From assembly GCF_014279815.1 (NCBI RefSeq), contig NZ_CP047941.1, positions 2,046,001 to 2,110,000 on the forward strand: a stretch of DNA of 64,000 nt, in the 5' to 3' direction. Made by a program: the position numbers and the translations under genes. Shown here in pieces: positions 1-64,000 of this stretch. Source of the DNA: Synechococcus sp. NOUM97013 (GTDB lineage Bacteria; Cyanobacteriota; Cyanobacteriia; PCC-6307; Cyanobiaceae). How positions within the stretch are numbered: the first letter of the stretch is position 1; each line of letters starts with the position of its first letter. The notes below the pieces were generated by a model. That model did no database searches. It saw nothing but the letters and a program-made list of their open reading frames with translations, and was not told the origin of the DNA.

Positions 1-1
1 C

Positions 2-79
2 GACGCCCTCTTCGGCCAAGGGGCATGGCCTGATTCAGAGATGATGAACCCAGGAACTGAAATTCCTGGACTGGGCTAG
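2..79 (+). CDS. C-terminal end of a CDS entering from the left edge (partial)
   Basis: Frame 2 is open from the window edge to a TAG at 77-79 and encodes about 25 residues ending in EIPGLG. The composition (polar, Pro/Gly rich, like a disordered tail) looks coding. The next small gene follows after 24 bases in the same direction, as expected for two co-transcribed genes. The tail is too short to assign a family. Confidence 0.4.
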   Translation, partial: DALFGQGAWPDSEMMNPGTEIPGLG

Positions 80-103
80 GAAAACAGCGAGAACACACCA
101 AGC

Positions 104-238
104 ATGGACCCGGAAGTCAGAGCCTTGATCATCAGCCAGCTGCTGGTGATCACCCTTCCCGTCGCCACCTTGATGGCGCTATGGATCTGGCTCTTGAGAA
201 CCGGCCCGAAGAGACGGCAACAACCACCCAATTCATGA
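104..238 (+). CDS. 44-residue single-pass membrane microprotein
   Basis: The ATG at 104 opens a 44-codon frame ending in TGA at 236-238. Residues 5-31 form one hydrophobic helix rich in Leu, Ile, Val and Trp (core VITLPVATLMALWIWLL). It is followed by a basic, Pro-rich tail (GPKRRQQPP), which by the positive-inside rule predicts a cytoplasmic C terminus. It lies directly downstream of the partial upstream gene. Many cyanobacterial photosystem and NDH subunits have this size and topology, but I do not recognise this one. A short hairpin (GTCCAGA, 5-base loop, TCTGGAC, 239-257) starts right after the stop codon. Confidence 0.5.
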   Translation: MDPEVRALIISQLLVITLPVATLMALWIWLLRTGPKRRQQPPNS

Positions 239-260
239 GTCCAGATCACGTCTGGACATC

Positions 261-297
261 AAAAAACCACAGCACTCCAAATATCGAAGCGCTGTGG
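261..297 (-). terminator. Rho-independent terminator of the DUF4278 gene
   Basis: Read on the minus strand, CCACAGCGCT pairs with AGTGCTGTGG (10 bp with one G-T wobble). The stem is followed at once by six T (261-266 on the plus strand are A). It lies 25 bases after the stop of the DUF4278 gene at 322-510. Confidence 0.75.
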
Positions 298-321
298 TGA
301 TCATTCCGATCTGCGACTTAG

Positions 322-510
322 TCAAGCAGCCAGAGACTCATTCGCAGCGGCCGGAAACGGAAGCACAGACTGCACACCGGATTGCTGACAGAGGCCCTCA
401 GAGAGACGCGTCTTATATTCGACGCCCCGGTAAACGAGAAGGTGCTGCTTGGACTCCTGGACACGGGGAGCACGGGGATACTTGACAGCTCGATATTGCA
501 TCAACTGCAT
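322..510 (-). CDS. DUF4278 domain protein
   Basis: A 62-residue protein with two copies of the short signature of DUF4278, a small cyanobacterial family of unknown function. The copies are MQYRAVKYP near the N terminus and the closer match VYRGVEYKT near residue 30. I chose the ATG at 510 because the first motif normally sits at the very N terminus. The frame stays open upstream to a TTG at 579. The C-terminal half is Ala/Ser rich. A good terminator follows (261-297). A second, smaller DUF4278-like peptide is at 7345-7455. Confidence 0.65.
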   Translation of the reverse strand: MQLMQYRAVKYPRAPRVQESKQHLLVYRGVEYKTRLSEGLCQQSGVQSVLPFPAAANESLAA

Positions 511-571
511 TTCATCAAAAACGGTTGATGCGTTTGTACTCGCCCAGAGACGCCCTAAGACGTTCAGGGCG

Positions 572-787
572 CTACACAATGATGGTTACCACTGATACAA
601 GAGACCACCAATCAGCAGCTCTGATCAACGCATTCTGTCGATGCAAGAACCGCATCAACCACCCCGCTTGCATGCCCACAAAAGCGAGGTAGCGAAGGAG
701 GCAGCCAGTCAGAAAATCAGGAATCAGCAAGAACCACCGATTGGTGACGCTGATCGCAGCGACGCAGCGGTTGAAGCGATTAATCAG
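572..787 (-). CDS. Possible Trp-rich membrane protein without a normal start
   Basis: After the secreted-protein gene at 784-1161 (minus), another frame is open for 71 codons to a TAG at 572-574. It encodes two hydrophobic stretches (WFLLIPDFLTGCLLRYLAF and WWSLVSVVTIIV) separated by a basic loop. No ATG precedes the first hydrophobic segment. The only coupled start is a CTG at 785-787 that overlaps the preceding TGA, or an ATT at 782-784. In-frame ATGs at 671-673 and 653-655 would leave 33 or 27 residues. It could be a coupled gene with a rare start, or the remnant of a larger membrane protein. Confidence 0.3.
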   Translation of the reverse strand: MINRFNRCVAAISVTNRWFLLIPDFLTGCLLRYLAFVGMQAGWLMRFLHRQNALIRAADWWSLVSVVTIIV

Positions 788-1161
788 CGACGGCGACCCA
801 AGACCTTCCGCCTCACCACACCATTCTCCTTCTGATAGAGAACAAGGCGATCCTCTTCTAAAGTGACGTAATTGACAAAACCATCAGCACGATATTGGCG
901 ATTGAAAGGAACAACCCATGAGGTCCCCATTGCCATCACATAGATCAACTCCTTCATATCAGAACTGATGCAATACCTCACTTTCTCATCAGCAAACACA
1001 CCCACATCACTAATGAACTCAGCCTTGGTGTAATCACAAGCCTGGGCGCGTTGAAACTCATCTTTGATATTTCCGGTCGCCTTCACACTTGACGCATGAA
1101 GCGCATTCGACTGGAACGTCAGAACAGCGGCGAACACTGGGATGAATCGAGCAAGTCGCAT
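784..1161 (-). CDS. Small secreted protein of unknown function
   Basis: A 125-residue protein. Starting at the ATG at 1161 gives a clean signal peptide (MRLARFIPVFAAVLTF followed by polar residues, cleavage near ALHA). The mature part is about 100 residues with two cysteines (AQACDYTK and VRYCISSD) that could form a disulfide. The C terminus is strongly basic (VVRRKVLGRRR). It is predicted periplasmic or exported. The frame extends 8 codons upstream but would start with a Cys/Arg-rich stretch that breaks the signal peptide. I do not recognise a family. Confidence 0.65.
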   Translation of the reverse strand: MRLARFIPVFAAVLTFQSNALHASSVKATGNIKDEFQRAQACDYTKAEFISDVGVFADEKVRYCISSDMKELIYVMAMGTSWVVPFNRQYRADGFVNYVTLEEDRLVLYQKENGVVRRKVLGRRR

Positions 1162-1407
1162 ACGTCTCCGGCACTTCATACACACAATCCTTCATAGCAA
1201 ATCTTGGCAAGCCTGTCGCGAGCCAACAAAGAAAGCCAGGCCTGAATGCTGCCCAGAGAATTTTAATAGGCACAAATTATCGCGACCAAAGCACCGAAGG
1301 GTAGACAGACAAAACAACAACCGAATGAAGCAATGCCAATATCAGCCTGAGAACGATTCATTGCTCTAGGCAACAACAATGCACATGCATTATCGCAACA
1401 GCCAGCC

Positions 1408-1545
1408 GTGACAGAGGAAACCCTCGAGTGGATGCGTTCCAATGCCCAGGGTGATCGCTCTCGTCAATGTTGGGCAGGGAAACACCGCAAGGAGGCTGCC
1501 TTGGCAGCGGAAAGAGACTCGAACTCGATGATCACCGCGAGATGA
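1408..1545 (+). CDS. Possible 45-residue peptide (GTG start)
   Basis: A GTG at 1408 opens 45 codons to TGA at 1543-1545. The product starts TEETLEWMRSNAQG and is charged and helical (KHRKEAALAAERD). It overlaps the end of the opposite-strand gene at 1532-1672 by 14 bases. I see no strong ribosome binding site. Amino-acid composition is the only support, so it may be chance. Confidence 0.25.
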   Translation: MTEETLEWMRSNAQGDRSRQCWAGKHRKEAALAAERDSNSMITAR

Positions 1546-1672
1546 CCTGGGCCTCCCCCCTCACATCAGCGTCCAGATCCCTGCAGAGAAAGCGGGCTTC
1601 ACACATGGCCCAATAGGGCTCCGCAATGGCCAAACAGGCCCCCATGCGCAGAGACAGGGGCTTCCAGACCAT
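1532..1672 (-). CDS. 46-residue hypothetical protein
   Basis: The ATG at 1672 is preceded by CTCAGGTC, a plausible Shine-Dalgarno. The frame runs 46 codons to TGA at 1532-1534. The product begins MVWKPLSLRMGACLAIAEPY and contains three Cys and two Trp. Its acidic-basic C-terminal half (EARFLCRDLDADVRGEAQ) looks like a folded small protein rather than noise. It is divergent from the small basic gene at 1718. No family recognised. Confidence 0.45.
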   Translation of the reverse strand: MVWKPLSLRMGACLAIAEPYWAMCEARFLCRDLDADVRGEAQVISR

Positions 1673-1717
1673 GACCTGAGGTGCTTAACTTCCTCTTAAG
1701 GAAAGGCCGGCAAGCCA

Positions 1718-1858
1718 TTGAATCCCGCCAAGCAACACCGCAAACTCAAGAAGCTGCAGCTGAAGGCACAGGACTGCCTGTCTCGGGAGGAAGCACAGAG
1801 GATCATCAAGAAAGCAGAGAAAGCGCACCGCAAACTTGCTGAAGGGGACAACAGCTGA
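1718..1858 (+). CDS. 46-residue highly basic helical protein (TTG start)
   Basis: An excellent Shine-Dalgarno (AAGGAAAGG, 1698-1706) lies 11 bases before a TTG at 1718. The frame ends with TGA at 1856-1858. The product is rich in Lys, Arg, Gln and Ala (NPAKQHRKLKKLQLKAQ, then SREEAQRIIKKAEKAHRKL) and predicts two amphipathic helices with a single Cys at the turn. Nucleic-acid binding would fit the charge but is only a guess. Confidence 0.5.
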   Translation: MNPAKQHRKLKKLQLKAQDCLSREEAQRIIKKAEKAHRKLAEGDNS

Positions 1859-1950
1859 TCCCGCTGCACCCATGCAGCTGTTGGCGCATCCCACTGTGAC
1901 CAAAAACGAACAGCATCTCAAGCAAGCTTTCTTCCTGATACGAATCGCCA

Positions 1951-2262
1951 ATGCTAAGGACCATTGCCAGCTCAGCGATCCTGTCTTTGCTCAGTTTGCT
2001 CAGCCCAGCTCAAGCAGAAATCGTCAAAGCCGAGTGCAAGCTCGAAAAATACGGAGACAACGCACTGGTAGAAATCTTTCCGTGTGACTTTCGCCAAAAC
2101 CTGGGAAACGTTCAGGTTTGGAGCAAAAATTGGAATTTTAAGTTTCTCGCCGCTGAGCAAGGAAAAAGCTACGTACGGATCAATACCAATCCACTTTCAT
2201 TCCACCGCGTTGGACGCTACAGCCTTTTCATAGATCAAACAGGAATGCCAACAACAAAGTGA
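1951..2262 (+). CDS. Small secreted protein of unknown function
   Basis: 103 residues. Residues 1-22 form a signal peptide (MLRTIASSAILSLLSLLSPAQA with an AQA cleavage site). The mature part of about 80 residues is beta-rich and carries two cysteines (AECKLEK, FPCDFRQ) that probably pair. The C terminus (YSLFIDQTGMPTTK) resembles the closing strand of a small barrel or Ig-like fold. It is the same size class as the exported proteins at 784-1161 and 3368-3733. No family recognised. Confidence 0.6.
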   Translation: MLRTIASSAILSLLSLLSPAQAEIVKAECKLEKYGDNALVEIFPCDFRQNLGNVQVWSKNWNFKFLAAEQGKSYVRINTNPLSFHRVGRYSLFIDQTGMPTTK

Positions 2263-2282
2263 GCCAGGTGTTCTTTCGAAAT

Positions 2283-2363
2283 TCAGATCAGAACGACAAG
2301 AGCGGCGAGAAACGCATTCGCAAAAACAATCGACATCAAGACTTGGATAGCCGCAAAAGGCAC
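2283..2363 (-). CDS. Possible 26-residue membrane peptide
   Basis: A GTG at 2363, with GAGGGAT about 8 bases upstream, opens 26 codons to TGA at 2283-2285. After MPFAAIQ the product is one continuous hydrophobic helix (VLMSIVFANAFLAALVVLI). It is the last of four short minus-strand frames between 3135 and 2283. Size and the non-ATG start make it uncertain. Confidence 0.3.
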   Translation of the reverse strand: MPFAAIQVLMSIVFANAFLAALVVLI

Positions 2364-2407
2364 TTGCCATCCCTCAACTGAGGGACAGCATCACCCATGT
2401 CCCTCCC

Positions 2408-2563
2408 TCATCTGGGTGCGTGACGTCTATCCCGCTTTAACTTCACCCAAATCGCTTTCTCAAGCGCCGTCAGCCTCGGAGAATCTTCATCGAGCAATGC
2501 ACTGGCCCGCGCCTTGGCATCAACGATGTACCGGGTCGTGCGATCTAGTTCATCAAAGGCCAT
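2408..2563 (-). CDS. 51-residue conserved-looking helical protein
   Basis: The ATG at 2563 opens 51 codons to TGA at 2408-2410. The product starts MAFDELDRTTRYIVDAKARA and continues with alternating acidic and basic residues (LLDEDSPRLTALEKAIWVKL), then a basic tail. It is fully helical and soluble. The periodicity of charged and hydrophobic residues is typical of real coding sequence. A longer plus-strand frame over the same region (2416-2694) has no such structure. Confidence 0.5.
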   Translation of the reverse strand: MAFDELDRTTRYIVDAKARASALLDEDSPRLTALEKAIWVKLKRDRRHAPR

Positions 2564-2644
2564 ATTTGCCAGCCAGACAACACATCAGTCGTAACCGAAG
2601 CGAAATCAAGCAAAATGTGTCATCAATCACCATATCGATGAACT

Positions 2645-2776
2645 TCAGACTGAGTTTCGGTGAAACCTTCGGGTGGCTGTGCGCGCAGCTCTAGATCCAC
2701 AATCGAGTTTCATGGCATCCACCAATGCCTGAACGTTTCTGCTCAGGAACTGGTAGGAGCCATGGTCTTCACGCAT
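2645..2776 (-). CDS. Possible 43-residue protein, perhaps a frameshift remnant
   Basis: The ATG at 2776 gives REDHGSYQFLSRNVQALVDA, which looks like genuine protein. After about residue 28 it turns into an Arg/Thr-rich, noise-like tail ending at TGA 2645-2647. A neighbouring frame over that tail reads DLELRAQPPEGFTETQSEV, which looks more like protein. One indel joining the two would give a gene of about 50 codons, so this may be a recently frameshifted gene. Confidence 0.3.
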   Translation of the reverse strand: MREDHGSYQFLSRNVQALVDAMKLDCGSRAARTATRRFHRNSV

Positions 2777-2793
2777 GCGTGATTCTCGGATAC

Positions 2794-3135
2794 TCAGAAC
2801 TTCCTTGGATAGGGAGGATTCCCTGCCATTTCAACGTTGATCTCCCTGCAGATGTTCATCCATGCACCCAATCCAAAATTCACGCCATTGGGGCCATCGA
2901 TGAACTCTTGGAACTGCTCCGCAGTGATGCCCTCGCGAACTTCCCAGATGCAGAAGGCAGGACCCTCAGGTCCAACAGGGCAGAACGCGTGGTTGTAAAA
3001 ACCCGCTTCGAGATTTTGAGCGACTGCCTCGTCCCAACCACCACCGGGAGCCATCGCTGCTTGCGCGGTCTCCCACCACTGCTGCGCTTTGCCAGCACGG
3101 AACTCATGATGCACGTGGAAAAACTTGGATGCCAT
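2794..3135 (-). CDS. Conserved hypothetical protein with His/Trp-rich N terminus
   Basis: 113 residues from the ATG at 3135. The frame is open to 3213, but the upstream 26 residues look non-coding. The start MASKFFHVHHEFRAGKAQQ is followed by WWETAQAAMAPGGGWDEA. Later come FYNHAFCPVGPEGPAFCIWE and GITAEQFQEFIDGP. The short beta-alpha pattern with one compact domain is reminiscent of dimeric alpha/beta-barrel proteins, but I cannot name the family. The HVHH cluster could bind metal. No signal peptide, so probably cytoplasmic. Confidence 0.6.
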   Translation of the reverse strand: MASKFFHVHHEFRAGKAQQWWETAQAAMAPGGGWDEAVAQNLEAGFYNHAFCPVGPEGPAFCIWEVREGITAEQFQEFIDGPNGVNFGLGAWMNICREINVEMAGNPPYPRKF

Positions 3136-3367
3136 GAAGCGATCGTGGTTCGGACCATCTTGAATGAGGTGCTCAGCCCGCGCTGTTGCTTGCAGCACTC
3201 CGCAGTAAAGCAATGCCGAGGCGACTCCTGATATGGAGGCAGTGCCGTGCTATCCGCCGCTAGAGCAACCCTGCCGAGGGAACAAAGGCGTCAGCCAAGA
3301 CACAAATTAGCTAGAGAAATTCCAGTTGATTGAGCGATACGATGACCACAAGGCCAAAATCAGTCGG

Positions 3368-3733
3368 ATGAAAATCCCCAACACAATCGCAGCCGCTACA
3401 CTTCTCGGAATCTTTTTCCTACCAACAAGACCTGCTGAAGCCAACACATCTGTGATGACAGCAGGCTGGCTTCAAGGTATCAGCGATAAACGCTGTATCG
3501 AAAGAGCAACGAAAGTCGCAAAGATTGCGGGCTTTACGGAATCCAATGAGGTCGTCAGGGGCAAAGGAATGCAAGACTTTTATGGATACACAAAGAAAGG
3601 ACCTTATGCATTAGCGGTCAGCTGCAATTCAGACTATGGCGCCAGCTCATTGGCTGTTAGCGGAATTTCATCCGACGGCGTCTATGAAATGTATAACAAA
3701 GTTTTAAAAGCCTATCAACAAATCGACGAGTAG
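3368..3733 (+). CDS. Small secreted protein of unknown function
   Basis: 121 residues from the ATG at 3368, chosen because it starts a good signal peptide (MKIPNTIAAATLLGIFF, cleavage near PAEA). An upstream ATG at 3326 would put 14 charged residues in front of it. The mature domain has two cysteines (DKRCIERATKV, AVSCNSDYG) and a helix-strand pattern. It ends in a helix (YEMYNKVLKAYQQ). It resembles other small exported picocyanobacterial proteins. A 9-bp inverted repeat follows 22 bases after the stop. Confidence 0.6.
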   Translation: MKIPNTIAAATLLGIFFLPTRPAEANTSVMTAGWLQGISDKRCIERATKVAKIAGFTESNEVVRGKGMQDFYGYTKKGPYALAVSCNSDYGASSLAVSGISSDGVYEMYNKVLKAYQQIDE

Positions 3734-3750
3734 ATGAATCCGAAAATCAC

Positions 3751-3779
3751 AAAAATACCAATCTCCAAACAGATTGGTA
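3751..3779 (-). terminator. Strong hairpin between convergent genes
   Basis: TACCAATCT at 3756-3764 pairs perfectly with AGATTGGTA at 3771-3779 (9 bp, 6-base loop). On the minus strand it is followed by five T (3751-3755). It would end minus-strand transcripts, and it also lies just after the plus-strand gene ending at 3733. Confidence 0.55.
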
Positions 3780-3837
3780 CTGAAAGCGCCTCATAGAGAC
3801 GAACAAACTCATGCCAGAACATCGCATTCGCAGGCAA

Positions 3838-3866
3838 TAAAAAAGACCCACCAACGCTGACGGTGT
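3838..3866 (-). terminator. Terminator downstream of the Nif11-type precursor
   Basis: On the minus strand a short GC stem (CACC at 3862-3865 with GGTG at 3849-3852, loop GTCAGCGTT) is followed by GG, TC and a run of six T ending near 3838. It lies about 90 bases past the end of the precursor-peptide frame and probably terminates its transcript. Confidence 0.5.
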
Positions 3867-3954
3867 CAATATTTTACCGGGAGATAGACAATGATCATCG
3901 AGGCACTCCCTATGACTCCAGAGGCTTAAGTTCGCCAAAAAGCCTGCTCAACTC

Positions 3955-4239
3955 TCATCCCCTGCAAAAAATTCCATATCCACGAGTTGCCCCACAAGCT
4001 CCATTGTATCTGGGATTCGTACCTCCTCCACCATCCACGCCTTCTAGCTCCTCTTCACTGAGTTCAACGATCTTTTCAACGGTGAATTCATGACCATGTT
4101 CTTTAGCGATCGACACCACATCATCTGATGACTTCGCGGCTTTTAGTCGGCCTTGAAGACTGGCATCACACTTAACCTTTTAGAGAAAGGCCTTCAGCTG
4201 CTCTTTCGACATCGTTGGCGTGGTCGCTTCAGCAGTCAT
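3955..4239 (-). pseudogene. Nif11/prochlorosin-type RiPP precursor peptide with one in-frame stop
   Basis: The frame from the ATG at 4239 runs 94 codons to TGA at 3955-3957, with a single TAA (4180-4182) at codon 20. The N terminus reads MSKEQLKAFL, then the stop, then KVKCDASLQGRLKAA. This is the start of a Nif11-type leader, where family members have Glu or Ala at the stop position. The leader continues DDVVSIAKEHGHEF and ends EELEGVDGG, the double-Gly site cut by peptidase-ABC transporters. The core holds TNPRYNGAC and TRGYGIFC, two Thr-to-Cys spans suited to two methyllanthionine rings, as in prochlorosins. No LanM synthetase lies in this window, but in prochlorosin producers precursors are scattered. 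As it stands, only a 19-residue peptide can be made without readthrough. Confidence is high for family, moderate for pseudogene. Confidence 0.75.
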
Positions 4240-4340
4240 AGCAACGGTCGGCAGCGTTTCTCAGCCCCAATGCGTAACACTCAGCCAAACCGAGAAGTCC
4301 CCAATGTTCATCGGGGGCCTCTGGGTTAATCCCAGTCTTC

Positions 4341-5915
4341 CTAAAAACTAAAGCTGGTCTTGATCAAGCCTCCGAGTTGCTGAAAGCTACGCCCTTGTGG
4401 CGTGTTATTTCCCAATGGCCTGCTCAGATAGAAGAGTGCAGGTGTGACGTTAATATTGTCTGTGAGCTGGACTTTATACCACCACTCCCAGGCATAATTG
4501 CCGTCATCGGGCGTGTTGCCACTGTTGAGGCTGGTTGCGAAAGGAGCCTGGCCAACGGCCATTCCCAAGGCGTTCCCCTGGAAGAAAGCATCACTCCATT
4601 CAAGTCCAACGCTCCACGATTGGCTGATACTCACCAGCCCCTCATCGTTCACAGCATTGCTATAAGCAGTGGAATTAATTCCCCAGCCGGTGCTGATCGA
4701 CGGGATCCAGCTCCTTTCAGCGGGTTGCCAGTAAGCACTCAGCCCAAATGCAGAAGTATTGCCCGGATTGCTGAAGCTCTCGAGGGCAAAGTTCGTGGCA
4801 TACACCAACAGATCGTTGGCGTTCTGGATGCTGGAGTAAGTCGCAGCCAGGCCCCACTGCTCAGCCGCATATCCGATCTGAACGGTGCCAGTGCCAGCTG
4901 CTCCATCAGTGGCGATCCCACCGTCTTGTGGGTTTGAGTTCGCCCCATTGGCAGCCACGTAATTGGCACTGATTGCCCATCCGTTCTTCTGCCACCACAG
5001 GCCAGCACCAGCGCCCAGATTTTTGTTGTATGCGCCAGGTGCTCCAGCAAGGGTGAGCACATCCAAAACTGTGCTGGCGGGGTAGAGACTGGGCCAGATG
5101 GCGAGCATGTCTTCCTGCCCGACACGGCCGCCGACGGTGAAGGTGACGTCACCGAATGGGGCTTGATAAAAGAGGCGATCAATCCCCACAACATTCGGTC
5201 CACCTTCCTCTTGAAAGGCCACTTCCAGCGATGACAAACTGCTGGGACCGGCTCCACCAAAACTGTTGGAGTCACCGTCAAAGTTGCCGCTCCGCAAGGT
5301 GGCGCGCAGCAAGTCTTTCCCGGTGAAGCTGGTGTCCAGGTTCAGCTGCAGGTCGTAATTGAACGTAGTTGCACCGAAGATCTGCTTGTTGTCATCCACC
5401 AGCAAATCGGCGCTTCCACTGAAGGTGTTGGCACCAACAACAAAGTTGACGGCTCCATTCAGCTTGGTGGTGGTGGAGAACTGGGTTGCTTCCAGTTCGC
5501 CAACGCGGGCTTCCAGACCGTCCACGCGGCCCTTGAGGATGGCGAGCTCCTTTTCGAACTCCTTCATCAGGCGCTTCAGCTCATCGGTCACTTCGGTGAC
5601 GCGGTCGAGACAAGCGTTCAGCAGTGCGGCCGCTTCAAAGCGGGTCATCGCACGGTTGCCGCGGTAGGTGCCGTTGGGATAGCCAGCGACGCAGCCGTAG
5701 CGCTCGATCAGGTTGCTCAGAGCCTGATAAGCCCAGTCCGTCGGATAGACATCAGAGAACTGAGTGATGCTGGTGACCTGCTCGAGGCTGCTCCCTGAAG
5801 AGCTCGAGGCGTAGTCGGCAACACCGGCAACGTTGACTTCAGTCGCACCGGCGGCCACAGGAGCCAGAAGACCCAGGGCAGCGGGAGCAACCAGCAGTTG
5901 CTTGAAAAGTTTCAT
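4341..5915 (-). CDS. somA: SomA-type outer membrane porin (SLH domain + OprB barrel)
   Basis: 524 residues. Signal peptide 1-24 (MKLFKQLLVAPAALGLL, cleavage near AGA). Residues about 50-110 are an SLH domain (FSDVYPTDWAYQALSNLIER, then MTRFEAAALLNACLDRV) that binds peptidoglycan-linked polymer in cyanobacteria. A coiled coil follows at about 110-145 (ELKRLMKEFEKELAILKGRV). From about 150 there is a beta barrel of the carbohydrate-selective porin (OprB) family, ending in Phe as usual for barrel proteins. The product is expected to be the main outer-membrane channel for small solutes and ions. The start is fixed by the signal peptide. No Shine-Dalgarno precedes it, and the upstream hairpin ends only 10 bases from the ATG. 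Confidence 0.9.
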   Translation of the reverse strand: MKLFKQLLVAPAALGLLAPVAAGATEVNVAGVADYASSSSGSSLEQVTSITQFSDVYPTDWAYQALSNLIERYGCVAGYPNGTYRGNRAMTRFEAAALLNACLDRVTEVTDELKRLMKEFEKELAILKGRVDGLEARVGELEATQFSTTTKLNGAVNFVVGANTFSGSADLLVDDNKQIFGATTFNYDLQLNLDTSFTGKDLLRATLRSGNFDGDSNSFGGAGPSSLSSLEVAFQEEGGPNVVGIDRLFYQAPFGDVTFTVGGRVGQEDMLAIWPSLYPASTVLDVLTLAGAPGAYNKNLGAGAGLWWQKNGWAISANYVAANGANSNPQDGGIATDGAAGTGTVQIGYAAEQWGLAATYSSIQNANDLLVYATNFALESFSNPGNTSAFGLSAYWQPAERSWIPSISTGWGINSTAYSNAVNDEGLVSISQSWSVGLEWSDAFFQGNALGMAVGQAPFATSLNSGNTPDDGNYAWEWWYKVQLTDNINVTPALFYLSRPLGNNTPQGRSFQQLGGLIKTSFSF

Positions 5916-5925
5916 TTGTAGGTAT

Positions 5926-5955
5926 AAAAAAAAGCCCCAGAGGTGATCTCTGAGG
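5926..5955 (-). terminator. Terminator of the HupE gene, directly in front of somA
   Basis: On the minus strand CAGAG (5952-5948) pairs with CTCTG (5942-5938). Two more G-C pairs form outside one mismatch, and eight T follow (5926-5933). The hairpin ends 10 bases before the somA ATG at 5915. It ends the HupE transcript and leaves almost no room for a separate somA leader. Confidence 0.75.
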
Positions 5956-5984
5956 TCAAAAGCTGTGAAACGACCTGCTCGTGA

Positions 5985-6620
5985 TCAGTCGATCAGGGCC
6001 ACCCAGGCAAAGGCCATGCCGATGCCCATCCAGATGCCGGCACCAAGGCGTTGCCCCTGGGCACCAATGCGCTCCAGCAAGGACTGGGACCAGCTAGTCA
6101 CCACCAGCAGCAATGCGCCTTGGCCAATCAGCAGACCCAGGAAATAGGTCGCCAGAGGGGTGGGTTCGGCACCCACAATCGTGCTGCCCAAGAGAAAACC
6201 GTGCAGGGCCACCAACGGCAGCAGCCAACTGGCGGAGGCCACGGTGAGAGCCATCAAACCCTCAACAACCAGGCTGAGCGACACCAGAGCTTCCGCCCAG
6301 GGAGCCACGGCATCCGGCAGGGGAATGAACTGCGACACAACACTCCCGCCCAGGCCAGCGGCCAGCAGAGGAATCACCCAGGCTCGGGGACGTTGCAAGC
6401 CGATGAAAGCGATGGCCAGCAGAAACAGCAGATGATCGGGACCCAGCAGGGGGTGGCCAATGCCACTCAACAAACCCTGCAGAGCCGAAAGGTCTGTGCT
6501 GTCTCCCATGCCGAACGGGTGATGGGCATGGACCGGGTTGAACAGGGAAAGGGTGAGCAATCCCGCAATGGAGATCACACCAGCCCTCAGCATCGGGCTG
6601 GCTTTGGTCAAAGCGTTCAT
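5985..6620 (-). CDS. hupE: HupE/UreJ family metal permease, probably cobalt
   Basis: 211 residues from the ATG at 6620. The frame is open to 6665, but that part belongs to the riboswitch. An N-terminal signal-like segment ends near HAHHPFGMG. Six or so membrane helices follow, with the family motif HPLLGPDHLLFLLAIAF (His and Asp-His as metal ligands). HupE/UreJ proteins import nickel or cobalt. Comparative studies predict that members behind B12 riboswitches supply cobalt for cobalamin synthesis. The cobalamin riboswitch just upstream supports cobalt here. It is a single-gene unit ending in its own terminator at 5926-5955. Confidence 0.85.
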   Translation of the reverse strand: MNALTKASPMLRAGVISIAGLLTLSLFNPVHAHHPFGMGDSTDLSALQGLLSGIGHPLLGPDHLLFLLAIAFIGLQRPRAWVIPLLAAGLGGSVVSQFIPLPDAVAPWAEALVSLSLVVEGLMALTVASASWLLPLVALHGFLLGSTIVGAEPTPLATYFLGLLIGQGALLLVVTSWSQSLLERIGAQGQRLGAGIWMGIGMAFAWVALID

Positions 6621-6640
6621 ACGATCCGCGTCGTTTGGAA

Positions 6641-6785
6641 TCCTGGCGGGCGTTCTGACTGACATCGGTGGAGAGCCGACGTTTCACAGCTGCGGGACAG
6701 TGACGGATTCGCACCGTTCTTTCCCCGTTTCCTCCAGCGGCTGATCCCCGCTGAAACCAGACAGCTCACGCTACTGGTCGCTCCA
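6641..6785 (-). promoter_or_regulatory. Cobalamin riboswitch
   Basis: On the minus strand the leader contains the conserved B12-box core. GGTGCGAATCCGTCACTGTC runs into CCGCAGCTGTGA (about 6707-6675), preceded by GGGGAAAGAA and followed by the AGTCAGAACGCCCGCC closing segment (6660-6645). It ends about 20 bases before the HupE ATG. With so little space and no terminator stem, control of translation is more likely than attenuation. Bound adenosylcobalamin would switch the permease off. Confidence 0.85.
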
Positions 6786-7173
6786 TCGAGCGCTACTCAG
6801 CCCCACAAAAACTCCAGATTGGTGATCGATCAGGAGCTCGTTGGGGTGTCGGGTTTGAATTGCACCACCAGCTCCTCTAAAGCATTCACCAGCCAGCCCT
6901 GTGTTGTTCCTGGCTGATGTGGTCTCACTGAGCAGGAAACCGACACCGCTGCCTTTCGCCAGGTGCTGGCAAGTCGTCCGCCTGTGCCTTGGCCTTGGGT
7001 ATGCGCTTGGCCATGGTGCTGTGGCCTGGCTACAGCCCTGATCAGGCAGCCATTGCCGAACACGGCAGTGGAAAGGCGTTGGCGGTGCATCTGGGCATCA
7101 CCAGCAGCAACCCTGCACGGTGGATCTCAGACCACCGGCGGCGAATCAAAAATCCCTGGAATCCTGAAACTCG
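6786..7173. other. Intergenic stretch with no convincing gene
   Basis: Neither strand holds a recognisable gene. A plus-strand frame from ATG 7001 (MRLAMVLWPGYSPDQAAIAE) is open to 7267, but it runs straight through a terminator hairpin at 7174. A minus-strand frame ending near 6830 (ELVVQFKPDTPTSS) has no credible start. The terminator suggests a plus-strand transcript, either a small RNA or a decayed gene. Confidence 0.4.
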
Positions 7174-7198
7174 AGCGTCCCTACGGGGGGCTTTTTTT
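7174..7198 (+). terminator. Rho-independent terminator without an obvious gene
   Basis: AGCGTCCC pairs with GGGGGGCT around loop TAC (8 positions, one mismatch, one wobble), followed by seven T. It marks the 3' end of a plus-strand transcript that starts somewhere after 6786. Confidence 0.6.
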
Positions 7199-7344
7199 GT
7201 ATCTATCGGACTGGCGGTGGACACCGACGCCAGCCCAGTCAGAACTTCCACTGAGCTTCAGATTTGACGCGGCGAATCGATGCTTTTATCCCGCTTTCTG
7301 GGTAGAGAGCCTTGATCGCTGAACGTTCTGAACGCTTCCACCTG

Positions 7345-7455
7345 ATGCAGTACAGGAGGGGGGAGTACGTCCTCAATCGTTTGAAGGCACAGATGGCGGT
7401 CAAAAAAGTTGTGAGCTTTACCTACCGAGGTGTTGCCTACGAGAAGCAGCTCTAA
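7345..7455 (+). CDS. 36-residue DUF4278-like microprotein
   Basis: The ATG at 7345 opens MQYRRGEYVLNRLKAQ and continues to SFTYRGVAYEKQL, ending TAA at 7453-7455. TYRGVAY is the DUF4278 signature, and a weaker copy (QYRRGEY) sits at the N terminus, as in the gene at 322-510. The same frame is open back to a TTG at 7312. An internal ATG at 7393 would leave only 20 residues. The spacing of the two motifs supports 7345. Function unknown. Confidence 0.5.
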   Translation: MQYRRGEYVLNRLKAQMAVKKVVSFTYRGVAYEKQL

Positions 7456-7819
7456 ACCGGGTGCATTTGTAGTCAACGCACTGGTGGTGAGCACCGTCGC
7501 CAAACTGAAGCGTTGCCAACAAAAGCCCATGCTGGGAACCGCCACGACCAACGTCGAGAGGACGTTTCTGCGCGGTGTGGCGGATCTGGAAAGGCTTGAG
7601 GGCCCATGGCTTGATGGCCTGGCCACCGGTGACCCCGAGGTGGCAGAGACAACGGTGCGACTGTTGCTGGCCGACCTGACCTGGAACAGCAAAAGGCTGA
7701 TGGCGGCGATGGTGCTGGATCGCCTGGACGTGGCGTTGACCAACACCCGACTAGATCTCCACGACGATGTCCACACCCTCGGGATGTCCACCGGGAAGTC
7801 CCAGACCCCTGAGCACTAA
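7430..7819 (+). CDS. Hypothetical helical protein, start uncertain
   Basis: The frame is open for 129 codons to TAA at 7817-7819. From about residue 34 it looks real: TNVERTFLRGVADLERLEG and DPEVAETTVRLLLADLTW are amphipathic helices, followed by AAMVLDRLDVALTNTRLDL. The first ATG (7430) overlaps the DUF4278-like gene, and the first 18 residues are low-complexity. A GTG at 7484 or 7487 or the ATG at 7529 is a likelier start. It is convergent with the tmRNA gene. No family recognised. Confidence 0.4.
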   Translation: MLPTRSSSKPGAFVVNALVVSTVAKLKRCQQKPMLGTATTNVERTFLRGVADLERLEGPWLDGLATGDPEVAETTVRLLLADLTWNSKRLMAAMVLDRLDVALTNTRLDLHDDVHTLGMSTGKSQTPEH

Positions 7820-7842
7820 AAAAGGCGACCTCCGAGATCGCC
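7818..7842 (-). terminator. Terminator of the tmRNA gene
   Basis: On the minus strand GGCGA (7842-7838) pairs with TCGCC (7828-7824), extended by wobble pairs, and six T follow (7823-7818). It sits at the 3' end of the tmRNA coding piece. Confidence 0.7.
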
Positions 7843-8131
7843 TGTCCTGGAATGTTTGAGGGGGCCTTCCAGCCCCCGCGGGTCAATTGGGTGATAAGGC
7901 TGACCTCACCCCATCTCCCTTATTGGGTCAGGCAGCAACAGGGGCTGCTTGACGGGAGAAACGAACGATGTTGTTCGCAGTTACGGGTTTGCTCTCACCG
8001 AGCAGGCTTCAGTCACCCTCCTCATGCCCCGTCGAAACCATTGCAGCCCCATGAGGGGGGAATGGAGCTGAGCGGAATCGAACCGCTGTCCGAAACACTG
8101 GTGTGGATCACCTAGTCCGGAAAACCGGACC
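7843..8131 (-). ncRNA. ssrA: tmRNA, permuted two-piece form
   Basis: The two halves are in swapped order on the minus strand. First comes the acceptor piece: its T arm and 3' end read GCGGTTCGATTCCGCTCAGC and then TCCA, with the encoded CCA at 8065-8063. A spacer of 12 bases (8062-8051) follows, then the coding piece, which begins GGGGCTGCAATGGTTTCGAC at 8050. The tag frame is codons 7978-7931, ANNIVRFSRQAAPVAA, with a TGA stop at 7930-7928. This is the marine Synechococcus tag. The molecule rescues stalled ribosomes and marks the product for Clp proteases. Outer ends are approximate: a GTCCGG/CCGGAC hairpin at 8115-8130 marks the 5' side and the terminator at 7842 the 3' side. Confidence 0.93.
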
Positions 8132-8170
8132 CTGTCATTCTGACAGCAGTGGAGACCGGGAGCACAGCCG

Positions 8171-9343
8171 TTGGGTCGTGAAAACCGGATCTCCGCAGTC
8201 GCCGTGCTGCCCCAGGGGTTGGAAAACGCTGGCTGCGAGGAGCTTCAAGCCCTTGGCGCTCATGACGTGCGACCCCTCCGACGTGCTGCCGCCTTCCAGG
8301 CCGACATGGCCTGCCTCTATCGGCTGCACCTGCAGGCCCGATTGCCGTTCAGGCTGCTGCGCCAGATGGCCCGTTTCCCCTGTCAGGGCAGAGACGATCT
8401 CTATGACGGCATCCGCCGGGCCCTGAACTGGGAGCGCTGGCTCCATCCCTCCATGACCTTCCGGGTGGATGTGACCGGCACTGCGCCTGGACTGAACCAC
8501 AGCCACTATTCAGCGTTGCAGGTGAAAAATGCGCTGGTGGACCAGCAGCGCGACCTGTGGGGTGAACGTTCCTCCGTTGACTTAGACGATCCAGACCTTT
8601 CCCTGCAGGTGCACCTTGGTCGAGGCGATGCCGTGCTCAGCCTCGACGGCAGCGGCGGCAGCTTGCACCGCCGCGGCTACAGGGCCGCCATGGGTGCGGC
8701 TCCACTGAAGGAAAACCTGGCGGCAGGCCTGATCAGGCTCACCGAGTGGGATGGATCAACGCCCTTGGTGGATCCCTGTTGCGGTTCGGGCATCCTGCTG
8801 ATCGAAGCAGCGCTCACGGCGCTCCAACAGGCCCCAGGTCTCGGCCGCCAGTTCGCGCTGGAGGGATGGGCCGACTTCGATCAACAGCTTTGGCAACGGG
8901 AATGCGATCGCGCCCGAACGCGGCAGCGCGAGCCACACACCCTTCCTCCGATCGTGGGGTTTGAACAGGATCCAGACATCGCGGATCAAGCGCGGGACAA
9001 CATCAGAGCCGCAGGACTGGAGGCATGCATCACCATCCGCACCGGTGACTTTCTGGATCAGTCACTGCCGGAATCACCCGGTGTTCTGGTCTGCAATCCC
9101 CCCTACGGCCATCGCATCGGCGATGAGCAGCAACTCGAAGCCCTTTATCGCGACCTTGGCACCTATGCCAAACAGAACGCTGCGGGGTGGCAGCTATGGC
9201 TGCTGAGCGGAAACCGCTCGCTCACGGGGGCCCTGAGGCTCAAAGCCTCCAAACGCATCCCCGTCAGCAACGGCGGCATCGATTGCCGCTGGCTGCACTA
9301 CGGCTTGCGGGCCCCTTCAAGCGAACAAGCCGCGACGCCCTGA
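8171..9343 (+). CDS. THUMP-domain 23S rRNA (guanine-N2) methyltransferase, RlmL type
   Basis: About 390 residues. The N-terminal part (LPQGLENAGCEELQALGA) is the ferredoxin-like plus THUMP RNA-binding region of the RlmL/YcbY group. The C-terminal part is a SAM methyltransferase: VDPCCGSGILLIEAAL binds SAM, and VLVCNPPYGHRIGDEQQ carries the NPPY catalytic motif of N2-guanine methyltransferases. It corresponds to the first half of E. coli RlmKL (m2G2445). The frame opens with TTG at 8171. GTG at 8204 fits the family N terminus equally well, and no ATG is available. It is divergent from tmRNA. Confidence 0.85.
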   Translation: MGRENRISAVAVLPQGLENAGCEELQALGAHDVRPLRRAAAFQADMACLYRLHLQARLPFRLLRQMARFPCQGRDDLYDGIRRALNWERWLHPSMTFRVDVTGTAPGLNHSHYSALQVKNALVDQQRDLWGERSSVDLDDPDLSLQVHLGRGDAVLSLDGSGGSLHRRGYRAAMGAAPLKENLAAGLIRLTEWDGSTPLVDPCCGSGILLIEAALTALQQAPGLGRQFALEGWADFDQQLWQRECDRARTRQREPHTLPPIVGFEQDPDIADQARDNIRAAGLEACITIRTGDFLDQSLPESPGVLVCNPPYGHRIGDEQQLEALYRDLGTYAKQNAAGWQLWLLSGNRSLTGALRLKASKRIPVSNGGIDCRWLHYGLRAPSSEQAATP

Positions 9344-9348
9344 AGGGG

Positions 9349-9750
9349 TCAAATCTTGCCCAGGAGTGCACGAATCGTCTTGGTGACACCATCCAGCGTC
9401 TGCGGCAGGAAGGGCCCCTTCAGCACCTGTCCACCGATGCGCAGACTGACGCCAGCAACGGCCATGTTCAACACTGCCAACGTGAGCAGTGATCGCAACA
9501 GCGACCAGCCTCCGGCCTCCAGCATCCACACGAGAAGGGCTGCTTCCGCGGTCACCAAGGCGAGCAGCATCAGCGTTCCACCCATGGCCAAGAAGACGCC
9601 ACCGCTGATCAGGCGGCGTTTCTCGCGGTCCACCTCTTGCAGAGCGATGCGCACGTGCAGATCCATGACGGACCCCGCCAGCGCCGTGACCCTGGCAGCA
9701 GCGCCAAGACCGCGGGGTCGTGGCTCCTGCTGACGCGGCAGTTCACTCAT
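9349..9750 (-). CDS. Phage-holin-family membrane protein
   Basis: 133 residues with an Arg/Pro-rich N terminus, an amphipathic segment (SVMDLHVRIALQEVDREKRR) and two closely spaced membrane helices (GGVFLAMGGTLMLLALVTAE and LLRSLLTLAVLNMAVAGVSL). This matches the DUF1469 / putative superfamily III holin proteins. In bacterial chromosomes these usually sit with DUF883/YqjD-like proteins and are linked to envelope stress, not to prophages. It overlaps the upstream gene by 4 bases (ATGA), so the pair is translationally coupled. Confidence 0.7.
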   Translation of the reverse strand: MSELPRQQEPRPRGLGAAARVTALAGSVMDLHVRIALQEVDREKRRLISGGVFLAMGGTLMLLALVTAEAALLVWMLEAGGWSLLRSLLTLAVLNMAVAGVSLRIGGQVLKGPFLPQTLDGVTKTIRALLGKI

Positions 9751-10187
9751 GAGGACCTCCCAGCGCCGCGGATCATGGCGCCCACCAGCACACCAACACC
9801 GGCCGCGACCGCCAAAGCCAGTAACGGACGCTCACGCACGGGTTTCTCGATCTTGGGCCGCAGGGTTTGGTTGAGCTCATCCAGGAGATGCTCCAGTTGC
9901 TCCTCCAAGGGATCCAGGCTGTCGGCCAGATGCTTCGTGCGATCTCCGGCCTGATGCAGCAGTTCTTCGAGCTGAATGCTGACAACATTGCCGGCGCGAT
10001 CACTGTGCTCTGAGAGCAGCTGGACCACCTCATCGAAACTGCCGCGCGTGGCCTCCAGTGCCTGTTGGGTCACCTCGGGCCAGCGCCGCTGGATGTCGGG
10101 CACCAGCGACTCGAAGCGATCCCGGAACCGATGCGCCAGATCGGGCGACTGCTCAGGCGTATCGGCAGGGGATGGTGCTGAATCCAT
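9747..10187 (-). CDS. DUF883/YqjD-like C-tail-anchored helical protein
   Basis: 146 residues from the ATG at 10187. The frame is open to 10418, but that part lies antisense to the start of the next gene. A long soluble helical region (SFDEVVQLLSEHSDRAGNVV, EEQLEHLLDELNQTL) is followed by ERPLLALAVAAGVGVLVGAM. That RPLLALAVAAGVG-type C-terminal anchor is the hallmark of the ElaB/YqjD/DUF883 group, some of which bind ribosomes at the membrane. It overlaps the holin-like gene by 4 bases. Confidence 0.65.
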   Translation of the reverse strand: MDSAPSPADTPEQSPDLAHRFRDRFESLVPDIQRRWPEVTQQALEATRGSFDEVVQLLSEHSDRAGNVVSIQLEELLHQAGDRTKHLADSLDPLEEQLEHLLDELNQTLRPKIEKPVRERPLLALAVAAGVGVLVGAMIRGAGRSS

Positions 10188-10241
10188 GACGGTGCTCACG
10201 GCCTCACGCAGGGTAGGGGTGGTGACTGCCGGAGGAAACCC

Positions 10242-10652
10242 ATGGGTGCGCATCCGCTGCGCTACGTGCTGCTGGAGCATTTCGGAGCTCCGGACGACCC
10301 GCGCGGCTGCCATCTCGATCTGCTGCTGGAAGACGGTGACAGCTGCCGCAGCTGGCGACTGGATGCCATTCCTGGCCTCAACGGCCCGGCAGTCAGAGCC
10401 ACCGCGTTGGCACCGCATCGACTGGTGTGGCTCGACCGGCAGGCCGCCGCGGTCTCAGGCGGCAGAGGCTGGGCTCGTCGTGTGGTGGGCGGAGCGATGG
10501 CCGGTCCCTTGCCCTCCGACCCCCTGGCACCGATTCACGTGCTCCTCTCGGGTCTGGGAGTGATCGGTCTGCCCGAGCAGGCGGTGCTGGATCTGCAGGG
10601 CGATCAATGCCGCCTGCTGCACAGCGACACGCTTTTTAAAGACAGCACTTGA
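10242..10652 (+). CDS. Stand-alone LigD 3'-phosphoesterase-like protein
   Basis: 136 residues. RYVLLEHFGAPDDPRGCHLD followed by LLLEDGDSCRSWRL resembles the core of the DNA-ligase-D phosphoesterase fold. In that family, phe-val-x-x-glu-his and his-x-asp-leu-arg-leu-glu supply the metal ligands; here Glu-His and His-Leu-Asp are kept. Free-standing members occur in cyanobacteria and planctomycetes, with unknown substrates. It is divergent from the DUF883-like gene (54-base gap) and ends 50 bases before smc. Assignment rests on one motif region. Confidence 0.55.
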   Translation: MGAHPLRYVLLEHFGAPDDPRGCHLDLLLEDGDSCRSWRLDAIPGLNGPAVRATALAPHRLVWLDRQAAAVSGGRGWARRVVGGAMAGPLPSDPLAPIHVLLSGLGVIGLPEQAVLDLQGDQCRLLHSDTLFKDST

Positions 10653-10702
10653 GGATTTCCAAAGCTCCGCTAATTTCGACAGGCTGACAGCCGTGGCCCC
10701 TG

Positions 10703-13700
10703 TTGGTTCATATCAATCAGGTCGGGCTAACGCAGTTCAAGTCCTTCGGCGGGGCGATGACGATCCCTCTTGAGGAGGGATTCACCGTGGTGACCGGGCC
10801 CAACGGCTCCGGCAAGAGCAACATCCTGGACGGGGTGCTCTTCTGTCTCGGCCTGGCCAACAGCCGTGGCATGCGCGCTGATCGCCTGCCCGATCTCGTC
10901 AACAGTGGCGTTCTCAAGGCCGGCAAGTCGGCGGAAACCACCGTGAGCGTGCGTTTCGATCTGTCGGACTGGCAGCCCGATGCGGCCGAAGAGGGCCTGG
11001 AGGCGCCGGAGGAAGGCCCCTGGATCCGTGCCGATCAGAAGGAATGGACGGTCACGCGCAAATTGCGGGTGATGCCAGGTGGCTCTTACAGCAGCAGCTA
11101 CAGCGCCGACGGCATCCCCTGCAACCTTCAACAGCTGCAAACCCAGTTGCGCCGGCTGCGCATCGATCCGGAAGGCAGCAACGTGGTGATGCAGGGGGAT
11201 GTCACCCGCATCGTGTCGATGAGCAACCGCGATCGCCGCGGCCTGATCGATGAACTGGCCGGGGTGGCCCTGTTCGACAGCCGCATCGAGCAGACACGAC
11301 GCAAGCTGGACGAGGTTCAGGAACGACAGGAACGCTGTCGGATCGTGGAGCAGGAGCTGCTGACGGCCCGCCTGAGACTGGAGAAAGACTGCGCCAAGGC
11401 ACGCGCCTATCAAGAGCTCAGGGAACAGGTGCAACTTGGTCGGCGCCAGGAACTGGTGCTGGCCTTTGAAGCCGCGCAGGCCGAACGCCAACGTCTGCAG
11501 CAGCGCCAGCAGCAGCTGAGCGAACAGGACGAACGTGATGCACGCGCGATTGAGCAACGGGATCTCACGCTGCAGGAATCGGCCCAGCGACTCCAGACGC
11601 TGCAGGAGAGCGTCAAAGCATTGGGGGAAGACCAGCTGTTGAGCGTGCAGGCGGAACTGGCTGGCTTGGATCCGCAGAGCCGCGAACTGGAGCGCCAGGC
11701 GACACAACATCAACAGGAGGGTGAACGGCTCCAGGGGGTACGGCATCAGCTTCAGGCACGCCGCGGCCAGCTCCAGGCCGAAGGCGACACGCTGCGCCTC
11801 CAGACCGATCCCGATGGCCTCGAGAAGGTTGAGCAGCTCTGCAGGGAGGCGGAAGCGGCGGTTGAGCTGTCACGGCGCCGACTGGGAGAAGTGGCTGGTC
11901 GATCCGGGAGCTGGTTGGAGGAACAGAAGCAACGCTCCGGACGGCGTCAGGAACTGTTGAGCACCATCCAGCCGCTGCAGGAGGAACGTCAGCAGCTCAA
12001 GGAACGCCTGCGCCAGGACGAGGAACGTCAGCGTGAGCTGGAACAGGATCGTGACCAGGACGGCGCTGAAGATCAACGCGTCCAGGGACTTCTGGAACAG
12101 CTCGAGCAGGAGTGGCAAACCCTGCTCGAATCGATCAAGAGCGGCAAGGAGCAGCTGCAGCAGTTGCTGGAGTCAGTTGCCATTCAGCAGCGCACCCGCT
12201 CCCGACTCGAACAGGAACAAGCGCGCCTGGAACGGGATATCGCCCGGCTCGACAGCCGTCGGGAAGCACTGCAGGAAAGCCGCGGCACCGGCGCACTCCG
12301 CCTGCTGCTGGAATCCGGTCTGGAGGGCATCCACGGTCCTGTCGCCCAGCTTGGTGAAGTTGAGGAGCGCCACCGGCTTGCGCTCGAAGTGGCCGCCGGT
12401 GCGCGCATGGGCCAGGTGGTGGTGGACGACGACCGCATCGCCGCGCGCGCCATCGATCTGCTCAAGAGTCGGCGGGCCGGACGTCTGACCTTCCTGCCGC
12501 TCAACAAGATCCGAGCACCCGGTGGTGGTGGGGGTGCCGCCATGGCACGGGGACGACGCCCAGACACCACAGGGGCCGGAGGTCTGGTGGGTCGCGCTGT
12601 GGATCTGATTCGCTACGAACCGATCTATGCAGACGTCTTTGCCTATGTGTTCGGAGACACCCAGGTGTTTTCCGACCTTGGCAGCGCGCGCCAGTTCCTC
12701 GGCCGCTCGCGAGCCGTGACCCTGGAAGGGGAGCTGCTGGAGAAGAGCGGCGCCATGACCGGTGGCAGCTTCTCGCAACGCAGCGGCGGATTGAGCTTCG
12801 GTGTCAGCAGTGACGGAGACGAGGCAGCCCCCCTGCGTCAGCGGCTGCTGGAACTGGGCGAAACCCTCGCCGCCTGCAGGCGGGAAGAACAACGGCTCGT
12901 GGAGGCAGTGGATCAGCAGCGTCCCGCGCTGCGTCAACTGGAGCAACGCCAGGCAGCGCTGGAGGCGGAACGTCAGGCCGCCAAGCGCGCCCACGGGCCA
13001 CTGCTGGAACGCGTGCAACAGCGGCAACGCAAGCTGAGTGAACTGCAGCAAGCCCGGCAGTCCCACGACCAGCGGCTGCAGCAACTGGCGGCCAGCCTCA
13101 CCCCGATGCAAACCGAGCTGGAGCAGCTCAACCAGCAGGAGTCCGCGGTGGAAGCCAACGGTGATGCCGAGCGCTGGCAGGCACTGCAGCAGGAACTGGA
13201 ACAGGCTGATACCGGACTGGAAACAGCTCGCCGTCAACGGGATGCCCTGTTGCAACAGGAACGTGACCGCCAACTCTCCCAGCAACGATTGGCAGATCAG
13301 CAGCAGAGCGTCGAGCGGGAAGAACAGTCGCTGCAGCAGGCGGTGCAAGCCCTCGCCGAAGCCCACGGCCGCTGGAGAGAACAGCAACAGGCTCTGAAAA
13401 CGCGACGCGAGGCTCTCGAAGCCCAGCAGAAGGAACTGCAAACGCGGTTCGGTGAAGAGCGACGCGCCCGGGATGAAGCCGAAGCGGTAGTGGCCGAACA
13501 GCGCCAGGCCCTGCAGCAGGCCCGCTGGGAGCTGGAGCGTCTGCGCGAAGAACGCACGGCCCTGGAAGAGCAGCTGCGCAGCGGTGGCATTCGCCTGGAA
13601 GAACTGCGCAACACCCTTCCCAATCCACTTCCAGAGATCAGCGACGACCTACGCGAAGCCGGCCTGGAGCAGCTTCAGGAACGACTGCAGCAACTGCAAG

Positions 13701-14308
13701 GCCGCATGGAAGCCCTGGAACCGGTGAACATGCTTGCCCTTGAAGAGCTCCAGGAACTGGAACAGCGGCTTGGGGATCTGGGCGAACGTCTGGATGTGCT
13801 CAGCCAGGAACGCGAAGAACTGCTGCTGCGCATCGAAACGGTGGCCACGCTGAGGCAGGAGGCCTTCATGGAGGCGTTCACCGCGGTGGATAGTCATTTC
13901 AGAGAGATCTTCGCCAGCCTTTCCGACGGAGACGGCAAACTCCAACTCGACAATCCGGATGATCCTCTGGAGGGCGGACTGACCCTGGTGGCGCATCCAA
14001 AAGGCAAGGCTGTCCGGCGCCTAGCTGCGATGTCCGGAGGAGAGAAATCGCTGACGGCGCTTAGCTTTCTTTTTGCCCTGCAGCGCTTCCGTCCTTCTCC
14101 CTTCTATGCCCTTGATGAGGTCGACAGCTTCCTCGATGGGGTCAATGTGGAGCGCCTTGCGGCCTTGATCGCCCGTCAGGCCGAACAGGCCCAGTTTCTG
14201 GTGGTGAGCCACCGGCGACCCATGATCGGTGCCTCGACACGCACCATTGGTGTCACCCAGGCGCGTGGTGCCCACACCCAGGTGGTTGGACTTCCTGATG
14301 CGGCCTGA
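10703..14308 (+). CDS. smc: Chromosome segregation ATPase SMC
   Basis: 1201 residues, normal for SMC. N-terminal ATPase half: VTGPNGSGKSNILDGVLF is Walker A (about residues 30-47). Two long Gln/Glu/Arg-rich coiled coils (about 170-520 and 690-1010) flank a hinge (about 530-680), which contains a Gly-rich loop (APGGGGGAAMARGRR) and ends near SGAMTGGSFSQRSGG. C-terminal half: AAMSGGEKSLTALSF is the ABC signature and PFYALDEVDSFLDG is Walker B. The protein compacts and orients the chromosome with ScpA/ScpB, not seen here. The start is TTG at 10703; MVHINQVGLTQFKSF matches the family N terminus and no ATG is in frame. Confidence 0.95.
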   Translation: MVHINQVGLTQFKSFGGAMTIPLEEGFTVVTGPNGSGKSNILDGVLFCLGLANSRGMRADRLPDLVNSGVLKAGKSAETTVSVRFDLSDWQPDAAEEGLEAPEEGPWIRADQKEWTVTRKLRVMPGGSYSSSYSADGIPCNLQQLQTQLRRLRIDPEGSNVVMQGDVTRIVSMSNRDRRGLIDELAGVALFDSRIEQTRRKLDEVQERQERCRIVEQELLTARLRLEKDCAKARAYQELREQVQLGRRQELVLAFEAAQAERQRLQQRQQQLSEQDERDARAIEQRDLTLQESAQRLQTLQESVKALGEDQLLSVQAELAGLDPQSRELERQATQHQQEGERLQGVRHQLQARRGQLQAEGDTLRLQTDPDGLEKVEQLCREAEAAVELSRRRLGEVAGRSGSWLEEQKQRSGRRQELLSTIQPLQEERQQLKERLRQDEERQRELEQDRDQDGAEDQRVQGLLEQLEQEWQTLLESIKSGKEQLQQLLESVAIQQRTRSRLEQEQARLERDIARLDSRREALQESRGTGALRLLLESGLEGIHGPVAQLGEVEERHRLALEVAAGARMGQVVVDDDRIAARAIDLLKSRRAGRLTFLPLNKIRAPGGGGGAAMARGRRPDTTGAGGLVGRAVDLIRYEPIYADVFAYVFGDTQVFSDLGSARQFLGRSRAVTLEGELLEKSGAMTGGSFSQRSGGLSFGVSSDGDEAAPLRQRLLELGETLAACRREEQRLVEAVDQQRPALRQLEQRQAALEAERQAAKRAHGPLLERVQQRQRKLSELQQARQSHDQRLQQLAASLTPMQTELEQLNQQESAVEANGDAERWQALQQELEQADTGLETARRQRDALLQQERDRQLSQQRLADQQQSVEREEQSLQQAVQALAEAHGRWREQQQALKTRREALEAQQKELQTRFGEERRARDEAEAVVAEQRQALQQARWELERLREERTALEEQLRSGGIRLEELRNTLPNPLPEISDDLREAGLEQLQERLQQLQGRMEALEPVNMLALEELQELEQRLGDLGERLDVLSQEREELLLRIETVATLRQEAFMEAFTAVDSHFREIFASLSDGDGKLQLDNPDDPLEGGLTLVAHPKGKAVRRLAAMSGGEKSLTALSFLFALQRFRPSPFYALDEVDSFLDGVNVERLAALIARQAEQAQFLVVSHRRPMIGASTRTIGVTQARGAHTQVVGLPDAA

Positions 14309-14368
14309 ACTTCCCCTCTTGAGTCCTTGCGTCAAAATGGCTGCAATCCCTCCGGCTGAGGCCCGCGG

Positions 14369-15523
14369 TTGAGCTTGTCGTCAACAACGAACGATCCTTT
14401 GACCAACGTGCCCAGTGACCGCCTCTGGCTGAGGTCGGAACTAATGGGCACGCAGGTGATCACCCGCGACAGTGGACGTCGGCTGGGCGTCGTGGGCGAG
14501 GTGATCGTGGACATCGACCGGCGTGAAGTGGTGGCTCTGGGGCTGCGCGACAACCCCCTCACACGCTTTTTGCCGGGTTTGCCGCGCTGGATGCCGCTCG
14601 ATCGCATCCGCCAAGTCGGCGACGTGATCCTGGTCGACTCATCGGATTCCCTCAGCGAAGGCTTCTCAGCGGACCGCTACAACCGTGTGATCAACTGCCA
14701 GGTGATCACCGAATCCGGGCAACAGCTGGGCCGCGTGCTCGGCTTCTCCTTTGATATTGAAACCGGTGAGCTCACCACCCTGGTGATGGGTGCGGTGGGT
14801 GTGCCGCTCTTGGGTGAGGGCGTGCTGAGCACCTGGGAAATTCCCGTGGACGAGATCGTCAGCAGTGGCGCCGACCGAATCATTGTTTACGAAGGAGCAG
14901 AAGAGAAGCTCAAGCAACTCAACAGTGGATTCCTGGAAAAGCTCGGAGTGGGAGGCTCCAGCTGGGAAGAGCAGGAGCGTGAGCGTTACCGGCTCAACGT
15001 GGTGCCAGTCGAGAACCAGCTGAGCTCTGGCCAGCCGGCGGAAGCTGCCCCCCGTCAACTCGAGGCGTCCCAGACTGAACAGTTCCAAGCCGAGCAACCG
15101 GAGTTGGAATACGTCGAACTCGAGCAGCCACGGGAGCAGGAGCAAACCAGGCGGCGCTATCTCGACGAGATGCCGATGGACGAACCAGAGCCCTATAGGG
15201 AACCGGACCGCTACCGCAGCCGTGGCCCTGAACCGGATGAGCCCGTCTACAGAGATCCGGAGCCCCGCTACAACGAACCCCGAAGGGGGTGGGAAGAACC
15301 CCCCGCCTACGACGAAAGGCCTCGCTTTGACGACCGACCGCGTCCAGCGTCAAGGCGACCGGTGGAACGCCCAGGTGCCCCTTTGGACGTCGAACCGATG
15401 GAGCGCGAGCGGATGCCATTGGACTTGGAGCCCCGCAATCGCGCTCCTCAGGATCCGGAACCGCCACAGCGCAACCCCCAACAGCAGCGCGCTCCGGAAG
15501 AACCGTTGGATGACCCCTGGTGA
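14369..15523 (+). CDS. Double PRC-barrel protein with long disordered tail
   Basis: 384 residues. Two PRC-barrel beta domains: LRSELMGTQVITRDSGRRLG (about 22-100) and INCQVITESGQQLGRVLGFS (about 107-180). From about 205 the chain is a disordered Pro/Glu/Arg-rich tail (RYRSRGPEPDEPVYRDPEPR and similar). PRC barrels are adaptor folds found in photosynthetic reaction centre H subunits and RimM. Cyanobacterial proteins of this layout are uncharacterised. The start is TTG at 14369, 60 bases after smc. The stop codon lies inside a perfect hairpin (15516-15535). Confidence 0.8.
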   Translation: MSLSSTTNDPLTNVPSDRLWLRSELMGTQVITRDSGRRLGVVGEVIVDIDRREVVALGLRDNPLTRFLPGLPRWMPLDRIRQVGDVILVDSSDSLSEGFSADRYNRVINCQVITESGQQLGRVLGFSFDIETGELTTLVMGAVGVPLLGEGVLSTWEIPVDEIVSSGADRIIVYEGAEEKLKQLNSGFLEKLGVGGSSWEEQERERYRLNVVPVENQLSSGQPAEAAPRQLEASQTEQFQAEQPELEYVELEQPREQEQTRRRYLDEMPMDEPEPYREPDRYRSRGPEPDEPVYRDPEPRYNEPRRGWEEPPAYDERPRFDDRPRPASRRPVERPGAPLDVEPMERERMPLDLEPRNRAPQDPEPPQRNPQQQRAPEEPLDDPW

Positions 15524-15535
15524 TTGCTCACCAGG
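15516..15535 (+). terminator. Hairpin spanning the stop codon of the PRC-barrel gene
   Basis: CCTGGTGA (15516-15523) pairs perfectly with TCACCAGG (15528-15535) around TTGC. The stem contains the TGA stop itself. No T run follows, so it may act as an mRNA 3' structure or weak terminator between convergent genes. Confidence 0.35.
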
Positions 15536-15566
15536 ACTCACTCAGATCCAACCCATCGGCATCCCT

Positions 15567-15998
15567 TCAGACAGGATTCGTGTTTTTGAACTGCAGTGAC
15601 GCGCTGTTCACGCAGTAGCGCTGCCCTGTGGGCGTTGGACTGTCCTTGAACACGTGTCCCAGGTGACCATCGCAGCGAGCACACAGGATCTCGGTGCGGA
15701 CCATGCCGTGGGTGCGGTCTTCCTTTGTGCGGATTGCACCAGAGCTGACTCCGTCCCAGAAGCTGGGCCAACCGGTGCCTGACTCGAACTTGGTGCGTGA
15801 GCTGAACAAGGGGGCATCACAGCAGACGCAGTGATACATCCCATCCTCTTTGTGATTCCAGTAAGCACCTGTAAAAGCACGCTCCGTTCCGCCTTGACGG
15901 GCAACCTGGAACTGCTCAGGTGTGAGCTGCGCCTTCCACTCCTCCGGAGAGCGCTCGACCCGATCGCCACCGACGGGGGAAGTGCTGGTCATGATCAA
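15567..15998 (-). CDS. msrB: Peptide-methionine (R)-S-oxide reductase
   Basis: 143 residues. All landmarks of MsrB are present: two zinc-binding Cys pairs (YHCVCCDAPLF and LCARCDGHLGHVF), the substrate pocket FESGTGWPSFW, and the catalytic Cys in RYCVNSASLQF. It repairs R-methionine sulfoxide in proteins, using thioredoxin. The ATG at 15998 and another at 15992 are both possible. It is convergent with the PRC-barrel gene. Confidence 0.95.
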   Translation of the reverse strand: MIMTSTSPVGGDRVERSPEEWKAQLTPEQFQVARQGGTERAFTGAYWNHKEDGMYHCVCCDAPLFSSRTKFESGTGWPSFWDGVSSGAIRTKEDRTHGMVRTEILCARCDGHLGHVFKDSPTPTGQRYCVNSASLQFKNTNPV

Positions 15999-16018
15999 GG
16001 CACCAAACTCAAAAAAAG

Positions 16019-17305
16019 CTAGTCGGAAAGCGCCGGGGGCAGCAGCTCGCGCACCTGTTTGGCCAGGGCCGCCACTGCGCCAGGCTGTCCACGCAAAGCC
16101 CGCAGGTCCTGCCGCTGTCCTTCAAGCCGCTCGGGCGACTGCAGCCAATCGGACGCCTCCGAGGCGATCTGAGCGGGCGTGATCGTCCCCACCCGTTCAG
16201 GCACCACCATGCGCCCCGCTGAGATGTTGGGCCAGGCCAGAAGACCGTGATTGCGCAGGCGCCAGGCACTGAGCAGCAAACCAATCAGACGTTTCAACCC
16301 CGGGAGCCGCGCCACCAACCCCATCCATCCATCCCAGGCCTGCATCACCCCTAGATGTTGCATGGGCACCAGCACGATCATGGGCACCCCCAGCGCCCCC
16401 AGCTCAGCGGTGTTTGCACCCACAGTGGTCAGCGCGAGGGCGCACTGACTGAGCACGCCATGGGCAGGCGGATCTTCATGCAGATGGATGAGAGTTCCTG
16501 CCCGGGTGAGCAGACGCCGCCATGGCCAGCCATCACCGGGCGGCAAAAGGGTTTGGATGCTGGCGACGTAACTCGCCGCAATGGCGTTGGAAGGCTCCAG
16601 ATAGCGAAGCAATTCCTCAACGCTGGTGGTGGGAGCGACCGGCAGCAGGAAGCGGCATCCAGGACGCTCGGCCGCCAAACGGTCTGCGGTCTCCAGCAGG
16701 AAAGGGACACCGACGGAAAGCTTGGCCGGCTTGGATCCCGGCAATAGGGCCACCCACTCCCCCTCGGGCAGCGGGTCTTGTGCACGGGCGTGGCTGGAGA
16801 GATCGGCCATGAGATCACCCACCACCTCGCAACGGGAGCGAAATCGTCTTGGCAGCTGATCGCGCACCGAGGGAGCCATCGCCGCAATGCGGTCATTCCA
16901 TCGGGGCCATCGCGCCACCCATTCCGCATAGGTGATATGGCGGTAACCGAGACGCGCCGAAAGCAACACCGTCCAGAACTGATCGCCACCGAGAAACACC
17001 ACCACCCCCTGCGATGGCCAGCTGCCAAAGCGCTGGGGACGGAGAAGCAGAGACCAAAACTGACGTGCAGGAATGATCTGGTCAAACTGGCCCCAGCGAC
17101 TGGCTGCATCGGCCTCCTGTCCGGTGGCATTCGGACAGGGCACCAGCACCAAAGAGAGGCTCAGAGCCGATTGCGGTGCGCGAGGCCGCAATAGGAGTTG
17201 GTGGTGCAGCGCTTCCGCAAGAGGACGAACCCAGGTGCTCAGTTCACCAGGACCATTGGAAACAAAAACAATCGAGAGCGTTGGATCCGGGGTTCGGAGC
17301 GTCAC
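16019..17305 (-). CDS. Lipid-A-disaccharide synthase-related glycosyltransferase-like protein
   Basis: 428 residues of the cyanobacterial LpxB-related family. The N terminus LSIVFVSNGPGELSTWVRPL resembles the first Rossmann strand of LpxB. The middle carries SKPAKLSVGVPFLLE. The C-terminal half (LTTVGANTAELGALGVPMIV) matches the nucleotide-sugar binding loop of GT-B enzymes. The substrate is unknown, and true LpxB is normally encoded separately. It ends 20 bases from the msrB start on the same strand, so the two may be co-transcribed. Confidence 0.7.
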   Translation of the reverse strand: MTLRTPDPTLSIVFVSNGPGELSTWVRPLAEALHHQLLLRPRAPQSALSLSLVLVPCPNATGQEADAASRWGQFDQIIPARQFWSLLLRPQRFGSWPSQGVVVFLGGDQFWTVLLSARLGYRHITYAEWVARWPRWNDRIAAMAPSVRDQLPRRFRSRCEVVGDLMADLSSHARAQDPLPEGEWVALLPGSKPAKLSVGVPFLLETADRLAAERPGCRFLLPVAPTTSVEELLRYLEPSNAIAASYVASIQTLLPPGDGWPWRRLLTRAGTLIHLHEDPPAHGVLSQCALALTTVGANTAELGALGVPMIVLVPMQHLGVMQAWDGWMGLVARLPGLKRLIGLLLSAWRLRNHGLLAWPNISAGRMVVPERVGTITPAQIASEASDWLQSPERLEGQRQDLRALRGQPGAVAALAKQVRELLPPALSD

Positions 17306-17334
17306 GCGTGCCGGATCGTGATGGGAAGGAGAAA

Positions 17335-17416
17335 TGCGGATGGCGAGACTTGAACTCGCAAGGCCGAAGCCACACGCCCCTCAAACGTGCGTGTCTACCA
17401 ATTCCACCACATCCGC
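17335..17416 (-). tRNA. trnL: tRNA-Leu (GAG)
   Basis: Acceptor stem GCGGATG (5') pairs with CATCCGC (3'), discriminator A. D arm in GGAATTGGTAGACA. Anticodon stem CACGT/GCGTG around loop TTGAGGG gives anticodon GAG, reading CUC and CUU. A long variable arm (TGGCTTCGGCC) is as expected for leucine. T arm GCGAG TTCAAGT CTCGC. The CCA end is not encoded. Confidence 0.95.
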
Positions 17417-17566
17417 GTGGTTGATTCAGCCACTCGGGCCTCATCGCAGAGAAATATACCGGCTGGGGGGCCCACCCCCCAGCAAGCCCAGAAGTCAAAT
17501 GATCTCCAGAGCGAGAACGCGAAACGCAGTCACTGATACGATCCGCCCTGGCTTTGAGTCTGCGGG

Positions 17567-18913
17567 ATGCCCATCGGCAAGGTGCTGATCGCCAACCGCG
17601 GCGAAATCGCTCTCAGAATCCTGAGAAGCTGCAGGGAGCTCGGCATTGGCACGGTCGCTGTGTACAGCACCGTTGACCGCAACGCGCTGCACGTTCAGTT
17701 GGCGGACGAAGCGGTTTGCGTGGGCGAAGGACCCAGTAACCGCAGCTATTTGAATGTTCCCAACATCCTTGCGGCGGCGACATCCAGGGGGGTCGATGCC
17801 ATCCACCCCGGCTATGGATTCCTCGCCGAAAACGACAAATTCGCGGAGATGTGCCGCGACCACGGTCTGACCTTTGTCGGCCCATCACCGCACGCGATCC
17901 GGTCGATGGGTGACAAGTCGACCGCCAAGACGACCATGCAGTCGGTCGGCGTTCCCACCGTTCCCGGCAGCGAGGGGCTTCTGGCCAATCCGTCAGAAGC
18001 CGCAGCCCTGGCCGAATCCATGGGCTACCCAGTGATGATCAAGGCCACCGCCGGAGGCGGAGGTCGCGGTATGCGCCTGGTCCAGAGCCCTGACCAGCTC
18101 GACACGCTCTTCAAGGCTGCTCAGGGCGAGGCGGAAGCCGCCTTCGGCAACCCCGGCCTGTACATGGAGAAATTCATCGACCGGCCCCGCCACGTGGAAG
18201 TGCAGGTGCTGGCGGATCGCCACGGCAACGTGGTGCACCTGGGTGAACGCGACTGCTCGATCCAGCGCCGTCACCAGAAGCTGCTCGAAGAGGCTCCCAG
18301 CCCTGCCCTGGATCCGGAGCTGCGACGCCGCATGGGTGAGGCCGCCGTGGCGGCAGCCCGCAGCATCAACTACGAAGGCGCAGGCACCGTTGAATTCCTC
18401 CTGGATCGCAGCGGCGGTTTCTATTTCATGGAGATGAACACCCGCATTCAGGTGGAACATCCCGTGACAGAAATGGTCACCGGTGTCGACCTGATCACCG
18501 AGCAATTGCGCATTGCAGGCGGCGAACCGATCAGCGTGCGTCAAGACGACATTCAGCTGCGCGGTCACGCCATCGAATGCCGGATCAATGCTGAAGACGC
18601 CCGCCACAATTTCAGGCCCGCACCGGGCAAGATCACCGGTTGGCTACCCCCCGGAGGTCCCGGTGTTCGCGTCGACAGCCACGTGTACACGGGCTACGAC
18701 ATTCCGCCTTTCTATGACTCCCTGATCGGCAAGTTGATCGTGTGGGGAACCGATCGCAACCATGCGCTTGCACGCATGAAGCGAGCACTCAACGAGTGCG
18801 CCGTCACCGGGATCCCCACCACCGTTGAATTCCACCTGGAAATGCTCGACAGACCGGAATTCATCAACGGTGACGTGCACACCAAGTTCGTTGAGCAGGA
18901 AATGCTCCCCTGA
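17567..18913 (+). CDS. accC: Acetyl-CoA carboxylase, biotin carboxylase subunit
   Basis: 448 residues, full length. N terminus [20 protein letters not shown]-grasp glycine loop [16 protein letters not shown] (about residue 157). [20 protein letters not shown] and [25 protein letters not shown] carry the catalytic and metal ligands, although split here by a short gap in what I quote. It carboxylates the biotin on AccB with bicarbonate and ATP, the first committed step of fatty-acid synthesis. Other acc genes are elsewhere. ATG at 17567. Confidence 0.96.
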
Positions 18914-18946
18914 GCCGGCTGAGGGAGCAGAAATCACGCTCCGGCT

Positions 18947-19288
18947 TCAAGCCACAGCCTGAGCGCGCATCAGGATCTGGGACAGCACGCCCTGCTGCCC
19001 GACGAGCAGCTCACGAAACAAACTGACCAACCCCAGCCAGATCACCGGCGTGACATCCACACCGCCGATCGGAGACACCACACGGCGCGTAAGCGACAGC
19101 ACCGGCTCCGTCGGCCAGATCACCAACGCCCAGACACCTGAGGCCGAATCCACCTGGGGATACCAGGTGAGCACAATCCGCATTAGGAACATCAGGCTCC
19201 AGGCCGCCAGCAGCAGGCCAAGGACCAGATGGATCGATGGCAGCACCTGGAGCAACGTCGGCGTCACAAAGCTCAAAGCATTGGCCAC
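18947..19288 (-). CDS. YggT family membrane protein
   Basis: 113 residues with two YggT-type membrane segments: LPSIHLVLGLLLAAWSLMFL and, after LTWYPQVDSASG, the signature PTEPVLSLTRRVVSPIGGVD. In chloroplasts and cyanobacteria, YggT (Ycf19/CCB3) proteins help thylakoid biogenesis or nucleoid distribution. It is convergent with accC and divergent from psbX. This neighbourhood (accC, yggT, psbX, ycf66) is typical of marine picocyanobacteria. Confidence 0.88.
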   Translation of the reverse strand: MANALSFVTPTLLQVLPSIHLVLGLLLAAWSLMFLMRIVLTWYPQVDSASGVWALVIWPTEPVLSLTRRVVSPIGGVDVTPVIWLGLVSLFRELLVGQQGVLSQILMRAQAVA

Positions 19289-19364
19289 GGCATCGTAGAA
19301 AGTCGCCGCTGATCTCTAGGATCGGCAGCATTCAGTCTTCTGACGGCAGTCCGGCTCGATCGTT

Positions 19365-19487
19365 ATGACCCCATCCCTCGCCAATTTCCTCAGCAGCCTG
19401 GCCTGGGGTGCCGTGATCGTGGTGGTCCCCGCCTCCATCGGCCTGTTTTTCCTGAGCCAGACCGACCAAGTCGACCGCAAGCTCTGA
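19365..19487 (+). CDS. psbX: Photosystem II reaction centre protein PsbX
   Basis: 40 residues from the ATG at 19365 to TGA 19485-19487. The N terminus [20 protein letters not shown] and the helix end [12 protein letters not shown] match PsbX: one membrane helix with a lumenal start and a charged stromal end. PsbX sits near cytochrome b559 and affects plastoquinone exchange at the QB site. It lies 76 bases downstream of the divergent yggT start and 80 bases before ycf66. Confidence 0.92.
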
Positions 19488-19567
19488 AGGCGCTGGCGCG
19501 CTTCGTAAACTTGGTGTGAAAGTTCCCGGTTCTTGCGGACCGGGCCACCCAACCAGAGGGCCTCAAC

Positions 19568-20530
19568 GTGGTTAACGCCAGTCTTAACTGGGCCAGCATT
19601 GTGGGCATCGTTCTAGCCGTCGGCGGAGCGATGCTCTATTTCATGCGCAGCTTTAAACCTGCCCTTGCCCGCGACTACGACGTTTTCTTCGCTGCAATCG
19701 GTCTTCTGTGCGGCGGCATCCTGTTTTTCCAAGGGTGGAGACTCGACCCCATCCTTCAATTTGGGCAGTTTCTGCTGGCGGGCACAACGGTGTTCTTTGC
19801 CTACGAGAGCGTTCGTCTGCGTGGTGTTTCCGCAGAGCAGGCCCGTCGCTCCGCTTACTTCGATGACGAGCCTCCAGCCAGGGCTCCAGCCGGAGGGATG
19901 CGTGGCTACGACGACAGCTACGACCGCTTTGATGAACCCCAGCCAGTCAGGCGACGTTTTGCGGCGCAGGACTTCGACGAAGCGGAAGGTCCAGAGCAGG
20001 ATTTCTACCGGCCGCGTCGCAACTCCAGGGCCGCCATCCCTGAACAGGCAGCCAGCCGTAGGCGAGGTCGTCCCGAGACAGCATCGGACTGGGGTAGCGA
20101 CAGCGAGCAGGACCGTCGCATGGCGCGATTCGGCAACCGCGATGACGAACGTTCACCCTCGGGTCCCAGCTTCGGCGATCGCCGCACACAGAGAGATGAT
20201 CAACGCCGCGGCAGCCGCCCCAGCGCCGCCACGCGTGGAGACAGTGCAGCGTCGCCCCGTGCAGCTGTCGACGGCAAGGCCTCAGGGTCACGCCCCTCAG
20301 CAAGCAGCCGCGCACCAATGAACGGGCAGCCCGGCGTTCCTCAGGGCACCCCTTACAGGCAAGCTGCCGAAGATGCGGCGTATAGCCCTAGCCGACGGCC
20401 CACCAACGCTCCCTCATCGACAGCTCCCTCATCGGCAGCCTCATCCACCGCTGGGCGCCCACAGGATCCTGCCCGGACGCCACCTCGGAGCTCTCGCCCC
20501 CGGGACAACAGTTCCCGCTTCGACGACTGA
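19568..20530 (+). CDS. ycf66: Ycf66 family protein with disordered tail
   Basis: 320 residues, GTG start at 19568. Residues 1-85 form the Ycf66 membrane domain with three helices (ASIVGIVLAVGGAMLYF, FFAAIGLLCGGILFF, FGQFLLAGTTVFFAYE). The rest is low complexity, rich in Arg, Ser, Pro and Gly, with repeated RRGRPE- and PSAS-type stretches. Its function is unknown, but it is conserved in cyanobacteria and some plastids. The stop overlaps the start region of the lipoprotein that follows. Confidence 0.85.
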   Translation: MVNASLNWASIVGIVLAVGGAMLYFMRSFKPALARDYDVFFAAIGLLCGGILFFQGWRLDPILQFGQFLLAGTTVFFAYESVRLRGVSAEQARRSAYFDDEPPARAPAGGMRGYDDSYDRFDEPQPVRRRFAAQDFDEAEGPEQDFYRPRRNSRAAIPEQAASRRRGRPETASDWGSDSEQDRRMARFGNRDDERSPSGPSFGDRRTQRDDQRRGSRPSAATRGDSAASPRAAVDGKASGSRPSASSRAPMNGQPGVPQGTPYRQAAEDAAYSPSRRPTNAPSSTAPSSAASSTAGRPQDPARTPPRSSRPRDNSSRFDD

Positions 20531-21060
20531 TCCGCTTCGCCCCGCTGCTGCTGCTCGTGGTCAGCTTGATAGCGACCGGGTGCAGCGGCAGATCGCAACG
20601 TGCCCCTGGATCGCTTCTGCCTGAACAGCAACAGGAGCCTGCTCTAAGCGGTGATGGACGCAAGCTGGCAGTGATTGCGGACCAACGCGGCCGTGCGACG
20701 GTTCAACTGAACGATCTTCGGGATGGAAGGTCGCTGCCACTCCGTCATCTCAATCGCAATCAACCCCACAGCTCACCCTCGCTGAGCTGGAACGGACGCT
20801 ACTTGGCGGTGATCGTTCAACGGGGAAACCGCCGGATGGTTCTCATAGAAGATCGCCTCAACGGCCGCGCCCACCCCCTGCGACTGCCCTCGGGGCGCAA
20901 CCCAGTTCGGCTGAGCCTGGCGCCGGATGCGCGGCAACTGGCCGTTCAGACCGCAGAACGCGGCCGCTGGCAGGTGGAGATTCTGGATCTCAGCGGCATC
21001 CTGGAACCCGACAACCCAGGAGGCCTGCGCCGGAGCACTCCCATGGAGTCCACACCGTGA
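20527..21060 (+). CDS. TolB-like propeller lipoprotein, probably CTG start
   Basis: About 177 residues. A full lipoprotein signal (LIRFAPLLLLVVSLIATGC, lipid on the Cys) exists only if translation begins at CTG 20527, whose last two bases overlap the ycf66 TGA. The first GTG (20557) would leave just eight residues before the Cys. The next gene uses the same coupled layout (GTGA), which supports coupling here. The body holds repeated blade-like units (ALSGDGRKLAVIADQRGRAT, SLSWNGRYLAVIVQRGNRRM, SLAPDARQLAVQTAERGRWQ), as in TolB/WD40-like PD40 propellers. Three blades are too few for a closed propeller, so it may pair with its neighbour. Confidence 0.7.
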   Translation: MIRFAPLLLLVVSLIATGCSGRSQRAPGSLLPEQQQEPALSGDGRKLAVIADQRGRATVQLNDLRDGRSLPLRHLNRNQPHSSPSLSWNGRYLAVIVQRGNRRMVLIEDRLNGRAHPLRLPSGRNPVRLSLAPDARQLAVQTAERGRWQVEILDLSGILEPDNPGGLRRSTPMESTP

Positions 21061-21545
21061 CCAGGCCGGACCGAATCATCGTCACCCTGCTGGCGAGCTT
21101 TGTTCTCACAGGTTGCGGCGGATCAGGACTACGCCCGCAAACAGCAGTCAGCAGCGCCTTGCAACGCAGCGCGGACAGTCGACGCTGGCCAGCGATGAGC
21201 GACCGCTGGCTGGTCTCCATCGCCAGCCGCAACGGACGCGAGCGCATCGAGTTGGTGGATCTGAGCAGCAGGCAACCGGTGCCACTGCCAGGCCTGAATC
21301 AGGCGGATGCACAACCGGTGAGCGTCAGCGTCAGTGCTGACGGCAACAGGATTGCACTGGTGCGTCGCCGCAACGGGCAGACCGAACTCAACCTCTACAG
21401 ACGCAACGTTGGCCTGCTTCAACGGCTGCCACTGGAACCCGCAGGGGTTCCAAGGGACGTGAGCCTCGACGGCTCAGGACGGCTGCTCGCTGTCCAGGTG
21501 AGCCGCAGGGGACGGTGGGACGTTGACTTGATCCGCCTGCCCTGA
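21057..21545 (+). CDS. TolB-like propeller lipoprotein, partner of the preceding gene
   Basis: 162 residues, GTG start overlapping the upstream stop (GTGA). The signal peptide ends in the lipobox LTGC (IIVTLLASFVLTGCGGSG). Three PD40-like blades follow (DRWLVSIASRNGRERIELVD, SVSADGNRIALVRRRNGQTE, SLDGSGRLLAVQVSRRGRWD). It is clearly a paralogue of the gene before it. Together they would supply six blades, enough for a heterodimeric propeller on the periplasmic side. That is inference. Confidence 0.75.
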   Translation: MTRPDRIIVTLLASFVLTGCGGSGLRPQTAVSSALQRSADSRRWPAMSDRWLVSIASRNGRERIELVDLSSRQPVPLPGLNQADAQPVSVSVSADGNRIALVRRRNGQTELNLYRRNVGLLQRLPLEPAGVPRDVSLDGSGRLLAVQVSRRGRWDVDLIRLP

Positions 21546-21559
21546 GGCACTGAACGCGA

Positions 21560-21775
21560 TCAGGACACCAGACCGGCCCAGTGCAGGAAGGTGTCATGGC
21601 TAATGGCTTCGACCACCAACACGGCCACAAAACCGATCATTGCGAAGCGACCGTTCACCCGCTCGGCATAAGCACTCCAGCCGAAAGCAGGAATGTCCGT
21701 CGTGGTGGCACTGGGGGTCGGAGTCGATTCAGCTTCAGCCCCCTGGGCATTCGCGTCGGCACTGCTGGTGGTCAT
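21560..21775 (-). CDS. hli: High-light-inducible protein (Hli/SCP)
   Basis: 71 residues. After a Ser/Thr/Ala-rich N terminus comes FGWSAYAERVNGRFAMIGFV. This is the one-helix LHC motif in which Glu and Asn bind chlorophyll and Arg forms the ion pair, then AVLVVEAISHDTFLHW. Hli proteins bind chlorophyll and carotenoid and quench energy during photosystem repair. It lies 9 bases downstream of the ABC transporter gene on the same strand and is likely in its operon. Confidence 0.93.
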   Translation of the reverse strand: MTTSSADANAQGAEAESTPTPSATTTDIPAFGWSAYAERVNGRFAMIGFVAVLVVEAISHDTFLHWAGLVS

Positions 21776-21784
21776 GCGCAGGGA

Positions 21785-23770
21785 TCAGGAATGCCCAAAG
21801 TCATAGCTTGCGGCGGGGAGCAGCTGCCAGCCACCCTCGCCATCCAGAGCCAGAACGGTGTCGTGGAACGATTTCAGCGTGGGCCGGTGACCAATGCTGA
21901 TCACAGAGAGTTCGCGCTGACGCAAAAGCGAGTAAAGCCGATCTTCTGTTGCCACATCCAGAGCGCTTGTCGCTTCATCCAGCACCACGAAACGCGGTGC
22001 GTTGAGTAACAACCGGCCGAACGCGAGCCGCTGCTGCTCACCCAGCGACAGGATCCGTGGCCAATCCTGTTTCACATCCAGATCGGGATAGCGGTTGAGC
22101 AATCCGCCGAGATTGACCTCTTGAAGCACATGACGAAGCTGATCGTCGCTGTAGCGGCTTTCCTCGGTGGGGTAACAGAGCTGTTCGCGCAAAGAGCCCA
22201 GCAGCATGTAGGGCTTCTGCGGAATGAATAACAGGTCTCCTGTGGCGGGTCGCATCACATCGCCACGGCTGGGAGTCCAGAGACCGCTGATCATGCGCAG
22301 CAATGAGGTTTTGCCACAACCGGAGGGTCCCACCACCAGCAGACGATCTGCCTCGCCAACGCTGAGGCTCAGGTCGCGGAGGATGGGCAACTGACTGCCC
22401 GGGGGCGTGAGGTCGGCATGGCGGATCACGATGGAATTGGACGCCTGCTGAACAGTCGACACATCAATGGTGTCGCGGCTCACCTGCTCAACCTGGCTCT
22501 GGAACCCTTCAAGACGCGTCACACCCGCCGTGAACTTGGCGAGTTCGTCGATGCGGTTCACAACAAATAGCAATGAACCTTCCACCATGTTGAACGCGAA
22601 TCCCGCCTGAACAAAACGTCCGTAGTCGATCTCCCCCGCAAAAAAAGGACCGGCCATGATCAGATAAGGGAAAAAGACACCCGCATACCCCACAGATCGC
22701 TGCATGGCACTAATGATCACCTGCCACACAATCAGAAGGTTGAAGTTGTCGACGACAGTGCCCAACCTACGCGTTGTCTCCTGTTTCTCGGGTTCTTCCC
22801 CGGAATAAAAAGCAATGGACTCAGCATTGTTTCGAATATGAACCAATCCGTAGCGAAAATTCGCTTCATAACGGAGTTGATCAAAATTGATCCTCACCAA
22901 ACGGCGACCTGCGAAAACAAGCAATGTCGTCGTCACAAGAGCGTAGCCAAAAAGCGAAAACGTTAATGTTTGACTAATCGTCCAAAGAATAATGATATTC
23001 AGAGAAAATGTTAAAATTGCATCAAAGATCCCAAGCGTGAACAGAAGGCTTTGCTCCGTGAAAGCCTTTACATCATCAGTGATTCGCTGGTCAGGGTTAT
23101 CAAGACCCGTCGACTGCTCGTCGTTCGGATTCAAGACATAATAGGCTCTATTACTCAGATACTCATCAATCAGTCCACTCGACAACCACTCGCGCCAGAT
23201 CAGACCAAGCTTGGCAGTAAAATAAATCTGGGCCGTACGAATCGGCAACGCAACAATAAAGCAGGATGCATAGATCGCAAGAATCCGATTAAATCCCTCT
23301 TGCTGTTTAGCAACCAAAGCATTGGTGATATCCCGTGCAATAAATCCAATTCCGGCATTAATGCCATTGACCGCGAGCAACATCAGAACGATGGCCCCAA
23401 GCAAGAGCCAATGCAGCCAGCGCCTGTTGCGCAGCTGTTGGCGCATCAGCAGGAAGGACGATGCTCCCAGCACAAACAGTGCCGAAAAAACGACACCCCA
23501 CCAGCCACTCCAGATGCCGTCAATGGTGGTGCTGATGCCACCGAAATATTTTTCAGTCAGCGCTGGAAGCAGCTGCTCCGAAAGATTGATCAAGCCCGTG
23601 AGGGCCACCAGCACCAGGCCGCCCACACAGAACAGAAGCGACAGCAGCAGACCTGAGAACTGCCAACCGGTGGCCTGATCGAGAGGAAGGAAAAAAGGCT
23701 GGGCGAGATTACGAAGCCTCTTCAGCTGGCCTGACAAGCCAGCCGCAGGCGCCACAGAAGAATTGATCAT
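21785..23770 (-). CDS. SbmA/YddA-type ABC transporter (membrane + ATPase)
   Basis: 661 residues. The N-terminal half has about six membrane helices with the conserved stretch WREWLSSGLIDEYLSNRAYY typical of ABC_membrane_2 (SbmA/BacA, YddA and peroxisomal ABCD group). The C-terminal half is an ATPase: Walker A LLVVGPSGCGKTSLLRMISG, signature LSLGEQQRLAFGRLLL, Walker B FVVLDEATSALD. Related proteins move peptides, vitamin B12 or fatty acyl chains. Homologues occur next to hli genes in marine cyanobacteria, substrate unknown. It sits in an apparent operon HIT-ABC-hli. Confidence 0.85.
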   Translation of the reverse strand: MINSSVAPAAGLSGQLKRLRNLAQPFFLPLDQATGWQFSGLLLSLLFCVGGLVLVALTGLINLSEQLLPALTEKYFGGISTTIDGIWSGWWGVVFSALFVLGASSFLLMRQQLRNRRWLHWLLLGAIVLMLLAVNGINAGIGFIARDITNALVAKQQEGFNRILAIYASCFIVALPIRTAQIYFTAKLGLIWREWLSSGLIDEYLSNRAYYVLNPNDEQSTGLDNPDQRITDDVKAFTEQSLLFTLGIFDAILTFSLNIIILWTISQTLTFSLFGYALVTTTLLVFAGRRLVRINFDQLRYEANFRYGLVHIRNNAESIAFYSGEEPEKQETTRRLGTVVDNFNLLIVWQVIISAMQRSVGYAGVFFPYLIMAGPFFAGEIDYGRFVQAGFAFNMVEGSLLFVVNRIDELAKFTAGVTRLEGFQSQVEQVSRDTIDVSTVQQASNSIVIRHADLTPPGSQLPILRDLSLSVGEADRLLVVGPSGCGKTSLLRMISGLWTPSRGDVMRPATGDLLFIPQKPYMLLGSLREQLCYPTEESRYSDDQLRHVLQEVNLGGLLNRYPDLDVKQDWPRILSLGEQQRLAFGRLLLNAPRFVVLDEATSALDVATEDRLYSLLRQRELSVISIGHRPTLKSFHDTVLALDGEGGWQLLPAASYDFGHS

Positions 23771-23794
23771 GACGACATTCTGGCCAGGTCAGCC

Positions 23795-25769
<1,975 letters not shown>

Positions 25770-25801
25770 AGACAGGACATCAGGGATGTGCCGCGAGCCC
25801 G

Positions 25802-25945
25802 TCAACGGCCATGCACAGGCACATCCCGATAGGGCTGTGGGCCGATGGCCGGCGGGTTGGTCAACTTCTCTTCCCTGGGATTGCCCATGGCATGGGACAG
25901 GGTTTCCACAACCCAGGTACGGAATTCATCGAACTTGCGACCCAT
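25802..25945 (-). CDS. 47-residue conserved-looking hypothetical protein
   Basis: The ATG at 25945 follows a purine-rich stretch (GAGAGAGACGAGG) that can serve as ribosome binding site. The frame ends TGA at 25802-25804. The product starts MGRKFDEFRTWVVETLSHAM and ends in a Pro-rich segment (TNPPAIGPQPYRDVPVHGR). The amphipathic helix plus Pro tail looks like a real small protein. It lies downstream of rpsU on the same strand, 96 bases away. Confidence 0.55.
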   Translation of the reverse strand: MGRKFDEFRTWVVETLSHAMGNPREEKLTNPPAIGPQPYRDVPVHGR

Positions 25946-26041
25946 GGGTTCAGCCTCGTCTCTCTCAACTCAGTCTCGGGAAAGAAAGAGACGACGCCAA
26001 CAGGCCGAAATACCGAACTTTCAGCCTGCTCGGTGCGCGAA

Positions 26042-26212
26042 TCAGCGACGGCGACGGCGCTGCTGAGCTTTGCGCTTGTACTTCTCGATCGGGGTCTCGT
26101 GGTGACGCAGACGCTTGAGATCAGCGAAGATCCCTGCTTTCGAGACCTGACGCTTGAACCGGCGCAAAGCCGATTCGATGCCTTCGTTTTCGCCAACCGT
26201 GACCTGGGTCAT
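26042..26212 (-). CDS. rpsU: 30S ribosomal protein S21
   Basis: 56 residues from the ATG at 26212 to TGA 26042-26044. [20 protein letters not shown] and [20 protein letters not shown], then a run of basic residues ([11 protein letters not shown]), are diagnostic of bS21. It binds near the anti-Shine-Dalgarno end of 16S rRNA and affects initiation. It is a small gene, easy to miss. Confidence 0.95.
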
Positions 26213-26255
26213 TCAACAAGCAGGGACTTCAAGCTCACCAACTTAGCAAGCGGCC

Positions 26256-26897
26256 TCAGGGTGTCACTTCAGCTTCACCGTCTTGGGTGGCATCAGCGCC
26301 GTCTGCCTCAGCGGGTTGCTCGTCAACGCCAGCGGCCGGCTGGATCGCATCGCGATACACATACAAATGGCCAAGGGTGCGCGTGCCGTACTGACGACGC
26401 TTGAGGCTCCAGCCTGGTTCGAGCACAAGCTGGATGAAGCCGTTGCCAGGCCCCCCGGCTTTGGCCACCAACAGCGCGGGCTGGGAGGGATTCCGCGTCG
26501 GCACGGCCATCAGTTCAATGTCATTCGCCGTCTTGATCACCGACAGGCGGTAGCGCGTGCCCAGGTCGTCTCCGCCGATGCGCAGGGAATAGCCATTGCC
26601 ATCGATATAGCGGTTGCAGATCCCGGTGAAGTCGAACGTCGCCATCAGGGGATCCACGACGGCAGGAGCACTTCCCTTGACCTCGAAACAGGGCCGGGCG
26701 CTGGTTCTCTGCTCATAGATGTTGAGCTGAGAGTTGGGCCCCGAACCGATCGGTGCTGCCACCAGAACGAATTTTGATTCGTCCACATCAGCGGTGGTGA
26801 ACAGGGAACCCTGAGCACGCACCGAGGAATTCAACCCCGTGATGAGGCTGGAGCCGAAGACAGCAAGAGCAGCAGCGGCGATCCGGAGTCGAGCCAT
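26256..26897 (-). CDS. DUF3747 domain secreted protein
   Basis: 213 residues. Signal peptide MARLRIAAAALAVFGSSL with cleavage near VRAQ. The body matches the cyanobacterial DUF3747 family: FVLVAAPIGSGPNSQLNIYE, a Cys pair (ARPCFEVKG, FTGICNRYIDGNG), the strand LRIGGDDLGTRYRLSV, and the C-terminal GWSLKRRQYGTRTLGHLYVY. The function is unknown, and members are exported. The tail after about residue 190 is acidic and disordered. Confidence 0.8.
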   Translation of the reverse strand: MARLRIAAAALAVFGSSLITGLNSSVRAQGSLFTTADVDESKFVLVAAPIGSGPNSQLNIYEQRTSARPCFEVKGSAPAVVDPLMATFDFTGICNRYIDGNGYSLRIGGDDLGTRYRLSVIKTANDIELMAVPTRNPSQPALLVAKAGGPGNGFIQLVLEPGWSLKRRQYGTRTLGHLYVYRDAIQPAAGVDEQPAEADGADATQDGEAEVTP

Positions 26898-26953
26898 CGG
26901 AGCAGAAGGATGTGTTGGGATCGTAAAAGTGACGATGGGCTTCGTCTGCGGGT

Positions 26954-27145
26954 TCAGGCCGGTTTGTTCAGCCGAATCGCAACCAGAAGTGACCCGATGG
27001 TGGCGGGAAGGCTCAGACCCAAAATCCAGCGTGTTGTGGTGACCCCCAGATCAGGGTCTCCGTAAGACAGTTCAAACACGCTGCCTGTGGCGGCGATGCC
27101 CAGCACACAGGCGAGGGCCAGAAACAGCCCTGCAAGAGGTTTCAT
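26954..27145 (-). CDS. 63-residue two-helix membrane protein
   Basis: Starting at ATG 27145 gives MKPLAGLFLALACVLGIAA, a first helix. A polar loop (GSVFELSYGDPDLGVTTT) follows, then a second helix (WILGLSLPATIGSLLVAIRL). The upstream ATG at 27193 would overlap def and adds a non-coding-looking stretch. It lies 10 bases downstream of def on the same strand. Conserved size and topology suggest a real gene, function unknown. Confidence 0.65.
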   Translation of the reverse strand: MKPLAGLFLALACVLGIAATGSVFELSYGDPDLGVTTTRWILGLSLPATIGSLLVAIRLNKPA

Positions 27146-27155
27146 CGGCATGGGA

Positions 27156-27761
27156 TCAGGAGAGCGCGCGCACGTCAGAGGACTTGAAGCCATGATCCTT
27201 CAATTCCTTGTCGAGCCCCCCGGCATCCGTGACACGGTCCACAAACAGCACGCCGGTGAGATGGTCCATCTCATGCTGGATGCAGCGGGCCATCAATCCG
27301 TCGGCCTTCATCGTTCGGGGACGCCCCATCTCATCGCGATAGCTCACCTGCACAGCACTGGGACGCACCACATCCAGATACACCCCGGGAATGCTCAGGC
27401 AGCCCTCCTCGTAACTGTCGACACTGGCGCTGGCGGAAACGATCTCAGGGTTGATCAGCACCAGCGGCGGCGTGCTGGTGTTCTCCGGGTCTAGGTCAAT
27501 GACCAGCAACTGCTTGTGGACTCCCACCTGCGGAGCCGCCAGGCCGATCCCGCGTGCGGTGTACATGCTGCGGAGCATGTCGCGAGCCAGATCACGGACG
27601 GTCGCATCAACCTTGCCGATCCGGCGGGCATCGACACGCAGGACGTCATCGCCGAGGGTATGGATCTGAAGAGGCGGGACCTCAAGAGGTGTCTTGGGGA
27701 CGGCCACCGTGGAGCCGGATTTCTCCGCAGATCGTGCCAACTGGGCGAAGCTCCTAGCCAA
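27156..27761 (-). CDS. def: Peptide deformylase
   Basis: 201 residues if started at TTG 27761 (LARSFAQLARSAEKSG), the usual length for picocyanobacterial PDF. The frame extends to 27875 but then runs antisense into the S9 peptidase gene. Motif 1 GIGLAAPQVGV, motif 2 EEGCLSIPGVYLDVVR (Cys metal ligand) and motif 3 CIQHEMDHLTGVLFVDR (His-Glu-x-x-His) are intact. It removes the formyl group from nascent proteins. It is divergent from the S9 peptidase with about 65 bases between starts. Confidence 0.94.
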   Translation of the reverse strand: MARSFAQLARSAEKSGSTVAVPKTPLEVPPLQIHTLGDDVLRVDARRIGKVDATVRDLARDMLRSMYTARGIGLAAPQVGVHKQLLVIDLDPENTSTPPLVLINPEIVSASASVDSYEEGCLSIPGVYLDVVRPSAVQVSYRDEMGRPRTMKADGLMARCIQHEMDHLTGVLFVDRVTDAGGLDKELKDHGFKSSDVRALS

Positions 27762-27826
27762 GGTCTCAACCTGCGTCCTGTCTGTGCTGATCTTAGGCAG
27801 TCTCCTCTGAGCATCGGATCGCCGCC

Positions 27827-29755
27827 ATGAGCCGTCGCCAGCCTCTCTCCGCCAGGACTGCCCTCGGACGTTCACCAGCCCTCAAAGAGCCGCGACTGCT
27901 GGGGAACTGGGTGCTTTGGCTGGAACAACGCCCCCAAGAAAAAGGACGCACCACGGCCCTGATCCGGCCCTGGGGTCAGCCCGACATCGCGCCGCAAGAG
28001 CTGACAGCGGCACCCACCAACCTGCGCTGCCGCATTCACGAATACGGCGGCGGTCCTCTTGCCGCATCAGCGCGCGGGGATCAACTTCAACTCATCTGGG
28101 TTGACGACAACGACCGCTGTCTCTGGCAGCAGACCTGGCGAGGACTGCTGGCGCCGAAGCCAACAGTCCTCACTGCCATATCCGCACCCACTCGCCTGAC
28201 CGCACCAGGCTCGGGTTCCCTGGGTGGCGGCGTGATCGACCTGCAGCGACAGCGGTGGGTTGGTGTGCTGGAGCGGGATGGACTCGACCACCTGGTGAGC
28301 GTTGCCTTGGACCAGAGCGATCAAGAACCGCGCGTGCTACACACCGCCGCTGATTTCGCCGGATACCCAGCCATCAGTGCGGATGGTCAGCAACTGGCCT
28401 GGGTGGAATGGCAGCAGCCGGCGATGCCCTGGGATGCCTCGGAGCTTCACGCCGCCTCGATCGACGCTCAAGGCCAGCTCGGGAACCACCGCACTCTGGC
28501 GGGCAGCCACCCGAGTGCTGCGCAATGCATCTCCGTGTTTCAACCCCTCTGGCAGCCGGACGGAACCCTTGTGGCGGCGGAGGATTCAAGCGGTTGGTGG
28601 AACCTCATGCGGCGAGCCAGCCCCGGCGATGCCAGTGCTCATGATGCCGACCATGGCTGGGAGCGTCTCTGGCCGATGCAGGCGGAAACCGCGATGCCCC
28701 AGTGGGTGTTCGGCATGCGAACCACCGCCTGGGACGGAACCCACCTGCTGGCCGCGATCTGCGCCGAAGGGCGTTGGCAACTCACTCGGCTGTCCAGTGA
28801 TGGGACCGCCAGCCCGGTGCATCAGCCCTTCGACGACCTCGCGGACCTTGATGCCGATGCCGGTCGGGCCGTGGCCATTGCCAGCAGCAACAGCATCGGC
28901 CAGGGACTACTGGAGCTGGATCTCCACAACGGCACGTGGTGGCACACCCCAGCCACCGAAGCCGTGTTGGAGCCGGGCGCCATCAGCACCGCGGAACCGT
29001 TGTGGTTTGAAGGCGCCAACGGTCAGCGCACCCATGCCTGGTATTACCCCCCCAGCGCGGGGGAAAGCTCAGAAGCCCCCTTGCTGGTGAAGAGCCACAG
29101 TGGCCCCACCGCCATGGCACGCCGCGGCCTCAACCTGGGCATTCAGTTCTGGACCAGCCGCGGCTGGGGGGTTGTGGACGTCAACTATGGAGGCTCCACC
29201 GGTTTTGGACGGGCCTACCGGGAACGTCTTAACGACGGTTGGGGAGTCGTGGATGTGCAGGACTGTGCCGCCGCCGCAACGACGCTGGTGCAGGCCGGCA
29301 AGGCACACCCGGAGCGGATCGCCATCGAAGGCGGCAGTGCCGGTGGTTTCACCACCCTGGCCTGCCTGTGCTTTACCGATGTCTTCCGCGTCGGAGCCTG
29401 TCGATACGCCGTGAGTGACCTCAGTGCCCTGGCCACGGAAACCCACCGGTTTGAAGCGCGGTATCTCGACACCCTGGTAGGTCAATGGCCACAGGAACAA
29501 TCGCGTTATCAGGAACGCTCACCCCTGCAGCATGCCGATCGGATTCGCTGCCCTGTGATCTTTTTTCAGGGCCTCCAGGACAAGGTTGTTGTGCCGGAGC
29601 AGACCGAACGGATGGCGGCTGCCCTCAGGGCCAAGGGCATCCCGGTTGACGTGCAGACCTTCGCCGACGAAGGCCATGGCTTCCGAGACAGCGAGGTCAA
29701 GGTGCAGGTGCTGGAGGCGACCGAAGCATTCTTCCGTCATCACCTCGGACTCTGA
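27827..29755 (+). CDS. S9 family peptidase (prolyl oligopeptidase fold)
   Basis: 642 residues. The N-terminal two thirds is a beta-propeller (for example YPAISADGQQLAWVEWQQP) that gates the active site. The C-terminal alpha/beta-hydrolase has the nucleophile in IEGGSAGGFTTL (Ser near residue 504), Asp in GLQDKVVVPEQ and His in FADEGHGF. It is related to dipeptidyl/acyl-aminoacyl peptidases. There is no signal peptide, so it probably recycles peptides in the cytoplasm. Its end overlaps the convergent aldolase gene by 16 bases. Confidence 0.9.
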   Translation: MSRRQPLSARTALGRSPALKEPRLLGNWVLWLEQRPQEKGRTTALIRPWGQPDIAPQELTAAPTNLRCRIHEYGGGPLAASARGDQLQLIWVDDNDRCLWQQTWRGLLAPKPTVLTAISAPTRLTAPGSGSLGGGVIDLQRQRWVGVLERDGLDHLVSVALDQSDQEPRVLHTAADFAGYPAISADGQQLAWVEWQQPAMPWDASELHAASIDAQGQLGNHRTLAGSHPSAAQCISVFQPLWQPDGTLVAAEDSSGWWNLMRRASPGDASAHDADHGWERLWPMQAETAMPQWVFGMRTTAWDGTHLLAAICAEGRWQLTRLSSDGTASPVHQPFDDLADLDADAGRAVAIASSNSIGQGLLELDLHNGTWWHTPATEAVLEPGAISTAEPLWFEGANGQRTHAWYYPPSAGESSEAPLLVKSHSGPTAMARRGLNLGIQFWTSRGWGVVDVNYGGSTGFGRAYRERLNDGWGVVDVQDCAAAATTLVQAGKAHPERIAIEGGSAGGFTTLACLCFTDVFRVGACRYAVSDLSALATETHRFEARYLDTLVGQWPQEQSRYQERSPLQHADRIRCPVIFFQGLQDKVVVPEQTERMAAALRAKGIPVDVQTFADEGHGFRDSEVKVQVLEATEAFFRHHLGL

Positions 29756-30406
29756 GTCTGTTGTCCGTAGTGCAGGCCCTTGAATTGAGCATGAACTTGC
29801 TGCATCTGCGCTGCGGACAGCAATGGAGGGGCACCCAGCTGGAGGGCCTGTAGATACATCCGCGCCAGGGTCTCCACCTCCACCGCCACCCTCAGAGCCG
29901 CCTCCGGATCAGAGCCAAGCGTCACCAGCCCATGCCGGGCTAGCAAGCAGGCCTGACGCTGCACCAAAGCCGTTACCGCATGGTCCGACAGCTCTGCGGT
30001 GCCGAAGGTGGCGTAGGGAGCACAGCGGATGTCGTCACCTCCGGCCACAGCGACCATGTAGTGAAAAGCGGGAATGCCGCGGTCATGGCAAGCCAGAGCG
30101 GTGGCATGGATGGGATGGCAATGGAGCACGGCCATCGCTTCGGGGCGTGAAGCGAGCACATCCGCATGCAGTCGCCATTCGGACGACGGTCGTCGCTGGC
30201 CTGACTGCAGCGGTTGCCCCTTCAGATCAAGAGCAACGAGATCACTGACCTGCATTTGCTCATAGGGAAGCGAGCTCGGGGTGACCAACATCCCGCCCTC
30301 AATGCGCACGGAGAGATTGCCCGAAGTCCCCTGATTGAGGCCGGTGTCGTTCATGCGACGACCGACGCTCACCAACTGGTGACGCAGCATCAGCCCGTGC
30401 TGTTGA

Positions 30407-30420
<14 letters not shown>
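29740..30420 (-). CDS. Class II aldolase (MtnB/fuculose-phosphate aldolase family)
   Basis: 226 residues from the ATG at 30420, overlapping the end of mtnA by 14 bases. An ATG at 30387 would avoid the overlap. Family features: GLNQGTSGNLSVRI, substrate loop VTPSSLPYEQM, SEWRLHADVLASRPEAMAVL with HCHPIHATAL (zinc ligands His-x-His) and LLARHGLVTLGSD (third His). Being coupled to mtnA, it should act on 5-methylthioribulose-1-phosphate or 5-deoxyribulose-1-phosphate. Either it is the dehydratase MtnB of methionine salvage, or the Ald2-type aldolase of the DHAP shunt. No mtnC/D/E genes are seen here. Confidence 0.8.
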
Positions 30421-31519
<1,099 letters not shown>

Positions 31520-31622
31520 GGGTGCGGGTGAATGGAGAACCTCGATCAATTTGCCTCCTCGCTTCGCGCCACGACCAGGGCAGCACGGGAGATGGCAACC
31601 TGCCCACACTTGCAATGCGGGC

Positions 31623-33056
31623 TTGGAGCTCAAGCTGTTTGATGTTCTCGTGGCCTTCTCGGGGCTCAGCCTGCTGCTGCTCCTGGGCATGGCCCTACGC
31701 CAAAGACTGCGTTGGCTGAGGGTTCTCGGCATTCCGGAAGCCCTCGTGGCGGGACTCCTCGGATTGTTAATTGGTCCTTTCGGCCCCTGGTCCGTCTTTC
31801 CTGAACGGGTGTACCGGATCTGGAGTCAGACGCCGGGGGTGTTGATTTCACTGGTGTTCGCGACGCTGTTCCTCGGCCAAACCTTGCCGAGCCCTCGCGT
31901 GATCTGGAATCGGGCGGCGGGACAGACCGCCTTCGGCATGGTGCTCGGCTTCGGCCAGTACCTGGTGGGAGGTCTGTTGGTGCTGCTGGTGCTCCAGCCC
32001 TTGTTCGGAACGAATCCCTTGATGGCGGCGCTGATCGAAGTGGGTTTCGAAGGCGGCCATGGCACGGCGGCAGGGATGGGAGCGACCTTCAGTGAACTCG
32101 GCCTTCCCGCTGGCGAAACGCTGGGTCTGGCCATGGCAACCGTGGGCGTGCTGACGGCCGTTCTGCTGGGGAGCGCCCTCGTGGTGATCGGACGCGGACG
32201 CAACTGGCTGGTGAGTGGAGATCCAAATGACGCCGCCGCCACCGGAAGCACGCACCAGGGCTTGAAGAGCACCGACCAAGACCCGATCTCCGCCGATGAG
32301 CGTCTGAATCTGGAACGTGCGGCGGGCACGATCCAGCCGGAATCAGCCCAGTCGATGACCATCGACTCCCTGACCGTGAACGTGGCACTGGCAGGAGGTG
32401 CAGTCGGTCTGGGCATTCTTCTCAAAGCCAGTCTGACCGGACTGGGGGGCGTGTTCGGTGGCCCTGAAACGGCCAAGCTTCTCCAGGCCATCCCCGTGTT
32501 TCCTCTGACCATGGTGGGAGGCCTGATCGTGCAGGTGATCCTGCAACGCACCCGTCAGACGCAGCTGGTGTCTGCAGTGGCTCAGGCCAGCGTGGGATCC
32601 CTCGCCATGGATCTGCTGATCACGGCGGCGATGGCGAGCCTGAACCTGCCGTTGCTCGAAGACAACTGGATCCCCTTCCTGGCCCTTGCCATCGCGGGGT
32701 TGAGCTGGAACGTCTGCGCTTTCCTCTGGCTGGCACCACGCATCTTCCGCGATCACTGGTTCGAACGAGGCATCGCCGATTTCGGCCAGGGGACCGGTGT
32801 GACCGCCACGGGACTGCTGCTGCTGCGCATGGCCGATCCATGGGGACGCAGCAGGGCAATGGAAGCCTTTTCCTTTAAACAACTGCTGTTTGAACCCTTC
32901 CTGGGTGGAGGATTGGTGACCGCACTCTCACCGCTGCTGATCGTCAGCTGGGGGCTACCTCGGTTCAGCGCCGCAGCAATGGTGCTGACGATGGCTTCCC
33001 TGCTGTTTGGCCTGCGACTTGGGCGCCGTCGCACCAACAGCGACGCGCCGGCGTGA
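31623..33056 (+). CDS. GltS-like sodium:glutamate symporter family protein
   Basis: About 477 residues with ten or more membrane helices. Repeated family elements: IPEALVAGLLGLLIGPFGPW in the first half, EVGFEGGHGTAAGMG (the Gly-rich substrate/sodium loop of ESS-family carriers), and GIADFGQGTGVTATGLLLLR, its counterpart in the second half. A polar linker at about 200-255 joins the halves. It probably imports glutamate or a similar acid with sodium. The frame opens at 31512, overlapping mtnA's start. A TTG at 31623 leaves a 103-base gap and places the first helix correctly, but the start is uncertain. Confidence 0.78.
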   Translation: MELKLFDVLVAFSGLSLLLLLGMALRQRLRWLRVLGIPEALVAGLLGLLIGPFGPWSVFPERVYRIWSQTPGVLISLVFATLFLGQTLPSPRVIWNRAAGQTAFGMVLGFGQYLVGGLLVLLVLQPLFGTNPLMAALIEVGFEGGHGTAAGMGATFSELGLPAGETLGLAMATVGVLTAVLLGSALVVIGRGRNWLVSGDPNDAAATGSTHQGLKSTDQDPISADERLNLERAAGTIQPESAQSMTIDSLTVNVALAGGAVGLGILLKASLTGLGGVFGGPETAKLLQAIPVFPLTMVGGLIVQVILQRTRQTQLVSAVAQASVGSLAMDLLITAAMASLNLPLLEDNWIPFLALAIAGLSWNVCAFLWLAPRIFRDHWFERGIADFGQGTGVTATGLLLLRMADPWGRSRAMEAFSFKQLLFEPFLGGGLVTALSPLLIVSWGLPRFSAAAMVLTMASLLFGLRLGRRRTNSDAPA

Positions 33057-33072
33057 TGACCGAGCCAATGCT

Positions 33073-34353
33073 TCAGGCGTGCTCGCGGAAAAAAGCGATC
33101 ACGCTCTGAAGTTCATCCGCAAAACAATCGATCTCATCCACCGTGCTGGTGAAACTGAGACTGGCCCGCGCAGAACCCGTCACGTTGTAGTGGCGATGCA
33201 ACGGCTGGCAGCAATGATGACCGCTGCGAATGCAAATGCCAGCCAGATCGAGCATGGCGGCGATGTCATTGGCATGCACACCCTCAACCAGGAAGGTGGC
33301 TAAGGCGCCACGACCGGGCTGCTGATCAGGCGTCGGACCGAGAATGCGCAAGCCGTCAATAGACTGCAGCCGTTCAAACAGATGCCCCGTGAGCTGGGCT
33401 TCCCAGGCCTGAATGGTGTCCAGACCAATGGACTGCAAGTAACGGATCGCCGCACCCATACCCACGGCTTCACCGATAGCTGGGGTGCCTGCCTCGAACT
33501 TGTGAGGCAGAGACGCCCAGGTGCTGTGATCCAGGAACACGTCCTGGATCATTTCGCCGCCGCCGAGGAAGGGTGGCATCGCCTCCAGCAACGATTGGCG
33601 TGCCCACAGGAAGCCCATCCCGGTGGGTCCGCAAAGCTTGTGGGAGGAGCCCACGAGGAAATCAACACCGAGGGACGCCACGTTGATGGGCTTGTGCGCC
33701 AGGCTCTGGCAGGCATCCACAAGCACCAGCGCACCGGTGGCATGGGCCGCGGGAATGATCACTTCCAGCGGATTGCAGCAGCCCAGGGCATTGCTGATGT
33801 GCACAAGGCTCACCAGCCGGGTTCGCGTGCTGAGCTTGGCGCGGAAATCATCCAGATCCAGCTCGCCGGTCTCGGTGACACCGACGTGACGAAGCACGCA
33901 ACCGGTGCGCTGAGACAGCTGCTGCCAGGGAACCAGGTTGCTGTGGTGCTCCATCACCGTGAGCAGCACCTCATCGCCTTCGCGCAAATTGGCATCACCC
34001 CAGGTGCGGGCGACAAGGTTGATCGCCTCGGTGGCATTGCGGGTGAAGACGATTTCACTGGCGCTGGCGGCACCGACGAAATCAGCGGCGGTGGAGCGGG
34101 CTCCTTCGAACGATTCGGTGGCTCTGGCACTGAGCTGATGAGCACCACGGTGCACGTTGGCGTTATCGGCGGCGTAGTAGTGCTGAAGTGCCTCAAGCAC
34201 CTGACGAGGCTTCTGACTGGTGGCAGCGTGATCCAGATAGACCAGCGCTCGCCCATCCGCAGCCTGCTGATCCAGGATCGGAAAATCAGCACGCGTCCGG
34301 GCCAGCAATGCGCCGAGATCCGCCTGCGACTGTGCTGATTGCATCAGCGTCAT
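33073..34353 (-). CDS. sufS: Cysteine desulfurase SufS
   Basis: 426 residues. PLP lysine in VGSSHKLCGPTGMGFLWARQ. Other class V aminotransferase landmarks are LDHAATSQKPRQVLEAL, TRNATEAINLVARTWG and LVDACQSLAHKPINVASLG. The persulfide Cys lies in IRSGHHCCQPLHRHY. It draws sulfur from cysteine for cluster assembly. Its start overlaps the sufD stop by 4 bases. It is the last gene of the ftrC-sufBCDS cluster and is convergent with the GltS-like gene. Confidence 0.95.
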   Translation of the reverse strand: MTLMQSAQSQADLGALLARTRADFPILDQQAADGRALVYLDHAATSQKPRQVLEALQHYYAADNANVHRGAHQLSARATESFEGARSTAADFVGAASASEIVFTRNATEAINLVARTWGDANLREGDEVLLTVMEHHSNLVPWQQLSQRTGCVLRHVGVTETGELDLDDFRAKLSTRTRLVSLVHISNALGCCNPLEVIIPAAHATGALVLVDACQSLAHKPINVASLGVDFLVGSSHKLCGPTGMGFLWARQSLLEAMPPFLGGGEMIQDVFLDHSTWASLPHKFEAGTPAIGEAVGMGAAIRYLQSIGLDTIQAWEAQLTGHLFERLQSIDGLRILGPTPDQQPGRGALATFLVEGVHANDIAAMLDLAGICIRSGHHCCQPLHRHYNVTGSARASLSFTSTVDEIDCFADELQSVIAFFREHA

Positions 34354-35528
34354 GAGCTCAGTCCTTCCATGACCCGCTCCAGCGGGCTCCAGACCTGAGC
34401 CGCCTCAGGAAGCTGCCCGATGATCTCTTGGCAAGCACCACGCAACAGCAACGCTGCTGCGTCGGAAGCACCGATGCCCCGGCTTTGGAGGTAAAAGAGT
34501 TCGTCTTCCTGCAGTTGCGACACCGTCGCGCCGTGGGCGCAGCGCACATCATCAGCAACGATCTCCAGCTCAGGCTTGGTGTCGACCCTGGCGCGATCGG
34601 AAAGGAGAAGGTTGCGGCTGAGCTGCGCCGCATTGGTGCGCTGCGCTTCGCGAGGCACGTTGATCGCACCGTTGAAAATGGTGTGCGAGCGATCAGCAGC
34701 CAGACATTTCTGCAGTTGATCCAGCTCCCCCTCAGGACCGTTGAAGCGCACCGATGTGTGGGTGGCGAGCTGCTGCTCTGCACTGGTGACCGCCAGCCCC
34801 TTGATGGTGGTGGAGGCCTGACCATCCACCTGAACGACGCGCGGTTCCAGCCTGCCGAGCAACCAGCCCTGCACCACTGAAGTGAAGGCATAGCTGCTGC
34901 GGGGTTCCTGCTCCACAGCGCAATGGGTCAGCAAAGAGGAGGATCCGCCAGACGTCGCCAGGAAGCCGTGTCGCAGCTCAGATTCCTGACCCAGGTGGGC
35001 TTCGATCACATGACTGTGCGCATTGGTCCCGTCAGCGAGCACCACCTCCAGCAGATCAAGCGAAGCTTTCTCCTCGAGCAAAAGAAGCACGCGCGTTGCT
35101 GTGAGTCCATCGCCACCAGACAGCACCAATTCCAACGGGGGCACATGACCGCGGATGCGCAGAGCCAGCACCTGGCGGCTTCTGGCGTGGTTGAACTCCA
35201 CAGGCCAGGACTCAGCGCATCCACAGCGGTCAAGAGTGTGTCCGAGAGCCTGCCTGAGCTCTGCCTCGGAGAGGACGCTGATGCCGGCCGGCAACGTCAC
35301 GCCTTCAAGAGGGTCGGACTGACCATCGAGGACGACACGCACCACACCATCGGCACTGGACGGCAAGGATCCGCCGCTGGCATCTGCGCTCAGCGGCAAC
35401 GCCGCCAGCGATTCAAGCCGCTTGAGATCTGTCAGTCGCCAGGGTTCCTGACGCCGAGTCGGCAAACCAAGGCGTTCAAGGGCTGCACGACCGCGTTCCT
35501 GCACCGGTGCGAGCACACAATTTGCCAT
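34350..35528 (-). CDS. sufD: Fe-S assembly scaffold subunit SufD
   Basis: 392 residues. The middle and C-terminal beta-helix repeats are characteristic: HAQLSRNLLL-type variant AAQLSRNLLLSDRARVDTKP, ELEIVADDVRCAHGATVSQL (conserved His) and [20 protein letters not shown]. It partners SufB in the SufBC2D scaffold. Two bases separate it from sufC. Confidence 0.94.
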   Translation of the reverse strand: MANCVLAPVQERGRAALERLGLPTRRQEPWRLTDLKRLESLAALPLSADASGGSLPSSADGVVRVVLDGQSDPLEGVTLPAGISVLSEAELRQALGHTLDRCGCAESWPVEFNHARSRQVLALRIRGHVPPLELVLSGGDGLTATRVLLLLEEKASLDLLEVVLADGTNAHSHVIEAHLGQESELRHGFLATSGGSSSLLTHCAVEQEPRSSYAFTSVVQGWLLGRLEPRVVQVDGQASTTIKGLAVTSAEQQLATHTSVRFNGPEGELDQLQKCLAADRSHTIFNGAINVPREAQRTNAAQLSRNLLLSDRARVDTKPELEIVADDVRCAHGATVSQLQEDELFYLQSRGIGASDAAALLLRGACQEIIGQLPEAAQVWSPLERVMEGLSS

Positions 35529-35530
35529 CG

Positions 35531-36319
35531 TCAGGCCACCCCCTGAGCAGCCAGTTCCTGATCAACCCAGTCGTACCCAGTTTCCTCAAGCTCGAGTGCC
35601 AGTTCACGGCCACCGGTGCGCAGGATTCGCCCCGCTGCCATCACATGCACGTAATCCGGTGTGATCTCGTCGAGTAGACGCTGGTAGTGGGTGATCAGCA
35701 AGGTGGCGTTGTCTTCAGTCGCCAGCTGGTTCACACCACCGGCCACGATGCGCAGGGCATCGATATCTAGGCCCGAATCAGTTTCGTCAAGGATGGCCAC
35801 GACAGGCTCAAGTAGAGCCATCTGAAGAATTTCATTGCGCTTCTTCTCTCCGCCGGAGAAGCCTTCGTTCACGCTGCGCTCTAGGAAAGCTGGATCCATT
35901 TGGACCACCTTGAGCTTCTCGCGCACATGATCTTCGAAATCAAAGGTGTCGAGCTCCTCTTGCCCCTGCTTGTCACGCCGGGAATTGGTGGAGACGCGCA
36001 GAAATTCAAGGTTGCTGACGCCAGGAATTTCAACCGGATATTGGAATCCCAGGAAGACGCCGAGACGGGCACGATCTTCAGGCTCCAGGTCAAAAAGATC
36101 CTGGCCGCGATAGCGCACAGATCCAGCCGTAACGCGATAAGCGGGATGACCTGCAAGCACTTTCGACAAAGTGCTTTTGCCGCTGCCATTACGACCCATG
36201 ACGGCATGAATTTCGCCGGCTCGCAGCTGCAGATTCACACCCTTGAGAATGGGCTTGTCTTCCACCGATGCATGCAGGTCGGTGATGTCAAGAAGCAACT
36301 CGGCGTCTGGGCGAATCAC
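35531..36319 (-). CDS. sufC: Fe-S assembly ATPase SufC
   Basis: 262 residues. Walker [21 protein letters not shown], signature [20 protein letters not shown], Walker [23 protein letters not shown] binding by SufC dimerises the complex and drives rearrangement of SufB-SufD. It sits 51 bases after sufB. Confidence 0.96.
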
Positions 36320-36370
36320 GGAAGTAAAAAAGAAATCAAAGACAACGAATAGGGATGGGACGAGGAAGAA

Positions 36371-37810
36371 TCAGCCCACAGAACCCTCAAGCTTGAGCGC
36401 CAACAACTTGTCAGCTTCAGCAGCAAATTCCATCGGCAATTGATTGAACACATCGCGACAGAAGCCACTCACCATCATCGAAACCGCCTCCTCAAAACCG
36501 ATGCCTCGGCTCTGGAGATAAAACAGCTGATCTTCGGAGATGCGACAGGTGCTGGCCTCATGCTCGATGGCAGCCTGAGGCTGCTGCGAACGAATGTATG
36601 GATAGGTATTGGCCGCAGCCTGATCGCCGATGAGCATCGAATCGCACTGACTGTAATTGCGTGCACCCTTGGCTTTCGGCCCCATCTGCACCAAACCCCG
36701 ATAGCTGTTGCTCGACTGCCCGGCACTGATGCCTTTACTCACGATTGTGGAGCGAGTGCGCGGTCCGATATGGACCATTTTTGTGCCGGTGTCGGCCTGC
36801 TGACGATTATTGGTTAACGCCACGGAATAAAACTCTCCGACGGAGTCGGAGCCCTGCAGGACACAGCTGGGATATTTCCAGGTAATGGCTGATCCGGTCT
36901 CCACTTGCGTCCAGCTGATCCGACTTCGATCGCCACGACACTGACCACGCTTGGTCACAAAGTTATAGATACCGCCGACGCCGTTCTCGTCGCCGGCATA
37001 CCAGTTCTGAACGGTGGAGTACTTGATCGATGCATCATCAAGAGCCACGAGTTCAACCACCGCCGCATGCAACTGATTAGTGTCAAACATCGGAGCTGTG
37101 CAACCTTCCAGGTAACTCACCGAGGCACCTTCTTCCGCGACGATCAAGGTGCGCTCGAACTGACCGGTATCACCTGAATTGATCCTGAAATAGGTGGAAA
37201 GCTCCATGGGGCATTCCACACCCTTTGGAATGAAGACGAAGGATCCATCACTGAACACAGCAGAGTTCAGCGCGGAGAAGTAGTTGTCATTGCTGGGAAC
37301 AACCGTGCCGAGATAACGCTCAATGAGCGCGGGATGCTCTTTCACAGCTTCACTGAAGGAGCAAAAGACAACTCCATGCTCAGCGAGCTTCTCTTTATAA
37401 GTCGTGGCGATGGAGACGCTGTCAAAGACAGCATCCACGGCCACATTGCTCAGGCGCTTCTGTTCACTCAGCGGAATCCCGAGCTTATCGAACGTTTCCA
37501 AAAGCTTGGGGTCAACCTCATCGAGGCTGTTTTTTTTCTCCTGCTGCTTGGGAGCTGCGTAATAAACGATGTCCTGATAATCGATCGGGTCGTAGCCCAG
37601 CTCAGCCCAATCCGGCTCTTCAAGGGTTAACCAATGCCGGAAAGCCTTGAGGCGGAATTGAAGAAGGAAATCGGGCTCTTCCTTCTTCTTAGAGATCACA
37701 CGCACCACCTCCTCGCTGAGACCTTTGGCGATCTTGTCGGTCTCAATCTCGGTAACGAAGCCGTATTTATACGGCTGGCTGACGAGATCACGGGTGGAGG
37801 TGGATGTCAT
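36371..37810 (-). CDS. sufB: Fe-S assembly scaffold subunit SufB
   Basis: 479 residues, usual length. Landmarks: [40 protein letters not shown] (with the conserved Cys), [40 protein letters not shown] and the C-terminal [20 protein letters not shown] shared with SufD. The nascent cluster forms between SufB and SufD. It is separated from ftrC by 5 bases. Confidence 0.96.
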
Positions 37811-37815
37811 GTCAC

Positions 37816-38175
37816 TCAGCCTGCAGTGGCATGGATGGTTTCAGTGGCGATCGTCTGCTCCTCACCACGGAAGGGGTTGTCCTCAGTCAGGAAGAGCATG
37901 CAATGGCATTCCTTGCGCTCTCGCATTGGCACACAAGGGCAGTTCCAAAAGGCCTGTGACACCTCAGCCTCTTTGTCTTCGTAATGGCGGCAGGGACACA
38001 GCGCGCCACCCAGATCATCCTTGTGACGCGCAAGACCCTTCAGCACCACAGACGTCACACCGGGATCGCTGCAGAAGTAGGTCCCAGTCCGCTGGGCATA
38101 GGTCTCAGCGAACTTGCGGATCACTTCAAGGCTCTCCGCGGTCGGTTCTTGGTTGCCCGCAGGGGACTCAGTCAT
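37816..38175 (-). CDS. ftrC: Ferredoxin-thioredoxin reductase, catalytic chain
   Basis: 119 residues. The seven-cysteine pattern that binds the 4Fe-4S cluster and redox disulfide is complete: [48 protein letters not shown]. It passes electrons from photosystem I-reduced ferredoxin to thioredoxins. As first gene of the minus-strand unit ahead of sufBCDS, it shares their promoter region, which makes sense for an Fe-S enzyme that controls light-dependent redox signalling. Confidence 0.95.
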
Positions 38176-38210
38176 GACAACGAAACTGGCAGAGGAACGA
38201 AGCCGGGGAG

Positions 38211-38234
38211 ATACGAAACAGATGGGTTTCGTAT
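38211..38234. promoter_or_regulatory. Perfect palindrome between ftrC-suf and sufR, candidate SufR operator
   Basis: ATACGAAAC (38211-38219), spacer AGATGG, GTTTCGTAT (38226-38234): a perfect 9-bp inverted repeat. It is 36 bases upstream of the ftrC ATG and 170 bases upstream of sufR. Its inner half sites AAAC-N6-GTTT have the same spacing as the CAAC-N6-GTTG sites described for Synechocystis SufR. A role as operator is inferred from position and symmetry. Confidence 0.55.
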
Positions 38235-38403
38235 TCGAAGCCTAGGGCACAGATCAGGCACCCGACGTCGAGAACATTGTGACGGACCCTGGATCCCAAT
38301 CGCATCCTCGATGACGACCGATCCAGCTCTCAACAGGATCTGAATCATGATCCAAGGCAGTTGCCCGAATCCCGTGGCATCGTGACCGTATCGTCCCGGT
38401 CCC

Positions 38404-39078
38404 ATGGGTGCGTCCGCGCAAGCTCCCACACGTGAAGCGACGCTGACCCTGCTTCTGAGGCAGGGTCAGGTCAGTGCGTCCGCTCTTGCGGATCAGCTGA
38501 ACATTTCCGTGCAAGCCATGCGCAGGCATCTGCGCACGCTCGAAGATGAAGGGTTAGTGGAATCGCGTGCGGTGTCGGCAGGACCGGGTCGCCCCTCCAA
38601 CCAATGGCGACTGACGAAACAGGGACATCAGCACTTTCCGGACGGCAGCGAAACCTTCGCTCTTGACCTGCTGGAGTCGATGGTCACGAGCCTCCCGCCC
38701 GACACCCTGGTCACCCTGCTCAACAGCCAGGCTCTGCACAAAGCAGACCTCTACAGACGCCAATTAGGCGAAGGCTCCCTCGAGGAACGCATCCGCACCC
38801 TGGTTCAACTGCGCAGCGACGAGGGCTATGTCAGCGAAATGGTGCCAGCTGCCGAAGGATCCGGCTGGTGCATCAACGAGTACCACTGCTCCGTCCAGCG
38901 CATTGCCGAAGAGCATCCAGCGGTCTGTGATCAGGAATTACAGGTGATTCGCATGACCTTTCAGGACTGCAGAGTGGAGCGGATTCACTGGCGACTGGAA
39001 TCCGGGCACTCCTGTGGTTTTCTGATCAGCCCCCAGGTCAATCCGCTCCACCAGCCCTCATCCGACCTGCACTCATGA
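38404..39078 (+). CDS. sufR: Transcriptional repressor SufR
   Basis: 224 residues. An N-terminal winged helix of the DeoR/ArsR-like type (ALADQLNISVQAMRRHLRTL then DEGLVESRAVSAGPGRPSNQ) is followed by a C-terminal sensor with four cysteines: GWCINEYHCSVQRIAEEHPA, AVCDQEL, FQDCRVERIHWRLESGHSC. These ligate the 4Fe-4S cluster whose loss relieves repression of the suf genes. It is divergent from the suf cluster, the standard arrangement. The ATG at 38404 starts the annotated frame. Confidence 0.93.
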   Translation: MGASAQAPTREATLTLLLRQGQVSASALADQLNISVQAMRRHLRTLEDEGLVESRAVSAGPGRPSNQWRLTKQGHQHFPDGSETFALDLLESMVTSLPPDTLVTLLNSQALHKADLYRRQLGEGSLEERIRTLVQLRSDEGYVSEMVPAAEGSGWCINEYHCSVQRIAEEHPAVCDQELQVIRMTFQDCRVERIHWRLESGHSCGFLISPQVNPLHQPSSDLHS

Positions 39079-39458
39079 GCAGTGGCGCCATACCGGCAAC
39101 AGGACCTCTGACCCGTCAACAGATCGAAGCGATCGAGGCCACCCTTCTCCCCACGCTGGATCGTCACCACCTCAGGCTGCAGGCCCATTGCCTGGCCACG
39201 TTCCAACAAATGGCCAGCCCTCTCCAGCAGGGACCGCTGCCCAACCGTCAGCGCTGGCAGAGCTGGTGCGAGCAACAGCCGCAATTGGCCGACGACCCTG
39301 ACTTCATGGAGCTGCTGATGATGCAATTCACAGTCATCGCGACTCAACTGGAGGATGTGGCGAGCGGCCTGGGCATCAGCCCGCTCGAGCTCAGCTTGGA
39401 CAACCTCATCCGCCATAGCGAAAAGGCCAGCAGGCAACGGCTGGAGAGCTCCCACTAA
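39075..39458 (+). CDS. Hypothetical helical protein coupled to sufR
   Basis: 127 residues, overlapping the sufR stop by 4 bases (ATGA). All-helical: GPLTRQQIEAIEATLLPTLD, RHHLRLQAHCLATFQQMASP, FMELLMMQFTVIATQLEDVA. It has two cysteines and no signal peptide. Coupling to sufR hints at a role around Fe-S status or cofactor handling, but the sequence itself does not show one. No family recognised. Confidence 0.6.
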   Translation: MSSGAIPATGPLTRQQIEAIEATLLPTLDRHHLRLQAHCLATFQQMASPLQQGPLPNRQRWQSWCEQQPQLADDPDFMELLMMQFTVIATQLEDVASGLGISPLELSLDNLIRHSEKASRQRLESSH

Positions 39459-39532
39459 GTGTTGCCACGCCATGCAGACGTCACATTGATGACTGCGTCC
39501 TGCGATCATCCAGAGGATTGGATCCGCCGCTG

Positions 39533-40123
39533 ATGACCCTGGACATCCCCGACGCGCCGACCTTCTTCCGCCTGAGCTGCGGCAGCTGGCGGTCCCAGCG
39601 CAGCGTGCACCATCTACTGCACCGTCGCGCCGAAGCCGGCGGATCTCTGATTGTGGTGGAAGATCTGGAGATCGATGATGCACGGTTGCTGGATATGGCC
39701 CGTCAGCACGATCAGGATCCCGGTCGGATCATCGGAGGAAGCTATGTGCGCTGGAGCGCGTCCATGGCATGGGATCGCGATGGGGATGCCCATGACGGTG
39801 AAACCTGCTTTGCCTTGATCGGCGACAGCGCGTCCGCACGATCGGGAACCATGCTCAGGGATCAGGGCTACGCAGAAAAAGCCCCTGCCACATCCACGTT
39901 CAGCATGGACGACCGGGATGGTCTGATTCTCTGCACCAGCTACGAGATGATGACCGTGTGGGAACGCTTCAGCTTCTCGGGAGCGGATGTGCGGATTCGG
40001 TCGAGCACGGTTGAAGGCCTGTCCAACAACGCCTCCTTCTGTGTTGAGACCCGATTGAAGGACGACGGCTCAAGCGGTGAGAGTGCTCTGTCAACAGCTG
40101 TGACTTCACCCTTCGGATGGTGA
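39533..40123 (+). CDS. CpcS/CpeS family phycobiliprotein lyase
   Basis: 196 residues from the ATG at 39533; a TTG at 39518 behind CAGAGGA is an alternative. The lipocalin-like lyase family is recognised by FFRLSCGSWRSQRSVHHLLH, RRAEAGGSLIVVEDL, a later WSASMAWDRDG, and the barrel strand WERFSFSGADVRIRSSTVEG. These enzymes attach phycocyanobilin or phycoerythrobilin to conserved cysteines of antenna proteins. The cpcG gene 94 bases downstream fits an antenna role. Sequence alone does not tell CpcS from CpeS or CpcU. Confidence 0.8.
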   Translation: MTLDIPDAPTFFRLSCGSWRSQRSVHHLLHRRAEAGGSLIVVEDLEIDDARLLDMARQHDQDPGRIIGGSYVRWSASMAWDRDGDAHDGETCFALIGDSASARSGTMLRDQGYAEKAPATSTFSMDDRDGLILCTSYEMMTVWERFSFSGADVRIRSSTVEGLSNNASFCVETRLKDDGSSGESALSTAVTSPFGW

Positions 40124-40216
40124 GTGTCCACTGTTACGGACTGTGAGTAGCCCGGGGAGCCACGGGGAGCACGTTCATTCACACTTCTACGATCGCTGCA
40201 GTGTGTTCCGAACAGC

Positions 40217-40975
40217 GTGGCTCTTCCTCTCCTGCAGTACGCACCGACCACGCAGAACAATCGCGTAGCTCCCATCCGCGTTGCATCCGACGAGAACGAG
40301 CGTTCTCAGCAGATGGACATCGCCATGGATGCGGACAACGTTGAGACCGTGATCGAGTCGGCGTACCGCCAGGTGTTTTTCCACGCGTTCAAGAGCGACC
40401 GCGACGCCTTCCTCGAATCCCAGCTTCGGAACGGACAGATCACGGTCCGCGATTTCATTCGCGGGCTCTGCCTCTCCGACACCTTCAAGCGGACCTTCTA
40501 CGGGTTCAACTCCAACTACAAGGTGGTGCGCCACCTTGTGCAGAAAATTCTTGGCCGCAAGACCCACGGCCAATCAGAAGAGATTGCCTGGTCCATCGTG
40601 ATTGCCTCCCAGGGCATCGAAGGCATGGTCGACACCCTCCTCGACAGCGATGAATACCTGAGCGCCTTCGGTTACGACACCGTGCCCTATCAGCGCAATC
40701 GCGTTCTTCCCGGACGCGAGCTCGGCGAGACCCCCTTCAACATCACCACACCTCGCTACGACGAGTACTACCGCGGAATCCTGGGCTTCCCGAAGATCGT
40801 CTACACAGGCACCGCCAAGACCCTGCCCGAGCGCGCCAATCGCAAGCGCGGCGGTTACACCGAGGACTATCTCCCCTGGGTCCGCGGCATGGCCCCCGGA
40901 ATGGGAGCTTCACCGACTGGGAGCGCCGACATCGATTACCTCTCCAAAGTTCCGTTCCGCAGCATCGGTCGCTGA
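40217..40975 (+). CDS. cpcG: Phycobilisome rod-core linker CpcG
   Basis: 252 residues. N terminus MALPLLQYAPTTQNNRVAPI. The linker domain (about 30-180) includes VIESAYRQVFFHAFKSDRD, LESQLRNGQITVRDFIRGLC, FYGFNSNYKVVRHLVQKILG and DSDEYLSAFGYDTVPYQRNR. It joins phycocyanin rods to the allophycocyanin core. The C-terminal part is short and hydrophilic, as in CpcG1-type core linkers and unlike the membrane-anchored CpcG2 type. A strong terminator follows. Confidence 0.95.
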   Translation: MALPLLQYAPTTQNNRVAPIRVASDENERSQQMDIAMDADNVETVIESAYRQVFFHAFKSDRDAFLESQLRNGQITVRDFIRGLCLSDTFKRTFYGFNSNYKVVRHLVQKILGRKTHGQSEEIAWSIVIASQGIEGMVDTLLDSDEYLSAFGYDTVPYQRNRVLPGRELGETPFNITTPRYDEYYRGILGFPKIVYTGTAKTLPERANRKRGGYTEDYLPWVRGMAPGMGASPTGSADIDYLSKVPFRSIGR

Positions 40976-41003
40976 GTCCAACCCAGCTCAACCCCTTCAA
41001 AAA

Positions 41004-41028
41004 GGAGCCCCTCAGGGCTCCTTTTTTT
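41004..41028 (+). terminator. Rho-independent terminator of cpcG
   Basis: GGAGCCC pairs with GGGCTCC around CTCA (7-bp perfect GC-rich stem), followed by seven T. It is placed 28 bases after the cpcG stop. Confidence 0.92.
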
Positions 41029-41149
41029 GTGTCCACGACTGGTCCTACAAGCGCATTGCCGTCAGAAGATGCTGACCACGGGGCTCTTAGCGCCCTGAAA
41101 AAGAACAATTGCCAGCAAACTGATCCCAAAGAAACCCGGTAGCTCGAAC

Positions 41150-42220
41150 GTGACGCAAGCCATCACATCCCTCGCCCGCATGACCCTGCGTCAGCTGCGT
41201 CAGATGGCTAGTGATCTCGGCGTGACTCTCTACAGCCGCAAGAGCAAGGAAGATCTGGTCTCAGCGATTGCCGAGCGGCAGGAACGACGCGGTGGAGACC
41301 TCAAAGCCATCGAGGCAGAACTCACACCACCCTCCCAGTCTCAGTCGACAACCCGAGTGGTGTTTCTCCCCCGGGATCCCCAATGGGCTTATGTGTTCTG
41401 GGAGATCTCCGATACCGATCGCCGCCGCGCCCAGAGCGAAGGTGCCGCGCACTTGAGCCTTCGCCTCGCCGACGTCACCGGTCTTCAAAACGGTTCGGCT
41501 CACCCACACACGCTCCAGGAAGTGCCTGTGGATAGCCACAGCACCGAGTGGTACCTCCCTGTTCCTCTCTGCGACCGCGACTACCGCGTCGAGCTCGGTT
41601 TCCGTTCTGGCAGCAACTGGATCTCCCTGGCCTTCTCCTCGGTAGCTCGCGTTCCCGCCCTGCACCCCAGCGACCAGATCCTCGATCAATTCGTTCCCTT
41701 CAGTCTGGAAGCGGCAGCACCTGCTCCCGCACCGGTCGCTCCGCCGGCCGAGCCCAGCGACAGCGGTCTGCACGAGCGCCTTTATCAAAGCGCGACCACC
41801 CACTTCCGCAGCCGCAGGGTTGGTTCGGAAGTGCTTCACGAACAGGATTCCATGCCTGGTGACCAGCGCGGTCTGAGCGATTCGGGCGCCGGACTATGGG
41901 CCAGCGGTCGCAACGAATCAGGCTTGGGTGGTGTTGCTCCACGCCAGCGCACCTTCTGGCTGGTGGCTGACGCCGAGCTGATCGTCTACGGCGCTACCGA
42001 TCCCTCCGCCTGCCTCACCATCGGCGGCGAAGAAGTTCCCCTCTCGGACGAAGGAACCTTCCGCATTCAGGTGCCCTTCCGCGACGGTGAGCAGGTTTAT
42101 GCCATCGAAGCCACTGCCGCCGATGGCGAACAGAAGCGCAACATCACCTTGAACTTCGAGCGCGTGACACCGGAAGACAACAGCAACCCCGCCAGCGAAG
42201 CCAAGGCTGAGTGGTTCTGA
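41150..42220 (+). CDS. DUF4912 protein with Rho/SAP-like N terminus
   Basis: 356 residues, GTG start at 41150. Residues about 8-50 (ARMTLRQLRQMASDLGVTLY, SRKSKEDLVSAIAERQ) form the helix-extended-helix of Rho-N/SAP domains, which bind nucleic acid. Residues about 65-190 are DUF4912: VVFLPRDPQWAYVFWEISDT and YRVELGFRSGSNWISLAFSS. A Pro/Ala linker leads to a second beta domain near the C terminus (FWLVADAELIVYGATDPSAC, then VYAIEATAADGEQ). The function is unknown. Confidence 0.75.
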   Translation: MTQAITSLARMTLRQLRQMASDLGVTLYSRKSKEDLVSAIAERQERRGGDLKAIEAELTPPSQSQSTTRVVFLPRDPQWAYVFWEISDTDRRRAQSEGAAHLSLRLADVTGLQNGSAHPHTLQEVPVDSHSTEWYLPVPLCDRDYRVELGFRSGSNWISLAFSSVARVPALHPSDQILDQFVPFSLEAAAPAPAPVAPPAEPSDSGLHERLYQSATTHFRSRRVGSEVLHEQDSMPGDQRGLSDSGAGLWASGRNESGLGGVAPRQRTFWLVADAELIVYGATDPSACLTIGGEEVPLSDEGTFRIQVPFRDGEQVYAIEATAADGEQKRNITLNFERVTPEDNSNPASEAKAEWF

Positions 42221-42230
42221 TCCCGTGGGA

Positions 42231-42413
42231 ATGAAGCGGAACACACTCCGTTGGTTTGTGGCCATCACTCCCCTTGCGGGGGCGATGGCCTTTCCCGTCT
42301 TGGTCCCCCTGACCATGGCGAAACTGGGAATCGGCGCCGGAGTCGGCGTGGCCTTGGCGCTCAGCAGTCTCTGGTTTGTGACCATGCTCAGCACAGCAGA
42401 AATGCCCCACTAG
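42231..42413 (+). CDS. 60-residue two-helix membrane protein
   Basis: Starting at ATG 42231: MKRNTLRWFVAITPLAGAMA, then LVPLTMAKLGIGAGVGVALA and LSSLWFVTMLSTAEMPH. Two hydrophobic segments with a basic N terminus. A GTG at 42225 adds two residues. It is 10 bases downstream of the DUF4912 gene. Function unknown. Confidence 0.6.
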   Translation: MKRNTLRWFVAITPLAGAMAFPVLVPLTMAKLGIGAGVGVALALSSLWFVTMLSTAEMPH

Positions 42414-42469
42414 GCCAGCGCAGGATTTTGCTTAGGGGAACACTGCACTCACCGGAGTGAAGTTTCTCG

Positions 42470-43891
42470 ATGCGCCCACGACCCCGTCCTCTGAAAGCAG
42501 GAGTCACCACAGCATCAGCGCTGTCGTTCTTGCTGTTGAGCTGCAGCCAGCCAGGGACGGTGGTGGGTCGAGGGGGCGAACCACTGGCGATGCCCAATGG
42601 CATCACGCTGCACTTCAACCATCGCGACAGCAACCGCTACCGCCATCCGCTGACGGGGAAATGGCGCAATGGCGATGACCTCGAACAAGCCTTGATCGCG
42701 CAGATCGAAAGTGCAGAGCAGGAACTGCTGGTGGCTGTTCAGGAGCTTTCATTGCCCGCCATTGCCGATGCGCTGGTGCAGGCCAGCCAGAACGGAGTGA
42801 AGGTTCACGTGGTTCTGGAGAACACCTACAGCACCCCCTGGACTGAGCTGCACCCCACAGACCTGCCCGCCCACGGCCGTCAACGCCTGCATCAACTCCA
42901 GACACTCGCCGATCGCAACCGTGACGGCACACTGAGCGCTGAAGAACGACTCCACGGTGACGCGGTCGCCATCCTGAGGCGCGGCGGCGTGCCGACCATC
43001 GATGACACCGAAGACGGCAGTCGTGGAAGCGGCCTGATGCACCACAAATTCATGGTGGTGGACCGACGGCGTGTCGTGACAGGAAGCGCCAACTTCACCA
43101 GTTCGGGATTGCACGGCGATGCCGGGGCACCCCAAACCCGGGGCAACGTGAATCATCTGCTGAGCATCGACAGCGCAGAACTGGCGGCGGTGTTCCGCGA
43201 AGAGTTCGAACAGATGTGGGGTGACGGACCCTCAGGGCAGAAGGACAGCCGCTTCGGTCGAGGGAAAGAGAGTCGACCTCTTCAGACCGTGCACCACGAC
43301 GACATCAGGATCGATGTGCTGTTCCCACCGCACTCCCCAAAGGATGCAGACCATGGCTTGAACCTGATTGGCCGAATACTGGACACGGCACAACAAACCA
43401 TCGACATGGCTTTGTTCGTGTTCTCAGCGCAGTCACTGACCAACGTCCTGGCTGAACGCCAAGACGCAGGCGTGGGAATCCGCTTGCTGGCTGATCCCGG
43501 CTTTGCCAGCCGCTCCTTTTCGGAGGTTCTGGACCTGCTGGGTCTGGCGCTGCCCGACCGTTTCTGCAAGCTCGAAGCCGGCAATCAACCCCTGACCACT
43601 CCGATCAAGGGCATCGGCACCCCCCGCCTCGCCCGCGGCGACAAGCTCCACCACAAGTTCGCCGTCATTGATCACAAAACAGTGATCACAGGATCCTTCA
43701 ACTGGTCGCCCTCAGCTGCTCACACCAACGATGAAACCCTGCTGGTGATTCACTCACCCAAGCTTGCCGCGCATTTCACCCGTGAAATGAATCGCCTCTG
43801 GCGAGGTGCTGAACTGGGCATCAATGCGCGCATTCGCAAAAAACTTGAACGGCAACGGATCCGCTGCGGAGATGGAGTGGAGAGGGGTTAA
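42470..43891 (+). CDS. Phospholipase D-like lipoprotein (two HKD motifs)
   Basis: 473 residues. The signal peptide ends in a lipobox (SFLLLSCSQPG). There are two PLD catalytic motifs: HHKFMVVDRRRVVTGSANFT near residue 190 and HHKFAVIDHKTVITGSFNWS near residue 400. Between them is an EF-hand-like DRNRDGTLSAEE. It is probably a periplasmic phosphodiesterase or nuclease of the PLD superfamily, substrate unknown. Its last 260 bases are duplicated at 49461-49759, with 122 bases identical (43631-43752). The genomic island therefore seems to have inserted in the 3' part of this gene and rebuilt its end. Confidence 0.85.
   Translation: MRPRPRPLKAGVTTASALSFLLLSCSQPGTVVGRGGEPLAMPNGITLHFNHRDSNRYRHPLTGKWRNGDDLEQALIAQIESAEQELLVAVQELSLPAIADALVQASQNGVKVHVVLENTYSTPWTELHPTDLPAHGRQRLHQLQTLADRNRDGTLSAEERLHGDAVAILRRGGVPTIDDTEDGSRGSGLMHHKFMVVDRRRVVTGSANFTSSGLHGDAGAPQTRGNVNHLLSIDSAELAAVFREEFEQMWGDGPSGQKDSRFGRGKESRPLQTVHHDDIRIDVLFPPHSPKDADHGLNLIGRILDTAQQTIDMALFVFSAQSLTNVLAERQDAGVGIRLLADPGFASRSFSEVLDLLGLALPDRFCKLEAGNQPLTTPIKGIGTPRLARGDKLHHKFAVIDHKTVITGSFNWSPSAAHTNDETLLVIHSPKLAAHFTREMNRLWRGAELGINARIRKKLERQRIRCGDGVERG
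43631..43752 (+). repeat. Left 122-bp direct repeat bracketing the island (att-like)
   Basis: These 122 bases, encoding the second HKD motif region of the PLD-like gene, are identical to 49481-49602. Similarity continues more weakly on the 3' side to the gene end. This looks like an attachment duplication generated by integration into a coding gene. Confidence 0.8.
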
Positions 43892-43927
43892 GAGGAGGAG
43901 CAAGTGGCTTGAAAGGTGGCTTAGTGG

Positions 43928-46015
43928 GTGACCACGAAACCCTTGAATGAACCTAAATTCGACCGCAAGCAAGCGCAGTGGCACTCAGTGGATCAACAGA
44001 CCATTAAGGAGCTCTCATCCACTGGACGCCATCAAGAATGCCTACAGGCTTGCCAACAGCTTCTCCAGAGCGAACCCGAAAGCCTAGTTCCGTGGAAGTA
44101 CGCAGGCAAATCACTTCTTGCCCTGGGGCAATTTGAAAAAGCTCAACAGTGCTTAGCCAAAGCTCATCAGATCGACAATAAAGACCCCGAGATCGTCAAA
44201 GACATTGGAAATATATTTAACGCCGTACAAAACGACGCGGAAGCAATAAGACTCTACAAAGAAGCACTTTCAATCGACCAGAATTACGCACCAGCAATTA
44301 ACAACCTTGGCTTGATTGCTAAACAACAGGGCAACTTAGTCGCCGCCGGACAATTAGTTAAAAGAGCATGTGATATTGATCAATCATTCGCCCCATACCA
44401 CATGAATCTGGGCGGCATCTACAAAGACCTCGGCAACCTCGATCAGGCTCTTGCCTCCACTCTCAAATCACTCGAGCTCAATCCTGATAACCCCGATGCC
44501 CTCATCAACCTAGGCGGCATCTACAAAGACCTCGGCAACCTCGATCAGGCTCTTGCCTCCACTCTCAAATCACTCGAGCTCAATCCTGATAACCCCACTG
44601 CCCACATGAACCTGGGCGGCATCTACAAAAACCTCGGCAACCTCGATCAGGCTCTTGCCTCTACTCTCAAATCACTCGAGCTCAATCCTGATAACCCCGA
44701 TGCCCACATGAACCTAGGCGGCATCTACAAAGACCTCGGCAACCTCGATCAGGCTCTTGCCTCCACTCTCAAATCACTCAAGCTCAATCCTGATAACCCA
44801 GATGCCCTAATCAACCTGAGCGGCATCTACAAAGACCTCGGCAACCTCGATCAGGCTCTTGCCTCCACTCTCAAATCACTCGAGCTCAAACCTCGAGGAT
44901 CAGCAGCATTATGCAAACTTGGTCTAATTAAGATGGCACTAGCGCAGACCGAAGAAGCCAAAAAATATCTATTTGACTCGATTGCATGCAACACTCAAGA
45001 GTGCGAAGCGTACTTTGCATTAAGCCAGATAATAGAAACAGCAAAAGACGCAGAGGGACTCATTGAATCCACCAAACAAATCAAAACATCACATCTCACT
45101 CCGAGGACAAGAACATTTATTGAATTTGCACTATCAAACTGTCTCCACAAACTCAAAAAATACGACCAAGCCGCTAAGCACTTGAAGGCAGCAAATTATA
45201 ATAAGCTGACAGTATTTCCGTCCGATGCCAGCAGACTTCAACAAGCAATAGCACTCAGCATTTCACGCTCCGACCCCACCGAAAAATCAGCGATCAATAC
45301 GAATTACGGCAAGGATAGAATTTTTATTATTGGCATGCCCAGAAGCGGCTCCACTCTGTTGGAAACAATATTGAGCATGAATCCAAAGATCAAAGACCTA
45401 GGGGAGAGTAGATCCCTTGAAAAAGCGATAGCAAAGATCCAACAACAGAAAGGATGCAAATCTGATCATCAAGATCTTAATGAGGTATATTCCCAGCTGG
45501 AGCCCATCAACAACACCCAGCACAAATACACAACTGACAAACAATTATACAATTTTATTTACATTAATTGGATTACTGCGCATATGCCTTCAGCCAAGAT
45601 TATTCACTGTCGCAGAAATCCAATGGACAATATCCTTTCGATGTATAGAAGCAATCTGACGACTGGAAATAATTACACCGCAAACCTGGAAGACTCAGCA
45701 AAAGTACTTGTGGCACAGGAGAAAGCAATACAAATTAACAAGAAAAGATATCCTGAAAAAATATTCACTTTTGACTACGACCAATTTGTCAACGCACCCG
45801 AGGACAACCTACGGAAACTTCTAAGATGGCTAGATCTAGATTTCGACGATAACTATCTCCACCCCGAGAAAAGCACGAGAAGCGTCAACACAGCGAGCGT
45901 TATACAAGCCAGGAAGCCAATTAGAAACAAATCAGTAGGCGGATGGAAAAACTACGAAACCCTACTAAAACCTGCGCTTAAACTTATTCAAGAAAGCGGA
46001 GTTAAAATAGACTAA
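43928..46015 (+). CDS. TPR-repeat sulfotransferase
   Basis: 695 residues, GTG start at 43928. Residues about 25-440 are tetratricopeptide repeats. Five of them (159-328) are almost identical 34-residue units of the type LGGIYKDLGNLDQALASTLK. The C-terminal third is a PAPS-dependent sulfotransferase: 5'-phosphosulfate loop FIIGMPRSGSTLLETIL (about 466) and 3'-phosphate motif IIHCRRNPMDNILSMYRSN (about 555). The layout is common in marine picocyanobacterial islands and is thought to modify surface glycans or proteins. Codon use is AT-rich outside the repeats, so it was acquired horizontally. It follows the PLD-like gene by 36 bases. Confidence 0.9.
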   Translation: MTTKPLNEPKFDRKQAQWHSVDQQTIKELSSTGRHQECLQACQQLLQSEPESLVPWKYAGKSLLALGQFEKAQQCLAKAHQIDNKDPEIVKDIGNIFNAVQNDAEAIRLYKEALSIDQNYAPAINNLGLIAKQQGNLVAAGQLVKRACDIDQSFAPYHMNLGGIYKDLGNLDQALASTLKSLELNPDNPDALINLGGIYKDLGNLDQALASTLKSLELNPDNPTAHMNLGGIYKNLGNLDQALASTLKSLELNPDNPDAHMNLGGIYKDLGNLDQALASTLKSLKLNPDNPDALINLSGIYKDLGNLDQALASTLKSLELKPRGSAALCKLGLIKMALAQTEEAKKYLFDSIACNTQECEAYFALSQIIETAKDAEGLIESTKQIKTSHLTPRTRTFIEFALSNCLHKLKKYDQAAKHLKAANYNKLTVFPSDASRLQQAIALSISRSDPTEKSAINTNYGKDRIFIIGMPRSGSTLLETILSMNPKIKDLGESRSLEKAIAKIQQQKGCKSDHQDLNEVYSQLEPINNTQHKYTTDKQLYNFIYINWITAHMPSAKIIHCRRNPMDNILSMYRSNLTTGNNYTANLEDSAKVLVAQEKAIQINKKRYPEKIFTFDYDQFVNAPEDNLRKLLRWLDLDFDDNYLHPEKSTRSVNTASVIQARKPIRNKSVGGWKNYETLLKPALKLIQESGVKID
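44402..44911 (+). repeat. Five tandem 102-bp units (one TPR each)
   Basis: Units begin at 44402, 44504, 44606, 44708 and 44810. They are nearly identical at the DNA level, including synonymous positions (for example GGCGGCATCTACAAAGACCT recurs), which points to recent expansion or gene conversion. Copy number is expected to vary between strains. Confidence 0.93.
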
Positions 46016-46082
46016 AACAATAATTAACCACCCAGCATTACAGAATAATATCCTACTGCGAGCCTTGGTTGGCCATTAGATC

Positions 46083-46346
46083 TCAACGAAACCTTTTCTT
46101 CCTCTCTGAGACATAGAACATTCCTACTGTCTCATTGAGAATGAAATCTATGGATCCATAACGAGAGTTCTTTCTCAGCATCTCCTTGAGCAGAGCCTCA
46201 CTCTTCTTATCTAACTTAATATTCATCGTCTTGGAAAGTGCTTGAAGCACAAATCTTCCATTGCCACCTTTTAATATCCAGACCTTGTCAATCTGGTCTT
46301 GCGCATCAAGACTTCCTGCATCTGACGAAACGCATTTACTTCTCAT
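46083..46346 (-). CDS. Island hypothetical protein, 87 residues
   Basis: The frame from ATG 46346 contains a better-looking core from an internal ATG at 46223. That core reads MNIKLDKKSEALLKEMLRK and SRYGSIDFILNETVGMFYVS, a strand followed by two helices that resembles a ribbon-helix-helix antitoxin-type protein. The resemblance is weak and no toxin partner is evident. It is in the AT-rich island, convergent with the sulfotransferase. Confidence 0.4.
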   Translation of the reverse strand: MRSKCVSSDAGSLDAQDQIDKVWILKGGNGRFVLQALSKTMNIKLDKKSEALLKEMLRKNSRYGSIDFILNETVGMFYVSERKKRFR

Positions 46347-46755
46347 CTATTGAAGGAGACATTCGTAGAGGGGGTCTTAGTGATATACATAGTTCTGAAT
46401 AGAAAAGATTGTGATGTCGGCTGATCATGGATCTAGCTGGACCTATGAGAGTGAAGCCTCTGGCAAAAAGCACACTTGAGTTCTTGAAAACATTTGAATC
46501 TATTTATATGATTTCCACCTTAAAACCAATCACTTTTGAATCAAAAATTACTCCAAAGAGGACTCAAGCGCACTTAAAGCGGAAGCAGTGCGGAGTCAAA
46601 GCTCAATAGCCATGATCCAATCGATTCATACTCAAAGGAGTCTTGAATGTGAATTTCCTATACCTTCACCACTATGTATAAGAGTTTTCAGTCAGAAACA
46701 GTTATGCGTAGCCTGTTGTCATATTCAACTGAGGTGTATTTCTAGGGGATAAGGA
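46347..46755. other. AT-rich stretch with no convincing gene
   Basis: A 60-codon plus-strand frame at 46427-46609 (MDLAGPMRVKPLAKSTLEFL) lacks a ribosome binding site and similarity to anything I know. I otherwise see nothing here. It is probably non-coding or decayed island DNA. Confidence 0.4.
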
Positions 46756-47193
46756 CTACTGGTGCTCATCACCATGGATTCTTCGATTACCCCTGTAAAG
46801 ATGTCTCGGTAGATGCTGTGACCTCCAGAGAGCATCAGAGATGCCCCTCTGAGGTGGAAGGCGAGTAACCCTCTCCTCATCACCACAAGCATCAACAGCC
46901 CCTGGAGAGGGCACCTCTAAGACCTCAGATGTAGGCAGCAGTAGGTGAGCTGCATGCTCCCTCACGAAGTCCAGCAAGGTCGTTGTCATGCCACAGCGAT
47001 GCCACTTGAGCCTCCATCGACCTGGAGATCCTTTCTCAGGATGGAGATGCCCCTTGTGGACGTAGCCAGGGATATGACCGTCGTGTTGACAGTAGGGGCA
47101 CCGAAAGCGATACACCCCACTGTCAGTCTTTCTCCAACCCAGATGCTGCAAGGTCACTGTGAGACCCTGCAGCAGTTGCTCTGGGGAGTGCAT
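46756..47193 (-). CDS. Zinc-ribbon protein, possibly primase-like
   Basis: 145 residues from ATG 47193, preceded by CTGAGGTCTC. RFRCPYCQHDGHIPGYVHKG and RWRLKWHRCGMTTTLLDFVR give a Cys-x2-Cys ... His/Cys pattern with the layout of CHC2-type primase zinc ribbons (compare the T7 primase N terminus). There is no catalytic TOPRIM or polymerase domain, so it is either truncated or a free-standing DNA-binding module. The tail (SQHLPRHLYRGNRRIHG) is basic. It is the last gene of a three-gene minus-strand set. Confidence 0.5.
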   Translation of the reverse strand: MHSPEQLLQGLTVTLQHLGWRKTDSGVYRFRCPYCQHDGHIPGYVHKGHLHPEKGSPGRWRLKWHRCGMTTTLLDFVREHAAHLLLPTSEVLEVPSPGAVDACGDEERVTRLPPQRGISDALWRSQHLPRHLYRGNRRIHGDEHQ

Positions 47194-47204
47194 GAGACCT
47201 CAGG

Positions 47205-47369
47205 TCAAAGACCGAGCTTTACCTTCAGACCCTTGTACTCATCAAGATCAGCCTGAGAAGGGGCAGCCTCCAGATGGTTGGAGATGGCTTCTTCCACAGC
47301 CTCCTGATCGCCATCACTCCAAGTGACACTGAGAAAAACGAGGATTCCAGCCGTCCCCAATCCCCGCAT
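47205..47369 (-). CDS. 54-residue island protein
   Basis: The ATG at 47369 opens 54 codons to TGA 47205-47207. It starts with a hydrophobic segment (MRGLGTAGILVFLSVTW) and continues SDGDQEAVEEAISNHLEAAP, then QADLDEYKGLKVKLGL. The acidic helical second half looks genuinely coding. It overlaps the end of the upstream gene by 56 bases and ends 11 bases before the zinc-ribbon gene. The alternative is the shifted C terminus of the upstream gene. Confidence 0.5.
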   Translation of the reverse strand: MRGLGTAGILVFLSVTWSDGDQEAVEEAISNHLEAAPSQADLDEYKGLKVKLGL

Positions 47370-47706
47370 AATCGCCTGAAATCAAATCATCAAAGAGGCT
47401 CTGGCATTCCCGTTCTTTCAAGACCTCTTCAGAGACATAGTTAATGCACTCCCATTCACTCTTAGGCTGAAGGTTGGGGCTGGTTGTCCACACCTCCATC
47501 TCGCCAGTGGAATTGCAAGGGAAAGAGTTATTCGCTTCAAGAAGCTCGTTCAAAATCAGGGGATCAACGTATTGATGCTCAGGGAGAAAGACATAGCCGC
47601 TGTCGTATTCAGCAGCCATGGACTGGACATAAAAGATTTCAAACTTGGACTTTACAGACATGGATAAGAGTATGCGATTGATGTGGCTTTTCTCGGTGTT
47701 TCTCAC
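47314..47706 (-). CDS. Island hypothetical protein, 130 residues
   Basis: Acidic, soluble protein: FEIFYVQSMAAEYDSGYVFL, PLILNELLEANNSFPCNSTG, VSEEVLKERECQSLFDDLIS. A start at the ATG near 47661 (MSVKSKFEIFYVQ) is likelier than 47706, because a T-rich region precedes it. No family recognised. First of three minus-strand frames that look like one transcript. Confidence 0.5.
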   Translation of the reverse strand: MRNTEKSHINRILLSMSVKSKFEIFYVQSMAAEYDSGYVFLPEHQYVDPLILNELLEANNSFPCNSTGEMEVWTTSPNLQPKSEWECINYVSEEVLKERECQSLFDDLISGDYAGIGDGWNPRFSQCHLE

Positions 47707-48033
47707 CGCTAGGGTTTAGAGACGGTTTATCGTCTTCGCCAGAGCAAACATGCAGTGGCGAGTATTTTATTTTCGGATCGCAGAGAAGGCGTCCTGCCCT
47801 CGTTTCGAAATACATATTATAAGGCAGTCAGAAACCAGAACTACCTAGAGTGCGCACTTCATCTTTACAGCATATTTAGACATAAAAATCAGTTCATATA
47901 AACCAGTTATACCAATGGCTCTGGAGCATGAAACCAGCAATCTCAAGCCCCCTGATATAGCCCCAAAAATTGGCACACACCCTGCCTTAAAAGCGAGCAG
48001 AAGCACCCTCCAGGAGGAGGACTAATCAAATCA
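47707..48033. other. Intergenic island DNA, nothing firm
   Basis: It contains only a 36-codon plus-strand frame (47915-48025, MALEHETSNLKPPDIAPKIG) that may be chance, and AT-rich stretches that could hold the promoter of the minus-strand genes below 47706. No RNA structure stood out. Confidence 0.35.
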
Positions 48034-48201
48034 TTAGCGGCTCATCTTATCTCGCTTACACTCCTGCTGATGCCTTCTATAGATCTTGGCTGAATACAAA
48101 CCAAGGACACCCTCCATAGAGCAGGCAATGACGTCTCCGCAATGAGGGCATCTGAATTTCTCCCTGCTTTCCTCAATCTACTGATGCTTGCTCTGACTCA
48201 C
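48034..48201 (-). pseudogene. Small zinc-finger gene with one in-frame TAG
   Basis: A GTG at 48199-48201 overlaps the integrase stop by one base. It opens 55 codons to TAA 48034-48036, interrupted only at codon 8 by TAG (48178-48180). After the stop it reads IEESREKFRCPHCGDVIACS and then IYRRHQQECKRDKMSR. The FRCPHCG...C pattern plus His-x4-Cys suggests a Cys/His zinc finger, as in proteins that accompany integrases. There is no later good start, so it is a pseudogene unless the TAG is read through. Confidence 0.55.
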
Positions 48202-49262
48202 TATTTCGGCACCTTGACCCGTCCCGTTGGCTTCGCATAGGTCCTGAGCAGCTCCCCCGTGCGATGTCCTGCAACTGCTGCCAAATCAGCGGGGCTATTC
48301 TCCAGTGCCAGGGCATGATTCAGAAACGAGTGCTTTTGGGCATACAGACGCCTTGGAGCTAATCCCACACGTCGCTGCGAGCGCTTCCAGACCTTCTCTA
48401 ACCCTGAGTCATACAGATGCCCATGGGTCCTTGGCGTCACAAACACCAAGCCATCTTTCGTGTTCAGTCCCAGGCACTGCATGGTCTCTCTGTGCTTCCT
48501 CAGCACCTCAACGACCTGCTGACCTAACGGCACCACCCGAGCCTTGCCTGTCTTGGTGCCTGACCAAAGTCTTAGATGCGTAGCAGTGCCATCACGCCTC
48601 AACGTCTTGCTGATCAGCAGCTCCCCTTCATCCAGGCGCACACAGTCCTAGGTCAGACCAATCACTTCTGCATTCCTGAGCCCTGTGCTCAACCACAGGG
48701 CAAAGCAGGGGTAAAACCACTCCTCATTGCTTGTGAGATCGTCCAGCACTTTCTTGATCTCCTCCCGACTAAGTACTTCCTCTTCCACTGACCTTGCTGG
48801 CACCTTCACCTGGACCAACCGCAATGCCTTATTGCCTGGTTGCACAGATCGAATCGTGCTGAGGATCCTGGACTGAGTGGATGCAGCCAAACCCTCTGCC
48901 TTCATCCATGCAAGGAAGCGATCAACCTGGGCTCTGGTCCTGATCGGCAAGCCAAACCTCTTCGCTTACCGATAGGCATGAGTGACCCTTGCCTGCTTCT
49001 TCTCCTCTGCCAGTGACCTAAGAGCATCGAGCAAATCCTGATCTCGACCCTCCACCAGTGGGCGATATCGATTCAGAGCTAGGTCTAAATCGCCCTGCTG
49101 GGCATCCCGCCAGATCTCAGCGCAGATGGCTTGTGCCCTGGCTTGGGCGACTGGATCTTCAAAACGACCAGGGCGATTGATGAAATGGTCCCGCCCATCG
49201 AGCCTCAACCTGACTTGGAGAGCACCGTTGTTGTCCCTCACCCTCGGCGGCTTCTTCAGCAT
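48201..49262 (-). pseudogene. Tyrosine recombinase (integrase) with two in-frame stops
   Basis: One reading frame of 353 codons from ATG 49262, broken only by TAA at 48966-48968 and TAG at 48648-48650; no frameshift. N-terminal arm and core-binding part: LRLDGRDHFINRPGRFEDPV and RTRAQVDRFLAWMKAEGLAA. Catalytic part: LWLSTGLRNAEVIGLT (first Arg), then after the TAG DCVRLDEGELLISKTLRRDG and GKARVVPLGQQVVEVL. Box II reads YAQKHSFLNHALALENSPAD, with Lys where the second Arg is expected, and AGHRTGELLRTYAKPTGR has the His-Arg and Tyr. The TAG probably replaces a Trp codon. It sits beside the right att-like repeat. Confidence 0.85.
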
Positions 49263-49460
49263 CCCTCTCCCCTACATGGGATTCGGGCTTAGAGCTGACA
49301 CCCTCAAAAGCCAAGCCAGATCCATTATTTAGTAGCCCTTCGTAGCCCTAGGGCGTCTCATCACGAGATCCAGCGCCTTTCTGGCCTGGGTATTGGCTTA
49401 TGGGCGCGGGAGAGTCCTGAGCGCCCCTGAGCGGTTCCTTCAAAAACACTGCACATCAAT

Positions 49461-49759
49461 GCATCGGCACACCAAGACTGGCCCGCGGCGACAAGCTCCA
49501 CCACAAGTTCGCCGTCATTGATCACAAAACAGTGATCACAGGATCCTTCAACTGGTCGCCCTCAGCTGCTCACACCAACGATGAAACCCTGCTGGTGATT
49601 CATTCACCCCAACTCGCCAAACACTTCACCCGAGAGATGGATCGTCTCTGGCGAGGGGCGGAACTGGGCGTCAATTCGCGCATTCGCAAAAAACTTGAAC
49701 GGCAACGCGCCAAGTGCGGCAGTGGAGAGCAAAGGCCAGCAATCACCTCAGATTCATGA
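49461..49759 (+). pseudogene. Detached 3' fragment of the PLD-like gene
   Basis: It encodes the last HKD motif (HHKFAVIDHKTVITGSFNWS) and the C terminus, without the rest of the protein. 49481-49602 is identical to the intact gene. The region after it matches with many substitutions (for example SPQLAKHFTREMDRLWRGAE). It is most simply the original gene end, displaced when the island integrated. Confidence 0.8.
49481..49602 (+). repeat. Right 122-bp direct repeat bracketing the island
   Basis: Identical to 43631-43752. It marks the right boundary of the integrated element, about 220 bases from the integrase start. Confidence 0.8.
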
Positions 49760-49889
49760 AGAGAAATCGGTTTCGATCGATCAATGGCAACATCCGCTCA
49801 GCTCCAACTTGATCCGCTGCAGGCGAGGCGTTGGGCAACCCAATGCCGATCGTCGACCGGCATGCCGATCGGGTCAGAATGCTCATGCA

Positions 49890-50276
49890 ATGACTGATTC
49901 ACTCTCCGTGAGATTGCCGCTGTCCCTCTTGGGGCTTGCCCTGTTGCTGCCTCCAGCGGCCTTCACGCAGGTCAAGACCGTCCCCCTGCCCACGCAAGAA
50001 GAGATGCGGTCGCTGCAATTGCTCGCCTACAGCTGCTCGCGGGAGAACGACCTCAGCAGCTGCGATCAGACCCGGAGCATTGCGGATCCACTGATGGATC
50101 ACCCGCGGCTGCCAGCTGCCTGTAAGGACACGCTCTGGGAATTGATCCAGGCCTCTCAGGTGGCCAGCAGCAACAGCTTTCAACGGCGGGACAGCATTGA
50201 TCGTCCAGCCCGTCGACTCACTGTGGTCTGCGCGAAGGCTCCAGCACCGGCACCAAAAGAGCCCACACGAACATGA
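49890..50276 (+). CDS. Secreted hypothetical protein with four cysteines
   Basis: 128 residues from ATG 49890, which starts a proper signal peptide (VRLPLSLLGLALLLPPAAFT). The same frame is open upstream into the PLD fragment but is not coding there. The mature part is helical with Cys in AYSCSRENDLSSCDQTRSIA, PAACKDTLWELIQASQ and LTVVCAKAPA, suggesting two disulfides. The tail is Pro/Ala rich. No family recognised. Confidence 0.65.
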   Translation: MTDSLSVRLPLSLLGLALLLPPAAFTQVKTVPLPTQEEMRSLQLLAYSCSRENDLSSCDQTRSIADPLMDHPRLPAACKDTLWELIQASQVASSNSFQRRDSIDRPARRLTVVCAKAPAPAPKEPTRT

Positions 50277-50288
50277 AGCTCTTCGGAC

Positions 50289-50531
50289 TCAATCCCAATC
50301 GAAACTGAAGCGTTGCCCTGGGAGCAAGCGCTCCACTTCATCGCGAACCTGCTGCATCAGCTCACTGCTCAACGCAGGATGCTCACGCAGTTCACGGGTC
50401 AATTCGTTCACGTCATCAGCTGTTAAGCCGTGGCTTGAGACCATTGACTCCAATCGTTGACGGACATGGGCGAGGAGCTCTTGTTGCTCCTGAGAGAGAG
50501 GTACTGCATTGGGGCGATTGATCTCCATCAC
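50289..50531 (-). CDS. 80-residue helical hypothetical protein
   Basis: MMEINRPNAVPLSQEQQELL, then HVRQRLESMVSSHGLTADDV and NELTRELREHPALSSELMQQ: a soluble all-helical protein. Two adjacent ATGs, of which the second (50528) is equally good. It is convergent with the secreted gene 13 bases away. Function unknown. Confidence 0.6.
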   Translation of the reverse strand: MMEINRPNAVPLSQEQQELLAHVRQRLESMVSSHGLTADDVNELTRELREHPALSSELMQQVRDEVERLLPGQRFSFDWD

Positions 50532-50584
50532 AACTCAGCCGACGCGATGAGCAAAAGGTAGCTGCGACAAGTGGTTGCCCCTAA

Positions 50585-52300
<1,716 letters not shown>

Positions 52301-52318
52301 TCACCGCATCCACCCTGG

Positions 52319-52354
52319 CAGGGAGGTGATTCGTCTATTGACGAGGCCTCCCTG
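52319..52354. terminator. Hairpin between convergent pgm and the following minus-strand gene
   Basis: CAGGGAGG (52319-52326) pairs with CCTCCCTG (52347-52354), with an inner GTC/GAC stem. No T run on either side. It overlaps the last codons of the minus-strand gene. It could stop transcription weakly or stabilise both 3' ends. Confidence 0.4.
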
Positions 52355-52640
52355 GCATTGACTTGCTCGTGCGGTACTCCTCTTCGGGCGCACTCTCCTG
52401 CAGCTGACGCATGCTCTCAATCGAGGCACTGAAGAGAGCGGTCGAAGAGATCACGACCCCATAGAGGTAATGGAGCCGTGTGTGGCGAATGGTCGCAGGT
52501 GTGTTGCGGATGAAGGTGTCGAGAAAAATCGACAGCACCACACCGATTCCCGCACCAATGAATGTGAACCAAAGCACCTTGAAGCCGTTGAAATCAGAAG
52601 GCTTGTGGGTGTCAGCCCCAGGTCGAACCCGCTGTGTCAT
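52335..52640 (-). CDS. Hypothetical membrane protein linked to the RND pump
   Basis: 101 residues. Two hydrophobic segments: FKVLWFTFIGAGIGVVLSIF and LHYLYGVVISSTALFSASIE, with a basic loop between (RNTPATIRHTR). The start overlaps the RND transporter stop by 4 bases, so it is translationally coupled to the pump. No family recognised. Confidence 0.6.
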   Translation of the reverse strand: MTQRVRPGADTHKPSDFNGFKVLWFTFIGAGIGVVLSIFLDTFIRNTPATIRHTRLHYLYGVVISSTALFSASIESMRQLQESAPEEEYRTSKSMPGRPRQ

Positions 52641-55600
52641 GAGGTGATCAATCCCGGATCATCCCCGGCTGCTGGACCACTGCTGGCCCCATCCGCCTGG
52701 CCCAGCAGAGACTTCATCACGACATAGAACACAGGTACCACAAACAACGACAACACGGTGGCCACCAGCAGACCACCGAACACCACGGCACCCAGTGACG
52801 TCTGACTCCGGGCTCCAGCTCCACTGGCGAACACCAGCGGAACGAAGCCAAACAACGAGGAAATCGCCGTCATCAGAATCGGACGCAGACGCGAGCTCGC
52901 CGCAAAACGCGCGGCCTCCAAGGCATTGGCACCGGCCTGCATGCGCTGATTGGCCATGTCCACAATCAGGATGCCATTGCCTGCCGCCAGGCCAATCAAC
53001 ATCACCAGGCCCACCTGGGCGTAGACGTTGAGCACCTCACCACGCAACGCCAGAAAGAGCAGGGCACCGAGCATGGCTGCAGGGACCGTCATCAGAATGA
53101 TCAGCGGGTCGGCATAGCTCTCGTATTGGGCGGAGAGAACCAAATACACCGCGAGAATGCCCAAAGCGAAGATCACCACCGCCAAAGCACCAGCTTTCAC
53201 TTCTTCCCGGGAGATGCCGGTCCAATCAAAACTGAGGCCCTGAGGGTTCACGCTTTCGAAGATCCCCTTCATCGCGTTGATGGCCTGACCGGAACTGTTG
53301 CCTGGTGCCGGCGTGCCTTCGATTTTGATCGACCGGTACAGGTTGAAATGGGGCACCACCGTGGGGCCATAGGTTTCCCGGACGGTGAAAAATTCAGCCA
53401 AAGGAATCAGATCACCTGTGGCACTTTTCACGTACACAGCGGATAGACGCTCGGGTGTAGCTCGGCTTTCTGCATTGGCCTGCACATAGACACGCCGCAC
53501 CTTTCCTTCCTGGAAGGTGTCGTTCACATACAAACCGCCGAAGTTGACGCTGAAGGTTTGCATCGCCGATCCGAAGTCCACATCGACAGCAGCCATGCGA
53601 TCACGGTCGACCTGGATCTCGATCTGGGGTGATTCAGGCGAGAAAAGCGTGTAGACCCGGTTGAGTTCAGGATCGGCATTGCCGGCCTGGATCAGACGAC
53701 CGGCTGTGGCGTTGAACTCCGCAAGGCTGTAGGCACCACCGCTCTGATCGAGCAGCTGGAACTCAAATCCACCACCGGTGCCATAGCCGGGAATGGAGGG
53801 AGGCTCCACAACAAACACCCGAGCACCATCGACGGAAGCCGCCAGCTTCTTGTTGAGGCGCTCCACGATCGACGCCACCGATTGGTCTTTCTGCTGGCGA
53901 TCCGACCAGTTGGTGGTGCCAAAGAAGAACAGGCCCTTATTGGGACTGTTGCCATCGAGGCTGGCACCGCTGAAAACGGAGGCAGCTGTGATGTCTTTTT
54001 CGGTGCGCAGCACTGCGGCCACCTGCTGATTGATAGCTTCTGTGACCTGAGTAGACACCCCCTCTGGCGCCTGCACGACGCCGATGGCGTACCCCTGGTC
54101 TTCAATCGGAACGAACCCACCGGGGATCGCGCGAAACGCTACGGCCGTCAGCAAGATGCCAGCGCCGAGGATGCTCATCACTAGCTTTCGGCGGCCAAGT
54201 GCCCACTGCAGGGCAGCGGCATAACGGCTTTCCATCACCGCATAGCCGCGGTTGAAGTTGGCGAAGATCACCGGAGTGAACCAGCCCAACGCCAGACCCA
54301 ATGCGGGGTAGATGACGACTGGCAGGATGCGGCTCACTCCCACCAAAATCAAACCGGCGATGGCTCCACCGATGGTGAAGGGCAGGGTGGCCGGACGATC
54401 CAAAACGCGGCCGAGCAGTAGCCCGGCCAAGGCTCCGATGGCGGTGGGCACCAGCACCAACGCGGCCCCTCCACCGACCACAAGCAGGCCGTACACGAAA
54501 CCGATCACGGTGCCGGCGATGGCATAGGCCTTGCGACCGGGATCCTTCGATTCGCGAGCCAACAGCAACGCCGAGAGCATCGGCGAAAAGGTGAGTGCGT
54601 TGAAGGTGGAAATGGCGATCGAGAAGATCACCGTGGCCGCAAACTGCTTGTAGATCGTTCCTGTGGCCCCGGGGAAGAAGAGCACCGGTAGGAACACCGC
54701 GAACTTCACCAGAGAGGTGGCGATCACGGCGGAGAACAGTTCATCCATCGTGGCTTTGGCCGCCTCAAGCGCCGTCATGCCTTCGGCTTTCTTGCTGGAC
54801 GTGTCCTCGATCACGGTGATGGCGTCATCCACCACCAGGCCGGTGGCCAGCACGAGACCGAACAGGGTGAGCTGATTCAGGGAGAAGCCGAAACCAAGCA
54901 CCAGCCCGAAGGTGCCGATCAACGCAACAGGGATGGCAATCCCTGGAACCAGCGTGGCCTTCCAGTTCTGCAGAAACAGAAACAGGATCAACACCACAAG
55001 GATCACGGCATCCCGTAAGGAATTCACCACGCCCTGAATGGAGGCGGTGATGAAGTCGGTGTTGTCGTAGATCTTCTCCATCTTCATGCCCACCGGCATG
55101 GTCTTTTCGAACTCGGCCAGCACCGACTTCACTCCGTCGGAAACCTCAAGGGCATTGCTGCCGGTGAGCTGATACACCGCCAGTCCCACCGATGGGACGC
55201 CCTGAAGATCGGTAGCGCTCACGGCATAGGACTCACCACCGAGTTGGACGCTGCCCACATCCCGCAAGCGCACGAGCCCACCTTCTTCAGCGGTGCGGAC
55301 AACCATCGACTCAAATTCCTCAACGCTGCGCAGACGGCCTTGCAGCTGCACCGTGAAAGTGAACTGCTGCCCCTGCGGCGATGGTTCACCGCCCACCTGA
55401 CCAGCCGGCACCAGACGGTTCTGGCTGGACAGCTGGTTGACAACGTCCGTTGAGGTGAGACCGAAAGCCGTGAGCTTGTCGGGATCCAGCCAGAGGCGGA
55501 ACGCCAGTTTGCGATTACCGAAATAAGTGAGATCACCAACCCCGGTCACGCGCTTGATCGAGTCCGTAAGGTTCAGATCGAGAAGGCCGCTGATCGTCTC

Positions 55601-56068
55601 AGCGCTGTAGGTGATCGTGTCGGGATCCTCACTGCCGAAGTTGTAGACAAGCAGAATTGAGTTGGATGCCTTGTTGACGGTCACCCCGGCTTTGCGAACC
55701 TCTTCTGGGAGCTGTGGCTCAGCAAGCGAAACCCGGTTTTGAACATTGACCTGGTTGATGTCGCCATTCGTGCCGCTAGCAAAAGCCACATCAATGGAGC
55801 TCACACCATCGGCCGAGCTGTTGGACTTGATGAAGTCCATGTTCTCGACACCATTGATCTGCTGCTCCAGCACCGAGGTGACACCCTCTTCCACGGAGAT
55901 GGCATCAGCTCCGGTGTAGTTCGCACGCACCTTGACGGTGGGCGGCGCGATGTCGGGCAGGTTTTCGATCGGGAGGATCGGAATCGCGATCAAACCCACG
56001 ATCACGATCAGGATGCTGCAGACCGTGGTGAGAACCGGTCGGGTGATGAAGTTGTTGGATGCAGACAT
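52637..56068 (-). CDS. RND efflux pump inner-membrane transporter (HAE1/AcrB type)
   Basis: 1143 residues. N terminus FITRPVLTTVCSILIVIVGL. The proton-relay helix 4 carries LFGLVLATGLVVDDAITVIE (the two Asp), followed by FLPVLFFPGATGTIYKQFAA. Porter-domain features (VSLAEPQLPEEVRKAGVTVN) and the C-terminal QVGLVMLIGLAAGNGILIVD agree. Compared with about 1040 residues for AcrB, there is an insertion of about 90 hydrophobic residues at roughly 505-595 (AIAGTVIGFVYGLLVVGGGA to FTIGGAIAGLILVGVSRILP) that adds about three or four membrane segments. It expels toxic compounds with the adaptor encoded 11 bases upstream. No outer-membrane TolC gene is nearby. Confidence 0.92.
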   Translation of the reverse strand: MSASNNFITRPVLTTVCSILIVIVGLIAIPILPIENLPDIAPPTVKVRANYTGADAISVEEGVTSVLEQQINGVENMDFIKSNSSADGVSSIDVAFASGTNGDINQVNVQNRVSLAEPQLPEEVRKAGVTVNKASNSILLVYNFGSEDPDTITYSAETISGLLDLNLTDSIKRVTGVGDLTYFGNRKLAFRLWLDPDKLTAFGLTSTDVVNQLSSQNRLVPAGQVGGEPSPQGQQFTFTVQLQGRLRSVEEFESMVVRTAEEGGLVRLRDVGSVQLGGESYAVSATDLQGVPSVGLAVYQLTGSNALEVSDGVKSVLAEFEKTMPVGMKMEKIYDNTDFITASIQGVVNSLRDAVILVVLILFLFLQNWKATLVPGIAIPVALIGTFGLVLGFGFSLNQLTLFGLVLATGLVVDDAITVIEDTSSKKAEGMTALEAAKATMDELFSAVIATSLVKFAVFLPVLFFPGATGTIYKQFAATVIFSIAISTFNALTFSPMLSALLLARESKDPGRKAYAIAGTVIGFVYGLLVVGGGAALVLVPTAIGALAGLLLGRVLDRPATLPFTIGGAIAGLILVGVSRILPVVIYPALGLALGWFTPVIFANFNRGYAVMESRYAAALQWALGRRKLVMSILGAGILLTAVAFRAIPGGFVPIEDQGYAIGVVQAPEGVSTQVTEAINQQVAAVLRTEKDITAASVFSGASLDGNSPNKGLFFFGTTNWSDRQQKDQSVASIVERLNKKLAASVDGARVFVVEPPSIPGYGTGGGFEFQLLDQSGGAYSLAEFNATAGRLIQAGNADPELNRVYTLFSPESPQIEIQVDRDRMAAVDVDFGSAMQTFSVNFGGLYVNDTFQEGKVRRVYVQANAESRATPERLSAVYVKSATGDLIPLAEFFTVRETYGPTVVPHFNLYRSIKIEGTPAPGNSSGQAINAMKGIFESVNPQGLSFDWTGISREEVKAGALAVVIFALGILAVYLVLSAQYESYADPLIILMTVPAAMLGALLFLALRGEVLNVYAQVGLVMLIGLAAGNGILIVDMANQRMQAGANALEAARFAASSRLRPILMTAISSLFGFVPLVFASGAGARSQTSLGAVVFGGLLVATVLSLFVVPVFYVVMKSLLGQADGASSGPAAGDDPGLITS

Positions 56069-56079
56069 TGCTCAGGCGC

Positions 56080-57186
56080 TCAGTTGTTCACCTTCACGGG
56101 CACGCCATGGCGGAGGCTCAACAGATTGCTGGTGATCACCTTCTGGCCTAACTCCAGCCCTTTGGTGACGGGATAACGATTGTTCTGAAGCGAACCGAGG
56201 CTCACCGGGGTCTGCAGTGCAAACAGACTTGTGGAAGGAATCACGCCACGTTCAATGCCCTTCTTGATGCGATCCAGATCAGCTTTGCCCGGCTGAGCCT
56301 CAAGCTCTCTAAGGGTGCCGAGCCGAAACACAAAGCTCTGGCCTGAGGTTTGGGTGACAGCCGCAAAAGGAACGGAGGGAAGCTCGCGGGCATCCAGTTG
56401 CACCCGGGTGCGCAATCGCTGACCATTGCGCAGGGATCCATCGGGATTGGGGAATTCCGCCAGCACCAGCAGAGCCTGTGTTCCCGAGACGATTCCGGGA
56501 TCCACAGAAGACACGGTGCTTTGCGCTAGCACCTCATCGCTACCGGGAAGGCTGAGAAGAACCTGCTGCCCCAGGCGGATGCGATTGGCGTAGGTGGAAG
56601 GGACCTCAACCCTGGCTTCCAGAGTGTTGTCGCGAATGAGCTTGGTGAAGGGGTCGCCGGTCTGCACCACATCGCCGACCTGCACCGAGACATCCGCTAC
56701 AAATCCGGCGATGGGTGACTCCAAATTGCTGTAAGCGAGTTGCGCCTCTTGAGCCAGAACCTTGTTGCGGGAAGCGATATAGACAGCTCGACGCTGATCG
56801 CGTTCCGACGCCTCAGCAGCTCCAAGCGGGACTAAGAATTCATAGCGTTTGAGCTCCAGCAGATCCTTCTGCTCTTCAGCTCGGGCGGTGGCCAGGCGTG
56901 CTTGTTCCGCGGCCTGATCCAGAACCATGAGCAACTGGCCTGGCTTCACCTGATCACCCTGAGCGATCTTCAGCTCAAGAATGCGGCCGGAAGCCTGAGC
57001 TGCCAGCTGCACCAGATCACTCGCTTCGAGGGTGCTCACCGTGTCGACATCGTCGGTGAACATCGCTTCTTCGACAGGAGCCTGTTGCACCTCGGGCAAG
57101 GGTCGCTGTGCTCCACCGCCCATCCCACAAGCCGACAGCATGACGGTCGTCAAGGCCAGCGGAATCAGGGGTCGGTTCAGACGCAC
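56080..57186 (-). CDS. RND efflux periplasmic adaptor (membrane fusion protein)
   Basis: 368 residues. Lipoprotein signal with lipobox LSAC (LALTTVMLSACGMGGG). Barrel-sandwich half ILELKIAQGDQVKPGQLLMV and its partner SPIAGFVADVSVQVGDVVQT flank a short coiled coil (AEEQKDLLELKRYEFLVPLG). A beta-barrel follows (NTLEARVEVPSTYANRIRLG). It connects the RND transporter to an outer-membrane channel. First gene of the pump operon, divergent from rarA. Confidence 0.92.
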   Translation of the reverse strand: MRLNRPLIPLALTTVMLSACGMGGGAQRPLPEVQQAPVEEAMFTDDVDTVSTLEASDLVQLAAQASGRILELKIAQGDQVKPGQLLMVLDQAAEQARLATARAEEQKDLLELKRYEFLVPLGAAEASERDQRRAVYIASRNKVLAQEAQLAYSNLESPIAGFVADVSVQVGDVVQTGDPFTKLIRDNTLEARVEVPSTYANRIRLGQQVLLSLPGSDEVLAQSTVSSVDPGIVSGTQALLVLAEFPNPDGSLRNGQRLRTRVQLDARELPSVPFAAVTQTSGQSFVFRLGTLRELEAQPGKADLDRIKKGIERGVIPSTSLFALQTPVSLGSLQNNRYPVTKGLELGQKVITSNLLSLRHGVPVKVNN

Positions 57187-57276
57187 GGCCAGATGTCAGA
57201 CGGCCGCATTATGACTGCGATTTTTAGTTTGATTGGCCTAAATCAGGCAAGAATCACAACTTCAGGATTCGATGCC

Positions 57277-59493
57277 GTGGGCGGACCTTCAGATCAGGAT
57301 CTGTTCAGCCATCACGGCGATGCCCTGAGACGTCAGCAGGCACCCCTTGCCGACCGCCTCCGTCCGCGTGATCTGGATGAATTCGTCGGCCAGGGAGCAA
57401 TCCTCGCCGAAGGCAGGCTGCTCCGACGCGCCATTGCCGCCGATCGGGTCGGCAACCTGATCCTGCATGGTCCTCCAGGAGTCGGCAAAACCACCCTGGC
57501 GCGGATCATCGCCAATCACACCCGAGCCCATTTCAGCTCGCTCAATGCTGTGCTGGCTGGGGTGAAGGATCTACGCCATGAGGTGGATGAAGCGCACCGC
57601 CGCCTGGAGCACCACGGACTGCGCACAATCCTGTTCATCGATGAGGTGCACCGCTTCAACAGTGCCCAGCAGGATGCGTTGCTGCCATGGGTTGAAAACG
57701 GAACCCTCACGCTGATCGGAGCGACGACTGAAAACCCCTACTTCGAAGTCAACAAGGCACTGGTGAGCCGCTCGCGGCTGTTTCGGCTCGAAGCCTTGGA
57801 AGCCGATGACCTGAGCCGGTTACTCAGGAGCGCACTCAGCGACGCGGAACGCGGCTACGGCAACCGAAAGGTGGAGATCACACCAGAGGCGGCCGACCAC
57901 CTGGTGAACGTTGCCGGCGGTGACGCGCGCAGCTTGCTGAATGCGCTCGAACTGGCCGTGGAGAGCACACCCACCAGCGCGAAAGGAGTGATCGAGATCG
58001 ACCTCGGCATCGCTGAAGAGTCGATTCAGCAGAGAGCCGTGCTGTACGACAAACAAGGGGATGCGCACTTCGACACGATCAGTGCCTTCATCAAATCGCT
58101 GCGCGGTTCTGACGCCGATGCTGCTCTGTTCTGGCTGGCCCGGATGATCGAAGCCGGAGAAAATCCGCGCTTCATCTTTCGCCGCATGCTGATCGCCGCC
58201 GGAGAAGATGTGGGCTTGGCTGATCCCCAAGCGGTGGTGGTGGTGGAAGCCTGTGCCGCGGCCTTTGAACGCATCGGCTTACCGGAGGGTCTTTATCCCT
58301 TGGCACAGGCCGCCCTTTATCTGGCCTGCACAGACAAAAGCAACAGCACTTCCGGGGTCTTCGAGGCCCTGCGCAGCGTGCGTGACGCACAGCGTCAGGA
58401 GGTGCCGACCCACCTAAGGGATGCCAACCGCGATGGCGATGCCTTCGGCGATGGCAAGGGCTATCGCTATCCCCATGCCTTCCGCGAACACTGGGTAGCT
58501 CAGCAATACCTTCCCAAGGCCCTACAAGGTGAGGTGTTCTGGTCAGCGAGCAGCCAGGGATGGGAAGGCCAACGGCGCGAGCGGATGCTGGAGCGCCGAG
58601 CGGCGCAGCTGGCAGCCTCCGCGGAAGCCGTGGATGAGCATCCGCTGCTGATGAGCAGTGGCCCGGAAGAACCCCAGCTGGAGCGATGGTTGCAGCGGCA
58701 ACGGGCTGTGGATGGTGAACGCCTGCAGGAGCTGCGCCAACGGCTCTGGTCGGATCTCGACTGGAAGCGCACTGACCGCGTCGTCGTGCTGGGTGGACGC
58801 TCGCTGCTGTGGTCACTCGACCCGCTGGGCGCCGTTGCCGAAGGTGGGCTGACAATCCTCTGCGCCTCCCGCACCGAACAGCAACGGCTGGACGCCCAGC
58901 TGCAACTGCTCGACCCGCTCCATCAACCGACCGTGCTGGACAGTCCGAAGGGGCTGGACAGGTTCAAGGCCGATTACCGCTTCGAGGTGCTGGGAGGAAG
59001 GCTCAATGCTCAGGACCTGTCCTCGCCAGAACTGGAAACCATCTGGAAGGCATTGAGTGCAAGGGCGATGCCGGATGCACAGCTGCGTCTGTTGTTCAGT
59101 GAGCCCCAACTCGGACCCGCTGCCGCAGTGCTCGAGCTGGTCGACAACGACACAACCGATCCGTACCTCCTGCAGGCTCTCAACTCTCTGGCCCAGCGGG
59201 AGGGCGATTGGCTTTCCCAGGAGACGCAACGGGAGCGTCTGCTCGCGACACTCGACACCAACGGTTGGACAATCCAGCCGTCCAGCTGGCAGGAATCCCT
59301 GACGCTGACGGTGGATGCCAGCCTGATCGAACGGTGGCTCGGAGACAGTCGTCCCTATCAGCAGGCGATGGAAGCATCAGGAGACATCGGCTCAGAAGAG
59401 CTTTCCGTGCTTAGGCAAGCCCTAACGCGACTGCTCGGGCAGACCCTTCCTCAACGGTTGCGCCACTGGCGACTTACCGGCGTGTATCACTGA
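57277..59493 (+). CDS. rarA: Replication-associated recombination ATPase RarA with long C-terminal extension
   Basis: About 738 residues from GTG 57277; an ATG at 57211 is also in frame and the frame stays open far upstream. N-terminal clamp-loader-like ATPase: [20 protein letters not shown], Walker [20 protein letters not shown], Walker [21 protein letters not shown], sensor [20 protein letters not shown]. RarA proteins act at stalled forks and are about 430-450 residues. Here about 290 residues follow (for example [20 protein letters not shown] and [20 protein letters not shown]), with a Rossmann/methyltransferase-like pattern but no clear SAM motif. It is divergent from the efflux adaptor. 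Confidence 0.9.
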
Positions 59494-59502
59494 GAGCGGC
59501 AT

Positions 59503-59533
59503 AAAAAAAGCCCCGGCAATGCCGGGGCCTTTT
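59503..59533. terminator. Bidirectional terminator between rarA and the secreted gene
   Basis: GCCCCGGC pairs with GCCGGGGC around AAT (8 bp, perfect). Seven A precede it (T on the minus strand), and CTTTT follows on the plus strand, so it can end both convergent transcripts. Confidence 0.88.
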
Positions 59534-59568
59534 GAACGATGACGTCGAACCTGAAGGGTTCGAATCGA

Positions 59569-60195
59569 TCACCAGAGGCCGCGAACGGGGGCGGCAACAG
59601 GAGCGGGCTCCGCAGGGAGGATCTGGTTGGCCTGCACGCAAGCGGGCAGGAACACGTACCAGGAGAGCAGGGAGGTGGACTGAGGCTCGTCGAGGCCGTC
59701 CTTGCAGACGTTCTGAGCACCGTCAGAAGTGCCGTTGTCGTTCAGACGGAAGTCGACGGGCAGGTTGGCCATGATGCCGGCGGAAGAGATTTCGCCGTCA
59801 GCAGCGTCGAGAATGATGGCGGAGCGAAGAGCGACCACAGCGGTCTTCTTCTTCTGCCAGTAGGGGAAGTAGCTGCGGGTCTGGTCGTCGAGGAAGGCGA
59901 CGCCATCGGCGGAATACAGGAAGCGGGACACGCCAACCAGATCCACGTCGTAGGTCTTGGTCATGCCTTCCTGGATCTCATCGGCAGTCCAACCGGAGTT
60001 GTTGATGCCGGCCTGAAGGGCGCGATCGGTGATTTCGCCTTCGCTGAAGAACTTGGCGAAGGAACTGGCTTTGGTGGTCCAGACAGCACCACCGGACACC
60101 CAGCGCACGGGGCGCGAGGTGCCAGCTTCAGCGGCGACAGCCAGAGTGGTAAGGGAAGCGGCGGCGAGTGCGCCGGCTGCAAAACGGGTGAACAC
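59569..60195 (-). CDS. Secreted protein with DUF1400-like domain
   Basis: 208 residues. Signal peptide FAAGALAAASLTTLAVAAEA. The mature part has the order of elements found in the cyanobacterial DUF1400 domain (usually N-terminal to an alpha/beta hydrolase): FAKFFSEGEITDRALQAGIN, YDVDLVGVSRFLYSADGVAF, VVALRSAIILDAADGEISSA, IMANLPVDFRLND. No hydrolase domain follows; instead there is a Pro/Ala-rich tail with two Cys (NVCKDGLDE, LPACVQANQ). It is therefore a stand-alone version. Located in the periplasm, function unknown. Confidence 0.6.
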   Translation of the reverse strand: MFTRFAAGALAAASLTTLAVAAEAGTSRPVRWVSGGAVWTTKASSFAKFFSEGEITDRALQAGINNSGWTADEIQEGMTKTYDVDLVGVSRFLYSADGVAFLDDQTRSYFPYWQKKKTAVVALRSAIILDAADGEISSAGIMANLPVDFRLNDNGTSDGAQNVCKDGLDEPQSTSLLSWYVFLPACVQANQILPAEPAPVAAPVRGLW

Positions 60196-60256
60196 GGACG
60201 GCGAAAAAAGACGTCTCTAAAAACCTAGCCGTATGAAAAACAGTTGCCAACAAAAT

Positions 60257-60270
60257 CGCCGAAAGCGGCG
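60257..60270 (-). terminator. Small hairpin upstream of the DUF1400-like gene
   Basis: On the minus strand CGCCG-CTTT-CGGCG is followed by ATTTTGTT. It probably ends the transcript of the gene at 60404-60904. The rest of 60196-60403 presumably holds the promoter of the secreted gene, but I see no clear -10/-35 pair. Confidence 0.4.
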
Positions 60271-60403
60271 GAATCACAAGAGAAATCCGCACGATTCGGC
60301 CCACCCAACCTCGAGTCTCGCGATTCCCGCCAGACCCGAGAAACCCATTTAAAGACCGGAAAGTGTTTCAGATGACCTGAAGATTGCTAATGCATCAAGC
60401 ACA

Positions 60404-60904
60404 TCACTGAGGCAGTGCAGTCCAACCCGCAGGGCATTGATCGCTGTCAGTCACAGCTGCTGACGTGGCGCCAACATCGGCGATCGGACCTCGACAGTGC
60501 ACGCGACGCAATTTTCCTCCATCGACGCTGACTTGAGAGAGGTAGGCCTCATCTCCACGCCTTGGCGTCAGCCAAAGCCTTGTCTGCAAAGGCTGACTCT
60601 CCACGCTCGCTTTCAAGGAAGGATCAGCGACGAGCCCCAGATCAATCAGTGAGGAGGCGAACTGGCCCCAGTAATGACGTGTGAGCTGAGCTCGGGTAAA
60701 CGCGCCCAAGAGCTCTTCCGCTTGGCGTCGCTGGTGAAGCGTGGCTTCCCGCTCGTCCAACCTGGTCCACTCGGAATCACCAGCCAGCCAGGCGACATCA
60801 GCGGCCGTGCGACCCTGCCCATGCAATAGTCCGGAAGCACCAAGGCCTGCCAGCAAGGCCGCGCTGGCAAACGTTGGAACCCAATGCCAGCGAGAGGCAG
60901 GCAA
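60404..60904 (-). CDS. Hypothetical protein with N-terminal membrane segment
   Basis: 166 residues. One N-terminal hydrophobic helix (WVPTFASAALLAGLGASGLL), then helical WTRLDEREATLHQRRQAEEL, and a beta-rich C-terminal half with two Cys (RRVHCRGPIADVG, DSDQCPAGWTALPQ). The topology (one helix, then a small disulfide-bonded domain) resembles type IV pilin-like or pseudopilin accessory proteins, but there is no prepilin cleavage motif. It is 24 bases downstream of the phosphopantetheinyl transferase gene. Confidence 0.6.
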   Translation of the reverse strand: MPASRWHWVPTFASAALLAGLGASGLLHGQGRTAADVAWLAGDSEWTRLDEREATLHQRRQAEELLGAFTRAQLTRHYWGQFASSLIDLGLVADPSLKASVESQPLQTRLWLTPRRGDEAYLSQVSVDGGKLRRVHCRGPIADVGATSAAVTDSDQCPAGWTALPQ

Positions 60905-60928
60905 AACCGGACGACGAAACGACTGAAG

Positions 60929-61495
60929 TCACGCTAGGCAGAGTCGGCAATCCTGCAGCAATTGTTTGTCGGCGACGGCGACTGCCATGCGCCAATCACC
61001 CTGGGATCGCAACTCAACCGCGATCTCAACGGCCAGATCACCGTGACGTGCCCATCTCAGGCATGGACTCACTTCCCAGAAGCGCAAGTCACCGGCCAGC
61101 GTTCCGCGTTGCCACTTGATGGCCGCTTCCTTGATCAGCCAGCGATCCAGCACCTCGCGACGCAAGCGCTCACCCTGGAGGGCAACCAAATCGCTTCGTT
61201 CCACGCCGGTGAAAAAGCGCCGCATCAAAGCATCCGCAGGAAAGGCGCGATCGGCTCGCTCCAAATCGACACCAACCGGCTGCGGGCTCCAAGCCAGCAG
61301 GCAAGCATCGACGCAATGGCTGAGGCTGATGTAGCCCCAACCAGGAGCAAGGAGGGGCGCCGCCCCTGGCGGTGCCGTCAAGGGAACCTCTTCGGCAGAG
61401 CAACCATGCAGCGACGCCAGGCAGCTCCGCATCCAAAGCCGTGAACGCCGGAACTGCTTCGCGCGAGGCTGAGGAAGGCCTTCCTCCCAGACCAT
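60929..61495 (-). CDS. 4'-phosphopantetheinyl transferase (Sfp type)
   Basis: 188 residues from ATG 61495; the frame is open to 61630, but no start there fits. Family motifs: WGYISLSHCVDACLLAWS, PVGVDLERADRAFPADAL (Mg-binding Asp and Glu) and LDRWLIKEAAIKWQRGTLAG (catalytic WxxKEAxxK). It attaches phosphopantetheine to acyl or peptidyl carrier proteins. In cyanobacteria a single Sfp/HetI-type enzyme often serves both fatty-acid and secondary metabolism. Confidence 0.88.
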   Translation of the reverse strand: MVWEEGLPQPRAKQFRRSRLWMRSCLASLHGCSAEEVPLTAPPGAAPLLAPGWGYISLSHCVDACLLAWSPQPVGVDLERADRAFPADALMRRFFTGVERSDLVALQGERLRREVLDRWLIKEAAIKWQRGTLAGDLRFWEVSPCLRWARHGDLAVEIAVELRSQGDWRMAVAVADKQLLQDCRLCLA

Positions 61496-61592
61496 CTCCT
61501 CTGCCGTGAGTCCCGATGGATCGTCGCTGAGCTCGGAACGAGACTCTCTTATCCATAGAGCCGTTACGCTGCCGCCGATTGTTCTGCCGCCC

Positions 61593-62060
61593 ATGACACT
61601 GCAGATCGGCGATCCCGCCCCTGATTTCACGCTTCCGGATGAAAATGATCAGCCCGTGGCCCTGTCATCCCTGAAAGGACAGCGGGTGGTGATCTATTTC
61701 TATCCGAAGGATGCCACCCCTGGCTGCACCAAAGAGGCCTGCAACTTCCGTGATCGCTGGGGCGATCTGCAAAAGCACAACATCAAGGTGCTGGGCATCA
61801 GCAAGGACAATGCGGCATCTCACACCCGGTTCATCGCCAAACAGGAACTGCCCTTCACCCTGCTGACGGATGAAGAGCCGTGTGCCGTCGCCAGTTCCTA
61901 CGAGAGCTATGGACTGAAGAAATTCATGGGTCGCGAATACATGGGCATGATGCGCCACACCTTTGTGGTGGATGCCGAAGGCAAGCTCGAACTGATTTAT
62001 CGCAAGGTGAAAGCTGACTCGATGGCTGATCAAGTTCTCAACGATCTGGGCCTGAGCTGA
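61593..62060 (+). CDS. bcp: Thioredoxin-dependent peroxiredoxin (PrxQ/Bcp)
   Basis: 155 residues from ATG 61593 (MTLQIGDPAPDFTLPDENDQ). The active site YPKDATPGCTKEACNFRD has the peroxidatic Cys and, five residues later, the resolving Cys, as in PrxQ. Also GISKDNAASHTRFIAKQELP and GMMRHTFVVDAEGKL. It reduces hydroperoxides with thioredoxin. Divergent from the phosphopantetheinyl transferase; its 3' end overlaps coaX by 23 bases. Confidence 0.95.
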   Translation: MTLQIGDPAPDFTLPDENDQPVALSSLKGQRVVIYFYPKDATPGCTKEACNFRDRWGDLQKHNIKVLGISKDNAASHTRFIAKQELPFTLLTDEEPCAVASSYESYGLKKFMGREYMGMMRHTFVVDAEGKLELIYRKVKADSMADQVLNDLGLS

Positions 62061-62760
62061 CCAACGCGACCATCGACTGCATCACGAGATCCGGGGCATG
62101 CGTCACAGCCAAGCCCCGGGATGCCAGGACCGACATCAGCAGTGGAGCATCGCCACCGCACAACCACAGTGAGGACGGGTCCTTCTCCTGGGCCTGCAAG
62201 ATCAAGCCAACAAGACTTTCCACAACGCCGCGCCGCATCGCCTGAGCGGTCTCGATAGGGAAATCCGTCCCTGCCAAGAGCTCAGAAATTGCATGGTCAG
62301 GGAGCTGAAGTGCAACCGTTCCCTGCGCCATGGCCCGCAACTGAAGACTGACACCAGCGGCCAGCCACCCTCCTGCAAAACATCCTGTCCTGGACACACG
62401 GGTGAGGCTGAGAACGGTGCCTGCATCCACCACCATCACCGATGATGCGTTGCCAGCACGCTCCCATGCACCCCAGCCCGCCAATGCACGGTCGACACCG
62501 AGCCAGGAGGGCTTCTCAGCCAGCGGTATCTCTGCCAATCCAAGTTGGCTCGTGGGTTGCAACAGCGGATGGGAAGGAACAGGGCCAACAGCCGCCCAGC
62601 CGGTCAGCGAAGGCAGATCATCCAGGCGTGTCTGTGTTGGAAGGCCATGAGAAAAGTGCCAGGCTTGCGCACCAGCAGCGGCACTCGAATTGGCTGGCGT
62701 GCGTTCAGCCCAATGCCAACGGCTGTTGCCGATAAGCAGACAATGCTGCTGAGCCTCCAT
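62038..62760 (-). CDS. coaX: Type III pantothenate kinase
   Basis: 240 residues. ASKHA-fold motifs of CoaX: an N-terminal phosphate loop variant (LLIGNSRWHWAERT), central VVDAGTVLSLTRVSRTGCFA and GGWLAAGVSLQLRAMAQGT, and C-terminal LWLCGGDAPLLMSVLA. It phosphorylates pantothenate in the first step of CoA synthesis. The N-terminal loop has Asn where Asp is usual (DIGNT in many homologues), as seen in some picocyanobacterial members. It is 2 bases downstream of cysH. Confidence 0.88.
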   Translation of the reverse strand: MEAQQHCLLIGNSRWHWAERTPANSSAAAGAQAWHFSHGLPTQTRLDDLPSLTGWAAVGPVPSHPLLQPTSQLGLAEIPLAEKPSWLGVDRALAGWGAWERAGNASSVMVVDAGTVLSLTRVSRTGCFAGGWLAAGVSLQLRAMAQGTVALQLPDHAISELLAGTDFPIETAQAMRRGVVESLVGLILQAQEKDPSSLWLCGGDAPLLMSVLASRGLAVTHAPDLVMQSMVALVSSGPDR

Positions 62761-62762
62761 GG

Positions 62763-63536
62763 TCAGATGCCATCACCCATCACCCCGGGCACGTGGATTC
62801 CGCACTCCTGCCTCTGTCCGCCGAAACGAGTGCTGCGCCCTTCCACTTCCAAGCCATCGGGAGCACTGGAATGCCAATCCCCAACAGTGGAATACCCCTG
62901 ATCGAACAGAGGATGCTGCGGAAGCTCATGCTTCTGCATGTAATAGAAGACATCCCGATTGGTCCAACCAAGAAGGGGGCGCAACGACAGGCGGTCTCGG
63001 ATGGGATCCAACACAGTCATCTTTTTGCGCAGGTCGGTTTGGCCGCGACGGACACCACTGGCCCAGCAGCGCACCGCGCCCTGATCCAAAGCTTTTTCCA
63101 GAGGCTCAACCTTGCGCAGCCGCAGATAAAGGTCCATGTCCTCCTCCAGGCCTGATTCCCAGAGGCGACCATGCAGCGCTTCCATTCGGGCCGGTGACAC
63201 GCTGGACTGCGCCACGACAAGGCGCGTTCCCAGCCGTTCACACAGGGTCTGGGCATAGCGATAGGTCTCGGGGGGCAAATAACCGGTATCCACCCAGATC
63301 ACCGGAACCGCATCGCCGCCTGGCAAACGGCTGAGCATGTGCAGCAGCACGGAGGACTGGATCCCAAAACTGGTGGTCATCGCAAAGCCGGCGCCGTAGC
63401 GATCCAGCGCCCACTGCAGACATTGCTGTGGCTCAAGAGGCTCCAACTGCGCCCGCAACGCGCTTAGGTCGGCATCTGCCGCTCCTGAGTCGACACCGCC
63501 CGCGGTGCTGATCATGTTGCTGGTGCCTTGCCTCAT
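62763..63536 (-). CDS. cysH: Phosphoadenylyl-sulfate (PAPS) reductase
   Basis: About 257 residues from ATG 63536 (or 63515). PP-loop-like substrate site AMTTSFGIQSSVLLHMLSRL, VIWVDTGYLPPETYRYAQTL, VRCWASGVRRGQTDLRKKM, WTNRDVFYYMQKHELPQHPL, and catalytic Cys in GGQRQECGIHV. The Cys-Cys and Cys-x2-Cys pairs that bind the 4Fe-4S cluster in APS reductases are missing, so the substrate should be PAPS. Part of sulfate assimilation. The frame is open to 63701, but there it runs antisense into the divergent gene. Confidence 0.92.
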   Translation of the reverse strand: MRQGTSNMISTAGGVDSGAADADLSALRAQLEPLEPQQCLQWALDRYGAGFAMTTSFGIQSSVLLHMLSRLPGGDAVPVIWVDTGYLPPETYRYAQTLCERLGTRLVVAQSSVSPARMEALHGRLWESGLEEDMDLYLRLRKVEPLEKALDQGAVRCWASGVRRGQTDLRKKMTVLDPIRDRLSLRPLLGWTNRDVFYYMQKHELPQHPLFDQGYSTVGDWHSSAPDGLEVEGRSTRFGGQRQECGIHVPGVMGDGI

Positions 63537-63605
63537 CCCTCCATCCTCCAATGCCGGGGGGACCACCGCGCTGCCTATGGTTTCTACGCAAGTTTCAGTG
63601 TTGCC

Positions 63606-64000
63606 TTGACAACCCCTGCCAGCGATCAACTTGCGCCAATCGTGGTGATCGGTGGTGGTTTCGCCGGATTGTCGACGGCACTGGCCTTCCGTCATGTGCA
63701 TCCGCGGCCACCGGTTGTCTTAATCGAACCCAGGGAACGTTTCGTTTTTGTTCCACTCCTCTATGAACTGCTGAGCGGCGAATTGCAGGGATGGGAGGTA
63801 GCGCCCACCTACGCATCCTTGTTGCAGGGCCGTGGCATCAGTCATGTGCAGGATCACGTCAAGTCCATCGATTTGAAGGCGCGAACGCTGCAAACAGCAT
63901 CAGCGCAGACCCTGAACTACAGCCAGCTGGTAATCGCCACCGGCGCCCAGCCGGCAGATTTCGGCATCCAAGGCGTGCACGAGCACGCGCTGCGCTTCCA
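63606..64000 (+). CDS. Type II NADH dehydrogenase (NDH-2), N-terminal part
   Basis: Runs off the right edge; about 131 residues visible. TTG start at 63606. FAD-binding loop IVVIGGGFAGLSTALAFRHV (GxGxxG), then VVLIEPRERFVFVPLLYELL and SGELQGWEVAPTYASLL, and LNYSQLVIATGAQPADFGI, which closes the FAD site. These match NDH-2/Ndb-type flavoproteins that oxidise NAD(P)H and reduce plastoquinone or act as redox sensors in cyanobacteria. Divergent from cysH. Confidence 0.85.
   Translation, partial: MTTPASDQLAPIVVIGGGFAGLSTALAFRHVHPRPPVVLIEPRERFVFVPLLYELLSGELQGWEVAPTYASLLQGRGISHVQDHVKSIDLKARTLQTASAQTLNYSQLVIATGAQPADFGIQGVHEHALRF

Follow-up and report, generated by a model that had tools for sequence, protein, structure and literature searches.

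A probable, recently inactivated prochlorosin-type precursor gene in a Synechococcus genome that carries LanM enzymes

Introduction

The prochlorosins and synechococsins (ProcA/SyncA), described from Prochlorococcus MIT9313, Synechococcus MITS9509 and others (PMC10783134), are the closest described counterparts of the locus reported here. Their leaders begin with MS(K/E)EQLKAFL and end in an (E/D)ELExxxGG motif; the core that comes next is short and variable and contains Thr and Cys. Our locus has the same leader start, motif and kind of core. The double-Gly motif (D/E)ELExxxGG is a mark of prochlorosin-type precursors and the CCG motif is the defining mark of ProcM-like enzymes (PMC10783134). 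Here we analyse a locus in a 64,000-nucleotide stretch of Synechococcus sp. NOUM97013 (contig NZ_CP047941.1, positions 2,046,001 to 2,110,000; hereafter the window), which is very probably a precursor gene of the prochlorosin/synechococsin type that was inactivated recently, in a known birth-and-death family with rapid turnover of its members.

Results

The minus strand of the window carries a prochlorosin-like precursor pseudogene (Nif11 leader, GG motif) of 85 codons plus TGA with one internal TAA (3955..4212). Read from 4212 to 3955, it gives MSKEQLKAFL*KVKCDASLQGRLKAAKSSDDVVSIAKEHGHEFTVEKIVELSEEELEGVDGG, then the core GGTNPRYNGACGATRGYGIFCRG and the TGA stop (3957-3955). The Nif11-type leader spans codons 1-62 (4027..4212) and ends in EELEGVDGG, the core (3958..4026) contains two Thr and two Cys, and a weak terminator-like stem-loop with a T run lies ~90 nt past the stop on the same strand (3848..3865). 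With the internal stop scored as X or read through, the leader reached 76.8 bits against the TIGR03798 (Nif11-like leader) profile (cut-off 32.3; E 1e-21), and in a six-frame search of the genome with Pfam Nif11 (PF07862) the locus scored 63.6 bits (cut-off 23.8) with one TAA inside; these profile scores rule out a chance frame. An Rfam scan of window positions 3600-4600 gave no match to an RNA element. The TAA at 4182-4180, codon 11, is the sole lesion in the frame, and because of it the locus contains no full-length translatable ORF and was filed as a pseudogene of the family rather than as a working precursor.

A sequence-only reading of this DNA had described the leader, core and single in-frame TAA with the same coordinates, frame and stop, but had opened the frame at 4239. 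As a TAG stands just before MS(K/E/Q)EQL in four related loci (L015, L018, L036 and L039), in the stretch matching 4239-4213, translation should start at 4212, and 4239-4213 (MTAEATTPT...) is instead upstream sequence. That reading had also derived the stop from GAA. The TAA at 4180..4182 is confirmed, whereas its origin from GAA is a putative reconstruction: at this codon most other precursors carry GAA or GAG, with GAA the most frequent (52/111 collected precursors), but the intact homologue described below has GCC. The core could form two methyllanthionine rings, between Thr65 and Cys73 and between Thr76 and Cys83. The leader (4027-4212) also looks mosaic, which suggests recombination between precursors: its first third and the upstream region resemble the MSKEQ group of genomes G253 and G141, the second half is similar to a leader from G253 (SSDDVVSIAKEHGHEFTVDKIAELSEEELE), and the core to that of G141.

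Among 300 genomes of the family and 31 of the genus, an identical or near-identical core was found only in G141, a second species, where an intact homologue (MSLEQLKAFLAK...GGGGTNAKYNGACGATHGFGIFCRG; full copy MSLEQLKAFLAKIKVDTSLQEKLKAAKSSDEIVCIAKEHGHEFTADRITELNMDELEGLSGG GGTNAKYNGACGATHGFGIFCRG) lies at C1:1886380-1886646 (L014), as anticipated by the suggestion that relatives would retain an intact copy. Its leader belongs to the same family and its core is the same up to four conservative changes, but it has no stop, occupies another chromosomal place as the second gene of a tandem pair, and lacks the upstream element described below. The focal core had no match in named bacterial genomes, viral contigs or phages, a search that may leave out records near the host. 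A conserved position of the gene is ruled out, as the G141 homologue sits elsewhere. The focal locus is flanked by the genes at window 2794 and 8171, and the matching place in G141 holds three other intact Nif11/GG precursors, indicating that precursors come and go at this site. In G141, too, one precursor (L039, C1:801077-801289) is interrupted by a lone in-frame stop (FGT*HISQL), which falls at another codon than in the focal gene. In a separate pair, L006 (G000 C1:1344485) and L085 (G141 C1 about 785-804 kb), the cores are almost letter-for-letter alike (GGCARGTRDTHLARGCGPLDQCQRTALDGGTTTQWWCN vs GGCGRGTRDTHLARGCGPLDQCQRTALDGGTTTQWWCN) despite clearly different leaders.

The focal and G141 copies were compared codon by codon. 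This revealed 34 identical codons, 28 silent differences and 23 codons differing in residue or stop, with a dN of 0.168 and a dS of 1.61 over the whole gene (dN/dS near 0.1); for the core, which is only 23 codons long, dN was 0.081 and dS was saturated. Flanking genes from the same two genomes gave dS values of 0.30-0.84 (n=5) and the LanM enzyme LanM1, described below, gave 0.455, so that silent divergence between the precursor copies exceeds that between the genomes, yet the core is still nearly the same. Such a pattern would be explained by old paralogues, or by exchanged copies, with the peptide kept by selection and the focal copy inactivated afterwards. The low dN relative to dS, core included, indicates that the focal peptide was under purifying selection until recently, and the presence of just one lesion at a dN/dS near 0.1 supports the view of the sequence-only reading that the loss is recent. 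Under neutrality since the split from G141, at about 0.2 substitutions per site, stops alone would be expected to give 2.2 lesions, and stops together with indels 4.7-7.3. For the same divergence, the probability of one lesion or none is 0.36 for stops alone and 0.05-0.006 when indels are assumed to occur at 5-10% of substitutions. The count of stops alone thus leaves neutrality since the species split possible, and with indels the single lesion is decisive about age. Five focal leader residues are rare in the subgroup; since an equal or higher number occurs in some intact leaders, these residues do not date the loss.

The focal stop was seen once, in one assembly of one strain, and a sequencing or assembly error in an intact gene making a normal prochlorosin would agree with a single lesion in an otherwise intact frame, a perfect promoter-like element and a strongly conserved core. 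We consider such an error improbable, as the genome is a single contig (2,552,712 bases) that is 100% complete and similar nonsense mutations occur in other family members. Stops within the first 60 codons, arising by nonsense mutation, frameshift or truncation, were present in 11 of 111 distinct leaders, a set collected from the loci in hand rather than sampled at random, so broken copies are nothing unusual in this precursor family. Readthrough as a general feature of the family was ruled out, because the stops of other copies fall at different codons and are often accompanied by frameshifts.

The proposal that the stop is tolerated gained no positive support. In its most concrete form, translation would re-initiate downstream, for example at GTG 4119, from which the frame is open to the normal stop, yielding a 54-aa product whose leader is a stub of 31 residues, and this short precursor would still be modified and exported. 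The GG protease LahT150 cuts ProcA2.8 lacking 10, 20 or 30 leader residues, and the last 13 suffice (PMC6363468), which speaks for this reading. On the other hand, ProcM binding is owed mainly to the leader (PMC11667668) and the stub is without the first half of the Nif11 helices; moreover, no ribosome-binding site is evident by eye before GTG 4119, and no comparable truncated but intact family was seen, all of which makes re-initiation very unlikely. Both a base error and a tolerated stop are less likely than a recent pseudogene.

The same reading had held that the host or a recent ancestor carried a LanM system, and the genome bears this out. A six-frame profile search gave 27 Nif11 matches, about ten to a dozen of which, counted as search hits, are precursor-like, with a leader, a GG-type motif and a short core (for example GGNWSSCICQDTA, GGNCVTASWFKI and GGGQRDCQVRSSWGRF); several more are truncated or decayed, with decayed copies at 761290, 976591, 1312262 and 1553400. 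Two LanM genes are present, both with the CCG motif (LCCG). LanM1 (C1 about 779.6-783.0 kb; 1123 aa; TIGR03897, 749 bits) stands in a same-strand row with genes for two NHLM-type ABC proteins, of which one carries a C39 peptidase, and with HlyD-like and outer-membrane-efflux-like genes, named by position and size only. It is 87% identical to the LanM of G141. LanM2 (1065 aa; TIGR03897, 474 bits) is very divergent, sharing 24% identity with LanM1, and has no close counterpart by score or identity among the genus genomes searched. It corresponds to L049:5606-8803 (G000 C1 about 2.312-2.317 Mb), and a 203-aa NHLP-leader RiPP precursor lies upstream at 4412-5023 of that locus. Two C39-ABC exporters were found, at C1:775318 beside LanM1 and at C1:1526499 (in a pair at 1.526 Mb). 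The presence of a second enzyme of this kind beside an NHLP-leader gene would accommodate a focal precursor serving LanM2 or a non-lanthipeptide Nif11 route; as the LanM2 neighbour is an NHLP and not a Nif11 precursor, and G141 has the same core with a LanM1-type enzyme only, we give this little credence, and recognition of the intact precursor by LanM1 is predicted instead. Of the 31 genus genomes, 13 carry LanM; the system is therefore patchily distributed but not rare, and together with the fairly common broken precursors this means that the rarity implied by the sequence-only reading was overstated.

Upstream of the gene lies an element, GCCGACCGTTGCTATGAC (4235..4252, minus strand), that is common to precursor genes of this genome and of the genus and resembles an extended -10 (TGC TATGAC at 4243-4235). 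A possible, weak -35-like hexamer, CTGAGA (4259..4264, minus strand), lies 18 nt upstream of TATGAC, below the level of a strict promoter scan; that scan omits the element because TATGAC lacks the final T. The focal gene has in common with other precursors a stretch that begins near 4258, 46 bases ahead of the ATG, and ends near 4025 at the GG motif; beyond it the cores differ. Six sites in the genome match GCCGACCGTTGCTATGAC with at most one mismatch, all directly before Nif11 precursor genes, and two of them, including the focal one, are perfect; five further sites in the genome carry three mismatches, no more than expected by chance (6 in a reversed-pattern control). Apart from the focal site, the six copies of the element (GCYGACCGTTGCTATGAC) before precursor genes lie at G000 C1:1041980, 1041583, 1345094, 1474539 and 1494934. 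Across the genus-wide set, TGCTATRA lies 30-34 nt before the start in 47 of 111 precursors (0.3 in shuffles), and in 34 of these 47 the hexamer 17 nt further upstream matches TTGACA at no fewer than three of six positions. The element therefore looks like an extended -10 promoter that would move with the leader. No earlier report of it was found in the literature searched, which did not include the principal account of how this family evolved.

Discussion

We propose that a ProcM-like LanM, encoded at another place in the genome, would bind the Nif11 leader of the intact focal precursor, dehydrate both Thr of the core and use both Cys to close two thioether rings; a C39-ABC exporter would then cut behind Gly-Gly and export the product. 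The nonsense mutation at codon 11 would end translation after ten residues, so that no modified peptide is expected from this gene, even though its promoter-like element is still perfect despite the break. The locus would thus capture an early stage of gene loss in a host whose lanthipeptide system is working. As the core is kept in a second species over saturated synonymous divergence, it is a candidate for a prochlorosin whose function is genuine and selected.

Whether the scattered precursors are expressed together could be addressed simply through the upstream element that they share. A broader reading, which we put forward only tentatively, is that leader and dedicated promoter (an extended -10, TGCTATRAY, about 30 nt before the ATG) form one travelling cassette. 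Dozens of scattered precursors might then be one co-expressed set, with new or decayed members findable by the promoter alone; the focal locus might still be transcribed though untranslated, and its core might be an old selected product and not freely varying.

Compared with ProcA/SyncA, the focal gene is similarly scattered away from the LanM gene, but its leader is broken by the TAA at codon 11 and its core is common to another species, whereas most cores here are unique. The CCG zinc motif of the ProcM/SyncM-type LanM recurs in both LanM1 and LanM2 of this genome; the LanM genes lie outside the window, and LanM2 is a divergent second enzyme beside an NHLP-leader gene.

Follow-up and report, generated by a model that had tools for sequence, protein, structure and literature searches.

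The interval behind the phospholipase D-like (PLD) gene of the window, as the whole 64,000-nucleotide stretch of marine cyanobacterial DNA analysed is called here, is very probably the relic of an integrative element that entered the PLD gene by attP-attB recombination through a lambda-type tyrosine integrase and brought a gene-restoring end with it, integrases of the same family using other protein genes. The PLD gene contains two PLDc_2 stretches (Pfam), and its 3' end occurs in only two copies in the genome, both at this locus. These copies align without gaps over a full extent of 275 nt (88% identity) at an offset of 5,850, where the longest identical run is the 122-bp duplication reported in an earlier note, recovered here at exactly the positions listed below. 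Around 20 nt of diverged homology precede the identical block; beyond it, the left and right copies agree at 83% across 107 nt, at 42.5% in the final 40 nt of the coding end and at 33% downstream, which bears out the note's description of clearly different copies, and because these adjoining parts have diverged, an identity of 122 nt is far beyond chance. In the right copy the PLD frame stays open from codon ~378 to a stop of its own, but the start of the gene is missing.

42470 to 43891, plus strand: PLD-like target gene, 473 aa, probably native up to the core and element-derived from the core to the stop
43611 to 43885, plus strand: left copy of the 275-nt repeat (attL region)
43631 to 43752, plus strand: left copy of the 122-bp identical block
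49461 to 49735, plus strand: right copy of the 275-nt repeat (attR region)
49481 to 49602, plus strand: right copy of the 122-bp identical block
49513 to 49759, plus strand: probable displaced native 3' end of the PLD gene

The DNA between the copies is AT-richer, with an integrase beside the right copy, as the earlier note had observed; its GC content is 48.0% (43893-49460) versus 60.5% in the left flank and 59.4% in the right flank. The integrase is broken: two in-frame stops divide it into three ORF pieces, of which the C-terminal one retains a Phage_integrase match (Pfam, 1.5e-6). A Pfam scan of the island ORFs found only TPR, sulfotransferase and integrase domains, and no virion or packaging genes; the G017 homologue of o145 has weak zinc-ribbon matches. 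No tRNA was found near the island, which rules out a tRNA as the integration site.

43928 to 46015, plus strand: cargo gene for a TPR-repeat and sulfotransferase protein of 695 aa (Pfam), with related genes in the corresponding position in the islands of G028 and G017
46083 to 46346, minus strand: ORF o87, conserved in the islands of G028, G017 and G284
46756 to 47193, minus strand: ORF o145, Cys-rich and zinc-ribbon-like, conserved in sister elements
47314 to 47706, minus strand: ORF o130, conserved in G028 and G017
48201 to 49262, minus strand: tyrosine integrase pseudogene with in-frame TAA and TAG and RH changed to KH at a conserved Arg

The crossover core appears to be far shorter than the identical block, which the earlier note had rightly thought long for such a site. 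Since most other att pairs have only short runs in common, the 122 bp can be ruled out as the core; the predicted core is a stretch of about 8 bp, AAGTTCGC, in the part of the gene that encodes the second catalytic HKD motif of PLD. This stretch is common to both copies in 15 of the 18 pairs that cover it, the three with a mismatch inside it being those of G034, G007 and one G284 pair; the G229 fragment has AAGCTCGC at the core position. Pairs of TGGCTT separated by six nucleotides look like integrase arm sites. The motif has three matches in the window, all inside the island, as compared with 0.2 per shuffle, 5 in control loci totalling 372,176 bases and, with at most one mismatch allowed, none in 5,000 random 80-mers. 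It follows the intact gene in five of the eight genomes of the genus that have the window's integrase clade and is absent there in G014, G015 and G009.

43655 to 43662, plus strand: predicted crossover core AAGTTCGC, left, codons 396-398, K-F-A of HHKFAVID
49505 to 49512, plus strand: predicted crossover core, right
43905 to 43922, plus strand: putative P' arm site TGGCTTGAAAGGTGGCTT, just past the stop of the left gene
49127 to 49144, plus strand: TGGCTT-N6-TGGCTT match within the integrase gene
49382 to 49399, plus strand: putative P arm site TGGCCT-N6-TGGCTT, with one mismatch

The same att region recurs around other islands, where the earlier note had suggested looking for it. Extra PLD 3' pieces are present in 14 of 29 gene-bearing congeners, and intact integrases of the same clade occupy the same place in G017, G028, G014, G022 and G006. 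Within this clade (integrases at least 67% identical to that of the window, counted at loci where the N-terminal side is covered), a PLD 3' fragment lies about 200 bp away from the start of the integrase at 15 of 15 loci. Beside more distant integrases it was found at none of 13 loci, of which eight have a 5' fragment of a methylpurine-DNA glycosylase gene and two a 3' fragment of uvrA, both gene identities being confirmed by Pfam. The integrase tree has one change per target group, with a support of 100/100 for the PLD group. A candidate fourth target is seen at the G266 integrase (L181), which has a 51-bp repeat of 96% identity. A phage or plasmid carrier was considered and rejected: integrase relatives in phages and plasmids are all less than 60% identical and mostly partial, no viral relatives of the integrase were found in IMG/VR, and the PLD tail has only 13 loci there, at 40-56% over short stretches. 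No circular or viral form of the element was found among phage, plasmid and IMG/VR sequences.

Two relatives, G013 (L113) and G024 (L134), are uninterrupted at the PLD locus, and each has a single PLD 3' end, with 246 bp between PLD and the next conserved gene in G013. Uninterrupted strains carrying both copies but no integrase had been named in advance as the mark of a simple gene duplication, which is rejected by these empty sites and by the G024/G022 pair. The variant in which a segment holding the PLD 3' end was duplicated and unrelated genes were inserted between the copies later would agree with a coding end in two copies and with the non-functional integrase of the window, but it is extremely improbable in view of the empty loci, which hold one copy and in it the native end, and of the PLD fragments beside related integrases at 15 of 15 loci. 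The native end itself was assigned from the G024/G022 pair, G013 alone giving a mosaic signal. The distance to the next gene is 1.58 kb in both G024 and G022. From the core on, G024 shares 228 of 230 positions with the G022 terminal fragment and 1224 of 1240 with the flank beyond, whereas it matches the 3' part of the intact G022 gene at 81.7% only. Because of this difference, the intact gene of G022 is seen to carry the element's end and its displaced fragment the native end, the same that is found in G024.

The proposal that the left gene has an element-derived end and the right fragment the native one is thus supported, and clean in G022/G024. For the window it is correct in nature though not at every base, its two 3' ends being a mosaic. 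G013, the nearest empty relative of the window, is closer to the right copy in the final codons (34/40, versus 20/40 for the left) and downstream (62.9% versus 44.2%), but nearer the left copy between the end of the 122-bp block and about codon 467 (73.8 versus 61.7%). The best matches of the two tails elsewhere are weakly element-like for the left and native-like for the right, by margins too small to carry weight. In G006, the empty relative is closer past the core to the left gene (93.9%) than to the terminal fragment (81.7%), even though agreement in the downstream DNA is 96.4%. A picture with one crossover thus fails in detail at two of the three loci tested, the window and G006.

The 122-bp identity is probably the result of gene conversion, the two copies having undergone homologous exchange at a later time. 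Its inheritance from attP, the element having last arrived from a very close relative without later gene conversion, is possible but the less likely origin: a comparable 80-bp block stands at the same place in G014, and the best matches of the block elsewhere reach only 90%, so that its source may be unsampled, but both sides of the block differ by at least 17% between the copies, which is unexpected for a recently shared attP, and the two integrase stops suggest an old element.

In the mechanism proposed for the integrative element, a presumably circular attP would have recombined with attB inside the PLD gene through the lambda-type tyrosine integrase, with strand exchange at or near the 8-bp core in the HKD codons. 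From one side to the other, the attP would have held the integrase, arm sites and the core, then a substitute for the 3' part of the PLD coding sequence, about 240 bp long and with a stop codon, and after it more arm sites, the TGGCTT pairs being the likely arm sites. Integration would then yield a whole PLD frame with the element's end and leave the native end headless on the far side of the island, and the same integrase family would target other protein genes likewise.

Across 28 genomes, PLD codons 100-380 track host relatedness (r=0.90), whereas for codons 395-470 this link is lost (r=0.44), the step falling at codons 376-399 with the loss starting at the core. The glycosylase gene is the mirror image (r of 0.31 before its core and 0.80 after). 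Because host signal is lost in the element-side ends, we infer that repeated rounds of integration have exchanged these ends of the PLD and methylpurine-DNA glycosylase genes among species. It is very unlikely that homologous recombination or natural transformation moved the PLD 3' ends with the integrase as a passenger; the mosaic ends of G006 and the window and the identical tracts of 122 bp and 80 bp do need some homologous exchange, but the exchanged region starts sharply at the core, the fragments adjoin a clade-specific integrase and arm-like repeats, the reverse pattern in the glycosylase, at its 5' end, goes with an integrase clade of its own, and there is no such step in the uvrA genes of this genus, at which no element turned up.

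As described in the cited accounts, a close likeness to the PLD island is e14 in E. coli icd, where the element supplies a replacement 3' end, with 163 bp split off as a pseudo-icd piece, and displaces the native one; identity around the core may there extend to ~250 bp (PMC6379469, PMC10111431). Like e14 and the lambdoid prophages in icd, the island lies inside a protein gene and brings a replacement 3' end; it has an integrase at its edge (broken here, intact in relatives), an empty attB (G013, G024) and a supplied gene end (clean in G022/G024, mosaic in the window and G006). However, e14 is a prophage, whereas the island, in PLD, shows no phage structural genes and lacks the virion or packaging genes of that class; in contrast to e14/icd as described, PLD relics are common throughout a genus, occur outside it as well, and are often stacked. 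The Rac prophage in E. coli ttcA is reported to integrate at the 5' end and change the N-terminus (PMC6379469), and by insertion site only it resembles the glycosylase-targeting sister elements, the target being different. The tycheposons of Prochlorococcus share a tyrosine recombinase and cargo islands in picocyanobacteria with the present element, but are set apart by their targets as described, which are tRNA genes (cited in PMC10872708) rather than protein genes. Similarly, a picocyanobacterial tyrosine recombinase family with clades that also follow targets lies, in the account given, beside tRNA-Phe or tRNA-Cys (PMC10187409), and is distinct in its targets from the present one with its PLD, glycosylase and uvrA pieces. 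A search of largely openly readable papers found none that could be recognised as dealing with integration into PLD, uvrA or glycosylase genes of picocyanobacteria.

The mechanism is accordingly known in kind, from e14 in icd, while the family, its targets and the break in ancestry look new. Gene-restoring integration has so far been known one gene at a time, and the sites found in nature, whether empty, single, stacked or decayed, make its long-term effect measurable across dozens of genomes: the vertical signal of the host gene is gone from the crossover codon on, in PLD at the 3' end and in the glycosylase at the 5' end, and such genes are unsafe as phylogenetic markers. The native sites offer attB/attP candidates for DNA insertion into marine cyanobacteria, and the related integrases a set for studying changes in target specificity. 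On balance, it seems reasonable to suppose that the ends of several core genes form a pool exchanged horizontally via one picocyanobacterial integrase family, such that the second catalytic half of PLD and the first part of the glycosylase would be mobile domains while the rest is vertical, and that this family kept its arm sites and integrase N-terminus as changes in core recognition gave access to new targets (the PLD HKD motif, the glycosylase YGIHHC motif and the UvrA C-terminus).

The phospholipase D-like (PLD) gene of the window ends in a repeat, the second copy of which lies beyond an island; the features of the locus are as follows.

42470-43891, + strand: intact left PLD-like gene, 473 aa, with two PLDc_2 stretches (Pfam)
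43611 onward (left) and 49461-49735 (right), + strand: 275-nt repeat of the PLD 3' end
43631-43752 and 49481-49602, + strand: 122 identical bases within the repeat
43655-43662 and 49505-49512: inferred crossover core, codons 396-398 (K-F-A of HHKFAVID)
43905: TGGCTT-N6-TGGCTT, beyond the left gene's stop codon

Between the repeat copies, the island encodes a TPR-sulfotransferase protein and, on the minus strand, a tyrosine integrase, together with three small ORFs, and its GC content is 48.0% versus about 60% in both flanks; a whole-genome search found no third copy of the PLD 3' end. Two in-frame stops interrupt the integrase, which has LYAQKHSF where all eight aligned relatives have QRH, an invariant column whose Arg we take to be the second catalytic arginine of the integrase family. 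The cargo gene contains five to six alike 102-nt (34-aa) TPR units (44296-45009), several of which are >90% identical, and their number may be unstable. Elsewhere in the window, the tmRNA gene (7837-8152) carries an ARAGORN asterisk, which presumably marks a permuted gene.

The PLD gene is present in 29 of the 31 genomes of the genus, the two genomes without it having completeness of 80 and 63%. An extra 3'-end piece is found in 14 of the 29, on the same contig and downstream of the gene in 13 cases (two weak, G002 and G023) and on a separate contig, adjoining its integrase, in G017; pieces are stacked in G006 (two), G015 (two) and G009 (five). The cleanest test of which end is native is provided by the empty site of G024 and the filled site of G022. 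G024 agrees with the G022 terminal fragment at 228/230 positions between the core and +230, and at 1224/1240 further downstream, versus 81.7% for the 3' portion of the intact gene in G022; 5' of the core, G024 is 87% identical to the intact gene and 39.5% to the fragment. Since this uninterrupted relative carries the displaced end, the intact G022 gene has the end of the element, which bears out the proposal of the earlier note that the intact gene probably has an element-derived 3' end. For the window itself the proposal holds in kind, but the ends are mosaic: its closest relative, G013, in which the site is empty and 246 bp separate PLD from the following conserved gene, is nearer the right copy at the end but nearer the left copy in the middle. 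In G006, the downstream DNA agrees with the empty relative (96.4%), but the post-core coding sequence shows the reverse pattern, the left gene being nearer that relative (93.9%) than the terminal fragment is (81.7%). We infer that both mosaics arose when the two copies exchanged sequence once the element had integrated.

Just past the PLD sequences in G028, G008, G017 and G014 (loci L115, L116, L127 and L132) lies a second RND efflux gene, which shares 36-38% identity with the one near the window's site. PLD 3' pieces also occur remote from the PLD gene in G008 (L143, 7259-7528 and 12494-12763), each directly preceding a very large gene of TPR repeats whose start resembles that of the window's cargo gene, and in G004 (L144, 6507-6725); these are possibly transplanted arrays.

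Among the 18 of 21 left/right (att) pairs that cover the core, several of which share one locus and hence are not independent, AGTTCGC is common to both copies in 15, the exceptions being G034, G007 and one G284 pair with just a piece of the integrase. The 122-bp block extends 24 nt 5' and 90 nt 3' of the core, and the longest blocks over the core elsewhere are 80 bp (G014), 50 bp (G126) and otherwise about 10 to 30 bp. Long identity is therefore not needed by the site, and 122 bp is indeed long for a core, as had been remarked.

Relatives of the integrase were found in 33 of 400 genomes of the host's family (E 1e-20). In all 15 fetched loci of the PLD clade (at least 67% identity to the window's integrase) with the N-terminal side of the integrase in hand, a PLD 3' fragment lies about 200 bp away, L167 and L174, with C-terminal integrase pieces only, being outside this count. 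None of 13 fetched loci with more distant integrases has a PLD fragment; eight have a 5' fragment of a methylpurine-DNA glycosylase gene, two a uvrA 3' fragment and three neither (in one, L168, the integrase start is missing). Pfam confirmed the Pur_DNA_glyco and UvrA domains. In the integrase tree (n=23), each target group is confined to one side of a branch, with support of 100/100 for PLD, 95/92 for uvrA and 77/75 for glycosylase, the last counting G006C10, at a contig edge beside another part of the glycosylase gene.

Displaced glycosylase 5' parts adjoin sister integrases in L182, L183, L184, L185, L187 and L188 (G360, G005, G152, G160, G013 and G194), and displaced uvrA 3' ends do so in L189 (G160), L190 (G268) and L165 (G275), stacked in the first two; in L189 a complete uvrA follows two stacked elements, each carrying a displaced uvrA end. 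The G266 integrase falls beside the PLD rows and adjoins a 51-bp near-identical repeat (L181, 8780-8830 and 2181-2231), a possible fourth target. Two sister elements (L184, 8426-8980; L190, 7465-8001) encode alike 178-184-aa proteins with a histidine-rich FHTHL-like stretch, for which the L184 copy gave no significant Pfam or NCBIfam family and which might serve replication or mobilisation.

Copies of AAGCCA and TGGCTT are kept between integrase and core in aligned relatives. With at most one mismatch, the paired motif lies 3' of the intact gene in G000 (the window's genome), G028, G017, G006 and G022 (overlapping the gene end in the last), that is, in five of the eight genus genomes with a PLD-clade integrase (not G014, G015 and G009). 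Seven right-hand fragments of PLD-clade elements lack it (mismatches: G000 5, G017 7, G014 6, G022 4, G006 second 5, G015 second 4, G034 3); in G006 and in G284 the first fragment, itself the left end of a next element, carries a perfect copy. No match at this threshold occurred in 5,000 random 80-mers; the window has three matches, all within the island, versus 0.2 per shuffle, and control loci have five in 372,176 bases. Similar pairs are also found at glycosylase and uvrA att sites. The motif may represent arm sites bound by the integrase. In Prochlorococcus sp. MIT 0701, a perfect paired motif lies 3' of the PLD gene (L045, 11357-11386) with no displaced fragment found within 10 kb, a candidate relic or an element whose right end is far off.

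The crossover is also reflected in host-gene ancestry. Across 28 genomes, pairwise divergence in PLD was correlated with divergence in the adjacent gene upstream: r is 0.90 for PLD codons 100-380 and 0.44 for codons 395-470, the latter under all 200 same-size upstream windows (minimum 0.817). In 20-codon windows r drops from 0.63 (368-387) to 0.24 (380-399) and then about 0.17, and third codon positions alone show the same fall. Two neighbouring genes give r of at least 0.716 in 38 windows versus 0.498 for the PLD end (20 genomes with data). The values are 0.88 versus 0.58 in the 14 genomes with no detected fragment, and 0.95 versus 0.32 in the 14 with fragments. Genome pairs are non-independent and hence no p-value is attached to r, but in 300 subsamples of 18 of the 28 genomes the difference was always at least 0.25.

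Literature searches found neither this integrase family with its three targets nor the genus-wide ancestry break at its crossover. The kind of event is already known, given that e14 lies in icd with a displaced 3' piece of 163 bp and Rac at the ttcA 5' end (PMC6379469, in part), and that the portion consulted of PMC6563490 describes arrays of elements using one site repeatedly and locates 14 of its 68 mapped thaumarchaeal elements in 3'-distal stretches of protein genes. Excerpts of PMC10111431 describe, for internal gene sites such as icd, identity blocks of up to ~250 bp and replacement sequence on attP, and in one database tRNA, tmRNA or intergenic sites account for 56.6% of islands (PMC12884075, excerpt).

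For uvrA, with no displaced end in the genus among the matches listed, r ranges from 0.68 to 0.86 over five windows and is lowest in the C-terminal window. The glycosylase gene is the mirror image of PLD, with r 0.31 for codons 1-76 and 0.80 for codons 84-188 (27 genomes) and its YGIHHC motif at codon 77; this type of element appears to provide a new gene start.
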